Assembly (NCBI RefSeq): GCF_014268755.2 | Contig: NZ_CP077093.1 | Coordinates: 6,446,501-6,510,500 of the forward strand | Source: Pseudomonas vanderleydeniana | GTDB lineage: Bacteria > Pseudomonadota > Gammaproteobacteria > Pseudomonadales > Pseudomonadaceae | Length of the DNA: 64,000 bases | Reading direction: 5' to 3' | Part shown: positions 1 to 64,000 of the stretch, in pieces | Position numbering within the stretch: the stretch's first letter is position 1 | Layout of the letters: every line of letters starts with the position of its first letter | The notes under the pieces: generated by a model | Seen by the model: the letters and a program-made list of their open reading frames with translations, nothing else | Told to the model about the DNA's origin: nothing | Database searches by the model: none | Program-made: the position numbers and the translations under genes

Positions 1-16
1 TTATCCGCGAAGAGGC
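1..16. repeat. Truncated REP repeat at window edge
   Basis: The first bases (TTATCCGCGAAGAGGC) are identical to the right arm of the REPIN ending near 57380, so this is the tail of a REP element cut by the window edge. The rest of the stretch to 226 is the upstream region of the DedA gene. It contains AT-rich sequence around 130-180 but no gene. Confidence 0.7.
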
Positions 17-226
17 CATAAAGCTCACCCCCTGGTCACTGCGGGTACAAATTCGCAGGCGCCTGGAGACACTCTTCGCTACAAACTCCGCAAGCAGAAT
101 CCTCTCCAGCTCTTATAATCCCGGTTTCATATCAATGTACGAAAAAACTACATTTGATGTAGTTAACTACGTGTCCATTTTCTGCGCAGGCCTGCGGAAC
201 CAGGCCGTCAACACAGGTGCCACCCC

Positions 227-880
227 ATGGATTTCAACCCGCTGGACCTAATCCTGCATCTCGATGTGTACCTCGACATGCTGGTGAACAATTACGGGCC
301 ATGGATCTACGCCATCCTGTTCCTGGTGATCTTCTGCGAAACCGGCCTGGTGGTGATGCCGTTCCTGCCAGGCGACTCGCTGCTGTTCATCGCCGGTGCC
401 GTCGCGGCGGGCGGCGGCATGGACCCGGTGCTGCTGGCCGGGCTGCTGATGCTGGCAGCGATCCTCGGTGACAGCACCAACTACATCATTGGCCGAACGG
501 CCGGCGAAAAGCTCTTCAGCAACCCGAACTCGAAGATCTTCCGCCGCGACTACCTGCAGAAGACCCACGATTTCTACGACCGCCACGGCGGCAAGACCGT
601 GACCCTGGCGCGCTTCCTGCCGATCCTGCGGACCTTCGCACCGTTCGTCGCCGGCGTTGGCAAGATGCCCTATGCACGCTTCTTCGGCTTCAGCGTGCTG
701 GGCACCGTGCTCTGGGTCGGCGGCCTGGTGACGCTCGGCTACTTCTTCGGCAACGTCCCGTTCATCAAGAAGAACCTGTCGCTGCTGGTGGTCTTCATCA
801 TCCTGCTGTCGCTGGTCCCGATGATCATCGGTGTGCTGCGCAGCCGCTTCGGTGGTGCCTCCAAGGCCGAGACCCACTAA
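227..880 (+). CDS. DedA family membrane protein
   Basis: This 217-residue inner-membrane protein of the DedA/VTT (SNARE-associated) family has the usual length. Hydrophobic segments lie at about residues 22-45, 48-62, 68-85, 135-165 and 185-207. The family signature is present: GDSTNYIIGR at about 85 and a G-rich segment with RFLPILRTFAPFVAG at about 128-142. DedA proteins support membrane lipid flipping and proton-motive-force homeostasis; the substrate here is not shown by sequence. The ATG follows an ACAGGTG Shine-Dalgarno-like sequence. The next gene starts only 4 nt downstream, which suggests co-transcription. Confidence 0.9.
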   Translation: MDFNPLDLILHLDVYLDMLVNNYGPWIYAILFLVIFCETGLVVMPFLPGDSLLFIAGAVAAGGGMDPVLLAGLLMLAAILGDSTNYIIGRTAGEKLFSNPNSKIFRRDYLQKTHDFYDRHGGKTVTLARFLPILRTFAPFVAGVGKMPYARFFGFSVLGTVLWVGGLVTLGYFFGNVPFIKKNLSLLVVFIILLSLVPMIIGVLRSRFGGASKAETH

Positions 881-884
881 TTCC

Positions 885-1697
885 GTGTGGTCGCTGAGTG
901 CCTGGCGCCGCCGCCGAACCCTTGCCCGCCATCCCATTGCCAGTGAAACCTGGCAGCGGGTGCGCGAGCACCTGAGTTTTCTCGACGGCCTGAGCGAGGC
1001 CGAGGACCGCTGGCTGCTGGAGCACAGCGTGCTGTTCCTCGCCGACAAGCACCTGAGCACCTTACCGGGGGTCGAGCTGGACCAGTACAGCCGCCTGCTG
1101 CTGGCCGCCCAGGCGCAACTGCCGTTGCTGCACCTGGGCGACCTGGAATGGTATTCGGGCTTTCATGAGATCGTGCTGTACCCGGACGACTTTCTCAGCC
1201 CGCAGCGTCATCGCGATGCCAGTGGCGTCGAGCATGAGTGGGACGCCGAGCACAGCGGCGAAGCCTGGCACCGTGGCCCGGTGATCCTCGCCTGGCCCGG
1301 CGTGCTCGCCAGTGGCGCCTGGGAAGGCTACAACCTGGTGATTCACGAACTGGCGCACAAGCTCGACATGCTCAACGGCGACGCCAACGGCCTGCCGCCG
1401 CTGCACAGCGACATGCGGGTCGGCGACTGGGCCCAGGCGATGCAACATGCCTACGACGACCTCAACCGCCAACTCGACCGCGACCCCGATGCCGAAACCG
1501 CCATCGATCCCTATGCGGCGGAAAACCCGGCGGAGTTCTTCGCGGTGACCAGCGAATACTTCTTCAGTGCCCCGGATTTGCTGGACGCCGCCTACCCCAG
1601 GGTTTACGAACAACTGCGCGCGTTCTATCGCCAGGACCCGCTGGCGCGGCTACACCGCCTGCAGGCGCACGACCCGCGCTATCAGCCTGGGCACTGA
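885..1697 (+). CDS. mtfA: MtfA-type zinc-dependent peptidase (M90 family)
   Basis: This cytosolic metallopeptidase of about 270 residues is related to E. coli MtfA, the protein that binds the Mlc repressor and influences glucose PTS control. The zinc motif HELAH (within VIHELAHKLDML, about residue 152) is clear, and NPAEFFAVTSEYFF further on provides the conserved acidic segment. I chose GTG at 885 (VWSLSAWRRRR), which starts 4 nt after the DedA stop. The frame is open further upstream to 831 but would then overlap DedA. Its role in Pseudomonas, which has a different sugar PTS, is not settled. Confidence 0.85.
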   Translation: MWSLSAWRRRRTLARHPIASETWQRVREHLSFLDGLSEAEDRWLLEHSVLFLADKHLSTLPGVELDQYSRLLLAAQAQLPLLHLGDLEWYSGFHEIVLYPDDFLSPQRHRDASGVEHEWDAEHSGEAWHRGPVILAWPGVLASGAWEGYNLVIHELAHKLDMLNGDANGLPPLHSDMRVGDWAQAMQHAYDDLNRQLDRDPDAETAIDPYAAENPAEFFAVTSEYFFSAPDLLDAAYPRVYEQLRAFYRQDPLARLHRLQAHDPRYQPGH

Positions 1698-1740
1698 TCC
1701 GGCAAGCGGGTGCCAGACCACCCGCACGTCCTGCAACACG

Positions 1741-1769
1741 TGGCATCCACCCCGGAATGTGCCTATAAT
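1741..1769 (+). promoter_or_regulatory. Sigma-70 promoter of ppa
   Basis: A perfect TATAAT at 1764-1769 lies 61 nt before the ppa ATG. A weak -35 (TGGCAT at 1741-1746) is 17 nt upstream. The leader after it carries two imperfect TGGTCAA copies. Confidence 0.6.
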
Positions 1770-1830
1770 CGCCGCCACTTTTTGGTCAATCCAACCAGGT
1801 TTCCTGGTCAACTAACGGGGGCATCGCCCA

Positions 1831-2358
1831 ATGAGCTACAGCAAGATTCCGGCTGGTAAAGACCTGCCGAACGACATCTACGTCGCGATCGAAATCCCGG
1901 CCAACCACGCGCCGATCAAATACGAAATCGACAAAGACAGCGATTGCCTGTTCGTTGACCGTTTCATGGCCACCCCGATGTTCTACCCGGCCAACTACGG
2001 TTTCATCCCCAACACCCTGGCCGACGACGGTGACCCGCTCGACGTGCTGGTCGTGACCCCTTACCCGGTCGCTCCAGGCTCGGTGATCCGCGCCCGTCCG
2101 GTCGGCATCCTGCACATGACCGACGACGGCGGTGGCGATGCCAAGGTGATCGCGGTTCCTCACGACAAGCTGTCCCAGCTGTACGTCGACGTGAAGGAAT
2201 ACACCGACCTGCCAGCCCTGCTGCTGGAACAGATCAAGCACTTCTTCGAGAACTACAAGGATCTCGAGAAAGGCAAGTGGGTCAAGATCGAAGGCTGGGG
2301 CAATGCTGACGCTGCCCGCGCCGAAATCACAAAGTCGGTTGCCGCCTTCAAGGGCTGA
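1831..2358 (+). CDS. ppa: Inorganic pyrophosphatase
   Basis: This soluble family I inorganic pyrophosphatase of 175 residues has exactly the bacterial length. It hydrolyses pyrophosphate to two phosphates with Mg2+ and so pulls biosynthetic reactions forward. The catalytic Asp signature [10 protein letters not shown] lies at about residues 65-74, with [12 protein letters not shown] just before it. It has its own promoter and an intrinsic terminator 30 nt after the stop, so it is probably monocistronic. Confidence 0.97.
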
Positions 2359-2386
2359 TTCGCCCTGCTGGCAAGCGCTGCTGAAG

Positions 2387-2411
2387 AACCCCGGTCCGCC
2401 GGGGTTTTTTT
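2387..2411 (+). terminator. Intrinsic terminator of ppa
   Basis: The stem AACCCCGG/CCGGGGTT has a TCCG tetraloop and is followed by a run of seven T. It lies directly behind ppa. Confidence 0.9.
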
Positions 2412-2505
2412 ATGTCCGTTTACCCCGGGACAAACAAGGCGTTTAATGGCTAAACAGTGCGAAACGGGCGCCCATACACAAGAGTAGGAATAGTCAACAA
2501 AATCA

Positions 2506-2520
2506 ATCACGTTGTGTGAT
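2506..2520. promoter_or_regulatory. Dyad ATCAC-N5-GTGAT
   Basis: A perfect 5+5 inverted repeat (ATCAC GTTGT GTGAT) lies about 70 bp upstream of the S24-type repressor start. It may be a second operator for that repressor. No factor can be named from sequence alone. Confidence 0.4.
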
Positions 2521-2544
2521 TTTGAGCGCTATTTTTGAACATCT

Positions 2545-2579
2545 CGTTTATTTAAACGGGTGTAGCACGCCAGTAAACT
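2545..2579 (+). promoter_or_regulatory. Promoter and operator of the S24 repressor gene
   Basis: A -10 like TAAACT (2574-2579) sits 17 nt from TTTAAA (2551-2556). The latter lies inside the dyad CGTTTA-TT-TAAACG (2545-2558). The predicted start of transcription falls on or next to the ATG at 2588, so the mRNA would be leaderless. A dyad over the -35 suggests autorepression. Confidence 0.5.
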
Positions 2580-2587
2580 CTGTGTTC

Positions 2588-3346
2588 ATGAATACATCAG
2601 GTGATCGCTTAAGAGCGCTCTTGCGAGAGTGCCATCTTTCCGCTTCGGACTTCGCTGCCAATCGGCAAGTGACGCCGCAGCACGTCAATAACTGGTTCAA
2701 GCGTGGCATCCCCATGGCCCGCATGGATGAGATAGCGGAGTTGTTGTGCGTCAACAGCCGCTGGCTGCGGACAGGCGAGGGTCCGAAGCATCCCGGTGCT
2801 TCTGCCGCCGAGGCAGAGGCCGACAACTTGCGGCCACGGGCCGGTGAACAGGAGCCCTACTCGGCCCGCGACGACCTGGCCGCCACCGAGCGCAACGACG
2901 TGCAGGTTCCGCTCTACAAGGAAACGCCCACGGCACCGGGCTCCCAGCAGACCCAGGTCAGCGCCATGCCCGGGCGCAAGGTACGCCTGCCCTACCGGAT
3001 CCTGCAGGCCATGGGCGTCGACCCCGACAAGGCCATCTGCGCGCCGATGACCGGCAACAGCATGGCCGAGAAGATCGAGGACGGCTCCACCATCGCCATC
3101 GACCGCAGCCTGACCCAGGTGGTCGATGGCGAAATCTATGCGTTGGAACACGACGGCATGCTGCGGGTGAAGTACGTCTACCGCCTGCCCGCGGGCGCCT
3201 TGCGGCTACGCAGCCACAACAATGACGAATACCCCGACGAGGTTTTCAGTGCCGAACAGATCGAACGCCAGGGCATCCGTATCCTCGGCTGGGTGTTCTG
3301 GTGGTCGACCTTGAACAAGCGCCGCCCGCCGGTACCGTGCAAATAG
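2588..3346 (+). CDS. CI/LexA-like repressor (XRE HTH plus S24 peptidase domain)
   Basis: This 252-residue regulator is built like phage CI proteins. An N-terminal helix-turn-helix covers about residues 5-62 (ASDFAANRQVTPQHVNNWF). A linker follows, then a C-terminal S24 domain with the serine in GNSMAEKIEDGSTIAID (about 155-172) and a lysine in LRVKYVYR (about 197), which would form the Ser-Lys dyad. Such proteins repress DNA until RecA-stimulated or other self-cleavage. No phage genes are nearby, so this looks like a host-domesticated repressor. The frame opens upstream at 2516, but the ATG at 2588 gives the family N-terminus. There is no Shine-Dalgarno, and a -10 lies just upstream, as in leaderless lambda cI. 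The target genes are unknown. Confidence 0.85.
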   Translation: MNTSGDRLRALLRECHLSASDFAANRQVTPQHVNNWFKRGIPMARMDEIAELLCVNSRWLRTGEGPKHPGASAAEAEADNLRPRAGEQEPYSARDDLAATERNDVQVPLYKETPTAPGSQQTQVSAMPGRKVRLPYRILQAMGVDPDKAICAPMTGNSMAEKIEDGSTIAIDRSLTQVVDGEIYALEHDGMLRVKYVYRLPAGALRLRSHNNDEYPDEVFSAEQIERQGIRILGWVFWWSTLNKRRPPVPCK

Positions 3347-3859
3347 CGCCGAAATGCGGATTTAGCTGAAAACGACAGCTCTGCGTGGCGGTTTTCGCTG
3401 GGCATATGTCGCAAATGTGGGTATCCTGCGCCCCACATTTGGGCAGCGTCCCCCGAAAGCGGGTCAGCCTGCCACAGACACTGTGCAAAACTGCTGCACA
3501 GGGTCTCCCGACCAGACATTGCCTTTGCGCATGTACATTTTGAAGGCGGGCGAGGCTTACCAAAAATGAGCCAAACCCGTCCCCGAGAAGCCGGCCACAA
3601 GCCGGCTTTTTAATGCCTGTCGTTCACCTCCGTCGTCAATCACCCTGTGCACGCCTGGCGCTGCCGTTGATCGCCTCTCATTCTCTAACGCCCCAAAAAC
3701 CGTACGCCGACCTCCAGAACTCGCCGGTCCAGCCGAAATAAAGAATACAGCCGGCACAGATCGGCCTGCGGGCGCCTGAACCTCGTAAGGATGCACGTAC
3801 GAAGCCGCCCCCAAGCAGAGGGAGCTGTATCGACCACGGCCACAGAGGCTCTCGCGACA
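3347..3859. other. Gene-poor spacer with hairpin, terminator and possible sRNA
   Basis: No convincing protein gene lies here. It holds a perfect 10-bp inverted repeat at 3412-3441 (CAAATGTGGG and CCCACATTTG, 10-nt loop) and a strong intrinsic terminator at 3588-3611, about 240 nt after the repressor stop. From 3612 on it is the upstream and leader region of the GGDEF-EAL gene. The hairpin-to-terminator stretch would make an RNA of about 150-200 nt. Confidence 0.6.
3588..3611 (+). terminator. Intrinsic terminator in spacer
   Basis: The stem AAGCCGG/CCGGCTT with a 7-nt loop is followed by a T run. It is too far from the repressor stop to be its obvious terminator, so it may end a small RNA. 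Confidence 0.85.
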
Positions 3860-5827
3860 ATGACTGGCCTATTCGGCAAACTTCGAAAACTCATGTCCCC
3901 GCCCCTGGACAACCCCAGGCTGCTCAGGGCCCAGTACATCGCGCTGGCTCGGCAGTTGCCGCTGATGTATTTCATCCTGGTCGTGAACACCTGGGCGCTG
4001 GTCACGACCCACCTGGACAATGCGCCGAGGTGGCTGACCCTCTACGTACCGCTGGCCATGACCCTGATCTGCAGCGTCCGCGGCGGCATGTGGTGGCGCA
4101 TGCGACATCACCCACCGGCGCCGGAGTTGATCGCTCGCGCCCTGGTGCGTACCAATCTGCTGGCGCCGCCCATTGCCACGGCCTTTACCCTGTGGTCGCT
4201 GGCGCTGTTCCCCTATGGCGATATCTATGCGCAGTCCCACGTCGCCTTCTACATGGCGATCACCGTCATCGGCGTGATCTTCAGCATGATGCACCTGCGC
4301 CCGGCCGCGCAGAGTACCGCACTGATCGTCAACCTGGTGTTCGTGGTGTTCTTCTCCACCAAGGGCAATACGGCCTTCACCGCCACCGCGCTGAACGTGC
4401 TGCTGGTGTCGATCACCATGTTGGTGATCCTGAACAACCACTACCGGGCTTTCACCCGGCTGGTCGACGCCCAGGCCAAGGCCGAGCAACTGAGTGACGA
4501 GAACCTCAAGCTGGCGAACGAGGACAGCCTGACCGGGCTGCCCAACCGCCGACAGTTCTTCACGACCCTGGACCGCGAGATGGCCAATGCAGAGGCCCGG
4601 GGGACACGCCTGGCGGTGGGCATCATTGACCTCGACGGTTTCAAACCCGTCAACGACCAGTTCGGTCATAGCGTCGGTGATCGCCTGCTGGCCCAGGTCG
4701 GCCAGCGCCTGAACAGCCTGCTGGAAGAAGATATGCACCTGGCGCGCCTGGGCGGCGACGAGTTCGCGCTGATCCTGGCCAACGATGCCAACGACGACGC
4801 GCTGGTCGCCTTTGGCCAGCGGGTCTGCGATGCCCTGGCCACGCCGTTTCTGCTGACCGACCTGCCGGTGCAGATCGGCGGCTCCCTCGGCATGGCGACC
4901 TTCCCGGACATGGCGACCAACGCCATCGAAGCCTTCGAGTACGCCGACTACGCGCTCTATCACAGCAAGCGCACCAATCGTGGTGCGCTGTCGATGTTCA
5001 CCGCCTGCCATCACCAGCAACTGTTGCACGAAGGGGTGACCGAGCAGGCCTTGCGCCGGGCGGACATCGAACAGGAGTTCCACCTGGTGTTCCAGCCGGT
5101 GATCGATCTGCGCACGCAACGCACCGTGTCCTTCGAAGCCCTGGCGCGCTGGCATAACCCCAAGCTGGGCGATGTCTCGCCCTATCATTTCATCCCGGTA
5201 GCCGAACGGATCGGCCTGATCAACCGCCTGACCCCGCCCCTGCTGCGCAAGGCGCTGGCGACCGCCAACCGCTGGCCGGAGGACATTCGCCTGTCGTTCA
5301 ACCTCTCGGCCCACGACTGTGCCTCCGACGAAGTGGCCGGGCAGATCGTCGAGGTGATCGTCCAGAGCGGTTTCGATCCCGGGCGACTCGACCTGGAAAT
5401 CACCGAGACGGCAACCATGCAGGACATCGTCCAGGTACAACGCACCATCGACGGTTTCCGCCAACTGGGCTGCGGCATTTCCCTCGACGACTTCGGCACC
5501 GGCTACTCCAGCCTCAGCCAACTGCACTCGCTGGCCTTCACCAAGATCAAGATCGATCGCAGCTTCGTCACCGGCTTGCATGAGAAACCGGCCAGCTACA
5601 AAATCGTCAAGTCGCTGGTGGCGCTGAGCATGGACATGCAACTCGACTGCATCGTCGAAGGCGTGGAGACCCGCAGCGAACTGGATGCCCTGGCCAGCCT
5701 GGGTTGCTCGCTGGTGCAGGGTTATTTCTATTCCAAGCCGATGTCACCGGCATCGGCCGAGGCCTGGCTCGCCCAGGAAAATACGACGGACCGCAGACAG
5801 TGCTCACTCCCCACCGCAAAGCCCTGA
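3860..5827 (+). CDS. Membrane GGDEF-EAL cyclic-di-GMP protein
   Basis: This 655-residue inner-membrane signalling protein has about five or six hydrophobic segments at residues 35-210. A short coiled linker (DAQAKAEQLSDENLKL) leads to a GGDEF domain (intact GGDEF at about residue 298) and an EAL domain (EAL at about 426). The EAL metal and catalytic residues look complete: NLSAHD, LEITETAT, DDFGTG, KIKID, EGVET and QGYFYSKP. Phosphodiesterase activity is therefore likely. The allosteric RxxD inhibition site is absent. It could be a bifunctional enzyme or a phosphodiesterase with a regulatory GGDEF. I chose ATG 3860 because an AGAGG sequence precedes it; ATG 3893 is an alternative. The 3' end overlaps the next gene by 28 nt. 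Confidence 0.9.
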   Translation: MTGLFGKLRKLMSPPLDNPRLLRAQYIALARQLPLMYFILVVNTWALVTTHLDNAPRWLTLYVPLAMTLICSVRGGMWWRMRHHPPAPELIARALVRTNLLAPPIATAFTLWSLALFPYGDIYAQSHVAFYMAITVIGVIFSMMHLRPAAQSTALIVNLVFVVFFSTKGNTAFTATALNVLLVSITMLVILNNHYRAFTRLVDAQAKAEQLSDENLKLANEDSLTGLPNRRQFFTTLDREMANAEARGTRLAVGIIDLDGFKPVNDQFGHSVGDRLLAQVGQRLNSLLEEDMHLARLGGDEFALILANDANDDALVAFGQRVCDALATPFLLTDLPVQIGGSLGMATFPDMATNAIEAFEYADYALYHSKRTNRGALSMFTACHHQQLLHEGVTEQALRRADIEQEFHLVFQPVIDLRTQRTVSFEALARWHNPKLGDVSPYHFIPVAERIGLINRLTPPLLRKALATANRWPEDIRLSFNLSAHDCASDEVAGQIVEVIVQSGFDPGRLDLEITETATMQDIVQVQRTIDGFRQLGCGISLDDFGTGYSSLSQLHSLAFTKIKIDRSFVTGLHEKPASYKIVKSLVALSMDMQLDCIVEGVETRSELDALASLGCSLVQGYFYSKPMSPASAEAWLAQENTTDRRQCSLPTAKP

Positions 5828-7284
5828 TCGACCGACTGGCCAGCGCCCCCGATGACGTCGCGGTGCGCGCCGCGCTTTATCGCGACCTGCTCGACACCGC
5901 GGATGCGGCCCTGGATGGGGTGCGGGTCGCCGCCGGCCTGGGTGATCCGGCGGCCATGAGGGTGGTCGCCGAACGGCACGCCAAGCCACAGGCCAACCGC
6001 CCCCGTGCCTGGTTGCCACAACTTCGCGGGCTGCCGGTCGACCGCCTGGAACTGAGCCATGCCGAGCCGGACTGGCTCAGTGCCCTGGCCGGATTGCCTT
6101 TGCGTACGCTGGTGCTCGACAGCCCGAACTTCACTTGCGACCAGGGCCTGTGGCAGCGTTTCCCCACCCTGGCCCTCGACACACTCGAAATCAGCGGTTT
6201 TTCACGCACCGACAACGAGACCTGCCTGCCATCAACCGAGCGCTTGCGCCGGCTGAAACTGCATACCTACGGCGATGACTTCGACGACGACTTCCTGCGC
6301 AGGCTCAGCCCGACCACACTGCAGGAACTGACGCTGAACCGCTGCGATGAAATCACCGACGACGGCCTGCTCGAACTTTCCCGACTGCCGTTGCGCTCAC
6401 TGGAGCTGGAGCGTCTCGAACAACTCAGCTGGCGCGGCATGGCCCATCTGTCCAGGCACCCACTCGAACACCTGTCGCTGGGTTGGGGGCGTCTCGCCCT
6501 ACTGGAGAACACCGAGTGGCTGCGAAGCCTGACGACCTTGCGCTCATTGCGCCTCGACTACTGCTACGCGAACGAAGCCACTCTGCAGGCGATCCGCGAC
6601 CTGCCGATCGAACGGCTGTCGCTGCAGTGCGCCTCCGTCAGCGAGGAGGACCTGGCTGAACTGGAAGGCATGCCACTCGCCGACCTGGATCTGAAAGCGT
6701 CACGAGCGATGATCGAGCGGCTCGATACGCTGCACGCTTTTCCGCTCCAGCGGCTGGGGCTCAGCGATGTGCAGGACATCCAGGCCGATACCCTGGGCGA
6801 TCTGCGTGGCCTGGCGCTGGAGTCGCTGGACCTTTCGCTGAACGAGATCACCGGCAACGAGTTGAAGCAGCTGGCTGGCCTGCCACTCAAGCACCTCAAC
6901 CTCAGTTTCTGCAGTGGTATCGACGGCCAGGCCCTGCGTGTGCTCAGCGAACTGGGCTTGCCGCTGGAACGGCTCGACCTGGGTGGCCTGAACCTGCGCG
7001 ATGCCGACCTGGCCTGCCTGCACAATCTGCCGCTGCACACCTTGAGCCTGTACGACAGCCCCTGGATCACCGACGCGGGAGTCGCCCACCTCAGCGGCCT
7101 GCCCTTGCGGGACCTGACCCTCTCGGCCAGCCCGGGAGAATCGCAACTCACCTCGGCAGCAGTATCCGTGCTGGAACAATTGCCGCTGCAGAAACTGTGG
7201 CTGGCAAACAGCTCCGGGATCGATGCCGACGGCTGGGATCGCCTGGCCCGTCTCCCGGCACGAGTGATCGGCCCGGGGATCTGA
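5800..7284 (+). CDS. Leucine-rich-repeat protein of unknown function
   Basis: This protein of about 494 residues has no signal peptide or membrane segment, so it is presumably cytoplasmic. A helical N-terminal part of about 80 residues (VLTPHRKALIDRLASAPDD) is followed by roughly a dozen or more repeats of 22-25 residues. These have a Leu-x-x-Leu-x-Leu core, such as LPLRSLELERLEQLS, LPLKHLNLSFC and LPLHTLSLYDS, reminiscent of RNI/cysteine-containing LRRs. No enzymatic domain follows; the protein ends soon after the last repeat, so it is not an IpaH-type ligase. GTG 5800 is the likely start because it overlaps the GGDEF-EAL stop by 28 nt, which implies translational coupling. I do not recognise a named family; a binding or scaffold role is inference. 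Confidence 0.7.
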   Translation: MLTPHRKALIDRLASAPDDVAVRAALYRDLLDTADAALDGVRVAAGLGDPAAMRVVAERHAKPQANRPRAWLPQLRGLPVDRLELSHAEPDWLSALAGLPLRTLVLDSPNFTCDQGLWQRFPTLALDTLEISGFSRTDNETCLPSTERLRRLKLHTYGDDFDDDFLRRLSPTTLQELTLNRCDEITDDGLLELSRLPLRSLELERLEQLSWRGMAHLSRHPLEHLSLGWGRLALLENTEWLRSLTTLRSLRLDYCYANEATLQAIRDLPIERLSLQCASVSEEDLAELEGMPLADLDLKASRAMIERLDTLHAFPLQRLGLSDVQDIQADTLGDLRGLALESLDLSLNEITGNELKQLAGLPLKHLNLSFCSGIDGQALRVLSELGLPLERLDLGGLNLRDADLACLHNLPLHTLSLYDSPWITDAGVAHLSGLPLRDLTLSASPGESQLTSAAVSVLEQLPLQKLWLANSSGIDADGWDRLARLPARVIGPGI

Positions 7285-7322
7285 AGCGCCAGCCAACGCC
7301 AGAAATGAGTGAGGTGAAAGAC

Positions 7323-7347
7323 ATGGCAACTGAGGTACAGTTGCCAT
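7323..7347. promoter_or_regulatory. Perfect 10-bp hairpin/dyad before a diguanylate cyclase gene
   Basis: ATGGCAACTG and CAGTTGCCAT flank a 5-nt loop. The sequence after it (CCTTTGG) is not a T tract, so it is a poor terminator. A 21-codon frame with a GAGGTG ribosome site also starts at this ATG and stops at 7388, 26 nt before the next gene. The site could be an operator, a leader peptide or an mRNA structure. Confidence 0.45.
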
Positions 7348-7414
7348 CCTTTGGCCATACCCTTGCGCTTGCTGCCGGAACGTTCTGAGGCGCCAGGCAA
7401 AGGAGCTTCAGAGC

Positions 7415-8596
7415 ATGACGCTACACATCCCGACCCTGCTCATTGTGTCGGTGTTCATCTTTTGCGTGATGGGCCTGCTGACCCTGCACGCCTGGAGCCG
7501 TGAGACCCGCGAGCGACCGCTCGCCTACCTCGGCAGCATGATGCTGCTGGTATCGCTGGGCATGCTGCTGGTGAGCCTGCGCGGCCTGGGCGTCGACTTC
7601 GTGCCCGTGGTGCTGGGCAATATCGCACTGTTGCTGGGCGCGGCGATGAACTGGACGGCGATGCGTGTCCTGGCCGGACGAGCACCGTGGCTACCGGGGA
7701 TCCTGGCCGGTGTGGTGACCTGGCTGATCCTGTGCCTGGTACCCGCGTTCATGGAGTCGCTGAGTGCCCGGGTCACCGCCTACTCGCTGCTGACCGTCGC
7801 TTATGGCTCCGCCACCGTGCTGGAGTTCTGGCGCAGCCAGAGGAGCCTCGAAGTCTCCTACCTGCCAGCGTTTCTGCTGACCTTGCTGCACACCGTGTTC
7901 TATTGCATCCGCGCGGTCTATGACACGGGCCTGGGGCAGGACCAGGCCCTGGCCGGCGCCGGCAAGGGCACCTCATTTTTCTCGTTCATGCTGTTCGAAG
8001 CGATGGTCTACGTGATCGGCATTGCCTACATGACCCTGGCAATGGTCAAGGAGCGCGCCGAGTTGCGCTTCAAGGCGGCCGCCTACAGCGATGCCCTGAC
8101 CGGCATCGGCAACCGCCGCGCCTTCATGAGCCGCAGTGAACAGCTGCTGGAGAGCTGCAAGCGGCGTGGCACGGTGGTTGCGCTGCTGCTCTGCGACCTC
8201 GACCACTTCAAGCGCCTGAACGACACCTTTGGCCACGCCGTGGGCGACCAGGCGCTGATCGCCTTCAGCCGCGTCATGAGCCGGACATTGCACAAGCTGG
8301 ACGTGTTCGGGCGCATTGGCGGGGAAGAATTCGCCTGCCTGCTGGAAAGCGACGAGGCTGCAGCCGTCGACGTGGCGGAACGTATCCGCCTGGAGTTCGC
8401 CGCGCTGCCCCTGCTCGAGCCGGGACTGCTCAGCGTCAGCATCGGCGTGGTGACGACACGGGAGAACGGGCACGACCTGTCACGACTGCTGTCCCTGGCG
8501 GACGAGGCACTCTACGGGGCCAAGGGCAAGGGCCGCAACCGGGTGGAGGTGGCGCCGGGCAGCGCTGCAGCCTGGCTCATGGAGGATCAGGGATAG
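7415..8596 (+). CDS. Membrane diguanylate cyclase (GGDEF)
   Basis: This 393-residue protein has six or seven hydrophobic segments in residues 5-210, resembling a 7TM-type sensor module. A C-terminal GGDEF domain carries an active-type GGEEF at about residue 302 and DALTGIGNRRAF at about 227. It should make cyclic di-GMP from two GTP at the inner membrane. The inhibitory RxxD site reads HKLD, so product inhibition is probably lost. ATG 7415 has GGAGC upstream. It follows the c-di-GMP/LRR pair on the same strand. Its stop overlaps the convergent magF stop by 10 bp. Confidence 0.9.
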   Translation: MTLHIPTLLIVSVFIFCVMGLLTLHAWSRETRERPLAYLGSMMLLVSLGMLLVSLRGLGVDFVPVVLGNIALLLGAAMNWTAMRVLAGRAPWLPGILAGVVTWLILCLVPAFMESLSARVTAYSLLTVAYGSATVLEFWRSQRSLEVSYLPAFLLTLLHTVFYCIRAVYDTGLGQDQALAGAGKGTSFFSFMLFEAMVYVIGIAYMTLAMVKERAELRFKAAAYSDALTGIGNRRAFMSRSEQLLESCKRRGTVVALLLCDLDHFKRLNDTFGHAVGDQALIAFSRVMSRTLHKLDVFGRIGGEEFACLLESDEAAAVDVAERIRLEFAALPLLEPGLLSVSIGVVTTRENGHDLSRLLSLADEALYGAKGKGRNRVEVAPGSAAAWLMEDQG

Positions 8597-9396
8597 CTGA
8601 ACTTGCGCACCAGCGTCAGTTCGCCCGGTGCACGCATCGGGACGATGAACGACTCCATCTTCTCGTTCACCGTGCCCTCTTCCGTGATCAGCGTGATCTT
8701 CGCCGTGGTCAACGCCTGTACGGCGTTTTCCTGGCCGCCGTCCTCGTCGTCATCGCTGCGGTAGCCACCGCCGTAGTAGTTCACGTAGATCAGGTACTGG
8801 CCCTTGATCGGCGCGGGCATGGAGAAGATCTCCGGGCCGTAACCGGTGGTGACGTCGACGTCCAGCGAGCCGCCGTTGGGCGCCGTGCGGTCGCCGTACC
8901 AGATGTGCGCGCCGTCCGGGGTGACCACGTGCAGGTCGAGGTCGGTGTGGTCGCTGTCCCAGGACAGCAGGATGCGCAGCTTGGCCTTGGTCGCACCGCC
9001 GGAGTTGAGGAACTGCACGCGCTTGCGCTGCTGCCCGTCGGGGCTGCGGACCTCGACGCTGTTGGTGCCGTTGGGGAAGGCGAACGGCCGGTCGAAGTTG
9101 CCAGCGGCATCGATCTTCAGCGGCATGCTCACGCCGTTGACGATGAGGTTGCCCGGCTCGCGGGCATTCTTCGGCGCGCCCTTGATCTGGCCCATGATCC
9201 GCGCCGTGTCGGCCTGGCCCAGTGGCGTATTGACCGACGAGGCCGGGTAGTTGACGGTCTGGCTGTAGTTTTCGCCATCCGACGAACCCTGGCGCCATCC
9301 TCCGCGCGGGGTGTCGAGCTTGATCTCGGCTTGGGCCGTGCTCAACGCCGTCAGGGCGACGAGGAACAGGGCTACGGTTGGGATACGCAATGTCAT
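8587..9396 (-). CDS. magF: MagF: DUF2135 periplasmic protein, last gene of the mag operon
   Basis: This 269-residue secreted protein has a signal peptide (residues 1-23, ending LSTAQA). The DUF2135 core lies at about 145-210: LRILLSWDSDHTDLDLHVV, TPDGAHIWYG and YLIYVNYYGG. It is homologous to E. coli YfaP and to MagF, reported in P. aeruginosa with the alpha-2-macroglobulin MagD. The DxDLHV pattern is typical of a beta-sandwich that may bind metal. It is paralogous to magA at the other end of the operon. It starts 3 nt after magE. Its precise role is unknown; association with MagD at the envelope is inferred from the family. Confidence 0.85.
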   Translation of the reverse strand: MTLRIPTVALFLVALTALSTAQAEIKLDTPRGGWRQGSSDGENYSQTVNYPASSVNTPLGQADTARIMGQIKGAPKNAREPGNLIVNGVSMPLKIDAAGNFDRPFAFPNGTNSVEVRSPDGQQRKRVQFLNSGGATKAKLRILLSWDSDHTDLDLHVVTPDGAHIWYGDRTAPNGGSLDVDVTTGYGPEIFSMPAPIKGQYLIYVNYYGGGYRSDDDEDGGQENAVQALTTAKITLITEEGTVNEKMESFIVPMRAPGELTLVRKFSYP

Positions 9397-9399
9397 GGC

Positions 9400-11043
9400 C
9401 TATTCCAGTAACAGGTGGCGGGCAAGCCCTTCGATGTAGTCTTCGTCCTGGCCGTTCGGGTGGGCTTCGAATGCCAGGTGCAGGTATTCATGGGTCAGGT
9501 CGAGGCGGTCCTGCTGGGTCAGCACGCCGCGCACGTAGATGCGCTGACGCTCGCGGTCGACATACGGGCGACCGAACGACACGCGGCAGACGGCGAAGCG
9601 GCTCAGTTCGTTATAGCCGACTTCCCGGTCCAGCCGCTGGCGCCAGACCCGGCGCTGCTTGAGCAGCCACTCCTGGGCCGCCGGCAAGGGGTCGCAGGAG
9701 GCCACCGGGTTGTCCCAGCGACTCAGGCTCGCCCGCGGGTAGGCGTGCTGCAGGATCTGGTCGTAGCGCGCGCCGTTGCTGGCCTGCTCCACGGCCTGCT
9801 GCCAGGACAGCTTGTCCGGGCCGGACAGCTCGGAGTGATAGGTCACCGGGCTGCCGGCCAGCACCAGATCGCTGGTCCAGGCGGCGATGGCGCGCGCCTC
9901 GGCCGTGGCCGGTCGCGGTGCCACGCGCTGGCGACTGCTGCTGTCGTCGATGCTCAGGCAGTCACCGCTACGCCCAGCGTTCTGCAACAGGTAGCTGCGG
10001 ATCGCCACGGCCAGGGCCTTGGCCGCCTCGACCGGTTCGCTCTTGGCCTCGCGCTGCAGGACCCGGGCGACGTATTCCTCGCGATCGAGCCGGGCCACCA
10101 GTTGTGGCTGGCCGGCGTTGTTCAGCAGGAACAGTTCACCGGCGCTTTCGATGTCGAGTTGGTTGCCGTTGGCGAAGTCGACCCGGTAGCGACCTTGCAG
10201 GCCACCCTCCGCAGCCGCTTGCCCATCGGCACGGCTGACGCCCTTGAGCGGGTAGCGCGAGAACAGCTCGACCTGCACGCAGCGCCCGGCGTCCTCCGCC
10301 CGGGGTGCTGGCAGGAAGCTGCCGAGCACGTCCGAATAGTGCCGCAACACCATCTGGCTGGTACCGCGACCACCGGCCCAGAGCGGCGTCCCGTCCGCCA
10401 GCCAGCCGGCGAAGCCGCCCTGGCGCGACTGTGGGTCCTGGTCGCCGAGCCAGCTCCAGGTCTTGACCCGCAGGCGCCCACCTAGCACCGCCACTGCCTG
10501 GCCGTCGGCAGCGTTGAGCACCACGTCGAGCAGCAGCTTGCGCGCACTGTCCTGGGCCGGCAGCGTGCGCAACGCTTCCAGCAGTTGAACGACGGGAACG
10601 CGGGTCTGCGGCTGCAACCGCTCGAGGCCGAGCAGCCACTCCGGAGCCTGGCGCGCCTGCCAGTAGCTGCGCCACTGGACGGGATCAATGTCCAGGCGCC
10701 TGGGATCGAAGTACAGGCCACAGGAGCGGACCAGCGCCGCCTCACGGGCGATGCTGCCGCCCGGGGTGCAGCAATAGACTTCTTCGTGATCCTGGCCATG
10801 GCAGTCGTAGGCTGGCTCCTGCCGGTCGGTGTCCACCAGCCAGGCATAGACGAACAGTTTCCACAGGCTGCCCAACGGCGTCTGCAAGTCCGCCGGCAGC
10901 GGCTCGCGACCGAGCACCTGGGTGGTGTTCAACTGCACCAGCTCGTAGCCGTCAGCGGTTTTCCAGGCCAGGCGCAGCGGCGCCTCCTCTGCCGTCGCCA
11001 GCAGAGGAAGGATGCACAGCAGCCAGGTCAGCGAGCGGATCAT
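9400..11043 (-). CDS. magE: MagE: DUF2300 secreted protein with SxxK, SpoIID-like and HEXXH motifs
   Basis: This 547-residue protein is homologous to E. coli YfaQ (DUF2300) and has a signal peptide at residues 1-18. The N-terminal part carries S59-L-W-K62 (PLGSLWKLF), like the SxxK motif of penicillin-binding proteins and class D beta-lactamases. The middle part (about 345-390) has EAKSEPVEAAKALAVAIRSY, resembling SpoIID/LytB. The extreme C-terminus has HEYLH (518-522) with Glu538 downstream, a zinc-peptidase-like pattern. These motifs point to peptidoglycan contact, but whether any site is active is unknown. ATG 11043 follows the magD stop by one base (TGACATG), a coupled junction. An upstream in-frame start inside magD is unlikely. 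Confidence 0.8.
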   Translation of the reverse strand: MIRSLTWLLCILPLLATAEEAPLRLAWKTADGYELVQLNTTQVLGREPLPADLQTPLGSLWKLFVYAWLVDTDRQEPAYDCHGQDHEEVYCCTPGGSIAREAALVRSCGLYFDPRRLDIDPVQWRSYWQARQAPEWLLGLERLQPQTRVPVVQLLEALRTLPAQDSARKLLLDVVLNAADGQAVAVLGGRLRVKTWSWLGDQDPQSRQGGFAGWLADGTPLWAGGRGTSQMVLRHYSDVLGSFLPAPRAEDAGRCVQVELFSRYPLKGVSRADGQAAAEGGLQGRYRVDFANGNQLDIESAGELFLLNNAGQPQLVARLDREEYVARVLQREAKSEPVEAAKALAVAIRSYLLQNAGRSGDCLSIDDSSSRQRVAPRPATAEARAIAAWTSDLVLAGSPVTYHSELSGPDKLSWQQAVEQASNGARYDQILQHAYPRASLSRWDNPVASCDPLPAAQEWLLKQRRVWRQRLDREVGYNELSRFAVCRVSFGRPYVDRERQRIYVRGVLTQQDRLDLTHEYLHLAFEAHPNGQDEDYIEGLARHLLLE

Positions 11044-11044
11044 G

Positions 11045-14000
11045 TCATTCGACCGTGACTTGTCCGAGGGCTGCCTTCTGTTCCTGGGCCTGGTGCTCCG
11101 GCGCATAGATCTGACTGAAGCGCGCTGGCGGCAGCTTGAACTGGCCCTTCTGCGAGAAGCGGATCAGGTGGCGCACGCGCACTTCGCCGTTGAGGCTGTT
11201 GACCGGCACGCCATAGGCCATCTGCCCGGGCTCGAAGTGTGCCTTCTCCAGTGGCGTGGCCTCCTCACCGGCCAGGCCGGCCAGGTTGACACCCCAGGTG
11301 GTGCGCTCGACATCCGCACCCGGCGGCAGCGGCAGCTCGAGCATGCCGTAGCGCACCGGCTTGGCAGCCTTGCTGGTGAGGGTCACTTCGTCCAGGTAGA
11401 GGCTGTCGCTGGACAGCGGCTTGTCGCCCACGGCCTTGAGGCTGAAGGTATTGGCGTCGCCATCCGGCACCAGTTCCAGCAGGCGGCGCCTGATCTGCAC
11501 CGGCAGGTCGGCGGCGGCCTTGCCCTGGCTGAGGTAGCTCAGGCTGGCCCGCAGCGGACGTTCCTGGGCACCGCTCAGGGTCAGCACGCTCGGTACGCCC
11601 TGGCCTTGCCACTGCCAGTAGGCCTCACCGGTGCTGCCCTGGCGAACCTGCCAGCCTTCACCCGGCGTCAGGTTGACCATTTTCGGGGTCTGCTCGACGC
11701 TGCGCTGCAGCCAGGTCAATGCCAGGGCACGCTCCAGGGTGGATTGCTGCGGCAGCAGGCGCTGCAGCAGGTCCTGGGCCTGCTCGGCATTGAACGGCTT
11801 GAGCGACAGGTTCAGCGCCGTGGCGAACGGTTGCGCACTGGCGCCTAGGCGCTGTTCGGCCGCCGGCAGTTGCTTGCTGAACGCGTCCGGCAAGGCAACC
11901 TTGCCCTGGCGCGCCAGCGCGGCGGTCAGTACCCGCGCGCTGGCCAGGCCCAGGGCCGAGTCCGGCGCGCCCATGACCACGCTGTCTTCACCATCATCCA
12001 GCAGATTGGCATCGGCGCCCTCGCCGGCTTTCGCCAGCTCGTCCATCAGGCCGCTGAGCAGGGTGTTGACCGGCAGTTGCATCTCCTTGGCGAACGACAG
12101 CACCAGCGCCCGTTGCAGCAACGGCGTGGCGCCAGCCTGCTTGCCATAGACGTCCAGCACCCGCTGCCAGTGCTCCGGCGGCAGGCTCACGCCCAGGGCC
12201 TTGCTGGCGTACCAGTCGGCGTAATAGGCGTAGCCGGTGAGGAAGGCATCCGGCGTGACGTCCTCGCCCCACCAGGTGAACCAGGCCTCGGGGCCTGCCA
12301 TCGATACCAGGCGCAGGCGGCTGTTCTGCAGGATCAGGCGCAGGCGATCGCGGATCTGCGCGTTACCCGACAACGCCGGGTAGGCGATGCTCAGCGGCAG
12401 CAACTGGCTGGCGGTCTGCTCGACGCCACCGTAGGGGTAGCTGAGCAGGTCGTCGAGGCTGGCGCGGAACAGCGCCTGCGGGCTGTCGTCGAGGCGCAGG
12501 CGAATGTCGCTGGCATCGGCCGGCAAGCTCAACGGGGTATCGCCACTGGCAACGCTGAGGCTCTGGCTCTGGGTCACCTGCCAGCCGTCGCCGACGGCGG
12601 TGAGGCGCACGGCCAGGGTGTCCTGGGCCTTGCCGTTCTGTTGCAGTTCGGCCGTCCAGTCGCCGCCGCTCAGGGCGGTCGCCGGCAGCGCGATATAGTT
12701 GACGCCCTTGTTCAGCGACAGCGGCAGGCGCTGTTCCTGGCCGGCGTAGCGGATCAGCAGTTCGGCCTTGGCCGGCTTGTCGTCCTGGCTGAAGGCGAAC
12801 AGGCCGAGCTTGGGCTGGTCGCCGTTGCGGAAGTGGGTCGGGCCACTCCACTTCAGGTACAGCGGCTTGTCGGAACGGATGAACTGGTTGCGCTGACCCA
12901 CCTGCCCGGCGTCGGAGATGGCCCGGGCGGTGATGCGCCAGCGGGTCAGCGAGTCCGGCATGCGGAAGGTGAAACGCACCTTGCCATTGGCATCGGTGAC
13001 CAGTTCCGGCTGCCAGGCGGCGGTGTCGACGTCTTCGCGACGCGGCCGCTCCAGCACCTTGACCCCACGCTCGCTGCGGTTGGCCTTGCCTGGCGCGCCA
13101 GGGCTGCCCGGCAGGGCCACGTCGTAGCTGATGAACGACAGGCTGGCGCTGGTACGCACGTTGTTGCGCCGCGGGTGGTAGAAGAACTGGTCGATGCTCG
13201 GCGCCACTTCCGGCTGCAGGGCATAAATCATTTCGTCCACCACGCTGACGGTCAGGTGCGCCGGGATCGGCTTGCCGGCGAACTGGGTGATCAGGTCCAC
13301 CGAGACGGTATCGCCCGGCTGGTAGCTGTCCTTGTCGGTGGCGATGGCCACGTCGATCTGCGGCGTGGCGACCTTGAGGCCGGCGTTCTGGAAGCTGTAC
13401 TCACCGCCCTTGGTGTAGAGCACCGAGAAGGTCAGGTTGGGGGCGAAGTTATCCTTCACCGGAATCCGTGCGCGGTACTGGTTGGCGCTGATCTTCTCCA
13501 GGCGCAGCCAGTCGGCGCCCTTGGACAGCAGCGCGGTGGCCTCGACCTTGTCGCGCTCCAGCGACAGCAGTGCGTCGTTGACCGGTTCCGGGAAGGTGAT
13601 CAGTGCCAGGGCTTCGTCACCGGCGTGATACTCGGGCTTGTCGAGCAGGATCTCGACGGTACCGGGCACGGCTTTCACACCGTCGCCGGTGACCGAGTGG
13701 CCGGCGGCGCCGAGGATGCGCTCGTGGTCATCCTTGAGCGACAGGTTGTAGGTGCCGGGACGATCGAAGGTGACGCTGAAACCCTTGTCGCCGGCCGCCA
13801 GCTTGCCGCCACCGGTGGTCTGGTCCTCCAGGCGCACCCAGCTGTAGCTGCTTGGTTTGCTGGCGTTGGCCTGCTCCACGCCGGACTCGTTGGCGTAGCT
13901 GAACGCGACCGTCTCGCCACTGGCGCTGAAACGCTGCGGGGCCGACAGGCTGTAGCGCGAAGCGCCACGCTCGATGAGGATCTCCTTGGTGGTCTTGACC

Positions 14001-15616
14001 CGGTACGCGGCGCCATCGCTGGCGAACACGGTGAGCATGTAGCGGCTGGGCTTCTCCGCGGCCGGCAGGTCGAGTGCGGCCTGGCCCTTGTCGTCGGTGG
14101 TCAGCTCGGCGCTGGTCAGTTCCACCGGGAATTGCCCGAGGTACTGCAGTTCGTTGTCGACCATCGACAGTTGCTGGGCGCGCAGGGTCAGTTGCACCCG
14201 TGCGTCGGCCACCGGCTTGCCGTCCGGGTACAGCAGTTGCAGCTTGCCCTTGACCGGCTCGCCGGTGCGGAAGTCCTGCTTGGCCAGGTCCAGGGAAATC
14301 TCGAAGTGCGGCTTGATGTACTCGGCGACGCGGAAGGCGCTGCTGTAGGTCTGGTCGCGGTAGGTGAAACGCAGTTCGTAGCCGCCGGCCACGGCATTGT
14401 CCGGCAGCTGGAAACGGCCCTGGGTACCGGCCTTGCCGTCCAGGTTCAGGTCCAGGGTCTGCAGCGTGGTGCCGGTGGCATCGAGCACGCTGACCCGCAC
14501 CGGGGCGCCGGTCGGGTTGACCGAGTCACGGGCGTTCTTGAATTCGCGACCGACGATCTTCAGCGACACCCAATCCCCCGGCCGGTACAGCGGCCGGTCG
14601 GTGAAGGCGTAGAGCTTGGTGTCGTAGATTTCGCTGTCGTAGTAGAAGTTCTCGGAGACGAACACCCCGCCCTCGTCATCCTCGCCGATCATGAACGAGC
14701 GCTCCGGGCTGACGTGCTTGAGGCGCAACAGGCCGTCGGCATCGGTCTCGCCGCTGCTCATCACGCCCAGGCCGTCGGTCCACAGCACCTTGACCTTGGG
14801 CACCGAGCTGCCTTCATGCTTGCGCGCAGCCCAGACCATCAGCTCGTCACCGGCGATCTTGCTCACGGCCACGGTGTTGGAGACGAACACCACGGTGGTC
14901 GCGCGGTATTTGCCGACCAGCGCCTCGACCAGGTACAGGCCCGGTTTCAGCTTGCCCAGCGGAATGTAGACGTTACCCGGTGCGACGCTGACGAACTGGC
15001 TGGAGGAGCCGGCCAGGTCGACACCCTTCGGCGGCTGGATCGGCTTGGCGTCCCACAGCGGGTAGCGGAACTGGCTGACCAGCGGCAGGCCCGGCAGCGG
15101 CGCGTATTGCGGCGGGTTGTCGTACGGAGTCGGCCGATTGAAGCTGTCGCCCATCTTCAGTTCCGGCACTTGCTCGGTCACCTGCTTGCGCGACTCGTAG
15201 GAGAACGCCCGCTGCATCACCCGGCGGGACTTGCGGTACCAGTTGTCCCACAGGTAGGCCAGGGTGTTGGACAGCCCCTCGCCCTTGAACTGGCCGTCGC
15301 TGACCACCCGGTGCAGGTTCTTCTGGCGCTTGAGGAATTCCAGCGGCTGGTCGATGCGGTACACGCGGATGTCCGCGCCGCCATACGGTTCCATGCGGAA
15401 GCGCCGGTAGTCACGGCCCGGCGCTTCAAGGCGGACCAGCGCCTGCTCGTCACTGGCGAAGCTGCTGTCGGCGAGCAGGAAGAAGCTTTCACCGGCAATC
15501 GGCGTGTAGTTGCTCGGCGCAACCGAGTCGTCGGCGGCACCTGCGGCGACCGGCAACAGCACGGCCAGGGCGAAAACCATTCGGGATAACAGACGCATCA
15601 TGGAAGACCCGTTCAT
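11045..15616 (-). CDS. magD: MagD: bacterial alpha-2-macroglobulin (YfaS type)
   Basis: This large periplasmic alpha-2-macroglobulin homologue of 1523 residues has a signal peptide (about residues 1-27, ending PVAAGA). It has a run of MG beta-sandwich domains (for example [12 protein letters not shown] at about 365) and a complement-like helical region. The thioester site reads GGVEQ at about 1063-1067, where thioester-bearing relatives have CxEQ, so the cysteine is missing. This matches the YfaS/MagD class, which cannot cross-link covalently. In P. aeruginosa MagD is reported to bind partner Mag proteins and PBP1b. ATG 15616 overlaps the magC stop (ATGA); two in-frame ATGs at 15601 and 15598 are alternatives. 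No good Shine-Dalgarno precedes it, so translational coupling is likely. Confidence 0.93.
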
Positions 15617-16242
15617 CGAGAGAGGAAGTTCAGCCGGTAGACGCCGATGAAGTTGGGGTTCGTTGCATCGGGTATCCATCGGGTGTCCTTCCATGTCATG
15701 AGTTGCTGCACGCTGGCGGAGCGCATGCCGTTGTCGGTGGGGGTGGTGGTGCCGGTGTGATAGGCGATGTTGCGGCCCATCCAGATCATCAGGTGCTGGT
15801 CGTCGCCCTGGTCGAAGAACAGCAGGTCACCGGGCCGCGCCTGGTTGAGGTCGCGGCTGACCAGCTGGCTGTTGAACTGGATCAGCTTGATCGCGTTGAC
15901 GTAGGGCCCGACCTTGCCGCCACCCTGCTGCCATTGCTGGGCCAGCTTGCGCTGGCTGTCGCTCAGGGTCAGCTCGGGTGGCAGGTAGCGGTTGGACAGG
16001 CCATTGGCCCGCAACCACTTGTCATCGTGTTGCTTGAGCGCCTCGTTGGCGGCGAAGCGCACCAGGCCGGCGCAGTCCTGCTGGTACCAGCGCGGACTCG
16101 GGCCCTGGGTCAGCTGCTCCTGGGCGATGCGCACGAACCAGGCGCGGAACACCTGGGATTGCTCGACATCCAGGGCGGGTGTTTCGACGGCGAATGCCGA
16201 CGTGCTGAACAGCAGCGCCAGTACGCACAGGCGCCCCCTCAC
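15613..16242 (-). CDS. magC: MagC: DUF1175 protein with NlpC/P60-like Cys-His motifs
   Basis: This 209-residue secreted protein is homologous to E. coli YfaT (DUF1175). GTG 16242 gives a clean signal peptide ([18 protein letters not shown]). The open frame continues upstream to 16443, but that part is translated REPIN sequence. The mature protein has [16 protein letters not shown] (Cys57) and RPGDLLFF followed by QHLMIWMG (His150). These correspond in order and spacing to the catalytic Cys and His blocks of NlpC/P60 peptidoglycan peptidases. Activity is inferred, not shown. It overlaps magD by 4 nt. The REPIN separates it from magB. Confidence 0.82.
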
Positions 16243-16243
16243 C

Positions 16244-16374
16244 GTGGCGAGTGGGCTTGCCCACGCTCGGCTGCGCAGCGGCCGCAAAGCCAGCCACCGC
16301 GTTGCATCAGCCAGGCCCCGTTCGCAGGTTTCAGGGCTGCCATGCAGCCCAGCGTGGGCAAGCCCACTCGCCAC
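16244..16374. repeat. REPIN between magB and magC
   Basis: Two inverted REP arms, GTGGCGAGTGGGCTTGCCCA at 16244 and its near-perfect complement ending at 16374, enclose a variable spacer. The element begins 1-2 bases upstream of the magC start codon and fills most of the magB-magC gap. It will fold as a large hairpin in the operon mRNA. Confidence 0.85.
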
Positions 16375-16412
16375 AGCCGTGCAACGTTGCCAGGCGGTGC
16401 TGAACATGGACG

Positions 16413-18152
16413 TCACATCGCCCGCCATTGCAGCGGCAGCCACTGCCAGTGGCCTTCAGGCTCGGTACCTTCGGGCAGGGTCAGGGCGTACTTGCCGAAG
16501 CCGGCGAGCTTCTGCAGCTTGGGCAGCAGGTGGGTCTGCGCGGCGTTGCGGAACACCGGTTCCATGTCCTGGGGCAGGCTGTCGAGGGTTTCCTGCTTCA
16601 TCAGTTGCGCCAGGGAATCCGGGCCGAGGTACACCGGTGTCAGCGCATCCTTGGGCACCACGTCGGCCAACGGAGGGAAGTGCTTGTCGAGCGTGCCGAG
16701 GGCCTTGTCCACCAGCTTGTCGTCCAGCGAGAACAGTAGGGTCGAGCCATGCCGCGCCAGGCTCACGCGGAAGAAACCGCGGCCGGTGATGGTGTCGGGG
16801 TTCTCGGCTTCCTTGGCGGCGTACTGGCCGAAGGTCGAACTGACCACGCGCTTCCACTGATGCAGGCCGTCCTTGTTCTGCTCGTCGATCGGGAACAGGC
16901 CGCCCTCGACGTTGCTTTCCTGGGTGCCGACCATGGAACCGAACAACTTGCCGAGGTCGGCATCGAGGCTGTCGTTGTCCTTGTTCAGGTTCGCTACCAA
17001 CAGCGGCGTGTACAGGCGCGAATCGGCGTACCAGCACAGGCCGGCGGCACCGCTCATGTGCTCGGTGAGTTTCTGTGCGGTGGCCGCATCGGCACCGAGC
17101 TTGACCAGCAGCGGCTGTTGCTGCTCGGCAGCCAGTGGCAGCGCCACGCAGGCACTGGCGCCGACCGGCATGGCCTGCCAGATCGGCTTGAAGTCGTAGT
17201 CGACGGCCTTGTCCTGCTCGTCGAGCGCCAGGAAGCTGTGCCAGCCCTTGTCGTCCATGTCCAGGCGCAGGCCGGCGAAGCTCGGGATGAAGCGCTGGTA
17301 ACCCATGGCGAGGACGCTGGAGGCCACCGAGATGCGCTGCTTCACTGCCGCTTCACGTGGCTTGAGACCAAAGGCCTCGGGGAACAGTTTTTCACCACCG
17401 AGCAGCGCGGCCAGGGCCTGGGTCGAGACTTCGCCCGGGGCTACTTCACTGTCGTCACTGGATTGTTCGTAGAGGCGGTCCGGGTTGGACAGCACCACCA
17501 GCTTGTCACCACGGGAAGCGAACAGCAGCGCCTTGCTGGCGTTGTAGGCCAGGCGGTAGAGCGCCACGCTGTCGCCGGCGACCTTCACTTCGCCGACCTT
17601 GGTCAACTGGGTGTCGTCGAGGGCGACGTGGGCCAGCGGCTCGAGCAGCTTGGCCAGGCCACCGCGGTCCATCACCAGCAGGAAATCCCTGAGCCGGCCA
17701 TCGGTGCCACGCCACAGGGCGATGTCGGCGGGCTGGTCGAACAGTTGCTCGATCAGGTTGTCCTGCAGCTTGAGGTCATGCTCGTAGATGATCCGCCGCA
17801 GGCTGCCGATCAGGCCCAGGCGGTCGCCGTGGGTCTCGTAGTAGAAGACGAAATCCTCGGTGAGGGTGTCGCGCAGGAACGGTACGCTGAGCAGGTCCTT
17901 GGGCAACTGGCTCAGCGACGCGGTTTCGAACAGCGCGTCCGGACGACTGACGCCAAGTTTTTCCAGGGCCAGCTCCGGCACCGGGGCAACGGACTTGTGC
18001 TTGAAAAACCAGCCCAGGCCACCGACCACCGCACCGGTCACGCAAAGGCCGAGCACAAGGCCCAGCCAGCGGCGCGAGCCGGCAGGTGGAGGGGTGGCCG
18101 GCGCAGCGGCAGCCGGGGAAGCAGTGTGATCGCTCATGTTCGCAAAGCCCAT
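16413..18152 (-). CDS. magB: MagB: DUF2138 inner-membrane-anchored protein
   Basis: This 579-residue protein is homologous to E. coli YfaA (DUF2138) and to P. aeruginosa MagB. The N-terminus is rich in Ala and Pro (residues 8-27) and is followed by one transmembrane segment at about 30-50 ([20 protein letters not shown]). The rest should be periplasmic. That topology fits a membrane anchor for the macroglobulin complex. No catalytic motif is evident. Start 18152 has ACGGA upstream; ATG 18137 (MSDHT) is an alternative. It lies 20 nt after magA. Confidence 0.85.
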
Positions 18153-18172
18153 TCATCCGTGGAGCGGGATGT

Positions 18173-18964
18173 TCAATAGTTGAAGGTCTTGACCAGCAGC
18201 AGGTCGCCGATCGCGCGCAGTGGGACGGTAAAGCTCTCGCGCTTTTCATCGACGGTGTTTTCGTTGAGCACCAGGTTGATCTGCGAGGTGATGACCTCGT
18301 TCTGGTTGGCGCGCTCGGTAAAGTTATAGCCGTCGCTGGCGCTGTAGTTGCCCCAGTAGTTGACGTAGACCAGGTAGGTACCGTGCATCGGCGCGGTCAT
18401 GGTGAACATCTCCGGGCCGGGGCCGTCGACACCGTCGGGGTCGAGGCCGCCGCCGTTGCTCAGGCGCGGATTGGCGTAGAAAGCGTGCTGGCCATCGGGC
18501 GTGATGATGTGCAGGTCGAGTTCGGCCTTGGGATCGTCCCAGCCCAGTACCACGCGAATGCGCGCCGGGGTGATCTGCTTGTTGGCTTCGTAGAACTGCA
18601 CGCGCTTGAGCGACTTGCCTTGGGAACTGCGCACTTCGACGCTGTTGGAGCCGGCGCCGAAAGCATAGGGGCGGACAAACCGGCCGTTGTCGTCGGTGTA
18701 GAGATTCAGCGGGTTGCCGTTGACCGACAGGGTGTGTGGCTCGCGCGGGCCGGAGGGCGGGTTGATCCGCCCCTCGATCGGCGTGCGGCTGCGCTGGATG
18801 CCACGGTCGATGGGCGGCGTCGGGTAGGCCACCTGCGGCGCATCGCTGCGATCGAGCAGGCCCGAATAGCGCCAGCCGCCGGTCGGTTCCTGAAGCTCGG
18901 CCGAGGGCTCGGCCCAGGCGGCCGCGGCCCAGAGGGCGATCAGGATGGGAAATAACCGGTGCAT
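18173..18964 (-). CDS. magA: MagA: DUF2135 periplasmic protein, first gene of the mag operon
   Basis: This 263-residue secreted protein has a signal peptide (MHRLFPILIALWAAAAWA). The DUF2135 core is at about 135-205 (IRVVLGWDDPKAELDLHII, YLVYVNYWG). It is a paralogue of magF. ATG 18964 was chosen because a perfect AAGGAGG lies 6 nt upstream; an in-frame ATG at 18982 would leave that site inside the gene. As the first gene it carries the operon's leader. In P. aeruginosa the mag operon is reported to be under Gac/Rsm control, and the ribosome site here fits an RsmA/E target. Confidence 0.87.
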   Translation of the reverse strand: MHRLFPILIALWAAAAWAEPSAELQEPTGGWRYSGLLDRSDAPQVAYPTPPIDRGIQRSRTPIEGRINPPSGPREPHTLSVNGNPLNLYTDDNGRFVRPYAFGAGSNSVEVRSSQGKSLKRVQFYEANKQITPARIRVVLGWDDPKAELDLHIITPDGQHAFYANPRLSNGGGLDPDGVDGPGPEMFTMTAPMHGTYLVYVNYWGNYSASDGYNFTERANQNEVITSQINLVLNENTVDEKRESFTVPLRAIGDLLLVKTFNY

Positions 18965-18970
18965 CAACAG

Positions 18971-18978
18971 CCTCCTTG
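18971..18978 (-). promoter_or_regulatory. magA ribosome site matching the Rsm consensus
   Basis: CAAGGAGG matches CANGGANG, the RsmA/CsrA binding consensus, and is also the Shine-Dalgarno of magA. The flanking GC pairs could place it in a small hairpin loop. Translational repression by Rsm proteins is inferred. Confidence 0.5.
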
Positions 18979-19376
18979 CCATGCATCACGAAACCCTGCG
19001 CCCGGTCCATACCCGGCACACCACTGAAACACGAAAAATCAGAAAGAACCTGGCGATGCAGGTCGGGAAGTCGCAGAGGGTAGCGATTCAGATCTTGTTA
19101 CACAATGGCGGAAAACGGGTATTTGCGGGGGCGATCAGCAAATGAGAGATCGTGCACACTCAACCCGCTGGAAGCCAGGTAAAACAAGGCAAAAGGCCAC
19201 CATCCCAAGCTGTCATATGACCTGAAAATTCCTCTCCCCCCTGGGTGTAGAATGCAGACCGCCAAAACGCCGCAGACGCACCTGAAGCCCTCCTGATTGG
19301 CAACCCCTCGCATTTGCCCCGAAACCCGCTGTCTGCTAGTGTCGCGCCCGTTAAAACGCCTACCGAGATCGCCGCC
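18979..19376. other. Divergent spacer between magA and xseB
   Basis: About 400 bp contain no convincing gene. It must hold the magA promoter (minus strand) and the xseB promoter (plus strand). A TAGAAT -10-like hexamer near 19246 could serve xseB. No REP element or clear operator is visible. Confidence 0.6.
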
Positions 19377-19619
19377 ATGGCCCGCAAAAAAGCTTCCCTG
19401 GATTTCGAACAATCCCTCGCCGACCTGCAGACACTGGTCGAGCGCCTGGAGAACGGCGAGCTGTCGTTGGAAGATTCGTTGACCGCCTTCGAACAGGGCA
19501 TCCGCCTGACCCGTGACTGCCAGGGCGCCCTGGCCCAGGCCGAGCAGAAGGTGCAGATCCTGCTGGAGCGCGATGGCGAACTGGCCGAAGAACCCTTCGA
19601 CGCGGAACAGCCAGAATGA
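19377..19619 (+). CDS. xseB: Exodeoxyribonuclease VII small subunit
   Basis: This 80-residue protein has the usual XseB length. It partners XseA (encoded elsewhere) in the nuclease that degrades single-stranded DNA from both ends. The family core is obvious: [20 protein letters not shown] at residues 8-27, then [18 protein letters not shown]. It is helical and acidic throughout. I chose ATG 19377 ([11 protein letters not shown]); the frame is open further upstream without family similarity. It overlaps ispA by ATGA, the usual Pseudomonas xseB-ispA-dxs order. Confidence 0.95.
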
Positions 19620-20503
19620 TCAAGACTTATCAGGCTGCCTGCCAGGAGCGCGTCAACGCCGCGCTGGATACCCTGTTCGTGCCACCCGGTGCCGGTCTCG
19701 CACGCCTGTACGAAGCCATGCGCTACAGCGTGATGAACGGCGGCAAGCGGGTGCGCCCGCTGCTGGTCTACGCGGCCTGCGAAGCGCTCGGCGGCAAGCC
19801 GGAACAGGCCAATGGCGCCGCCTGTGCGGTCGAGCTGATCCATGCCTACTCGCTGGTCCACGACGACCTGCCGGCCATGGACGACGACGATCTGCGCCGC
19901 GGCCAGCCGACCACGCACAAGGCGTTCGATGAAGCCTGCGCGATCCTGGCGGGCGACGGCCTGCAGAGCCTGGCCTTCAGCGCCCTGCTCGACCCACGCC
20001 TGAGCGACCTGAACGCCGAGGTCCGCCTGTCCATGGTCAGCACCCTGGCCCACGCCGCGGGCCCGGCCGGCATGGTCGGCGGCCAGGCCATCGACCTCGG
20101 CTCGGTAGGTATCAAACTCGACCAGAAGGCCCTGGAAACCATGCACCGGCACAAGACCGGCGCACTGATCGAGGCCAGCGTCACGCTCGGTGCCCTGGCC
20201 AGCGTCAACGTGCAGAAGGACGAGCTCAAGTCGCTGCAGACCTACGCCCAGGCGATCGGCCTGGCCTTCCAGGTGCAAGACGACATCCTCGACGTCGAAA
20301 GCGATACCGCCACCCTCGGCAAGCGCCAGGGCGCCGACATCGCCCGCGACAAGCCGACCTACCCGGCCCTGCTCGGCCTGGAAGCGGCCAAGGCCTACGC
20401 CCTGGAACTGCGGGACCAGGCCCTGCACGCCCTGCGACCGTTTGACGCGGCCGCCGAACCACTGCGCGAGCTGGCCCGCTACATCGTCGAACGGCGCAGC
20501 TGA
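19616..20503 (+). CDS. ispA: Farnesyl diphosphate synthase
   Basis: This 295-residue cytosolic prenyltransferase condenses isopentenyl diphosphate with dimethylallyl and geranyl diphosphate to make farnesyl diphosphate. Both Asp-rich motifs are present: [14 protein letters not shown] at about residues 82-95 and [12 protein letters not shown] at about 218-229. [10 protein letters not shown] (about 41-50) is the substrate diphosphate-binding segment. It is coupled to xseB by a 4-nt overlap. dxs, the entry enzyme of the same pathway, lies 130 bp downstream. Confidence 0.96.
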
Positions 20504-20515
20504 CCGATCGGTCAC

Positions 20516-20545
20516 GCTGGCCTTTCACACAATCGAAAGGCCAGC
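20516..20545 (+). other. Perfect 11-bp hairpin between ispA and dxs
   Basis: GCTGGCCTTTC and GAAAGGCCAGC enclose an 8-nt loop. There is no T tract, so it is not a classical terminator. It may cause pausing or stabilise the ispA mRNA end. Confidence 0.55.
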
Positions 20546-20632
20546 ATCCGACCCGCTGATGCGACATCGCGTGGGCAGCGTGCGCTCCATAAGGTAAACT
20601 GCCGCGTCTTCATACCTATAACGATTCGCCTG

Positions 20633-22531
20633 ATGCCCACGACGTTCCATGAGATTCCCCGCAAGCGCCCGACCACGCCCCTGCTGGACCGTGCCGACAC
20701 GCCGGCCGGCCTGCGCCGGTTAGGTGAAGCCGAGCTGGAAACCCTGGCCGATGAACTGCGCCAGGAGTTGCTCTATTCGGTCGGCCAGACCGGCGGACAC
20801 TTCGGTGCCGGCCTTGGCGTCATCGAGCTGACCATCGCGCTGCACTACGTCTTCGATACCCCGGATGACCGGCTGGTATGGGACGTGGGGCACCAGGCCT
20901 ATCCGCACAAGATCCTCACCGGTCGTCGCGAGCGCATGCTCAGCCTGCGCCAGAAGGACGGCCTGGCCGCCTTCCCGCGCCGCTCGGAGAGCGAGTACGA
21001 CACCTTTGGCGTCGGTCACTCCAGCACCTCGATCAGTGCCGCCCTGGGCATGGCCATCGCCGCTCGACTGCAGAACAGCGACCGCAAGGCGATCGCGGTG
21101 ATCGGCGACGGCGCGCTGACCGCGGGCATGGCGTTCGAGGCGTTGAACCACGCGCCGGAAGTCGACGCGAACATGCTGGTGATCCTCAACGACAACGACA
21201 TGTCGATTTCGCGCAACGTCGGCGGGCTGTCGAACTACCTGGCGAAGATTCTCTCCAGCCGCACCTACGCGAGCATGCGCGAAGGCAGCAAGAAGGTGCT
21301 GTCGCGCCTGCCCGGCGCCTGGGAAATCGCTCGCCGCACCGAAGAATACGCCAAGGGCATGCTGGTCCCCGGCACCCTGTTCGAAGAGCTGGGCTGGAAC
21401 TACATCGGCCCGATCGATGGCCACGACCTGCCAACCCTGATCGCCACCCTGCGCAACATGCGCGACCTCAAGGGGCCGCAGTTCCTGCATGTGGTGACCA
21501 AGAAGGGCAAGGGCTTCGCCCCGGCGGAAGTCGACCCGATCGGCTACCACGCGATCACCAAGCTCGAACCACTGGACGCTCCCGCCGCCGCGCCGAAGAA
21601 GCCCAGCGGACCGAAGTACTCCGCGGTGTTCGGCGAATGGCTGTGCGACATGGCCGCTGCCGACCCACGCCTGGTCGGCATCACCCCGGCGATGAAGGAA
21701 GGCTCCGACCTGGTGGCCTTCAGCGAGCGCTTCCCGCTGCGCTACTTCGACGTGGCGATTGCCGAGCAGCACGCGGTGACCTTCGCCGCCGGCATGGCCT
21801 GCGAAGGCGCCAAGCCAGTGGTGGCGATCTACTCGACCTTCCTGCAGCGTGGCTATGACCAACTGGTGCATGACGTGGCCGTGCAGAACCTCGACGTGCT
21901 GTTCGCCATCGACCGCGCCGGCCTGGTCGGCGAAGACGGTCCGACCCACGCTGGCAGCTTCGACCTGTCGTACCTGCGCTGCATCCCCGGCATGCTGGTG
22001 ATGACACCGAGCGACGAGAACGAACTGCGCAAGATGCTCAGCACCGGCCACCTGTACAACGGCCCGGCAGCGGTGCGCTACCCACGCGGCAGCGGCCCGA
22101 ACGCAACCATCGAGAAGAACCTTGAGCCGATCGAGATCGGCAAGGGCGTGGTCCGCCGTCAGGGCAGCCAGGTCGCCCTGCTGGTGTTCGGCGTACAACT
22201 GGCGGAGGCGCTGGTGGTGGCCGAGAAGCTGGATGCGACCGTGGTCGACATGCGCTTCGTCAAGCCGCTGGATGAGGCCCTGGTCCGCGAGATTGCCGGC
22301 AACCACGAGTTGCTGGTGACCATCGAGGAAAACGCCATCATGGGCGGCGCCGGGGCGGCGGTCAGCGAATTCCTGGCGCAGGACAACCTGCTCAAGCCGA
22401 TCCTGCATCTGGGCTTGCCGGATGCCTACGTCGAGCATGCGAAGCCGGCACAGATGCTGGCCGAGTGCGGTTTGGACGTGGCGGGGATCGAGGCGTCCGT
22501 CACCGAGCGGATGAAGCGGCTCGGCCTGTAA
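20633..22531 (+). CDS. dxs: 1-deoxy-D-xylulose-5-phosphate synthase
   Basis: This 632-residue thiamine-diphosphate enzyme condenses pyruvate and glyceraldehyde 3-phosphate, the first step of the MEP isoprenoid pathway. DXP also feeds thiamine and pyridoxal synthesis. Visible hallmarks are the active-site block [15 protein letters not shown] (about residue 83), the ThDP-binding [15 protein letters not shown] (about 158) and the transketolase C-terminal pyrimidine part with [11 protein letters not shown] (about 379). The length is normal. It is the third gene after xseB-ispA. A REPIN follows the stop. Confidence 0.97.
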
Positions 22532-22577
22532 GACTATCCGGAACAGCCTGGGCATCGCGGTTGCCTGGGCTGGCCAG

Positions 22578-22665
22578 TTCGCGGATAAATCCCGCTCCCA
22601 CGGTACCGTGCTGAACACAAATCCTGTGATCGACGCAAACTGTGGGAGCAGGATTTATCCGCGAA
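22578..22665. repeat. REPIN (GCGGATAAATCC class)
   Basis: The inverted arms TTCGCGGATAAATCCCGCTC and its partner ending GGATTTATCCGCGAA flank a short spacer. It sits between the convergent dxs and membrane-protein genes and could act as a bidirectional 3' end structure. Confidence 0.85.
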
Positions 22666-22724
22666 GCAGGCACCGCACTCCAAGGCGCTGCCCCTTCGCT
22701 GCGCCCTACCGCGTCAGCGGCTCA

Positions 22725-23144
22725 TCAGCCGAGTTGCCGTGGAATGCGGTAAAGGTAGAACAACAACGCGGTGGACAGGACCAACAGGATCAGCGGCACC
22801 GCTTCCAGGCCGACGAACACCGCCAGGGTGCCGATCCAGGTCGGCAGCGCCGCGATCACCAGCGCCTTGCGCCGGACATTCGCCAGCGCGATCCACGCCG
22901 CCGGTTCCTGTGGCGTATCCAGGGCTTTTTCAGTGGCAATCAGCGCGTGCTTGTAGCCACCAAAGAACCGCAGGGTGAGGAACATCGAGGCGATGCCGGC
23001 AATGAACAATGGCATCGCCAGGACCGGCAGCACCGGCTCGGTCTGGCCGAACGCCCAACTGGCAACGAACAGCGGCAGGACCGTCAGCAGTAACTGCTTG
23101 TACCAGCCAACCGCCAATCGACGCTTCACCTGGCCACGGGTCAC
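22725..23144 (-). CDS. Small membrane protein of unknown function
   Basis: This 139-residue protein has about four hydrophobic segments (residues 17-34, 38-60, 91-110 and 113-132) and a basic N-terminus. I do not recognise a named domain. GTG 23144 overlaps the ribA stop (GTGA), so it is translationally coupled to ribA. Its position suggests only co-expression with riboflavin genes, not a function. It could be a transporter accessory or an orphan membrane protein. Confidence 0.7.
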
Positions 23145-23758
23145 GCCGGGTCGGCCTCGTTCTGGTGCTCGTTGCCCATCATGTGGCCGAGCTTGCCGGC
23201 CTTGGTCGCCAGATAGAGCTTGTTGTGCGGGTTGTGCCCGGTGTGCAGCGGCACACGCTCGGCCACGGTGATGCCCATGTCGGTCAGCGCCTTGACCTTG
23301 CGCGGATTGTTGGTCATCAGCCGCAGGGACTGGATGCCCAGGTGCTCGAGCATCGGCCGGCAGATTGCGTAGTCACGCAGGTCGGCGGCAAAACCGAGGC
23401 GCTCGTTGGCCTCGACGGTATCGGCGCCACCATCCTGCAGTTCGTAGGCACGGATCTTGTTCATCAGGCCGATGCCCCGGCCCTCCTGGCGCAGATACAA
23501 CAGGACACCACGCCCTTCGCGGGCGATCGCCTGCAGGGCGGCTTCCAGCTGCGAACCACAGTCGCAACGCTGGCTGAACAAGGCATCGCCGGTCAGGCAT
23601 TCGGAGTGCACACGGCCAAGTACCGGTGCACCATCGGCCACATCCCCGAGCGTCAGCACGACATGTTCACGACCGGTCGCCTCTTCGAGAAAACCGTTCA
23701 TGGTGAAAGTCGCGAAAGGGGTAGGCAATTTGGAGGCAGCGACAAAAACGACAGGCAC
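23141..23758 (-). CDS. ribA: GTP cyclohydrolase II
   Basis: This 205-residue enzyme converts GTP to 2,5-diamino-6-ribosylamino-4-pyrimidinone 5'-phosphate, the first step of riboflavin synthesis. The zinc ligands are intact in [16 protein letters not shown] (C-x10-C-x-C), and the GTP-binding RQEGRGIGL is present. GTG 23758 is chosen because AGGAG lies 8 nt upstream and the protein then begins [18 protein letters not shown], as in Pseudomonas RibA. An ATG at 23806 would add 16 unconserved residues. This copy probably provides the cyclohydrolase activity, because the ribBA copy has lost its zinc site. Confidence 0.95.
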
Positions 23759-23857
23759 CCTGTGCTCCTGATCAGTATGAAGGCTGGAAATTCGCGGTTG
23801 CGACATTGTAACAGGAGGTTCCTACAGACGCTTAGGCCGATTTATCCATGATAACTA

Positions 23858-24628
23858 TCAATCAGTTTGATCGGTCAGCACCGGATACTTTCCGCTTTCG
23901 AACGGATAGGGTTGCTTCCAGTGCTCGAAAATCCTGCGCAGCCGGCCGCTCTTGACCAGCTCGCCCATGCGCTGGTCATACAGTGCCAGCAACATCCGCC
24001 CCCGCTCGTTGTCGGCGAACCCCAGGTAGAGGGGCAACTCCGCCAGATGGGTGCTGCGAAATACCTTGGGGTCCTCGGCCTGGCCAAGGACATACTCGAC
24101 CTCGCTCAGGGCATCGATGTAGAAGTCGACCCGGCCATGCTGCAGCATCGACAGAATGCCATCGCGGCGCTGGATTTCGTTGAAGTCGCGCACGTTGGGC
24201 AGGTACTTCTGGTACTTGTAGCCACGCACCCAGGCCAGGCGAAAGTCGCCCAGGTTAGCCTGATCGGGAACAGGTTTGCTGGCCAGGCCCAGGGAATAGA
24301 TATGATCGGTATCGAAGTTCCAGCGCGGGTACAGGACGCCGCCGATCTCCCGACTGTAGGAGCCGACCCAGGCATCCGCCTCGCCGCGCTGCACCAGGCC
24401 TACCGAACGGACATACGGTTCGCTGCGAATCTCGACCTTGACCCCGTGCGGCTCGAACACCTCACGCAGTACGTCCCAGGCGAGCCCGCTGCCATCGGCA
24501 TTGGTGTAGTCGAGCCATTCCTCGCTGACCAGACGGACCTGCGCCGGCAGGCCGACGGCTTCCCCGCCCCTGACCAAGGGGCTGAGCAACAGCAGCAGGA
24601 GCAAGCCCCACACACGACAACCGGACAT
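23858..24628 (-). CDS. Periplasmic solute-binding protein (SBP_bac_3-like)
   Basis: This 256-residue protein has a signal peptide (residues 1-21, with a seven-leucine core) and the layout of amino-acid-type binding proteins. Examples are SGLAWDVLREVFEPHGVKVE at about 45-64 and VLYPRWNFDTDHIYSLGLASKP at about 100-121. No permease or ATPase genes are adjacent, so it may be an orphan sensor-like binding protein, a common class in Pseudomonas. ATG 24628 has GAGGG upstream and lies 10 nt after the pgpA stop. The ligand is unknown. Confidence 0.8.
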   Translation of the reverse strand: MSGCRVWGLLLLLLLSPLVRGGEAVGLPAQVRLVSEEWLDYTNADGSGLAWDVLREVFEPHGVKVEIRSEPYVRSVGLVQRGEADAWVGSYSREIGGVLYPRWNFDTDHIYSLGLASKPVPDQANLGDFRLAWVRGYKYQKYLPNVRDFNEIQRRDGILSMLQHGRVDFYIDALSEVEYVLGQAEDPKVFRSTHLAELPLYLGFADNERGRMLLALYDQRMGELVKSGRLRRIFEHWKQPYPFESGKYPVLTDQTD

Positions 24629-24638
24629 ACCCAATCCC

Positions 24639-25142
24639 TCAGGCGAAGAGATGCACCAGCCCCTGCATCGCCAGCCAGGCGAATACGCCGGCCAGCACGT
24701 CGTCGAGCATGATGCCCACGCCGCCATGCACATGCCGGTCGATCCAGCGGATCGGCCAGGGCTTGAGGATGTCGAAGAACCGGAACATCAGGAAGCCCGC
24801 CAGCAGCCAGTACCAGCCCTGCGGCACCAGCCACAGGGTGATCCACATGCCGACCATCTCGTCCCAGACGATGCCTTCGTGGTCATGCACGCGCAGGTCG
24901 TCGGCGACCTTGCCGCACAGCCAGAAGCCGAACAGCATGGTGATGCCGAGCATCAGCCAGTAGCCCCAGTCCGGCAACATCTGCCATAACGGGATAAAGG
25001 GTAGCGCAACCAGCGACCCCCAGGTGCCCGGAGCCTTGGGCAGGGTTCCGGAGCCGAAGCCGAACGCCAGGAAATGCCAGGGATTGCGCCACACCGACGG
25101 CGGCACGAACTCGGCGGGAACCTGTTTGGGATGATCTGTCAC
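24639..25142 (-). CDS. pgpA: Phosphatidylglycerophosphatase A
   Basis: This 167-residue inner-membrane enzyme dephosphorylates phosphatidylglycerophosphate to phosphatidylglycerol. PgpA features are visible: GFGSGTLPKAPGTWGS near residue 29, DDLRVHDHEGIVWDEMVGM near 80, and GIMLDDVLAGVFAW near the C-terminus. The length fits the family. The start overlaps the thiL stop by 4 nt, as is usual for the thiL-pgpA pair. Confidence 0.95.
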   Translation of the reverse strand: MTDHPKQVPAEFVPPSVWRNPWHFLAFGFGSGTLPKAPGTWGSLVALPFIPLWQMLPDWGYWLMLGITMLFGFWLCGKVADDLRVHDHEGIVWDEMVGMWITLWLVPQGWYWLLAGFLMFRFFDILKPWPIRWIDRHVHGGVGIMLDDVLAGVFAWLAMQGLVHLFA

Positions 25143-26104
25143 GGCGTCTCCGGAAAATGTTGATAACCGCGGATGCGCGGCGTGATGTCCTGCCCGTCGG
25201 CGGCCAGCAGGGCAACGCCCTGCCCGGCCTCCACCCGCCCGACCACCCGTACCGAGTCATGGGCGAGCAGCAGCGCGGGCAACTCGGCCGGTGGCAGGGT
25301 GAACGCCAGGACGTAGTCGTCACCGCCACTGAGCGCCGCGTCCCGGGCTGATGCCAGACCAAGGAAACCCAGCAATGCAGGGGACAACGGCAGCTTTTCA
25401 CGTTCGACCAGCAAACGCACGTCGGATGCCGCGGCGATATGTCCGCAATCGGCCAAAAGACCATCGGAAATATCCAGCGCCGCACTGGCCTTGCCACGCA
25501 GGGCCTGGCCCAGGGCGAACTGTGGTCGCGGCGACCAGTAGTGGGCCAGCAACGGTTCGGCCAGTGCCGGCTCGGCAGTACGCTGCCCCAGAACCAGTGG
25601 CAAGGCCCCGGCAGCGTTGCCCAACTCCCCCCCCACGCACAACAGGTCACCCACTTGCGCACCACGGCGGGTCAGCGCCTGCCCAACGGGCACGCGACCG
25701 AACACCGTCAGCGTCAGGCTCAGCGGACCGCGAGTGGTATCACCGCCGACCAGGCGCAAGGCACAGTGCCGGGCCATCTGGTCCAGCCCGCGGGCGAACG
25801 CCTGCAGCCAGTCGGCATCGTTATGCGGCAGGGTGAGGGCCAGGGTAAAGGCAACGGGCGTCGCGCCCATGGCGGCCAGGTCGCTGGCAGCCACGGCCAG
25901 CGCACGCTGTCCGAGCAGGAACGGCTCGCAGGGATCGGCGAAATGCACACCGGCCACCAGGGTATCGGTGGAAATCGCCAACTGTTCACCGGAGGGAACA
26001 TCGAGCAGGGCACAGTCGTCGCCAATACCCAGGGCAACGCCTTCGCCGGCCTGCGCACAAGGCGCGGCGGCAAAGAAATTGCGGATCAGCTCGAACTCAC
26101 CCAT
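25139..26104 (-). CDS. thiL: Thiamine-monophosphate kinase
   Basis: This 321-residue cytosolic kinase phosphorylates thiamine monophosphate to thiamine diphosphate, the cofactor used by Dxs nearby. The N-terminal GEFELIRNFFA and the PurM/ThiL metal-ATP motifs GIGDDCALLD (about residue 26) and STDTLVAGVHF (about 45) are conserved. So are VGGDTTRGPLSLTL and DISDGLLADCGHIAAAS (about 200). It sits 18 nt after nusB and is coupled to pgpA. Confidence 0.96.
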   Translation of the reverse strand: MGEFELIRNFFAAAPCAQAGEGVALGIGDDCALLDVPSGEQLAISTDTLVAGVHFADPCEPFLLGQRALAVAASDLAAMGATPVAFTLALTLPHNDADWLQAFARGLDQMARHCALRLVGGDTTRGPLSLTLTVFGRVPVGQALTRRGAQVGDLLCVGGELGNAAGALPLVLGQRTAEPALAEPLLAHYWSPRPQFALGQALRGKASAALDISDGLLADCGHIAAASDVRLLVEREKLPLSPALLGFLGLASARDAALSGGDDYVLAFTLPPAELPALLLAHDSVRVVGRVEAGQGVALLAADGQDITPRIRGYQHFPETP

Positions 26105-26122
26105 GGGAGGAGCAAGCGCCGG

Positions 26123-26623
26123 TCAGCGCTTGAACGCCTTCACTTCGGCTTCGCGCAGATTCGGTGCCAGCTTGTCGAGTACACCGTTGACGAACTTGTG
26201 ACCGTCGGTCGAACCGTAGATCTTCGCCAGCTCGATACCTTCGTTGATCACCACGCGGTATGGCACGTCGACGCGCTTGAGCAGTTCCCAGGTCGACAGG
26301 CGCAGCACCGACAGCTCGACCGGGTCGAGTTCTTCGATCTCGATGTCCAGGCACGGCTTGAGCGCGTTGTCGATCTCGTTCTTGAACTGCGGCACCCCGT
26401 GGAGGATCTCCCGGAAGTACGCACCGTCGACATCGGTGAAATCGTTGTCGACACGGAACTGTGCTTCGATTTCATTCAGCGATTGCTTGGCCATGTGCCA
26501 TTGATAGAGCGCCTGGGTCGCGAGCTGGCGGGCTTCGCGACGCTTGGCACTCTTGGACGGCTTGCCGGCGCCTTCAGGGCGTGGCTCGCGCGGGTTGAAA
26601 CGATCGCTGTCGTCGTTAATCAC
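26123..26623 (-). CDS. nusB: Transcription antitermination factor NusB
   Basis: This 166-residue RNA-binding protein works with NusE (S10) in rRNA antitermination. The NusB fold segments are clear: [18 protein letters not shown] (about residues 28-45), [19 protein letters not shown] and [12 protein letters not shown] basic, low-complexity N-terminus of about 27 residues is a Pseudomonas-type extension. It overlaps ribH by 4 nt, as in many gamma-proteobacteria. Confidence 0.96.
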
Positions 26624-27096
26624 TTGGCCTCCAACTGCGCCAGCAGGCTGACCATTTCCAGGGCGGACAGGGCGGCTTCGGCACCTTTGTTACCGGCCTT
26701 GGTGCCGGAACGCTCGATGGCCTGTTCGATGGAGTCGACGGTCAGCACGCCAAAGGCAACCGGTACGCCGAATTCCATGGACACCTGGGCCAGGCCCTTG
26801 GTGCACTCACCCGCCACGTATTCGAAGTGCGGAGTACCGCCACGAATGACCGCACCCAGGGCGATGATCGCCGCGTATTCGCTACGCTGGGCGACTTTCT
26901 GCACCACCAGCGGGATCTCGAACGCACCTGGCGCACGGATGATGGTGATGTCGCTTTCGCTCACGCCGTGGCGAACCAGGGCGTCAACGGCGCCGCTGAC
27001 CAGGCTTTCGACGACGAAGCTGTTGAAACGGCCGACCACCAGGGCATAGCGGCCTTTGGGGGCGATGAAGGTACCTTCGATGGTCTTCAGGGTCAT
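26620..27096 (-). CDS. ribH: 6,7-dimethyl-8-ribityllumazine synthase
   Basis: This 158-residue enzyme condenses the ribityl-pyrimidine intermediate with 3,4-dihydroxybutanone 4-phosphate, the penultimate riboflavin step. It assembles into icosahedral or pentameric shells. Family hallmarks are [20 protein letters not shown], the catalytic-region [17 protein letters not shown] (about residue 78) and FGVLTVDS. The start lies 91 bp downstream of ribBA, a small internal gap with no gene. Confidence 0.97.
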
Positions 27097-27187
27097 TCGA
27101 CAATTCTCTTAAAGAGCCGGGACGCGTCTGATACGCGCCCCTCAGGGATATTTGTACCGCGAATCAAGGTCGGGCGCAGCCGGCCTT

Positions 27188-28279
27188 TTATTCGGAGGGC
27201 ACGTATTCTACTACTTCCAGGTCGAAACCGGATATCGCGTTGAACTTCATCGGCGCACTCATCAGGCGCATTTTACGCACGCCCAGGTCACGCAGGATCT
27301 GCGAACCGGCGCCGACGATGCTGTAGGTGGTCTGTTTCTTCACCGGCGCATGCTCGACCGTCTCGCGGATATGCGCCAGCAGCACGTCGCCATCCAGCGG
27401 GTGGCCGAGCAACAGCACCACACCACTGCCGGCCTCGGCCACTGCGGCCATCGCCGCGCGCAGGCTCCAGCGTCCGGGTTGCTTGACCATCAACAGGTCG
27501 CGCAGCGGGTCCATGTTGTGCACGCGGACCAGGGTCGGCTCCTCGGCGCAGACCTTGCCCAGGGTGAGGGCCATGTGCACGTCGCCTTCCACCGAATCAC
27601 GATAGGTCACCAGGGTGAACTGGCCCAGTTCGCTATCCAGCGGCTGCTCGGCAATCCGCTGAACGGTACTCTCGTGGATCATCCGGTAGTGGATCAGGTC
27701 GGCGATGGTGCCGATCTTGATGTTGTGCTCGGCGGCGAAGGTTTCCAGTTCGGCACGACGGGACATGGTGCCGTCGTCGTTCATCACTTCGCAGATCACT
27801 CCGCTCGGTTCGAAACCGGCCATGCGCGCCAGGTCGCAGGCGGCCTCGGTGTGGCCGGCACGGGCGAGGGTTCCGCCAGGCTGGGCCATCAGCGGGAAGA
27901 TGTGGCCGGGGCTGACGATGTCTTCAGCCTTGGCATCCCTGGCCGCGGCCGCCTGCACGGTGCGTGCGCGGTCGGCGGCGGAGATGCCGGTGGTCACGCC
28001 TTCGGTGGCCTCGATCGACACGGTGAACTTGGTGCCGAAACCGGAACCGTTGCGTGGTGCCATCAGCGGCAGCTTGAGCAGCTCGCAGCGCTCGCGGCTC
28101 ATCGGCATGCAGATCAGGCCACGGGCGTACTTGGCCATGAAGTTGATGTGTTCGGCCTTGCAGCACTCGGCGGCCATGATCAGGTCGCCTTCGTTCTCGC
28201 GGTCTTCGTCATCCATGAGGATGACCATCTTGCCCTGGCGAATGTCTTCGACCAGTTCTTCAATCGTGTTGAGCGCCAC
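27188..28279 (-). CDS. ribBA: RibBA: DHBP synthase with degenerate GTP cyclohydrolase II domain
   Basis: This 363-residue protein has an N-terminal 3,4-dihydroxy-2-butanone 4-phosphate synthase domain (residues 1-200) with its acidic signature DDEDRENEGDL and catalytic-region EAACDLARMAG. The C-terminal cyclohydrolase-like domain (about 205-360) lacks the zinc cysteines: the region expected to read CxxGD...CxC instead reads NMDPLRDLLMVKQPG. It should therefore make DHBP only. GTG 28279 has AAGGGGG upstream and gives the family N-terminus (VALNTIEELVEDIRQG); an ATG at 28345 lies inside ribE. The gene lies 16 nt after ribE. Confidence 0.94.
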   Translation of the reverse strand: MALNTIEELVEDIRQGKMVILMDDEDRENEGDLIMAAECCKAEHINFMAKYARGLICMPMSRERCELLKLPLMAPRNGSGFGTKFTVSIEATEGVTTGISAADRARTVQAAAARDAKAEDIVSPGHIFPLMAQPGGTLARAGHTEAACDLARMAGFEPSGVICEVMNDDGTMSRRAELETFAAEHNIKIGTIADLIHYRMIHESTVQRIAEQPLDSELGQFTLVTYRDSVEGDVHMALTLGKVCAEEPTLVRVHNMDPLRDLLMVKQPGRWSLRAAMAAVAEAGSGVVLLLGHPLDGDVLLAHIRETVEHAPVKKQTTYSIVGAGSQILRDLGVRKMRLMSAPMKFNAISGFDLEVVEYVPSE

Positions 28280-28295
28280 GCGGCACCCCCTTGCG

Positions 28296-28958
28296 TCAGG
28301 ATTTGAGGTAGCCGTTGGCGGCCAGGAAACTTTCGGTGATGCCACCGCTGGTGGGTTCCGCGGCCTTCTCGCCCAGCAACAGGCGCTCCAGGTAGCGGGC
28401 CAGCAGGTCGACCTCGAGGTTGACCCGACGACCGGGGCGGTAGTCGGCCATGATGGTCTCGACCAGGGTATGCGGGACGATGGTCAGTTCGAACTCGGCG
28501 CCGTGCACCGCGTTGACCGTCAGGCTGGTGCCATCGACGGTGATCGAACCCTTGTGGGCGATGTACTTGGCCAGCTCCTTGGGTGCACGCACACGGAACT
28601 GGATGGCCCGGGCGTTTTCCTCGCGGGCCACGATCTCGCCGACGCCGTCGACGTGACCGCTGACCAGGTGACCGCCCAGGCGGGTGGTCGGCGTCAGGGC
28701 CTTTTCCAGGTTGACCCGGCTGCCGGCCTTGAGGTCGTTGAAGGCGGTGCAGTCCAGCGTCTCACGGCTGACGTCGGCCCAGAACCCGTCGCCCGGGAGC
28801 TCGACGGCGGTCAGGCAGACGCCGTTGACCGCGATGCTGTCGCCGAGCTTGACGTCGCCCAGGTCGAGCTTGCCGGTTTCTACATAGACGCGTACGTCGC
28901 CGCCTTTCGGGCTCAGCGCGCGGATGCTGCCGATGGATTCGATGATGCCGGTAAACAT
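28296..28958 (-). CDS. ribE: Riboflavin synthase (alpha subunit)
   Basis: This 220-residue trimeric enzyme dismutates two lumazine molecules to riboflavin. Two internally similar barrels are visible, each starting with a related motif: MFTGIIESIG at the N-terminus and HLVSGHVDGVGE at about residue 97. The catalytic-region DSIAVNGVCLTAVEL and GSITVDGTSLTVNAV repeat the same pattern. Often called ribC in E. coli. It lies between ribD and ribBA on one strand. No FMN riboswitch is visible in the 45-bp ribD-ribE gap. Confidence 0.96.
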   Translation of the reverse strand: MFTGIIESIGSIRALSPKGGDVRVYVETGKLDLGDVKLGDSIAVNGVCLTAVELPGDGFWADVSRETLDCTAFNDLKAGSRVNLEKALTPTTRLGGHLVSGHVDGVGEIVAREENARAIQFRVRAPKELAKYIAHKGSITVDGTSLTVNAVHGAEFELTIVPHTLVETIMADYRPGRRVNLEVDLLARYLERLLLGEKAAEPTSGGITESFLAANGYLKS

Positions 28959-29003
28959 GAAGTACTCCTCGAAGACGAGCCAGTGCCAGGCACTGGCCGC
29001 GAA

Positions 29004-30143
29004 TTATACGCCGGGTGCCGGGTCAGGTATTGCGGTGACTCGCCAGTCATCGCCGACCGCGCGCATTTCAGTGATTTTCAGCCGGGGCGCCTCGCTCATT
29101 CGCTCCAGGGGCCAGTCCAGCAGGGGCCGCGCCGTGGAGCCAAGGAACTTGCCGGCGACGAAGATCTGGTACTCGTCCACCAGTCCCAGGCGGGCGAAGG
29201 CACCAGCCAGGCGTGGGCCGGCCTCGACCAGCAGGTCGTTGACGCCACGGGCCGCCAGTTGCTCGAGCAGGCCCGCCAGGTCGACCCGGCCGTCGTTGCC
29301 GGGCAGGCTCAGGACTTCGTGGCCAGCGGCCTGGTAGTCGGCGCTGATCGTCGTCGCGCACGTCACCACCAGTGCCGGGCCGGCCTGGAAAAAGGCCGCG
29401 TCCAGCGGCACCCGCAGGCGGCCGTCGATCAGCACCCGCAGCGGCGGCCGGCTTTCGGCCAGGGCCGTCAGCTCGGGGTCCAGGCCCAGCTCGGCGGCAC
29501 GCACGGTCAGGCGAGCGCTGTCGGCCAGCACCGTGTCGGCGCCGGTGAGCACCACGCTGGATTCGGCGCGCAGGCGCTGCACCGCGGAACGGGCGGCCGG
29601 ACCGGTGATCCATTGGCTCTCGCCACTGGCCATCGCGGTGCGGCCGTCCAGGCTCATCGCCAGCTTGACCCGCACGAAGGGCAGGCCCTGCTCCATGCGC
29701 TTGAGGAACCCACGGTTGATCGCCCGTGCCTCGCCTTCGAGCACGCCGCTGTGCACGGCGATCCCTGCATCGGACAGGCGCTTGAGGCCGTTTCCTGCGA
29801 CTTGTGGATTAGGGTCCTGCATGGCGGCGACCACCCGACCGACGCCGGCCTTGACCAGCGCCTCGGCACAGGGCGGCGTGCGTCCGAAGTGGCTGCACGG
29901 TTCCAGGGTCACGTAGGCCGTCGCGCCACGGGCCAGCTCGCCGGCTTCGCGCAGGGCATGGACCTCGGCATGGGGCTCACCGGCCCGGACGTGCCAGCCC
30001 TCGCCGACCACCACGCCATCGCGCACGATGACGCAGCCGACCCGCGGATTCGGGTGGGTCGAGTAACGGCCCTTGCGCGCCAACTCCAGGGCACGGGCCA
30101 TGTAGTGGGCGTCGAGAACCGCCTGTTCGGCTGGAAGGCTCAT
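29004..30143 (-). CDS. ribD: Bifunctional pyrimidine deaminase/reductase
   Basis: This 379-residue cytosolic enzyme catalyses the second and third steps of riboflavin synthesis. The N-terminal deaminase domain (about 1-150) has the zinc motif [11 protein letters not shown] and [16 protein letters not shown]. The C-terminal NADPH-dependent reductase domain (about 155-370) has [14 protein letters not shown] and [13 protein letters not shown]. It overlaps nrdR by 4 nt, the common nrdR-ribD arrangement. Confidence 0.96.
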
Positions 30144-30604
30144 TCCTTGGCAGGCTCCCGGGCAAGACGATCGATTTCCTCGCGGAACTCGTCGAGGTCC
30201 TGGAAACGGCGATAGACCGAGGCGAAACGGATGTAGGCGACCTCATCGAGTTTCTGCAACTCGGTCATCACCATCTCGCCGACGACCAGCGACTTGACCT
30301 CGCGCTCACCGGTAGCGCGCAGCTTGTGCTTGATATGCGCCAGCGCGGCTTCCAGGCGCTCGACACTCACCGGGCGCTTTTCCAGGGCCCGCTGCATGCC
30401 GGCACGCAGTTTTTCTTCGTCGAAGGGCTGGCGGCTGCCGTCCTGCTTGATCAGGCGTGGCAGAACCAGTTCGGCGGTTTCGAAGGTGGTGAAACGCTCA
30501 CCGCAAGCCACGCATTCGCGCCGGCGGCGCACCTGCTCGCCCTCGGCGACCAGACGCGAGTCGATGACTTTGGTGTCGTTGGCACCGCAGAAGGGACAGT
30601 GCAT
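30140..30604 (-). CDS. nrdR: Ribonucleotide reductase repressor NrdR
   Basis: This 154-residue transcription factor represses ribonucleotide reductase genes according to the ATP/dATP ratio. The zinc ribbon is CPFCG...CVACGERF (residues 3-38), and an ATP-cone domain follows ([20 protein letters not shown] onward). ATG 30604 ([10 protein letters not shown]) is the conserved start; an upstream in-frame ATG would add unrelated residues. It is the first gene of the long minus-strand rib block. Confidence 0.97.
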
Positions 30605-30744
30605 GGTGGCAGGCAACAAAAAATGGGGAGGGCCATGGTAGCGCATCTCCGTGGCAAGACAAGCCATAGGGTTTGCGGTATACAGTCGGCGGACTAACGT
30701 TAAGCCACCAGAACCGTCGATTTTCGCCTCAGTTGGAGCTGTAG

Positions 30745-31200
30745 ATGTCAGTACGACCGCTTGTTTTGCTCAGCCTCACCGGCCTGCTGCTCGCGTGCAG
30801 CAGCGCACCCAAGCCCGTGCCGACGCCACCGCCCCAGCAACAGGTGAAAAAGCCGCTGAGTGAATATGAAGCACTCGGCCCGCTACCCGCGTACCAGCGC
30901 GAACTGAGCGGCACCCTGCAGGGCGTACCGGCCAATGCCGAGGTCGAGCTTGCCCTGCTGGTGATCGACGAGCGCGGCCGGCCGCAGCAACTGCTCGCCA
31001 GCAGCAGGATCAACGGTACCGGCCAGGTGTTGCCGTTCCGCCTGCGTTTCAACCCCGACGTGTTCCCGGCGACAGGTCGCGTCGAGTTACGCGGGCGCGC
31101 CAGCCAATCGGGGCAATTGATCCTGCACCTGCCCTCGGTGACGGTGAGCCAACCGACCACCCAGGCCATGGGCCAGCTGCAATTCGTCAGCGCGCCATGA
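30745..31200 (+). CDS. YbaY/YscW-like lipoprotein
   Basis: This 151-residue lipoprotein has the lipobox LLACSS with the acylated Cys at about residue 18, then a proline-rich linker ([12 protein letters not shown]). A beta-rich domain at about 52-150 is of the YbaY/YscW type ([33 protein letters not shown]). It probably sits on the inner leaflet of the outer membrane. The exact function is not known for the family. The promoter region includes TATACAG near 30680. It overlaps the methyltransferase gene by 4 nt. Confidence 0.85.
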
Positions 31201-31853
31201 AGGTTCCGCTCGACCTGCAGCGGGCACTGGCTGCGCTGCTGGGCGATGCGCGACTGACAGCCAGCGCGCTGCCCGGGACCGACCTCAGGCTGTGGCTGAT
31301 CGACGCCGAGAACATGGACCGCGAGTTCACCCCGGAAGAAACCCGGCGCATCCTGCACGAGCCGCCCTATTGGTGCTTCTGCTGGGCCAGCGGCCTGGCC
31401 ATGGCGCGCTACCTGGCCGAGCGCCCCGAGTGGGTGGCCGGCAAGCGCGTGCTGGATTTCGGTGCCGGCTCCGGCATCGCGGCGATTGCCGCGACGCGAG
31501 CCGGGGCACGCGAAGTGGTGGCCTGCGACCTCGATCCGCTGGCGTTGGCAGCCTGCCGGGCGAATGCCGCACTCAATGGCGTGGAGTTGAGTTACAGCGA
31601 AGACTTCTTCGCCGAGAGCGACCGCTTCGACCTGATCCTGGTCGCCGATGTGCTGTACGACCGGGAAAACCTGCCGCTGCTCGATCAGTTCCTCAGCCGC
31701 GGCCGTGAGGCGCTGGTGGCCGATTCACGGGTACGCGATTTCCGTCATCCGTTGTACCGGCGCCTGGAGATGCTCCAGGCGCTGACCCTGCCGGACCTGA
31801 TGGAGCCGGAGGAGTTTCGCCAGGTCAGCCTCTACCACGCCAGCCGCCCCTGA
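31197..31853 (+). CDS. Class I SAM methyltransferase (ETFbeta-lysine-methyltransferase-like)
   Basis: This 218-residue Rossmann-fold methyltransferase has motif [16 protein letters not shown] at about residues 79-93, [17 protein letters not shown] at about 102-118 and [11 protein letters not shown] at about 142-152. The segment [19 protein letters not shown] before motif I resembles the ETF-beta lysine methyltransferase/Nnt1-like group. A protein lysine is therefore a plausible substrate, but this is inference. It is coupled to the lipoprotein gene by ATGA and is followed by the CnoX gene after 93 bp. Confidence 0.8.
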
Positions 31854-31946
31854 GCCCAGCCACGGGGGAGATGGCTGCATGCCCCGCTTCCGGCCAACCC
31901 GCCCAAGCCTTATAGTTGCGCGATACCCCGCTCTTCGAGACTCCCG

Positions 31947-32819
31947 ATGACCCAGGACACGCCCTACATCTTCGACGCCACCGCCCTGAACTTCGACCAG
32001 GCGGTGATCCAGAACTCTTTCCACAAGCCAGTACTGGTGGACTTCTGGGCGGAATGGTGCGCGCCCTGCAAGGCGTTGATGCCAATGCTGCAACAGATCG
32101 CCGAGAGCTATCAGGGCGAGCTGCTGCTGGCCAAGGTCGACTGCGATGCCGAGCAAGACATCGTCGCCCGCTTCGGTATCCGCAGCCTGCCCACCGTGGT
32201 GCTGTTCAAGGACGGCCAGCCGGTCGACGGTTTCGCTGGCGCCCAGCCGGAGTCGGCGGTGCGCGCCATGCTTGAACCCCACGTGCAGATGCCGGCGCCC
32301 GCTGCGGCCGATCCACTGGAACAGGCCCAGGCTCTGTTCAGCGAAGGCCGCGTCGCCGAAGCCGAGGCTATCCTCGTCGCCCTGCTGGGCGAAGACAATA
32401 CCAACGCCAAGGCGCTGATCCTGTTCGCACGCTGCCTCGCCGAGCGCGGTGAGTTGGGCGAGGCCCAGACCGTGCTCGATACGGTCAAGGGCGATGAACA
32501 CAAGGCCGCCCTGGCGGGCGCCAAGGCTCAACTGACCTTCCTGCGCCAGGCCGCCGACCTGCCGGATGCCGCCGACCTCAAGGCTCGCCTGGCGCAGGAT
32601 CCGAAGGACGACGAAGCGACCTACCAGTTGGCGATCCAGCAACTGGCCCGCCAGCAGTACGAGGCCGCGCTGGATGCCCTGCTCAAGCTGTTCAGTCGCA
32701 ACCGTGGCTACGGTGAAGGGTTGCCGCACAAGACCCTGCTGCAGGTGTTCGACCTGCTGGGCAACGATCACCCGCTGGTCACCACCTACCGGCGCAAGCT
32801 GTTCGCAGCGCTCTACTGA
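31947..32819 (+). CDS. cnoX: CnoX/YbbN-type thioredoxin-TPR chaperedoxin
   Basis: This 290-residue protein has an N-terminal thioredoxin domain (residues 1-110) with a full active site, WAEWCAPCK (CxxC at about 38-41), and cis-Pro in SLPTVVLF. TPR-like helices (about 120-290) follow, with repeats such as EQAQALFSEGRVAEAEAILV. Family members protect clients from overoxidation and hand them to GroEL. Unlike E. coli CnoX, which lacks one cysteine, this copy keeps CAPC and so may be redox-active. It has a TATAGT-like -10 near 31911. Confidence 0.9.
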   Translation: MTQDTPYIFDATALNFDQAVIQNSFHKPVLVDFWAEWCAPCKALMPMLQQIAESYQGELLLAKVDCDAEQDIVARFGIRSLPTVVLFKDGQPVDGFAGAQPESAVRAMLEPHVQMPAPAAADPLEQAQALFSEGRVAEAEAILVALLGEDNTNAKALILFARCLAERGELGEAQTVLDTVKGDEHKAALAGAKAQLTFLRQAADLPDAADLKARLAQDPKDDEATYQLAIQQLARQQYEAALDALLKLFSRNRGYGEGLPHKTLLQVFDLLGNDHPLVTTYRRKLFAALY

Positions 32820-32845
32820 GGCGCTGGACAGGGTTTGCCGGCCTC

Positions 32846-32872
32846 TTCGCGGGCAAGCCCTGCGCCTACAGG
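32846..32872. repeat. Single REP-like arm
   Basis: TTCGCGGGCAAGCCCTGCGC and the CCTACAGG that follows match one arm of the second REP class seen at 40071-40158. No partner arm is present. It lies in the convergent gap between cnoX and the HTH regulator. Confidence 0.6.
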
Positions 32873-32901
32873 ATTGAGTGGCTCACAGGCATTGCAGCGC
32901 A

Positions 32902-33714
32902 TCACTCGATCTCGAACAGGCCATTGCCCACCGAACCGGCACTCAGGCGCTCGCGCACATCGTCATCGATACGCGGATCATCCGGACGGTACAGCTTGAT
33001 CTGCCGGTAGGCATTGATGCGGTTGATCTCCTCGCCAAGGAACTCCCAGACCACCCGGGTGCACGCCGGATTGCGCCGGTCGCCGCTGGAAACCCCGGTC
33101 TTGAGCCCATTGAGGCGGGTGATGCGACTCTTGAAACTGGGGATGAGGATCGTCTGGCTCATCTCGTTGAGCGTCAGCGACTCGTAGTCGATCAGGAACA
33201 CCCGGTCCTGCAACTGGAAGGCCGCCCCCAGATAACGACAACGCACCTCGGCATGCCCGTCGTTGACGGTGCTGCGCTCCTGCCGCTCCTGGCGCTCGAA
33301 CAGGAAACTGCCGCGCTCCTCGCGCAGATGCACCAGCGACACCAGGATCGAGCCGGGAACCGACATGCAGTTGGAATACTCGAAGTAGTAACCGCAGTAA
33401 CGCGACAGATTGCCCGACTCCCGGTGCAGCGGCTTGAACAGCTCGCTGATCGGGTCGTTCAACTGCTCGCTGCGCATCGCCGGGTTGCGCGCGCCGATCA
33501 GGCGGGCGAACTGCTCCGGCGGCAGGCCCAGTTCGTAATCCTCCACGCCGAAGAAATCGCCGATGCGCTTGAGGTTGTAGTTCGTCGGATGGCTTTGCCC
33601 GCTCAGGTATTTGTTGAACTGCGCGCGATTGATCGACAGCTGCCGGCAAACCTCTGAAATAGAGCGGTAGTGGCTACAGGCCAACTTGAGATTGACGGCG
33701 AAATGGTCGCTCAT
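32902..33714 (-). CDS. XRE-like HTH transcriptional regulator
   Basis: This 270-residue regulator has an N-terminal helix-turn-helix at about residues 15-65 (ISEVCRQLSINRAQFNKYLSG). A long C-terminal domain (about 90-265) does not match a family I can name; it includes YCGYYFEYSNCMSVPGSILVS and FLIDYESLTLNE. ATG 33714 starts the HTH domain, and the frame upstream is not conserved-looking. A 36-bp dyad lies 17 bp upstream of the start. It is divergent from the alanine/sodium symporter gene, which may be its target. Confidence 0.78.
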   Translation of the reverse strand: MSDHFAVNLKLACSHYRSISEVCRQLSINRAQFNKYLSGQSHPTNYNLKRIGDFFGVEDYELGLPPEQFARLIGARNPAMRSEQLNDPISELFKPLHRESGNLSRYCGYYFEYSNCMSVPGSILVSLVHLREERGSFLFERQERQERSTVNDGHAEVRCRYLGAAFQLQDRVFLIDYESLTLNEMSQTILIPSFKSRITRLNGLKTGVSSGDRRNPACTRVVWEFLGEEINRINAYRQIKLYRPDDPRIDDDVRERLSAGSVGNGLFEIE

Positions 33715-33730
33715 GAGCAAGAACCTGGAT

Positions 33731-33766
33731 GGTGCGAGTGATGCCAGTCTAGCATCAAGTCGCACC
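33731..33766. promoter_or_regulatory. 36-bp interrupted dyad upstream of HTH regulator
   Basis: GGTGCGA-x-TGATGC and GCATCA-xx-TCGCACC flank a 7-bp centre, giving 13 paired positions. It sits directly before the regulator start in the 180-bp divergent region. A likely autoregulatory operator, or an mRNA leader hairpin. Confidence 0.6.
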
Positions 33767-33893
33767 AAAGCAGAGCAACCCGCGAAATTGTAACCACTCC
33801 TGTCATGACCAACCATGCGCCCCAACGGATAGCGGTGCGCCTGCCGCCTGCTCGTCTTTTCATGCAAAGAATAAGAATCGAGGTCATTCTCCA

Positions 33894-35336
33894 ATGCTAG
33901 ATGCACTCAACGATTTCCTCTCGGGGAAACTGCTCATCGTGCTGATCGTCGGTCTCGGCAGCTACTTCACGATCCGCTCGCGGTTCGTCCAGTTCCGCCA
34001 TTTCGGCCACATGTTCGGTGTGTTCAAGGAGTCCCTCCGCGGCCAGGCAGGCCAACTCAGCTCGTTCCAGGCCCTGATGCTCAGCCTCGCCGGCCGCGTC
34101 GGCGCCGGTAACATCGCCGGTGTCGGTATCGCCGTGACCCTCGGTGGTCCGGGCGCCGTCTTCTGGATGTGGGTGACCGCCCTGGTCGGCATGTCCAGCA
34201 GCTTCTTCGAATGTACCCTGGCCCAGGTCTACAAGCGCGCCGATGGCGATGGTCTGTACCGTGGCGGTCCGGCCTACTACATCCAGCACGGCCTGAAGCT
34301 GAAGAGCATGGCGGTGGTGTTCTCCATCCTGCTGCTGGTCACCTACGGCTTCGCCTTCAACGGCCTGCAGTCGTACACCGTCACCCACTCCCTGCAGAAC
34401 GCCTTCGGCTTCGCTCCGGAGCACACCGGTATCGCCCTGGCCGTCCTGCTGGCCATCGTGTTCCTGGGTGGCATCAAGCGTATCGCCGCCGTGTCCGACC
34501 TGCTGGTTCCGGTCAAGACCCTGGCCTACATCGGCGTGACCCTGTACGTGATCGGCACCCAGATCGAACACGTGCCGGCCATGCTGGAAACCATCTTCAA
34601 GAGCGCCTTCGGCCTCGACCCAGCCTTCGGCGGCCTGCTCGGCAGCGCCATCATCATGGGCGTGAAGCGTGGCGTGTTCGCCAACGAAGCCGGCCTGGGC
34701 AGCGCGCCGAACGTGGCCGCCGTAGCCGCCGTGAAACACCCGGGCGCCCAGGGCGTGGTCCAGGCGTTCAGCGTGTTCCTCGACACCTTCGTCATCTGCA
34801 CCTGCACCGCGCTGCTGATCCTGCTGTCGGGCTTCTACACCCCGGGCTTCGAAGGGGATGGTATCGTCCTGACCCAGAACTCCCTGGCTGCCGTAGTGGG
34901 TGACTGGGGCCGTCTGTTCGTCAGCGTCGCGCTGTCGCTGTTCGTCTTCACCTGCATCCTCTACAACTACTACCTGGGCGAAAACAGCCTGCAGTTCCTC
35001 AGCCGCAACCGTGCCGTGCTGATGACCTACCGCGCGCTGGTACTGGCCCTGGTGGTGTGGGGTTCGACCCAGAACCTGTCGACCGTATTCGCCTTCGCCG
35101 ACATCACCATGACCTGCCTGGCGTTCGTCAACCTGATCGCCCTGGCCCTGCTGTTCAAGATCGGCCTGCGCGTGATGCGCGACTACGACGAACAGCGTCG
35201 TGCCGGCGTCAACCAGCCAGTGTTCGACTCCAGCAAGTTCAAGGACCTGGATCTGGACCGTGCCGCCTGGCCTGCCAATCCACAAGCTGAAACAGCCACT
35301 GACAACGCCGCCGCCCAAGCGCAGCCGCAACGCTGA
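33894..35336 (+). CDS. Sodium:alanine symporter (AGCS family)
   Basis: This 480-residue inner-membrane carrier has about 11 hydrophobic segments and the AGCS family landmarks: SLAGRVGAGNIAGVGIAVTLGGPGA (in part, about residues 63-87), the extended FFECTLAQVYK and RGVFANEAGLGSAPNVAA at about 260. It imports alanine or glycine with Na+. The divergent HTH gene may regulate it. A GC-rich hairpin follows the stop. It could equally be called alsT or agcS; the substrate is inferred from the family. Confidence 0.92.
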   Translation: MLDALNDFLSGKLLIVLIVGLGSYFTIRSRFVQFRHFGHMFGVFKESLRGQAGQLSSFQALMLSLAGRVGAGNIAGVGIAVTLGGPGAVFWMWVTALVGMSSSFFECTLAQVYKRADGDGLYRGGPAYYIQHGLKLKSMAVVFSILLLVTYGFAFNGLQSYTVTHSLQNAFGFAPEHTGIALAVLLAIVFLGGIKRIAAVSDLLVPVKTLAYIGVTLYVIGTQIEHVPAMLETIFKSAFGLDPAFGGLLGSAIIMGVKRGVFANEAGLGSAPNVAAVAAVKHPGAQGVVQAFSVFLDTFVICTCTALLILLSGFYTPGFEGDGIVLTQNSLAAVVGDWGRLFVSVALSLFVFTCILYNYYLGENSLQFLSRNRAVLMTYRALVLALVVWGSTQNLSTVFAFADITMTCLAFVNLIALALLFKIGLRVMRDYDEQRRAGVNQPVFDSSKFKDLDLDRAAWPANPQAETATDNAAAQAQPQR

Positions 35337-35350
35337 TATTCTCCTTGTCT

Positions 35351-35380
35351 CAGCCGCCCCGTCCGCGGGCGGCTGTCTCT
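35351..35380 (+). terminator. Probable terminator after the symporter
   Basis: The stem CAGCCGCC/GGCGGCTG has a 9-nt loop and is followed by TCTCTTTCTCTC. The T tract is interrupted, so termination may be partial and the asparaginase gene may be read through. Confidence 0.55.
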
Positions 35381-35411
35381 TTCTCTCTCCAAATCGCTAC
35401 GGAATGCTCCC

Positions 35412-36401
35412 ATGGGTGCAGTCAAGAATCTTCTCGTCCTCTATACCGGGGGCACCATCGGCATGCTGCAGACCGCCGAAGGCCTGGCGCCGGCCGGTGG
35501 CTTCGAGGCACGCATGCGCGAACACCTCGCCGGGTGTGCCGACGCCCCGCAGTTGCCCTGGTCGCTGCGTGAACTCAACCCGCTGATCGACAGCGCCAAC
35601 ATGCAACAGGCCAACTGGCTGGCGATGCGCGATGCCATCGTCGAGGCTGTCGAACAGCAGGGCCATGACGCCGTGCTGGTGCTGCACGGTACCGATACCC
35701 TGGCCTACAGCGCCGCTGCCCTGTCGTTCCTGCTGCTCGGCCTGCCGGTACCGGTGCTGCTGACCGGCTCGATGCTGCCGGCCGGTGCGCCGGACAGCGA
35801 CGCCTGGGACAACCTGATCGGTGCCCTGAAGCAGTTCGAGCACGGCCTGCCAAGCGGCGTGCAACTGTTCTTCCACGGCCAGTTGCTGCATGGCTGCCGT
35901 GCCTCGAAACTGCGCAGCGAGGCGTTCGACGCCTTCACCGCGCCAGCCCGTCATCGCGAAGGCGAACCGGCGACGGCGATCCCGGACCGGCTGGATTACC
36001 GTCAGCCGCGGGTACCGGTCAACCTGGCCGTGCTGCCAGTGTTCCCCGGCTTGCAGGCATCGCACCTGCACGGTCTGTTCGACAGTGACATCCAGGGCCT
36101 GGTGCTGGAGTGCTACGGCAGTGGTACCGGCCCGTCCGATGACCAGGCGCTGCTCGATGTGCTGCGCGATGCCCGCCAGCGTGGCGTGATGATCGTTGCC
36201 ATCAGCCAGTGCCCGGAAGGTTCGGTGGTGTTCGACACCTACGCCGCCGGCAGCCGCCTGCGCGATACCGGCCTGGTCAGCGGCGGTGGCATGACTCGCG
36301 AAGCGGCGCTGGGCAAGTTGTTCGCGTTGCTGGGGGCGGGACTGGATGTCGAAGCGGCGCAACAGTGGTTCGCCCTGGATCTGTGCGGGGAGCGTGCATA
36401 A
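35412..36401 (+). CDS. ansA: Type I L-asparaginase
   Basis: This 329-residue cytoplasmic enzyme hydrolyses asparagine to aspartate and ammonia. It lacks a signal peptide, so it is type I. Both catalytic threonine motifs are present: LYTGGTIGML (residues 10-19) and LHGTDTLAYSAAALSFLL (about 92-109). The length fits the AnsA group. It lies 75 bp after the symporter. A REPIN follows the stop. Confidence 0.93.
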   Translation: MGAVKNLLVLYTGGTIGMLQTAEGLAPAGGFEARMREHLAGCADAPQLPWSLRELNPLIDSANMQQANWLAMRDAIVEAVEQQGHDAVLVLHGTDTLAYSAAALSFLLLGLPVPVLLTGSMLPAGAPDSDAWDNLIGALKQFEHGLPSGVQLFFHGQLLHGCRASKLRSEAFDAFTAPARHREGEPATAIPDRLDYRQPRVPVNLAVLPVFPGLQASHLHGLFDSDIQGLVLECYGSGTGPSDDQALLDVLRDARQRGVMIVAISQCPEGSVVFDTYAAGSRLRDTGLVSGGGMTREAALGKLFALLGAGLDVEAAQQWFALDLCGERA

Positions 36402-36421
36402 GCGTCGCTCTCGGGGCCCCC

Positions 36422-36542
36422 TTCGCGGATAAACCGGGGCGCCGGACCGCCGGCTCCCACAATGATCATGCTGAACGCAAACCCTGTGTACACCGAAAAC
36501 TCTGTGGGAACAGGATTCACCGATGCGTCGGACCGCCGCGAA
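36422..36542. repeat. REPIN (GCGGATAAA class, diverged)
   Basis: The arms TTCGCGGATAAACCGGGGC...GGCTCCCACA and TGTGGGAACAGGATTCACCG...CCGCGAA are in inverted orientation. The extra GGACCGCCG insert in both arms marks a longer subtype, also seen at 49809. Confidence 0.8.
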
Positions 36543-36578
36543 AGGGTTCTAAAGGCCTGCACAGGATTCAGGGGAAGT

Positions 36579-36674
36579 TGGCGGAAGGCAGCGGGAGTCG
36601 AACCTGCCCGGGAACGGCTGCCGTCCCCAACCGGGTTTGAAGCCCGGCCGCGCCACCGGGCGCGATTGCCTTCC
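36579..36674 (-). tRNA. selC: tRNA-Sec (anticodon UCA)
   Basis: This 96-nt gene, including an encoded CCA, folds as a selenocysteine tRNA. It has an 8-bp acceptor stem (GGAAGGCA/TGCCTTCC), a long extra arm, a G discriminator and the anticodon TCA in the loop of CCGGGCTTCAAACCCGG. It is charged with serine and converted by SelA to selenocysteinyl-tRNA for delivery by SelB. It lies directly beside selB. Confidence 0.95.
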
Positions 36675-36682
36675 CTGGATTT

Positions 36683-40158
<3,476 letters not shown>

Positions 40159-40190
40159 ATGAGGGCAACGCGATTTTCCAGTGTAGCCAC

Positions 40191-41117
40191 TCACCCTCCC
40201 CCGGGCGCCAGCATCAGGTTCGGGGCCAGGCGCTGGAAGCCCTCCTCGTCCAGCCGGATATCCAGGGCCAGGCTCGCCAGGTCATCGGCCAACGGCTCGC
40301 CCGCAGCGTCGTTCTCCAGGTAGCTCTGCTTGAGATAACACTCACAGCCCGGGCAACACTCGGCCCGCAACGGCGCCTTGCCGGGCGCGTGTCGGTCATC
40401 CTCGATACTGGTGTAGCGCAGATCCTTGCTCGACTCGCAGTACACGCACTTGACCCGCACGACATGCCACTCACAGGCACACAGCGAGCACGCCAGGTAA
40501 CGCAGGCCATTGTGCTTGCCACGGTTGCGCACCACCCCGGCCATGGCCGGCGAACCGCAGGCCGGACATTGGGCCAGGCTGCCGGCAGGCTTGAGTTCCG
40601 GGCTGGGCAAGGCCAGCAGCCAACTGGACCAGGCCGCCTGCAGCGCGGCGCCGATAAAGGGCACCAGGGCGGCCGGCACGGCATCGTACTGCCCGCCGAG
40701 CAGGGCGATGCCCCACCCCTTGCGCTGGCTGTCGTCGCTGTCGCGCAAGCGCTGCACCGCGTCGGCCAGCGCCCCGTCCCCTGACGGTGCCAGATGTTCG
40801 AGCAACGCCTGCAGCCAGGCCAGCCACGGTCCCTCACGCACCAGACTGTCCGCCGCCAACGGCGGCAGCCCATGGCTGATACACAGGCGCTGACGCTCCT
40901 CGGCCACCGGCACGCCACCAGGCGGATGGTCGATCAGTTGCTGCTGGACCCGGCACAGTTGCGCGATCAGGCGCAGGTAGTCGTCCAGGGCATGCCCCTC
41001 GGCGAGCTGTTCCAGGCGCACGGCACGCAGTTCGAAGAGGTTGGCCGGCGGCAAATGCAGGAACGGCGGCGCTACCGCCGACGCTTCGATCTGTCCGGGT
41101 TCGAGAATAGTGCTCAA
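40191..41117 (-). CDS. fdhE: Formate dehydrogenase accessory protein FdhE
   Basis: This cytoplasmic rubredoxin-like factor of about 308 residues is needed for assembly and activity of respiratory formate dehydrogenases. Four CxxC pairs are visible: CPACG (about residue 190), CSLCACEWH, CVYCES and CCPGCECYL. The best start is TTG 41117 (LSTILEPGQIEAS), which has AAGGA 7 nt upstream and begins 4 nt after the fdoI stop. GTG 41147 in the same frame would overlap fdoI by 26 nt. It is the last gene of the fdo transcript before a REPIN. Confidence 0.9.
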   Translation of the reverse strand: MSTILEPGQIEASAVAPPFLHLPPANLFELRAVRLEQLAEGHALDDYLRLIAQLCRVQQQLIDHPPGGVPVAEERQRLCISHGLPPLAADSLVREGPWLAWLQALLEHLAPSGDGALADAVQRLRDSDDSQRKGWGIALLGGQYDAVPAALVPFIGAALQAAWSSWLLALPSPELKPAGSLAQCPACGSPAMAGVVRNRGKHNGLRYLACSLCACEWHVVRVKCVYCESSKDLRYTSIEDDRHAPGKAPLRAECCPGCECYLKQSYLENDAAGEPLADDLASLALDIRLDEEGFQRLAPNLMLAPGGG

Positions 41118-41121
41118 GCGT

Positions 41122-41784
41122 TCATCCTTGTTTTCGACCGTGGTCACGAGGAGTCTTGTCGCCGGTCACCTCGCGGTACCACAGCTCATGATGCTTGCGT
41201 GCCCAGGCCCGGCTGACCCAGCCATGCAGCATGGCGCCAATCGACCCCTTGATCCAGATCCCGGCATAGATGTGCACGATGATGCTGAGGATCAGCACGA
41301 ACGCCGCCAGGGCATGGAGCAAGGCGCCCAGGCGGATCGTACCGATGTCGAAGTAGTGACTGAAGTATGCTCGCCAGATCACCACGCCACTGACCAGCAG
41401 CACCAGCATGCACGCCAGCAGGGTCCAGAACAGCAGCTTCTGCCCGGCGTTGTACTTGCCGATCGCAGGCACGCCCTCCTCCTGGTTGAGCATCACCCGG
41501 TCGACCCGCCGTAGCCACAGCCGGTCATTGGCGGTGATGAAGTTGGCGCGCCAGAACCGCAGCACCAGCCCGAGGAAAAACACGAACATCGCCACCCCGA
41601 TGAACGGGTGCAGGATGCGTGTCCACGGCCCGCCGCCGAACAGGTTGCTCAGCCAGAACAGCGCCGGATGAAACAGCGCCAGCCCCGACAACCCGGCCAG
41701 CACGAACAGGATCGCGACGATCCAGTGATTGCTGCGCTCGTTGGCGTTGTAGCGCAGGATAGGCTTGTCGTCGTTCTCGCTCAT
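41122..41784 (-). CDS. fdoI: Formate dehydrogenase gamma subunit (cytochrome b556)
   Basis: This 220-residue inner-membrane di-haem b subunit carries electrons from the iron-sulphur subunit to quinone. Four hydrophobic segments lie at about residues 22-42, 52-75, 110-135 and 150-175. The haem-region His residues include [15 protein letters not shown] and [19 protein letters not shown]. The length matches FdnI/FdoI. It overlaps fdoH by 4 nt. Confidence 0.94.
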
Positions 41785-42731
41785 GGCCGTTGCTCCCCTT
41801 GCCCGCCGGGACGGTTCGGATCATAGACATGCACCGAGGGATCCACCGGGTGGACACTGCCGTCGGGCGGAGTCGGATGTTCCTCCTCCTCGACCCGCTG
41901 CGGTCCCACCCGCACATAGTGGAAGAACCCGGCCACCACCGCCGCGCCCATGGCCAGCAGCGCCAGCGGCTTGGTCACGCCTTTCCACAGGCCGACCAGC
42001 GGGCTGATCACCGGTTGTTCCGGCAAACCGGCGTACAGCTTCGGCGTGTCGGCATGGTGCAACACGTACATGACGTGGGTACCACCGACGCCATCCGGGT
42101 CGTAGAGCCCGGCCTTGTCGTAGCCACGCGACTTGAGGTCGACGATACGCTCGGCGGCATGCACCTTCATCTCGTCCTTGCTGCCGAAGACGATCGCCCC
42201 GGTCGGGCAGGTCTTCACGCAGGCCGGCTCCAGGCCCACGGTCACGCGGTCGGAACACAGGGTGCACTTGTACGCCTTGTGGTCCTTCTGCGAGATCCGC
42301 GGGATGTTGAACGGACAGCCGGTGATGCAGTAGCCGCAACCGATGCAGTGGTCCTGGTTGAAGTCGACGATACCGTTGGCGTGCTTGATGATCGCCCCCG
42401 GGCTCGGGCAAGCCTTCAGGCAACCGGGATCGGCGCAGTGCATGCAGCCGTCCTTGCGGATCAGCCACTCCAGGTTGCCGTCGTCGCGCTCGTGTTCGGT
42501 GAAGCGCATCAGGGTCCAGGTTTCGGCACTGAGGTCCTGGGGGTTGTCGTAGGTGCCGTGGTTGTGGCCGACCTCGTCACGCAGTTCGTTCCACTCCGAG
42601 CACGCCACCTGGCAGGCCTTGCAGCCGATGCACTTGGTGGTGTCGATCAGCTTGGCGACTTCCTGCTGCTGGCGTACCGAAGGCGGCACGGTGGTCGTGG
42701 CGGAGCGGGCGATGATGTCTTGGCTGGCCAT
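41781..42731 (-). CDS. fdoH: Formate dehydrogenase iron-sulphur (beta) subunit
   Basis: This 316-residue subunit binds four [4Fe-4S] clusters. Cysteine groups include [15 protein letters not shown] (about residue 36), [18 protein letters not shown] (about 96), [16 protein letters not shown] (about 130) and CTLCSDRV...[10 protein letters not shown] (about 155-175). A single C-terminal transmembrane helix (about 250-270) anchors it to FdoI at the periplasmic face. The start shares a base with the fdoG stop (ATGA). Confidence 0.96.
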
Positions 42732-45700
42732 CAGAGTTTCTCCACTTTGACGAGGAACGACTTGGACTCCGGCGTCTGGGTGTTGCCGTCACCGAGGAAC
42801 GGCACCAGGGTGTTGGTCAGGTAGCCATGCCGGGTCGTGCCGGTGAAGCCCCAGTGCAACGGGATGCCGATCTGGTGCACGGTCTGGTTGTTGACCTGCA
42901 GCGGACGGATCCGCTTGGTCACCACCGCCACCGCATCGATGTGCCCACGCTTGCTCGATACCCGCACCCGATCGCCGGCCTTGATCCCCTTCTCGTTGGC
43001 CAGCACCTCGCCGATCTCGACGAACTGCTCGGGCTGGGCAATCGCGTTGAGCCGACAATGCTTGCTCCAGAAGTGGAAGTGTTCGGTCAGCCGGTAGGTG
43101 GTCGCCGCGTAGGGATATTCCTCGTGCTTGCCGAGGGTATCCCACACCGAATCGAAGATCCGCCCGGCCGGGTTGCTGATCGCCTTCTTGTTCTGCGGGT
43201 GCAGCGGGTTGATGCCGATCGGCGTCTCGAACGGTTCGTAGTGCTCGGGGAACGGCCCTTCGGCCATTTTGTCGAGCGCAAAGAACCGTGCCACGCCTTC
43301 GGGGTTCATGATGAACGGATTCATCCCCGCTTCCGGCGGCGAGTCGACCTTGAAGTCCGGCACGTCGGTGCCGCCCCAGGCCTTGCCGTTCCACCACACC
43401 AGGCGTTTTTTCTCCGGATCCCAGGGCTTGCCCTGCGGGTCGCTGGAGGCACGGTTGTAGAGGATGCGGCGGTTGGCCGGCCAGGCCCAGGCCCAGTTCT
43501 GCACCTGGTGCATGCCGTACGGGTCGCTGTTGTCGCGCCGGGCCATCTGGTTGCCCTGCTCGGTCCAGCAGCCGGCGAAGATCCAGCAGCCGGACGCGGT
43601 GCTGCCGTCGTCCTTCAACTGGGCAAAGGCCGAGAGTTGCTGGCCGGCCTTGAGCGTGGTGCCGCTCGCGTCGCTCAGGTCGCTGACCGCCCAGCCGTTC
43701 ATCTCCTTGGCCAGCTCTTCAGGCGAAGGCTCGTCGGGGATCTTGTACGGCCAGCTGATATTGAGCATCGGGTCCGGATAGGCACCACCCTCGGCCTGGT
43801 AGCGATGACGCAGGCGCAGGAACAGTTCGCTCATGATCTGCACATCGGTACGGGTTTCACCGGGGCCATCGGCGCCCTTCCAGTGCCATTGCAGCCAGCG
43901 GCTGCTGTTGACCAGCGAGCCGTCCTCCTCGGCGAAGCAGGTGGTGGGCAGGCGGATCACCTCGGTCTGGATGTTGGCCGTGTCGACGTCGTTGAACGGC
44001 CCGGCGTTGCGCCAGAACTCCGAGGTCTCGGTGGCCAGCGGGTCCATGACCACCAGCCACTTGAGCTTGCCCAGGGCGGCGGTGACGCGGTTCTTGTCCG
44101 GCAGCGCGGCAATCGGATTGAAGCCCTGGCACATGTAGCCGTTGACCTTGCCCTGACCCATCATCTCGAACATGCGCAGCACGTCGTAGGCCGGCACGTC
44201 GAGCTTGGGCAGCCAGTCGTAGCCCCAGTTGTTGGCTGCGGTGGCGTTGGCGCCATACCAGGCCTTCATCAGGCTGACGTGGAACTTGCCGTAGTTCTGC
44301 CAGTAGGACAGTTGCCCCGGCCGCAGCGGCTTGGGTGCACGCTTGTCGATGAAGGTGGCGTAGTCCTGCTCGGCATCACCGGCCAGGGTCAGGTAGCCCG
44401 GCAGCGAGTTGGACAGCAGCCCCAGGTCGGTCAGGCCCTGGATGTTGGAGTGCCCGCGCAAGGCGTTGACCCCGCCTCCCGGCATGCCGACGTTGCCCAG
44501 CAACAGTTGCACCATCGCCGCGCTGCGGATGATCTGCGCACCGATCGAATGCTGGGTCCAGCCCAGGGCATAGAGGATGGTCATGGTCTTGCCCGGTGCC
44601 GAGCAGGTGGCGATCTCTTCCCAGATCGTCATCATCCGGTCCTGGGGCATGCCACAGGTCATGCTCGCCACTTCCGGCGTGTAGCGGCTGTAGTGCTGCT
44701 TCATCAACTGGTAGACGCAACGCGGGTGCTGCAGGGTCGGATCGACCTTTGCAAACCCGTCCTCGCCGAGTTCATAACCCCAGCCGGACTTGTCGACATA
44801 GCTGCGCTTGGCCGCGTCGTAGCCGCTGAACAGGCCATCCTCGAAGCCATAGCCGGCCTTGACGATGAACGACACGTCAGTGTAGTTGCGCACGTATTCG
44901 TGCTGGATCCTGTCATGGCTCAGCAGATAGTTGATCAGCCCGCCCATGAAGGCGATGTCGCTACCGGTGCGGATCGGCGCATAGTAGTCCGCCACCGAGG
45001 CGGTACGGGTGAACCGCGGGTCGACCACGATCAGCCGCGCCTTGTTGTGCGCCTTGGCTTCGGTCACCCACTTGAAGCCGCACGGATGCGCTTCAGCAGC
45101 GTTGCCGCCCATCACCAGGACCAGGTTCGCGTTGGCGATGTCAGACCAATGATTGGTCATGGCGCCACGGCCGTACGTCGGGGCAAGACTTGCCACCGTC
45201 GGACCGTGTCAGACACGCGCCTGGTTATCGAACCCCAGCATGCCGAGCGAGCGGATCACCTTGTGCGTCAGGTAGCCGGCTTCGCTGGAAGCGGCGGACG
45301 CGGCAAGGAACCCCGTGGTGAGCCAGCGGTTGACCGTCTGGCCCTGGGCATTCTTCTCGATGAAGTTGGCATCGCGGTCCTGCTTCATCAGCTCGGCGAC
45401 GCGATCGAGCGCTTCGTCCCAGCCGATGCGGGTCCATTCCTTGCTGCCGGGCTTGCGTACCTCGGGGTACATCAGCCGGCTCGGGCTGTGGATAAAGTCC
45501 AGCAGGCCAGCGCCTTTCGGGCAGAGAGTGCCGCGGTTGACCGGATGGTCCGCGTCGCCCTCGATATGGATGATGTTCTGCTTGACGTTCTTGCCCGCGT
45601 CGCCCTGGCTGTACAGGATCAGGCCGCAGCCGACCGAGCAGTAGGGACAGGTATTGCGGGTTTCTTTGGTATGCGCCAGCTTGAAGTGGCGCACCTGCTC

Positions 45701-45799
45701 GGCGAATGCCTGCGTCGGGGCCATGCCCAACGCCGCAAGGCTCGAGCCTCCAAGGCCGATGGCGGCGACCTTGAAGAACTGCCGACGGTTGAGGTCCAT
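42731..45799 (-). CDS. fdoG: Selenocysteine-containing formate dehydrogenase, alpha subunit
   Basis: This 1022-residue molybdopterin enzyme oxidises formate to CO2. It has a Tat signal ([15 protein letters not shown], residues 4-18) for folded export to the periplasm and a [4Fe-4S] site [11 protein letters not shown] (about 50-60). A UGA at 45211-45209 falls at residue 197 in [16 protein letters not shown], where E. coli FdnG has Sec196. The frame therefore looks split but is one selenoprotein gene. A SECIS-like hairpin follows the UGA. The C-terminal part carries the usual [12 protein letters not shown] and MopB-binding domain. ATG 45799 has AGGAG upstream. The sel genes and tRNA-Sec are adjacent. 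Confidence 0.96.
45179..45211 (-). promoter_or_regulatory. Sec UGA codon and SECIS-like hairpin in fdoG
   Basis: The UGA occupies 45211-45209. Thirteen to 33 nt downstream is a hairpin: CGG, a bulged U, GGCA, loop AGUCU, UGCC, CCG. Bulged U and a GU in a five-base loop match the bacterial mini-SECIS recognised by SelB. E. coli fdnG has the same spacing with loop GGUCU. Confidence 0.75.
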
Positions 45800-45889
45800 C
45801 GTGCACTCCTGATCAGGTGGTGGCGCACGGGACATCGCCGGCGCCTCTTGGCAATCACGGTGGAGGCGATTACTGCCTGCCAATAGATA

Positions 45890-45930
45890 ACTCTAGCCAA
45901 GAATCCTGAACGTGCGATGACATGGGTCAA
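45890..45930 (-). promoter_or_regulatory. Possible Anr site and promoter of the fdo operon
   Basis: TTGACCCATGTCAT (45930-45917, read on the minus strand) resembles the Anr/FNR box TTGAT-N4-ATCAA with a few mismatches. A -10 like TAGAGT (45895-45890) is placed where a class II site at -41.5 would put it. Oxygen-limitation control fits a respiratory formate dehydrogenase. Confidence 0.4.
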
Positions 45931-45989
45931 GGCGTCGACAGTTGACGCGAGGTAATGAAGAAGATTTTTCGATGTCGTGTCGCCGGCAA

Positions 45990-46343
45990 TCAACCACCGA
46001 TCCAACTGTAGAGCGGTGAATCCGTGCCACTCTCGACCTTGACCTCGCTGCTATGGCGCAGCCGCACCAGCAGGCGCTTGCCGGCCGCCGTGGTGCCCGT
46101 CAGCGCCTCCAACTGCTCCAGCAGTTCCGGGCCACTCAGTTGCCCGGCCCGGCGCAGCAGATCCCGGGCCAGTTGCCATTGGGTATCATCCTGGCTCGCC
46201 GGCTTGCTCGGCACTGCGGTGGCCGCTACTTGCCTTGGTTCCAGACCCTGCAATTGCGCGCCCAGCCGGGCCCATTCGCTGTCATCCAGCTCCAGCGTCA
46301 AATCCACCGGCCACTGGCCGACGGTCCCACGAATCCTCACCAT
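45990..46343 (-). CDS. Hypothetical protein
   Basis: This 117-residue protein has no recognisable named domain. It begins with a beta-like segment (MVRIRGTVGQWPVDLTLELDD), has a variable middle, and ends RLLVRLRHSSEVKVESG, which looks like a small soluble protein. ATG 46343 is preceded by GAGG. In-frame starts further upstream (46361, 46379) have weaker sites. It sits between the fdo promoter region and the divergent zinc operon. Function unknown. Confidence 0.65.
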   Translation of the reverse strand: MVRIRGTVGQWPVDLTLELDDSEWARLGAQLQGLEPRQVAATAVPSKPASQDDTQWQLARDLLRRAGQLSGPELLEQLEALTGTTAAGKRLLVRLRHSSEVKVESGTDSPLYSWIGG

Positions 46344-46439
46344 GCATCGGTCCTCGATCATCTTTACGCCAACAGGCAAGCCTGCATGCTCCCACGCGTC
46401 AGCAGGATAGCCAAGCGGGTGGCCGAAACCCTTCGAAAC

Positions 46440-46452
46440 GTTATAAGATCAC
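46440..46452 (+). promoter_or_regulatory. Zur-like box upstream of zinc operon
   Basis: GTTATAAGATCAC matches 11 of 13 positions of the GTTATANTATAAC zinc-uptake-regulator box and lies 38 bp before the start of the DUF2796 gene. ATAAC follows immediately. Zn-dependent repression is inferred. Confidence 0.6.
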
Positions 46453-46489
46453 ATAACAAAATCCCCCTCGCCGTTTCCGGAGAAACGCC

Positions 46490-47086
46490 ATGCGCCGCCT
46501 GCTCCTCGCCCTGCCTTTCGCCTTGCTGCCCCTGGTCGCCGCCCAGGCCCATGAAAAAGAACATGGCAGCCTCGGTACCCATGAACACGGCGTGGGCCGC
46601 CTGAACGCGGTGCTGGATGCCCAGACCCTGGAACTGGAGTTGCAAAGCCCGGCGATGAACCTGGTGGGCTTCGAGCACGCGGCCACCAGCGACGCCGACA
46701 AGGCCAAGGTCGCAGCCGTGCGCGCGCTGCTGGACAAACCATTGGAGCTGTTCAACCTGCCCAGGGGCGCCGGCTGCGTGGTCGCCAACCAGGAACTGGA
46801 AAGCCCGTTGTTCGGCGACAAGGCGCCGGAAGATGCCGATCACGACGACGATGATGACGACGACCATGCCCACGCTGGCGATGAGCACGAGCATCACCAC
46901 GACCACAGCGAAATCCACGCGCACTACCAGTTCACCTGCAGCACGCCGGCGGCGCTCAAGCAGCTCGACCTGGGCCAGGTCTTCAAGACCTTCCCCGCCA
47001 CGCAGAAAATCCAGGTACAACTGATCTCGCCAAGCGGTCAGCAGGGTGTCGATGCGACGCCGAAGGCCGCTACGCTGAAGTTCTGA
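46490..47086 (+). CDS. DUF2796 (ZrgA-like) periplasmic zinc-binding protein
   Basis: This 198-residue secreted protein has a signal peptide (residues 1-20, ending AAQA). It has a strongly His/Asp-rich stretch at about 115-145 (DHDDDDDDDHAHAG, HEHHHDHSEIHAH) and an N-terminal AHEKEHGSLGTHEHG. Such runs bind zinc. DUF2796 members (ZrgA in Vibrio; the PA4063 group in P. aeruginosa) are linked to zinc uptake. A Zur-like box precedes it, and an ABC pair with a DUF3299 protein follow, matching the PA4063-PA4066 layout. Confidence 0.85.
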   Translation: MRRLLLALPFALLPLVAAQAHEKEHGSLGTHEHGVGRLNAVLDAQTLELELQSPAMNLVGFEHAATSDADKAKVAAVRALLDKPLELFNLPRGAGCVVANQELESPLFGDKAPEDADHDDDDDDDHAHAGDEHEHHHDHSEIHAHYQFTCSTPAALKQLDLGQVFKTFPATQKIQVQLISPSGQQGVDATPKAATLKF

Positions 47087-47097
47087 TCCGATGTCCG

Positions 47098-47190
47098 TTG
47101 CAGGAGCGGGCGGTCGACGGGGCCGCGAATGCGCCCTCGAGAACGCCAAGAGCCTCGCGGGCAACCGAGCCTCGGCCGGCCGCTCCTGCA
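47098..47190. repeat. REPIN inside the zinc operon
   Basis: TTGCAGGAGCGGGCGGTCGA and GGCCGGCCGCTCCTGCA form inverted arms. It occupies most of the 169-bp gap between the DUF2796 gene and the ABC ATPase gene. Confidence 0.75.
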
Positions 47191-47255
47191 GACCCGCGTA
47201 AAGTCCAGGCCCGACCGGCAAGACCAGAGAATCCATACACTGTGAAACGGTTTCC

Positions 47256-47966
47256 ATGACCCAAGCACTTATCGAACTGTCCGACCTGGGCTTCAACTGG
47301 CCCGGGCATCCACAGTTGCTGGATATTCCGGCGTTCCGCCTGGAACCCGGCGAAACGCTGTTTCTCAAGGGCCCCAGCGGCAGTGGCAAGACCACCCTGC
47401 TCGGCCTGCTCGGCGGCGTGCAGAAACCCAGCCGCGGCAGCATTCGTCTGCTCGGCCAGGAACTGACCGAACTGGGCGCCGGTGCCCGCGACCGTTTTCG
47501 CGTCGATCACACTGGCTACATCTTCCAGCAGTTCAACCTGCTGCCGTTTCTCTCGGTGCGCGAAAACGTCGAGCTGCCCTGCCACTTCTCCAGGCTGCGT
47601 GCCAGCCGCGCCGCCCAGCGCCACGGCAGCGTCGACCAGGCCGCCGCGACTCTGCTCGCCCACCTGGGCCTGAAGGATCCGGCGCTGCTGGAACGCCGCG
47701 CCGATTCGCTGTCGATCGGCCAGCAACAACGGGTCGCTGCCGCCCGCGCGCTGATCGGCCAGCCAGAGCTGGTGATCGCCGACGAGCCGACTTCGGCGCT
47801 CGACTACGACGCCCGCGAGGCCTTCATCCAGTTGCTGTTCGCCGAATGCCGCGAGGCCGGCTCCAGCCTGCTGTTCGTCAGCCATGACCAGAGCCTGGCG
47901 TCATTGTTCGACCGTCACCTGTCCCTGGCCGAACTCAATCGCGCGGCCGCGCCCGCGGAGGTCTGA
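47256..47966 (+). CDS. ABC transporter ATP-binding protein (LolD/MacB type)
   Basis: This 236-residue ATPase has Walker A GPSGSGKTTL (about residues 36-45), Q-loop YIFQQFNLLPFLS (about 87), signature LSIGQQQR (about 152) and Walker B LVIADEPTSALD (about 170). The LolD/MacB class energises periplasmic conformational change rather than substrate import. It pairs with the permease that starts 1 nt after its stop. The operon context suggests a role under zinc limitation. Confidence 0.9.
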   Translation: MTQALIELSDLGFNWPGHPQLLDIPAFRLEPGETLFLKGPSGSGKTTLLGLLGGVQKPSRGSIRLLGQELTELGAGARDRFRVDHTGYIFQQFNLLPFLSVRENVELPCHFSRLRASRAAQRHGSVDQAAATLLAHLGLKDPALLERRADSLSIGQQQRVAAARALIGQPELVIADEPTSALDYDAREAFIQLLFAECREAGSSLLFVSHDQSLASLFDRHLSLAELNRAAAPAEV

Positions 47967-47967
47967 G

Positions 47968-49233
47968 ATGTATCTGTTTCGACTGGCCCTGGCCAGCCTG
48001 GCCAACCGCCGCTTTACCGCCCTGCTCACGGCCTTCGCCATCGCCCTCTCGGTCTGCCTGCTGCTGGCGGTGGAGCGGGTGCGCACCGAGGCTCGCGCCA
48101 GTTTCGCCAGCACCATCAGCGGCACCGACCTGATCGTCGGCGCCCGCTCGGGCTCGGTGAACCTGCTGCTGTACTCGGTGTTCCGCATCGGCAACGCCAC
48201 CAACAACATCCGCTGGGACAGCTTCGAGCACTTCGCCAACGACCCACGGGTGAAGTGGGCGATCCCGATGTCCCTCGGCGACTCGCACCGCGGCTACCGG
48301 GTGCTGGGAACCAACGAATCCTACTTCGAGCACTACCAGTACGGTCACCAGCAGCACCTGGAACTGGCCAGCGGTCGCGCCTTCGCCACCGACCCGTTCG
48401 AAGTGGTGCTCGGTGCCGAAGTCGCCGAAGCCCTGCACTACAAGCTTGGTGACAAGCTGGTGCTGGCCCATGGAGTCGCGGCGATCAGCCTGGTCAAGCA
48501 CGACGACAAGCCGTTCACCGTGGTCGGTATCCTCAAGCGCACCGGCACGCCGGTCGATCGCACGTTGCACATCAGCCTCGGCGGCATGGAGGCGATTCAC
48601 ATCGACTGGCACAACGGCGTCCCCGCCCATGGTGCCGGACGGATCAGCGCCGACCAGGCACGCAACATGGACCTCACGCCCCAGGCGATCACCGCGTTCA
48701 TGCTCGGCCTCAAGAGCAAGATCGCGACCTTCGCCCTGCAACGCGAGATCAATGAATTCCGTGGCGAGCCGATGCTGTCGATCCTGCCAGGGGTGGCCCT
48801 GCAGGAACTCTGGAGCCTGATGGGCACGGCGGAAAAGGCCCTGTTCGTGGTCTCGCTGTTCGTGGTGCTGACCGGCCTGATCGGCATGCTCACGGCGATT
48901 CTCACCAGCCTCAACGAACGTCGACGGGAGATGGCGATCCTGCGCTCGGTGGGTGCGCGGCCCTGGCATATCGCCAGCCTGCTGGTGCTGGAAGCCTTCG
49001 CCCTGGCACTGGCCGGGGTGGCGGCCGGGCTCGGCCTGCTGTACCTGGGCATTGCCCTGGCCCAGGGCTACGTGCAGTCCAACTACGGTCTCTACCTGCC
49101 GCTGTCCTGGCCAAGCGAATATGAATGGACGCTGCTCGGCGGTATCCTCGTCGCCGCCCTGTTGATGGGCAGCGTGCCGGCCTGGCGCGCCTATCGACAG
49201 TCCCTGGCCGATGGCCTGTCCATTCGTTTGTGA
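47968..49233 (+). CDS. MacB/FtsX-type ABC permease
   Basis: This 421-residue membrane protein has the four-helix MacB/FtsX plan. TM1 is at about residues 17-37. A large periplasmic domain follows (about 45-290), then three helices near 300-325, 345-375 and 385-410. MNERRREMAILRSVGA-like coupling-helix sequence (SLNERRREMAILRSVGAR) is present at about 312-330. ATG 47968 follows the ATPase stop by one base. Such permeases often work with extracytoplasmic proteins such as the DUF2796 and DUF3299 products. Confidence 0.9.
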   Translation: MYLFRLALASLANRRFTALLTAFAIALSVCLLLAVERVRTEARASFASTISGTDLIVGARSGSVNLLLYSVFRIGNATNNIRWDSFEHFANDPRVKWAIPMSLGDSHRGYRVLGTNESYFEHYQYGHQQHLELASGRAFATDPFEVVLGAEVAEALHYKLGDKLVLAHGVAAISLVKHDDKPFTVVGILKRTGTPVDRTLHISLGGMEAIHIDWHNGVPAHGAGRISADQARNMDLTPQAITAFMLGLKSKIATFALQREINEFRGEPMLSILPGVALQELWSLMGTAEKALFVVSLFVVLTGLIGMLTAILTSLNERRREMAILRSVGARPWHIASLLVLEAFALALAGVAAGLGLLYLGIALAQGYVQSNYGLYLPLSWPSEYEWTLLGGILVAALLMGSVPAWRAYRQSLADGLSIRL

Positions 49234-49244
49234 GCCCCTGTGCG

Positions 49245-49778
49245 ATGAAGAAAGCCGTATTGTCCCGCGCCCTGCTGGCCCTGCTGTTGCTGGTGGCGTT
49301 GCCCACCTGGGCCAAGGACGCCATCCGTGAATTGGTCTGGCAGGAAATGATCCCGCCGGACGCCCCGGAGGAAAAACCCGACATGCGTCCGCTGCACGAC
49401 CTGTCGCAGCTGGGCAACATGGATCCCGAGGCGGCCCCGGCGGCCAAGCAGGCCCTGCCCAACGCGCCGGTGGTCAAGGCCCTGGATGGCCAGCACGTGC
49501 GCCTGCCGGGCTACATCGTGCCGCTGGAGGTGAGCGAGGAAGGCCGGACCACGGAGTTCCTGCTGGTACCGTACTTCGGCGCCTGCATCCATGTGCCGCC
49601 ACCACCGTCGAACCAGATCGTGCACGTGACCAGCGAGCTGGGAGTCAAGCTCGACGAGTTGTACCAGCCGTACTGGATCGAGGGTGTGCTGCAGGTCAAG
49701 CCGAGCACCAGCGAGCTGGCGGATGCCGGGTACGGCATGGAAGCGCAGAAGATCTATGTGTACGAGTTGCCGGATTGA
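49245..49778 (+). CDS. DUF3299 secreted protein
   Basis: This 177-residue protein has a signal peptide (residues 1-22, ending PTWA). The DUF3299 core reads LVWQEMIPPD near residue 28 and LPGYIVPLEVSEEG, FLLVPYFGACIHVPPPPSNQ at 88-125. Its Cys and His in GACIHVPPPP may bind metal; that is inference. ATG 49245 lies 11 nt after the permease stop. The gene ends the four-gene zinc-responsive cluster. Confidence 0.85.
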   Translation: MKKAVLSRALLALLLLVALPTWAKDAIRELVWQEMIPPDAPEEKPDMRPLHDLSQLGNMDPEAAPAAKQALPNAPVVKALDGQHVRLPGYIVPLEVSEEGRTTEFLLVPYFGACIHVPPPPSNQIVHVTSELGVKLDELYQPYWIEGVLQVKPSTSELADAGYGMEAQKIYVYELPD

Positions 49779-49808
49779 GGAGAGGGTCTTGCGATAGGTG
49801 CAAGCCTC

Positions 49809-49915
49809 TTCGCGGCGGTCCGACGCATCGGTAAATCCGGCCCCCACAAGCGCTCGCGCCGTGCATGAATCCTGCGAACGACGCTGACACTGTGGGAGCC
49901 GGGCTTGCCCGCGAA
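49809..49915. repeat. REPIN (long subtype)
   Basis: TTCGCGGCGGTCCGACGCAT...GGCCCCCACA pairs with TGTGGGAGCCGGGCTTGCCCGCGAA. It separates the zinc operon from the OmpW gene. Confidence 0.75.
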
Positions 49916-49966
49916 GGCGTCCGAACGAACAGCCCAACGTCCCGCGCACGTCCGATTGGCCTTTCA

Positions 49967-50007
49967 TTGAGCTGAGTCAAGGACCTGATCGGTCCGCTCC
50001 TTACCAT
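49967..50007 (+). promoter_or_regulatory. Anr-like box and -10 of the OmpW/OprG gene
   Basis: TTGAGCTGAGTCAA (49967-49980) keeps TTGA-N6-TCAA of the Anr/FNR box. TACCAT (50002-50007) is placed as a -10 for a site centred near -41.5. OprG of P. aeruginosa is known to depend on Anr, which supports the call. Confidence 0.55.
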
Positions 50008-50044
50008 TGGATCCAGTGAATTCGAAACGTCCTCTGGAGCCCCC

Positions 50045-50743
50045 ATGAACAAGTCCCTGCTCAGCGCCTCTCTCGTTGCGCTCGCCCTCGCCGCCCCACT
50101 CGCCCACGCCCACGATGCCGGTGACATCATCGTTCGCGCCGGTGCGATCACGGTCAATCCGAAAGCCGACAGTTCCAGCGTCAAGGTCGATCGCGGCCCG
50201 CTGGCCGGCGCCGACCTCGGTGGCAAGGCCACCATGAGCAGCGACACCCAGCTGGGCCTGAACTTCGCCTACATGGTCACCGACCACCTCGGTATCGAGC
50301 TGCTGGCGGCCACCCCGTTCGAGCATGACGTGAAGCTCAAGAACACTGCCCTCGGCGCCGCCAACGGCAAGCTCGGTACCCTCAAGCACCTGCCACCGAC
50401 CCTGAGCCTGGTCTACTACCCGCTCGATGCCAAGTCGGCCTTCCAGCCATATCTGGGCGCCGGTATCAACTACACCTGGATCTACGACGAGCACGTCGGC
50501 AGCCAGGCGAGCGCCGCCGGCTTCGACAACTTCCGCGCGAAGAACTCCTGGGGCGTGGCCTGGCAGGTCGGTGCCGACTACATGCTCACCGACAAGCTGA
50601 TGATCAACGCCCAGGTCCGCTACATCGACATCGACACCACCGCCTACGTCGACAACAACGCCGTGGCCGGCGGCACCCGTGCCAAGGTCAACGTGGATGT
50701 CGACCCGATGGTCTACATGGTCGGCCTGGGCTACAAGTTCTGA
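50045..50743 (+). CDS. oprG: OmpW/OprG-type outer-membrane protein
   Basis: This 232-residue eight-strand beta-barrel of the OmpW family has a signal peptide (residues 1-22, ending AHAH). Barrel and loop landmarks include DIIVRAGAITVNPKA near 27, FAYMVTDHLGIELLAATPF near 77, FQPYLGAGINYTWIYDE near 137 and a terminal GLGYKF ending in Phe, as outer-membrane proteins do. It mediates uptake of small hydrophobic molecules. A strong terminator shared with the convergent epimerase gene follows. Confidence 0.93.
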   Translation: MNKSLLSASLVALALAAPLAHAHDAGDIIVRAGAITVNPKADSSSVKVDRGPLAGADLGGKATMSSDTQLGLNFAYMVTDHLGIELLAATPFEHDVKLKNTALGAANGKLGTLKHLPPTLSLVYYPLDAKSAFQPYLGAGINYTWIYDEHVGSQASAAGFDNFRAKNSWGVAWQVGADYMLTDKLMINAQVRYIDIDTTAYVDNNAVAGGTRAKVNVDVDPMVYMVGLGYKF

Positions 50744-50755
50744 TCCAGCCCCACG

Positions 50756-50785
50756 AAAAAAGGCGCCTCGACAGGCGCCTTTTTC
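50756..50785. terminator. Bidirectional terminator
   Basis: AAAAAGGCGCCT and AGGCGCCTTTTT flank a CGAC loop. It serves oprG on the plus strand and, through the A run, the epimerase gene on the minus strand. Confidence 0.9.
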
Positions 50786-50803
50786 ATTTGTCCTGACGGA
50801 CCC

Positions 50804-51733
50804 TCAGCGGCCCAGCAAGCGGGCCAGCCCGAGGCTCATCGGCGTCGGTTCGGGGAACGAGAAACGCTCCAGCAGGCGCTGGTTGTTCGCCCGCGAATGG
50901 CGGATATCGCCGGAACGGGCCGGCGCATAGCTCACCGGCGGCAGCGGCCCGACCACCTCGGCCAGCGCCTGCAGCATCTGGTTGAGGGTGGTGGAGCGGT
51001 TCAGGCCGACGTTGATCGCACCCTCCGCCACCTCTGGCGCCTGGAGCGCCTGCACCAGCACATCCACCAGGTCGCCGACGTAGATGAAATCGCGGGTCTG
51101 CTCGCCATCGCCGAAGACGGTGATCGGCAGGCCCTTCTCGGCCCGTTCGCTGAAGATGCTGATGACCCCGGAATACGGCGAGGATGGATCCTGGCGCGGT
51201 CCGAAGACGTTGAAGAAACGGAAGATCACCGGTTCCAGGCCATGCTGGCGGCGGTAGAAGTCGAAGTAGTATTCGCTGGCCAGCTTGTCCGAGGCATAGG
51301 GGGTCAGCGGCGCCTTGGCCGTGTCCTCGACGATCGATTCGCCTTCACCGTTGTTGCCATAGACCGCAGCGCTCGAGGCGAACAGCACACGCTTGACGCC
51401 GGCCTGGCGCATCGCCTCGCAGACGTTCAGCGTGCCGATGAAGTTGCTCTGGTGGGTCCGCACCGGATCGTCCACCGACGCCTGCACCGAAGCCACGGCC
51501 GCCAGGTGCACCACCGCCTGGCAGCCGACCATGACCCGGGCGACGAGCGCGGCGTCGGCGACATCGCCTTCGATCAGTTCGACCCGTGGGTCGTCCAGCG
51601 CCAGGTTGCTGCGCTTGCCGGTCGACAGGTCGTCCAGCACGCGAATCGAGTACCCCTTGGCCAGCAGCAGCTCGGCCAGGTTGGAACCAATGAAGCCGGC
51701 GCCACCGGTAATCAGAATAGGGGCATCAGCCAT
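50804..51733 (-). CDS. NAD-dependent sugar-nucleotide epimerase/dehydratase
   Basis: This 309-residue extended SDR enzyme has the Rossmann motif ITGGAGFIGSNLAELLLAKG (residues 8-27) and the catalytic YASDK (Y-x3-K at about residue 150). It most resembles UDP-glucose/GlcNAc 4-epimerases that act in surface polysaccharide synthesis; the substrate is not certain. ATG 51733 (MADAPILITGG) overlaps the stop of the upstream SDR gene by 8 nt, so the two are coupled. Confidence 0.87.
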   Translation of the reverse strand: MADAPILITGGAGFIGSNLAELLLAKGYSIRVLDDLSTGKRSNLALDDPRVELIEGDVADAALVARVMVGCQAVVHLAAVASVQASVDDPVRTHQSNFIGTLNVCEAMRQAGVKRVLFASSAAVYGNNGEGESIVEDTAKAPLTPYASDKLASEYYFDFYRRQHGLEPVIFRFFNVFGPRQDPSSPYSGVISIFSERAEKGLPITVFGDGEQTRDFIYVGDLVDVLVQALQAPEVAEGAINVGLNRSTTLNQMLQALAEVVGPLPPVSYAPARSGDIRHSRANNQRLLERFSFPEPTPMSLGLARLLGR

Positions 51734-52610
51734 GACGATAGAACCTGTCCAGTAGAGCCGGCAGCCCGGCGCGCCAGGCGCGGGGCTTGATGCCGAAGGT
51801 GTGAAGGATTTTCTTGCAGGCCAGCACCGCGTGCTGCGGTTCTTCGGCCGCATCCGGGCGAGCTGCGTGCGCCTGGGCGGTCGGTGACTCGATCGCCAAC
51901 GAGCGGTAGCTGCGCGCCTCGCCGAGGATCGCCTGGCCCAGGGCCAGCGGTGTGGTCGCCTCGTGGCCGGCGTAGTGGTAGGTGCCCCACAGCGGCGCTG
52001 CACAGTCGAGTTGCTTGAGCACCGAGATGATCACCCGCGCGGCGTCGTCCACCGGCGTCGGGTTGCCGCGCCGGTCATCAGCCAGCAGCAGCTCTTCCGG
52101 CCGTTCGGCACGCGCCAGGAAACGCCCCAGCGAACCCTCGCGGCTGTCGTCCAGCAGCCAGCCGAAACGCAAAAGGACATGCTGCGGACAGGTCGCCCGC
52201 ACGCTCTGTTCGATGCGCCACAGGGCCTGGCCACGCAGGCCGAGCGGTACCGGCTCGTCCTTTTCGCTGTAGGCGGTCGCCCGCGAGCCATCGAAGACCC
52301 GGTAGCTGGACGGCTGGACGAGGATGATGTTGTGATGCTGGCAAAGTTCGGCCAGGCGCTCGACCGCACTTTCCTGGCCGGCCAGGCGCGTTTCGCTGAC
52401 CGTTTCGGCCTGGAACCAGTCGAAATAGTAGGCGAGGTTGATCAACGCATCCGGACGGGTGTCGTCCAGCAGTTGCGTCAGGCTCGCGGCGTCCCAGCCG
52501 TCCTGCGGCGGGCGGGGGGCGAGGAAGCTGATGTCTTCCTCCGCCCCCAGGCGAATCAGCGCCTGCCCGAGGGCATTCCCGCCGCCCAATAACATAAGGC
52601 GCATTCGCAT
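51726..52610 (-). CDS. RmlD-like sugar-nucleotide reductase family protein
   Basis: This 294-residue protein has the RmlD/SDR layout: MLLGGGNALGQALIRLGAE at residues 6-24, DALINLAYYFDWFQ at about 54-67 and VQPSSYRVFDGSRATAYSEKD at about 97-117. In place of the strict YxxxK there is a divergent site, so enzymatic activity is uncertain. The start could be ATG 52610 or the second Met two codons on. It overlaps the epimerase gene by 8 nt. A joint role in a nucleotide-sugar route is inferred. Confidence 0.8.
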   Translation of the reverse strand: MRMRLMLLGGGNALGQALIRLGAEEDISFLAPRPPQDGWDAASLTQLLDDTRPDALINLAYYFDWFQAETVSETRLAGQESAVERLAELCQHHNIILVQPSSYRVFDGSRATAYSEKDEPVPLGLRGQALWRIEQSVRATCPQHVLLRFGWLLDDSREGSLGRFLARAERPEELLLADDRRGNPTPVDDAARVIISVLKQLDCAAPLWGTYHYAGHEATTPLALGQAILGEARSYRSLAIESPTAQAHAARPDAAEEPQHAVLACKKILHTFGIKPRAWRAGLPALLDRFYRHG

Positions 52611-52796
52611 AGAGTCAGCTGGCCCAGAATCAGTTCAGAACGATGAAGGTGGAGGAAACCCGGGGGTTCCCATTGGCAATAACCACAATCGTTGCATTTT
52701 GCGGGTTTTGGATGCAACCGTCACGGAGAATGTGCCCGCAGGCACGCTCGGCCCATGGCGCTTGCAACCTGCGGCCGGTGGCCGCATAAAGGGCAT

Positions 52797-55700
52797 ATGA
52801 ACCTCCCCGAATCGGTCCCCGGTGTCCTGGCAGGCTTTCATCCGGCCGTCAGGACCTGGTTTCGCGCCACCTTCCCGGACGTCACGGCGGCCCAGGCCCG
52901 CGCCTGGCCGCTGATCGCCCGGCGCCAGTCGACGCTGATCGCCGCGCCCACCGGCTCCGGCAAGACCCTCACCGCCTTTCTCGCGGTCATCGACGACCTG
53001 GTGCGCCAGGGCCTCGCCCAGGGCGGCAAGCTGCCCGACGAGACCCGGGTGGTCTATGTCTCGCCGCTCAAGGCGCTGTCCAATGATATCCGCATCAACC
53101 TTGAAGAGCCGCTGGCCGGGATCACGGCCGAACTGGAGCGCCAGGGGCTGCCCGCACTGCGGATCGATACGGCGGTGCGCACCGGCGATACCCCGGACAA
53201 GGAGCGCGTGCAGATGCGCAAGCGCGCACCGCACATCCTGGTTACCACTCCGGAATCACTGTACGTACTGCTCGGCTCCGAATCCGGGCGGCGCATGCTC
53301 GCCACCACCGGTACGGTGATCGTCGATGAAATCCATGCCATCGCCGCCAGCAAGCGTGGCAGTCACCTGGCCCTGAGCCTCGAACGCCTGCAGGCGTTGT
53401 GTCGTCAGCCATTGCTGCGCATCGGCCTGTCGGCCACGCAGAAGCCCATCGGCGCGGTGTCGCGCTTCCTGGTCGGCAGCCAGCGCCCTTGCGAAATCAT
53501 CGACATCGGCCATGCCCGCCCGCGCGACCTGGCGATCGAGGTCCCCAAGGTTCCGTTGAGCGCGGTGATGGCGACCGACGTCTGGGAGCTGGTCTACGAC
53601 CGCCTCGCCGAGCTGACCCGCGAACATCGCACCACCCTGGTGTTCGTCAATACCCGGCGCCTGGCCGAACGCCTGACCCGCCACCTGAGCGAGCGCCTCG
53701 GCAAGCAGGCCGTCGCCGCGCACCACGGCAGCCTGGCCAAGGAACAGCGCCTGGAGGCCGAACAGCGTCTCAAGCGCGGAGAGCTGCGGGTGCTGGTCGC
53801 CACCGCCTCGCTGGAGCTGGGCATCGATATCGGCGAAGTCGAGCTGGTCTGCCAGATCGGCTCGCCGGGCTCGATCTCGGCGTTCCTGCAACGGGTTGGC
53901 CGTTCCGGTCACCAGGTGGGTGGCACGCCCAAGGGCCGGCTGTTTCCAACCAGTCGCGACGACCTGCTCGAATGTGCCGCCCTGCTCGACTGCGTGCGCC
54001 GTGGCGAACTCGATACCCTGCTGATTCCCCGTGCGCCGCTGGACGTGCTGGCGCAGCAGATCGTTGCCGAGGTCAGTTGCCAGGAATGGCAGGAGGCGGC
54101 ACTGCTGGAAATGATCCGCCGCGCCAGCCCCTACTCCGGGCTCGACGACCAGACCTACCAGGCCCTGCTGCAGATGCTCGCCGAGGGTTTCAACAGTCGC
54201 CAGGGCCTGCGCAGCGCCTACCTGCACCGCGACACCGTGGCCCGCACCCTGCGCGGTCGACGCGGTGCCCAGCTGACAGCGCTGACCAGCGGCGGGACGA
54301 TTCCGGACAACGCCGACTATGCCGTGCTGCTCGAACCCCAGGGGCTGAACATCGGCAGCGTCAATGAAGACTTCGCGGTGGAGAGCATTGCCGGCGACGT
54401 GTTCCAGCTGGGCAACCATTCCTATCGGATCCTGCGGGTGGAAACCGGTCGGGTGCGGGTCGAGGATGCCCACGGCCAGCCGCCGAGCATCCCGTTCTGG
54501 CTCGGCGAGGCGCCGGGGCGCAGCAATGAGCTGTCCTTCGCCGTGGCCCGCCTGCGCGGGGAACTGGACGAGCGGCTGAGCGCCACACCAGGCAACCTGC
54601 GCCCCAGCCTCGACTGGCTGTGCCACGAACTCGGCCTGGGCCTGGCCAGCGCCGAGCAGATCGTCGAGTACCTGGCCCGTGCGCGCCAGGCTCTCGGCGC
54701 CCTGCCCACCCAGGACACCCTGCTGATGGAGCGTTTCTTCGACGAGTCCGGCGGCACCCAACTGGTTATCCACAGCCCCTTCGGCAGCCGGGTCAACCGC
54801 GCCTGGGGCCTGGCGTTGCGCAAGCGTTTCTGTCGCACCTTCAACTTCGAACTGCAGGCGGCCGCCAGCGAGGACGCCATCGTGCTGTCGCTGTCCACCA
54901 GCCACAGCTTCGCCCTGGAGGAGGTCTGGCGCTATCTGCGCAGCAACAGCGCCGAGCCGATCCTCGTCCAGGCGCTGCTCGATGCGCCGCTGTTCGGTGT
55001 GCGCTGGCGCTGGAACGCCGGGGTTGCGCTGGCGTTGCCGCGCTTCGTCGGTGGGCGCAAGGTGCCGCCACAGATCCAGCGGATGAAGGGTGAAGACCTC
55101 ACGGCCTGCGTATTCCCGGACCAGATCGCCTGCCTGGAGAACCTCGCAGGCGAACGGGAGATTCCCGACCACCCGCTGGTACGGCAAACCCTCGACGACT
55201 GCCTGCACGAGGCCATGGACAGCGACGGCTGGCTGGCCCTGCTAAGACGCATCGAGAGCGGCACCATCCGCCTGATTGCCCGCGACCTGCCGGCGCCTTC
55301 GCCGCTGGCGGCGGAAATCCTGAGCGCCAAACCCTATACCTTTCTCGATGATGCGCCGCTGGAGGAACGTCGCACCCAGGCCGTGCTCAACCGCCGCTGG
55401 AGCGACCCGCAGGGCACCGACGATCTCGGCGCCCTGGATGGCGAGGCGATCGATGCGGTACGGGCGGAGGCCTGGCCACAACCGGCCAGCGTCGACGAGA
55501 TGCACGAAGCGTTGATGAGCCTGGCGCTGATCAGCGATGCCGAAGTGGCGAACAACGAGCACTGGGCGGATTGGCTCCGGGCCCTGGCGAGCAGCGGGCG
55601 CGCCACCCGCTTGCAACTCGACGACCAGGGCGGCTGGGTCGCCCTGGAACGCCTGGGCTGCCTGCAGGCACTTTATCCACAGGCCGCGTTGCAACCACCG

Positions 55701-57098
55701 CTGCAGGCGCTGGCGGACTTCGAGCGATGCCGGGACGGCGACGAGGCGGCCGTCGAGGTGATTCGCGCCCGCCTCAGTGGTTTCGGCCCGTTGTCACTGG
55801 CGGAGATCGCCCGGCCGCTGGCCCTGGACAGCAGCACGGTTGCCCAGGCCCTGGCGAAACTGGAAGGCGAAGGGTATGTGCTGCGCGGCCGTTTCAGCCC
55901 TGGCGCCAGCACTGAGCAATGGTGCGAACGACATCTGCTGGCGCGCATCCATCGCTATACGGTCAAGCGCCTGCGCCGGGAAATCGAGCCGGTGTCCCTG
56001 CAGGACTTCATGCGTTTCCTGTTCGATTGGCAGCACCTGTCCAGCGCCAGCCAGGCCCGGGGCAGTGCGGCACTGCCGGCCATCGTCAGCCAGCTCGAGG
56101 GCTATGCCGCAGCGGCCGGCGCCTGGGACAGTGAGCTGCTCAATGCCCGCCTGAAGGATTATTCGCCGAGCTGGCTGGATGAGCTGTGCCGTTCGGGCAG
56201 ACTGGTCTGGACCCGGCTCAACGCTCGCGGCAAAACGGCGGCGACCACGTTGCGCAGTACGCCTATCGTGCTGCTGCCACGGCCCCAGGTCGCGCTGTGG
56301 AGCAGCCTGGCGCAACAGACCGCCGTCGAGGAGCTGTCACCGCGCACGCTGAAAGTCCATGCCGCACTGAGCCAGCACGGCGCGCTGTTCTTCGATGAGC
56401 TGCTGCACGAGGCCCATCTGCTGCCGACCGAGCTGGAAGCGGCACTGCAGGAGCTGGTCGGTGCCGGCCTGGTGAATGCCGACAGCTTCGCCGGGCTGCG
56501 GGCGCTGGTCACCCCGGCCAGCAAGCGCCAGGCGCGCAGTCCACGGCGTGGGCGTGGGCCGCTGGTCGGCGGCATGGACGACGCCGGGCGCTGGGCCCTG
56601 TTGCGGCGCGCGTCACCAGCGGCCAGCGATAGCGAGCGACTGCCCGAGGAAACCCTCGAACACATTGCCAGGACCCTCTTGCGCCGCTATGGCGTGGTGT
56701 TCTGGCGGCTGCTGGAGCGGGAGGCGGAATGGCTGCCGAGCTGGCGTGAGCTGTTGCGCACCCTGCATCGGCTGGAGGCCCGTGGCGAAATTCGCGGCGG
56801 GCGTTTCGTCAGTGGCCTGGCTGGCGAGCAGTTCGCGCTGCCCGAAGCCATTGCGCTGCTGCGCGAAGTCCGCCGTCGACCGCTGGATGGCAGCCTGGTC
56901 GCCGTGTGTGGTGCCGACCCCCTGAACCTGGCAGGAACCCTGCTGCCCGGCAGCAAGGTGCCGGCGCTGGCGGGGAATCGGTTGGTATATCGCGATGGAA
57001 TACCGGCGGCCGCGGAAATCGCCGGCAAGCAGCAATTCTGGCTTGAACTGGAGCCGCCGGCGGCGAATGAGGTGCGGCAGAAGCTGATCAGGCACTAG
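52797..57098 (+). CDS. lhr: Lhr-type large DEAD/DEAH-box helicase
   Basis: This 1433-residue superfamily 2 helicase has Walker A APTGSGKT (residues 50-57), Walker B DEIH (about 180), SAT (about 210) and motif VI QRVGRSGHQ (about 365). The core is about 870 residues. The long C-terminal Lhr-CTD extension (winged-helix and beta-barrel units) follows to the end, as in full-length Lhr. It is 3'-to-5' on nucleic acid and is linked to DNA repair. ATG 52797 begins MNLPESVPGV; the frame is open upstream without family character. Its TAG stop lies within the left end of the MITE-like repeat. Confidence 0.93.
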   Translation: MNLPESVPGVLAGFHPAVRTWFRATFPDVTAAQARAWPLIARRQSTLIAAPTGSGKTLTAFLAVIDDLVRQGLAQGGKLPDETRVVYVSPLKALSNDIRINLEEPLAGITAELERQGLPALRIDTAVRTGDTPDKERVQMRKRAPHILVTTPESLYVLLGSESGRRMLATTGTVIVDEIHAIAASKRGSHLALSLERLQALCRQPLLRIGLSATQKPIGAVSRFLVGSQRPCEIIDIGHARPRDLAIEVPKVPLSAVMATDVWELVYDRLAELTREHRTTLVFVNTRRLAERLTRHLSERLGKQAVAAHHGSLAKEQRLEAEQRLKRGELRVLVATASLELGIDIGEVELVCQIGSPGSISAFLQRVGRSGHQVGGTPKGRLFPTSRDDLLECAALLDCVRRGELDTLLIPRAPLDVLAQQIVAEVSCQEWQEAALLEMIRRASPYSGLDDQTYQALLQMLAEGFNSRQGLRSAYLHRDTVARTLRGRRGAQLTALTSGGTIPDNADYAVLLEPQGLNIGSVNEDFAVESIAGDVFQLGNHSYRILRVETGRVRVEDAHGQPPSIPFWLGEAPGRSNELSFAVARLRGELDERLSATPGNLRPSLDWLCHELGLGLASAEQIVEYLARARQALGALPTQDTLLMERFFDESGGTQLVIHSPFGSRVNRAWGLALRKRFCRTFNFELQAAASEDAIVLSLSTSHSFALEEVWRYLRSNSAEPILVQALLDAPLFGVRWRWNAGVALALPRFVGGRKVPPQIQRMKGEDLTACVFPDQIACLENLAGEREIPDHPLVRQTLDDCLHEAMDSDGWLALLRRIESGTIRLIARDLPAPSPLAAEILSAKPYTFLDDAPLEERRTQAVLNRRWSDPQGTDDLGALDGEAIDAVRAEAWPQPASVDEMHEALMSLALISDAEVANNEHWADWLRALASSGRATRLQLDDQGGWVALERLGCLQALYPQAALQPPLQALADFERCRDGDEAAVEVIRARLSGFGPLSLAEIARPLALDSSTVAQALAKLEGEGYVLRGRFSPGASTEQWCERHLLARIHRYTVKRLRREIEPVSLQDFMRFLFDWQHLSSASQARGSAALPAIVSQLEGYAAAAGAWDSELLNARLKDYSPSWLDELCRSGRLVWTRLNARGKTAATTLRSTPIVLLPRPQVALWSSLAQQTAVEELSPRTLKVHAALSQHGALFFDELLHEAHLLPTELEAALQELVGAGLVNADSFAGLRALVTPASKRQARSPRRGRGPLVGGMDDAGRWALLRRASPAASDSERLPEETLEHIARTLLRRYGVVFWRLLEREAEWLPSWRELLRTLHRLEARGEIRGGRFVSGLAGEQFALPEAIALLREVRRRPLDGSLVAVCGADPLNLAGTLLPGSKVPALAGNRLVYRDGIPAAAEIAGKQQFWLELEPPAANEVRQKLIRH

Positions 57099-57240
57099 GC
57101 TGTGTATGAAATTGTTTGAAACGCAGGTTAGGCAAGGCAAAAACCGGCGAGGAAGCGCAGTTGACTGGTTGTCAATGAGCATTCTGAGCCGGTTTTTAAC
57201 GCCGCATAACCAAGTTTCAAGCGATTTCATACATAGCCTA
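57096..57240. mobile_element. MITE-like element overlapping the lhr stop
   Basis: Inverted ends of about 27 bp match with a few differences: TAGGCTGTGTATGAAATTGT at 57096 and the complement of ATTTCATACATAGCCTA ending at 57240. The interior is also largely self-complementary, including a shared AAAACCGGC segment. It has no coding capacity. The ends are TA, so a TA target duplication is possible. The first three bases are the lhr stop codon. Confidence 0.75.
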
Positions 57241-57284
57241 GGTCATGGGAGGACCTGTAGGACTGCGCTGTGACTACTGGCCCT

Positions 57285-57375
57285 TTCGCGGATAAATCCG
57301 GCTCCCACAACGTTGCGGTGTCCACATAGGTTATGCGCAACCTCAGGCCTTGTGGGAGCAGGATTTATCCGCGAA
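57285..57375. repeat. REPIN (GCGGATAAATCC class)
   Basis: TTCGCGGATAAATCCGGCTC and TGTGGGAGCAGGATTTATCC...GCGAA are inverted arms. It sits between the MITE-like element and the mechanosensitive channel gene, so the 300-bp lhr-mscS gap is all repeats. Confidence 0.85.
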
Positions 57376-57396
57376 GAGGCTCGAACTGCCCCCGGA

Positions 57397-59511
57397 TCAC
57401 TGTGTCTGTACCCGCTCCCCTGGCAACACCACCGAACCGCCCTCTGCCACCTTCTGCGCCCCCTCGTCCACCGACGGCGTCCGGCTGGGCAACATCACCT
57501 GCTGTGGATAAGTCTGCGCGAAGTGCACCCACGGGCTCTGGTCCACCAGCTTCTTCAGGCGCTCGTTGAATGCCCGGCTGACCGCATACTGCCCACCGGA
57601 CACGGTGCGGAACTGCGCCGTCAGCACCACGCCATTGAGGTCCATGCGATCCACCCCGAACACCTCCAGCGGCCCCTGCAGGTTGAACTTGAGGAAGCTG
57701 TCCTCGCTGATCATCCGCCCGGCCTCGCGGATCAGCGCGGTGGCCTTGTCGACATCGGTGTCGTAGGTGAACTGCACCGAGAAGAACGCGAAAGCGAATT
57801 GCCGCGACTGGTTGGTGACCGCCTTGATCTGGCCGAACGGCACCGAATGGACGAAGCCCTTGCCGTCGCGCAGGCGCAGGGTACGGATGGTCAGCCCCTC
57901 CACGGTACCGGCGTGACCGGAGTCGAGCACCACCCAGTCGCCGATGGACAGGGTGTCCTCGATGATGATGAACAGGCCGGTGATCACATCCTGCACCAAC
58001 TGTTGGGAACCGAAGCCGATCGCCAGCCCGACCACCCCGGCCCCCGCCAGCAGCGGCGCGACGTTGATCCCCAGGTTGGCCATGGTGGTGATGGTGCAGA
58101 TCACCACCAGGATGATCTTCACCGCATTGCGCAAGAGCGGCAGGATGGTTTTCACCCGCATGCTCGGCTGGCGCGACGAGCGCGGATTGACCGGCGGTTT
58201 CAACGCCTCCTGGATCGCCGTGTCGAGCACCACCCAGAGCAGCCAGGTCGCCAGCAGGATCAGGCCGATGCGGCTCAGGGCATCGCTGATTGCCCGACCG
58301 ACGGTGTTCTGCACGGCGAACTCGTAGAGCGACAGGCCCCAGATCCGCCCCAGCAGTTCGATGAAGGTCACCGCCAGGGCGATCCGCAGCAGCGCATGCA
58401 ACAGGCTCAGCAGGCGCTCCTTGTACACACTGCTGCGCTGGATCGCCTCGACGCTGCGGCCCTTGAACAGGTGCTGGATGATCGTGCTCAGAAACACCGT
58501 GCCGATCAGCAGCACCGTGGTCAGCAAGGCGCAGCGCAGGGCCTTCTGACTGTCCTCGCCGGCGCCGATCAGGTTCACCACCGAGACCAGTACCATCAGC
58601 AGGATCGGCCAGTACCAGAGGCCGGAGAAGATTCGCAGCGACTCCTGCAGGGCCGGCTGACGCAGGCGCTGGGCCAGCGACCGGTTGCGGATCAGATGGG
58701 CCACTGGCCGGCGCAGGCGGAACACCAGCACGCCAAAGAACAGCGAGGCGAACAGCCCGGTGAACACAGCGACGCTGCTGGTGATGTTGCCACCCAGCTG
58801 GCGGGCGATCTGCGGGCTGGTGAGCGCGTCGCTAAGGGCAGCGAGGAAACCGATCAGAAACAGCGGACGCGGGCTGTAGCTGCGGATGATGCGCACCGCC
58901 CGGCGCTTGTGGCCGAGGTCGAACAGCACGCTCAGGCACAGCAGCAAGCCGGTGGAGAACACCCCGCTGCTGGTGGCGTAGGCCAGGCACAGGGCCAGGG
59001 CGCGGCCCACCGAAACCGGCAGCAGATGGCTGGCGTAGAGGGTCAGCGGCAGGCTGGCCAAGGCAGGCAGCATGTAGGGCAGGATGTAATCGACCAAGGA
59101 ACGGCCGCGCTCGCGGTCGAGCAACAGCGGCTGCCGATTGAGCCGACGGGCGAAGAATCGGCCGAGCAGGCTCAGCGCGGCGAAACTGCCGATCCAGATC
59201 AACGACAGCAGGAGAAAGTCGGCCGCCACGCTCCAGGGCGAGCGTTCGACGGTCTGGCTGACCAGCCGATCCATTTCGTCGGCCGCCCGGTCGGCCCGCA
59301 GGCGCCAGGCGTCCAGCAGGTTGTCGTTGAGGTCGAGCTTGTCCTGGACTTCCTCGATGCTCGAACTCAGGGCACCGAGCAACCCACCCTGCACCAGCGG
59401 CTGGGGCGGGGCCTGGGACGTCGCGGCAGCAGGAGCGGCACCGACGCCGCCACTGACGAATAACAGGAAGATCGACAAGACAATGGCCAGCTTGAATCTG
59501 GGCACGGGCAT
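57397..59511 (-). CDS. MscS-family mechanosensitive channel (YbiO/MscM-like)
   Basis: This 704-residue inner-membrane protein has a signal peptide (residues 1-25). A periplasmic helical segment (about 40-95) is followed by about ten transmembrane helices (105-560). A C-terminal MscS core has the pore helix AGVVGLAIGFGSQQLVQDVITG at about 515-536 and the beta domain IEDTLSIGDWVVLDSGHAG after it. The long N-terminal part matches the YbiO class rather than the short MscS class. It releases ions or solutes under hypo-osmotic shock. Confidence 0.92.
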   Translation of the reverse strand: MPVPRFKLAIVLSIFLLFVSGGVGAAPAAATSQAPPQPLVQGGLLGALSSSIEEVQDKLDLNDNLLDAWRLRADRAADEMDRLVSQTVERSPWSVAADFLLLSLIWIGSFAALSLLGRFFARRLNRQPLLLDRERGRSLVDYILPYMLPALASLPLTLYASHLLPVSVGRALALCLAYATSSGVFSTGLLLCLSVLFDLGHKRRAVRIIRSYSPRPLFLIGFLAALSDALTSPQIARQLGGNITSSVAVFTGLFASLFFGVLVFRLRRPVAHLIRNRSLAQRLRQPALQESLRIFSGLWYWPILLMVLVSVVNLIGAGEDSQKALRCALLTTVLLIGTVFLSTIIQHLFKGRSVEAIQRSSVYKERLLSLLHALLRIALAVTFIELLGRIWGLSLYEFAVQNTVGRAISDALSRIGLILLATWLLWVVLDTAIQEALKPPVNPRSSRQPSMRVKTILPLLRNAVKIILVVICTITTMANLGINVAPLLAGAGVVGLAIGFGSQQLVQDVITGLFIIIEDTLSIGDWVVLDSGHAGTVEGLTIRTLRLRDGKGFVHSVPFGQIKAVTNQSRQFAFAFFSVQFTYDTDVDKATALIREAGRMISEDSFLKFNLQGPLEVFGVDRMDLNGVVLTAQFRTVSGGQYAVSRAFNERLKKLVDQSPWVHFAQTYPQQVMLPSRTPSVDEGAQKVAEGGSVVLPGERVQTQ

Positions 59512-59581
59512 AATTCCTCTTCAGCGGTCGCTGTAAGGAACTGAGTCCCGGGAGGCTGGCAAAGTTCGGTGCAAGATGGGT

Positions 59582-59809
59582 CTAGCGCCATCCGGCCGCT
59601 CCCTGAGGCACTTCGACACGGGCTGCCCGTACCAGTCCGAAGATCAGGCGACGGCCCGGTATGAGTCGCAGTAGTAGGTATTGCCCGAGACCTCGAGCTT
59701 GCGCCAGGTATTCAACGTTGAGGGATGAAACTTCACGCGCCTTGGTATCGATTTTCCCTCGTAGCACAGCGGCGTAGGCCTGCGCCGCCGAACTGATCCA
59801 CGATGCCAA
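59582..59809 (-). CDS. Possible small protein of 75 residues
   Basis: A frame starting at TTG 59809 runs to TAG at 59582. The predicted product contains KAREVSSLNVEYLAQARGL and the basic-hydrophobic YLLLRLIPGRRLIFGLV. Third codon positions are less GC-rich than in neighbours, and no good ribosome site is visible. It may be an old gene fragment or an accessory small protein. It occupies much of the 404-bp gap between the channel gene and ssb; the rest is non-coding. Confidence 0.28.
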   Translation of the reverse strand: MASWISSAAQAYAAVLRGKIDTKAREVSSLNVEYLAQARGLGQYLLLRLIPGRRLIFGLVRAARVEVPQGAAGWR

Positions 59810-59854
59810 TCAGAAGCGGAACCTCAATACAAATGACTGATTGCCAAGTAATAA

Positions 59855-59886
59855 AAAAGCGAAGCCAGGTCAGTGGCTTCGCTTTT
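59855..59886 (-). terminator. Intrinsic terminator of ssb
   Basis: AAAAGCGAAGCCA/TGGCTTCGCTTTT forms a 13-bp stem with a 6-nt loop. Read on the minus strand it is followed by TTTTTTAT, the expected U tract. It lies 30 nt beyond the ssb stop. Confidence 0.9.
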
Positions 59887-59915
59887 CAGGTTCTCAACGC
59901 TGGGAAAGCAGCGAC

Positions 59916-60422
59916 TTAGAACGGGATATCGTCATCAAAGCTGTCGAAGTCCGGAGCCGGCTGCGGCGCGGCCTGCTGTGGAGCTGGGCGCTGTGGAGCC
60001 TGCTGTGGACGCGGCGCCTGCTGGCGTGGTGCGGACTGCTGGTAGTTGTTGCCACCGCCCTGTTGGTCGCCCTGTTGTGGACGGCCACCCAGCAGCTGCA
60101 TGGTGCCCTGCATGTCGACGATGATCTCGGTGGTGTAGCGCTTGATCCCGTCCTTTTCCCACTCACGGGTCTGCAGCTTGCCTTCGATGTAGACCTGCGA
60201 ACCCTTGCGCAGGTATTCGCCGGCGATCTCGGCAACCTTGCCGAACATCGACACACGGTGCCACTCGGTCTTCTCGACCTTCTGGCCGGTCTGCTTGTCG
60301 GTCCACTGCTCGCTGGTCGCCAGACTCAGGTTGGTCACGGCGTTGCCGTTGGGCAGGTAGCGAACTTCGGGATCCTGGCCGCAAGTGCCGACCAATATGA
60401 CTTTGTTAACCCCACGGGCCAT
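59916..60422 (-). CDS. ssb: Single-stranded DNA-binding protein
   Basis: This 168-residue protein has the OB-fold domain (residues 1-110: [39 protein letters not shown]). A flexible Gln/Pro-rich linker (about 112-155) follows, then the acidic tip [11 protein letters not shown], which recruits partner repair enzymes. It coats single-stranded DNA in replication and repair. AGGAGAACGTT precedes ATG 60422. It is 9 nt downstream of the MFS gene, and uvrA lies beyond it, the usual Pseudomonas DNA-repair neighbourhood. Confidence 0.97.
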
Positions 60423-60431
60423 AACGTTCTC

Positions 60432-61829
60432 CTAGGCGTCGCACGCTGGCGAGGCCGGTTCATTGACCAGGCGCTCGAGGGTGGTGCGATCCAACAATTC
60501 GGTGTCCAGTTTGATGTAGATGGCGGCCTCTTCGGCTACGACCACTGCATCGGTTACCCCTACGACGGCTTTCAGGCGCTCGACCAGACCCGCTTCGCGG
60601 ATCGCCTCAGGCGATAACGGCAAGCGCAGGCTCGTCACATAGGGAGGTTCACGCATGGTAACAGCAAAGGCCAGCCAGAGGGCAGCCAGTGCGGCGCATC
60701 CGAGGAAGACCGCCGACAGACCGCCATGCTGAAACATCCAGCCGCCCAGAATACCGCCGAGTGCCGAGCCGAGGAACTGACTGGTGGAATACACCCCCAT
60801 CGCCGTGCCCTTGCCACCGGCTGGTGAAACCTTGCTGATCAGCGACGGCAACGAAGCCTCCAGCAGGTTGAAGGCGATGAAGAACACCACCGTACCGATC
60901 ACCAGGGCCCGCAAACCATTGCCGAACTCCCAGAAGAATAGCTCAGTGAGCATCAACGTCGTCACGGCGCCGAGTAAAACTCGTTTCATTTTGCGTTTCT
61001 TCTCGCCGTAGATGATGAACGGGATCATGGCGAAGAAGGAGATCAGCAAGGCGGTCAGGTACACCCACCAGTGTTGTTCCTTGGGCAGGCCGGCCCTTTC
61101 GACGAAGGCCAGCGGCAAGGCGACGAAGCTCGACATCAGCATCGCGTGCAACACGAAGATGCCCAGGTCCAGGCGCAGCAGGTCCGGGTGCTTGAGCGTC
61201 GGCACCAGCGCCTGGCGCGCCACGCCCGACTCGCGGTGCTGCAGCGGGCTGGTGGCCTTGGGCACCATGAAGGCAATGATCAGGATACCGACCAACGCCA
61301 TGCCACCGGTCGCCAGGAACAGCCCGGACAGGCCGAAGGCGCGGGTCAGCAGCGGACCAACGACCATCGCCACGGCGAACGACAAGCCGATGGTCATGCC
61401 GATCATGGCCATGGCCTTGGTACGGTGCTGCTCGCGGGTCAGGTCCGATAACAGTGCCATGACCGCTGCGGAAATCGCCCCGGCACCCTGCAGGATGCGT
61501 CCGGCGATCACGCCCCAGATCGAATGGGCGTTGGCCGCCAGCAGGCTGCCGAGAGCGAAGACGATCAGGCCCAGGTAGATCACCGGCCGTCGACCGATGC
61601 GGTCGGAAATGATTCCGAACGGGATCTGGAACAGGGCCTGGGTCAGGCCGTAGGCACCAATGGCCAGGCCGATCAGCGCGGGGGTCGCGCCTGCCAGATC
61701 CATCCCGTAGGTCGCCAGGACCGGCAACACCATGAACATGCCAAGCATACGGAACGCGAACACCAGGGCCAGGCCGCTTGCCGCGCGGGTCTCGCCGCTA
61801 CTCATGCGTTCGCTGTGGGGATCGTGCAT
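60432..61829 (-). CDS. YajR-type MFS transporter
   Basis: This 465-residue transporter has about 12 transmembrane helices (residues 18-395). The MFS motif GIISDRIGRRPVIYLGL is at about 72-88. The soluble C-terminal extension (about 400-465) has SLRLPLSPEAIREAGL and AIYIKLDTELLDRTTLE, which resembles the ferredoxin-like YAM domain of E. coli YajR. The substrate is unknown. GAGG precedes ATG 61829. Divergent from uvrA. Confidence 0.85.
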   Translation of the reverse strand: MHDPHSERMSSGETRAASGLALVFAFRMLGMFMVLPVLATYGMDLAGATPALIGLAIGAYGLTQALFQIPFGIISDRIGRRPVIYLGLIVFALGSLLAANAHSIWGVIAGRILQGAGAISAAVMALLSDLTREQHRTKAMAMIGMTIGLSFAVAMVVGPLLTRAFGLSGLFLATGGMALVGILIIAFMVPKATSPLQHRESGVARQALVPTLKHPDLLRLDLGIFVLHAMLMSSFVALPLAFVERAGLPKEQHWWVYLTALLISFFAMIPFIIYGEKKRKMKRVLLGAVTTLMLTELFFWEFGNGLRALVIGTVVFFIAFNLLEASLPSLISKVSPAGGKGTAMGVYSTSQFLGSALGGILGGWMFQHGGLSAVFLGCAALAALWLAFAVTMREPPYVTSLRLPLSPEAIREAGLVERLKAVVGVTDAVVVAEEAAIYIKLDTELLDRTTLERLVNEPASPACDA

Positions 61830-61942
61830 GGAAAAACCTCGTGTGAACCGGCGGCGATTCTATCAGTCCCATCGTTTGAGCGGGTATAGGGTGACGCTTT
61901 GTCGCTCACTCGTTCAGCATCCTGTCATGCAAGGCTGCAATG

Positions 61943-61987
61943 CTGTATCTCGATAGTGTGCATCCATCCAGTATTTAGTCTTATACT
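61943..61987 (+). promoter_or_regulatory. Possible LexA box and promoter of uvrA
   Basis: CTGTATCTCGATAGTG (61943-61958) has one perfect half and one diverged half of the LexA operator CTGTAT-N4-ATACAG. TATACT (61982-61987) is a good -10, 33 bp before the uvrA start. SOS control of uvrA is established in relatives; the site itself is weak. Confidence 0.45.
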
Positions 61988-62019
61988 CCTGCCTTTACCG
62001 CCCGCCGTGCGAGGCCACT

Positions 62020-64000
<1,981 letters not shown>

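Follow-up and report, generated by a model that had tools for sequence, protein, structure and literature searches.

MagE of Pseudomonas vanderleydeniana combines class D beta-lactamase-like, SpoIID-like and HExxH metallopeptidase-like modules beside a bacterial macroglobulin

The mag operon and the modules of MagE

The window, a 64,000-nucleotide stretch from the 7.0 Mb single-contig genome of P. vanderleydeniana, carries a six-gene mag operon on the minus strand in the order MagA-MagB-MagC-MagD-MagE-MagF. Pfam matches identified magA (18173..18982; DUF2135) and magB (16413..18152; DUF2138). These are followed by magC (15613..16443; an ORF with a provisional start, DUF1175 and weak NlpC/P60 similarity), magD (11045..15694; a type II alpha-2-macroglobulin, for which the longest ORF was taken and the start codon is provisional), magE (9400..11043; 547 aa from ATG to stop, with Pfam matches to DUF2300 and SpoIID) and magF (8587..9396; DUF2135, from ORF and Pfam). 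The fifth gene, magE, starts one base after the magD stop and ends three bases before the magF start, indicating that the mag genes are packed as one operon. The closest relatives of this MagE in a protein search were Pseudomonas proteins. A PADLOC search with five of the six Mag proteins (MagE, D, C, B and A) gave no match.

Several other features of the operon and window were observed. The NlpC/P60 similarity of DUF1175 was sub-threshold in all six proteins scored (18.0-22.2 bits; cut-off 23), a sequence likeness that suggests a wall peptidase-like fold for MagC. No DUF2135 gene followed magE in the fetched DNA of six Pseudomonas loci (L035, L076, L083, L084, L098 and L106; species P. capsici, viridiflava, caspiana, cichorii, ovata and bohemica), from which MagF seems to have been lost. 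Elsewhere in the window, there are a further metallopeptidase, of the MtfA-like family M90 (831..1697, plus strand; Pfam 293.9 bits), and a selenocysteine tRNA gene at 36579..36674 (minus strand).

All features of MagE described below are on the minus strand. Residues 1-19 read as a predicted Sec signal peptide (MIRSLTWLLCILPLLATA/E; 10987..11043). No second membrane helix was indicated by a hydropathy scan, the highest 19-residue Kyte-Doolittle mean of the mature protein being 1.48, and all eight mature Cys were invariant among 107 representative homologues. The predicted signal peptide and the invariant Cys argue for export. Earlier work cited in PMC5764988 placed MagE in the cytoplasm.

Structure comparison of the predicted model assigned a class D beta-lactamase/BlaR1-sensor fold to module 1 (residues ~20-250; 10294..10986). 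This module contains the SxxK motif of penicillin-recognising serine enzymes as S59-L-W-K62 (10858..10869). The SxN/SxV position is occupied by S107-C-G109 (10717..10725), which reads SCG in 259 of 261 aligned proteins and is gapped in two, and the KTG position by K194-T-W196 (10456..10464), whose third residue is Trp in 260 proteins, Phe in one and Gly in none. A beta-lactam may therefore not fit this module. The first-pass annotation had proposed a penicillin-recognising protein; with KTW in place of KTG, penicillin binding was rejected as the main function of MagE.

Module 2 (residues ~255-445; 9709..10281) is SpoIID-like, as judged from a Pfam match at 313-372 and a profile match, with outer limits read from the model. 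The Pfam SpoIID score was 30.9 bits for MagE and 27.0 for the Escherichia coli protein YfaQ (cut-off 23), and the NCBIfam model TIGR02669 (SpoIID_LytB) scored 25.5 bits on MagE, far under its cut-off of 83.3. A full MagE profile matched the solved SpoIID chain 4rwr_A (E 0.002) and aligned Glu332 (10048..10050) with the Glu of the 'ASEM/AGEM' stretch (the 'SEM/GEM' Glu of 4rwr, 5i1t and 5txu), a position which we take to be the SpoIID catalytic Glu. Among the sequence searches of solved structures the full profile alone detected SpoIID: the whole sequence gave just two cadherin matches (E 0.42) and a C-terminal profile nothing below E 0.77. Structure matches of the full MagE model (VIA) covered module 1 only, among the matches listed. 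The glycan binding proposed for MagE at first pass has the SpoIID match as its sole basis.

Module 3 (residues 450-547; 9403..9696) was delimited by homologue searches and the model, and occurs elsewhere as a free-standing protein. HEYLH (518-522; 9478..9492) is the sole HExxH in MagE. On the next helix of the model (534-546) are two candidate third zinc ligands, Glu538 (9430..9432; within DEDYIEG), the likelier, and Glu534 (9442..9444), the alternative. The predicted structure of module 3 gave a gluzincin-like metallopeptidase match of middling quality for the protease fold. We consider it highly probable that module 3 is a metallopeptidase.

Pfam DUF2300 (PF10062) matches residues 83-205 (10429..10797) and 410-530 (9454..9816) of MagE. 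As the two stretches lack significant mutual similarity (12.7 bits, E 1.6) and differ in predicted secondary structure, two copies of one domain were rejected. By its sequence matches the PF10062 model seems to blend segments of two kinds, which makes 'tandem DUF2300' a misleading name.

Residue conservation and known relatives

An alignment of 261 MagE-type proteins was assembled from the window's own protein, 240 proteins from two protein searches, YfaQ and 19 proteins from whole-genome searches. The searches were unrestricted by motif, with the protein search seeding on 5-residue words that possibly contained motifs. Identity was complete for K194, T195 and E332 (261/261 each), and the residue was present in 260 proteins for each of H518, E519, H522, E534 and E538 and in 259 for each of S59, K62 and S107. 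The remainder were gaps in partial rows (P0204 and P0215 at the N-terminus, P0212 at the C-terminus), and zero substitutions occurred at any of these positions. After clustering at 90%, 83 of 528 mature positions were invariant among the 107 representatives and these included all ten key residues (hypergeometric P 5.7e-9); values of 7.5e-8 at 70% (17 representatives) and 1.4e-6 at 60% (five representatives, among which one further His and three further Glu were invariant as well) were obtained, all of these P values assuming randomly drawn positions and being inflated by relatedness.

Among the 107 representatives, the invariant His were 518 and 522 only, the invariant Glu 332, 519, 534 and 538 only, the invariant Lys 62 and 194 only, and the invariant Ser 59, 107 and 369 only. 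A second SxxK (166-169) served as an inner control; both its Ser and its Lys fell outside the invariant set. The invariance statistics, together with the SpoIID Pfam score, indicate that the SxxK, SpoIID and HExxH assignments are not due to chance. The first-pass annotation had reported S59-L-W-K62, HEYLH and Glu538, which were all located in the 547-aa translation, and had proposed three motifs of three different classes. This proposal is upheld: every set is invariant, including Ser59, Lys62, His518, Glu519, His522 and Glu538, and the module around it is of the corresponding class (class D fold, SpoIID profile, gluzincin-like model).

YfaQ of E. coli K-12 (b2226) is an orthologue of MagE, encoded in the same operon order (yfaA-yfaT-yfaS-yfaQ-yfaP) and containing SLWK, SCG, KTW, DREA, HEYLH and the Glu helix; its setting differs in that the K-12 macroglobulin gene, yfaS, is annotated as a pseudogene. 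The design of MagE resembles that of BlaR1 and MecR1, in which a gluzincin is joined with a class D-like sensor (PMC6925264); in MagE the sensor fold is clear and the match to the protease fold is middling. BlaR1 and MecR1 are, however, membrane proteins with an N-terminal protease and a C-terminal sensor (PMC6925264), whereas MagE has the reverse module order, an intervening SpoIID module, KTW for KTG and no predicted membrane helix past the signal peptide that would embed the protease module. MagE is not a member of the BlaR1/MecR1 family. SpoIID/LytB lytic transglycosylases resemble MagE in the above-cut-off Pfam match and the aligned Glu332 but have longer solved SpoIID chains (330-354 residues, as compared to ~190 for module 2), and TIGR02669 stays far below its cut-off. 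In its model, module 3 resembles the minigluzincins (abylysin, selecase, jannalysin) in being near 100 residues long, with an HExxH helix followed by another helix. Type I bacterial macroglobulins likewise are encoded beside a penicillin-binding-type wall protein, PBP1C (PMC4498604); that protein is a predicted bifunctional synthase, whereas MagE is a PBP-like module fused to a likely peptidase.

Distribution of the fused and free-standing zinc module

The zinc module (module 3), alone or fused, accompanies the mag operon in the genomes searched. Some operons lack the two wall-related modules. The MagB family was detected in 15 of 398 genomes, the very same 15 that carry the zinc module; in three fragmented assemblies (G321, G352 and G386) the two were on different contigs. 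In eight of 80 named loci the mag operon contained the zinc module and the fetched DNA showed neither of the wall-type modules, a count of eight and not nine because locus L066 starts at a contig edge and was excluded. The zinc module, a separate protein in some lineages, adjoins MagD wherever the fetched DNA extends that far. HExxH was present in 260 of 261 fused proteins (one gapped) and, together with the Glu helix, in all 41 free-standing proteins.

MagE was found in 16 of 99 genomes of the host family and a class-wide DUF2300 search gave matches in 3 of 274, both counts including the window's own genome. The patchiness within the family fits repeated loss or transfer. Two candidates were discarded: G064, which was below the DUF2300 cut-off and had no such protein among the locus ORFs of at least 150 aa, and a phylum-wide match (G320/L020) confined to 73 residues within the SpoIID part, with no HExxH and no other mag gene in 3.2 kb. 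DNA covering at least 80% of the query was present in 5,321 of 5,426 E. coli genomes for yfaQ and, counted separately, in 5,314 for yfaS.

On a MagB tree of 37 rows, the distribution of fused and free-standing forms needs three changes and well-supported branches force at least two. A free-standing Serratia locus (L082) was placed beside E. coli within the fused set (support 96/95), a placement with flagged long branches and an odd letter make-up of L082. The claim is therefore limited to at least one likely loss of the N-terminal modules. Most simply, the mag operon would retain the zinc module, and the other two modules would be gained and lost.

Possible roles of MagE

Deletion of magE in P. 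aeruginosa altered the amount of MagD and gave higher-mass MagD forms, processing being seemingly blocked; the authors, who detected no stable complex between MagE and MagD, suggested that MagE acts as a chaperone or on the signal peptide (PMC5764988). The 100 kDa MagD form was also lost without MagB, and the Figure 6 legend and text disagree over magC (PMC5764988). Other studies reported that magD confers protection from VgrG3 and Tae1, two effectors that cut the wall (PMC12663445), and that deletion of E. coli yfaQ produces wider cells, resembling mepS and mepK deletions (PMC12282094). For YfaQ, a transpeptidase-like half and a SpoIID-like half have already been described, under the term bipartite (PMC12282094). 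The words HEXXH, metallo- and zinc are absent from the main texts of both PMC12282094 and PMC5764988, as is gluzincin from the former, and no mention of 'DUF2300' was found in the literature searched. In the literature searched, mainly open-access journal papers, no description turned up of the metallopeptidase module, of its occurrence as a separate protein or of its link with MagB and MagD; these appear to be new.

The MagD phenotype of the magE deletion, the protection against VgrG3 and Tae1, and the yfaQ phenotype, along with the annotated yfaS pseudogene of K-12, lead us to a scheme in which module 3 is a likely zinc peptidase that would trim or mature MagD. His518 and His522 would coordinate zinc together with a Glu from the following helix (Glu538 or else Glu534), Glu519 would act as general base, and the substrate would be MagD, either as full-length precursor or in the 165 to 100 kDa step. 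Modules 1 and 2 likely hold MagE at the peptidoglycan or let MagE read it, the SxxK/KTW pocket and SpoIID groove binding wall peptides or glycans and not beta-lactams. Maturation or licensing of MagD would thereby take place at sites of wall exposure or damage, and a wall role of MagE may act without MagD. A peptidase working beside MagD had been envisaged at first pass, an idea strengthened by operon position and co-occurrence; the initial interpretation as a whole is thus partly supported, in its motif sets, classes and MagD link but not in penicillin recognition. We give the whole scheme, from export through MagD maturation to wall holding or reading, roughly an even chance.

The wider cells of the yfaQ deletion and its likeness to mepS and mepK deletions (PMC12282094), together with the yfaS pseudogene annotated in K-12, could also mean that MagE is itself a peptidoglycan-remodelling enzyme, with Ser, Glu and zinc sites all acting on the wall (peptide, glycan or cross-link) and an indirect effect on MagD. 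Modules 1 and 2 are of wall-acting classes and MagC is weakly NlpC/P60-similar, but in eight of the 80 loci the fetched DNA shows the zinc module without either wall-type module, and KTW for KTG speaks against ordinary transpeptidase or carboxypeptidase chemistry. We regard this explanation as possible though rather unlikely. The higher-mass forms and changed amount of MagD (PMC5764988) could be produced by loss of a chaperone without enzyme activity, one that helps to export or assemble MagD and retains old enzyme folds, as suggested in print. This appears unlikely to a greater degree, as a chaperone hardly needs the HExxH and Glu helix kept in 41 of 41 free-standing proteins, and as the invariant His and Lys are all catalytic-type and the invariant Glu are those of SpoIID and the HExxH/Glu helix. 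Least probable, and in our opinion very doubtful, is that module 3 attacks foreign proteins, such as T6SS effectors entering the cell, and that MagD is its partner instead of its substrate. Such a peptidase would suit the protection by magD against VgrG3 and Tae1 (PMC12663445) and the travelling of module 3 with the mag operon, but leaves the altered MagD forms of an attacker-free magE deletion (PMC5764988) unexplained.

A further reading is that MagE functions in the periplasm as a soluble equivalent of BlaR1. A class D-like wall reader and a SpoIID glycan reader would switch on the C-terminal zinc protease, which would cleave and arm the macroglobulin where peptidoglycan is cut, as a T6SS effector might do; lineages with the bare protease would have it serve the same macroglobulin without a sensor. 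This reading is speculative and we think it improbable.

These observations bear on the role of type II bacterial macroglobulins and on the processing of MagD (PMC5764988, PMC12663445). The conserved zinc-peptidase-like module of MagE is a candidate MagD processing enzyme, which narrows the matter down to a single inactivating substitution. The two fused modules tie the mag operon to the wall, which would fit protection from wall-cutting effectors, and MagE may represent a Gram-negative, soluble analogue of the BlaR1 architecture.
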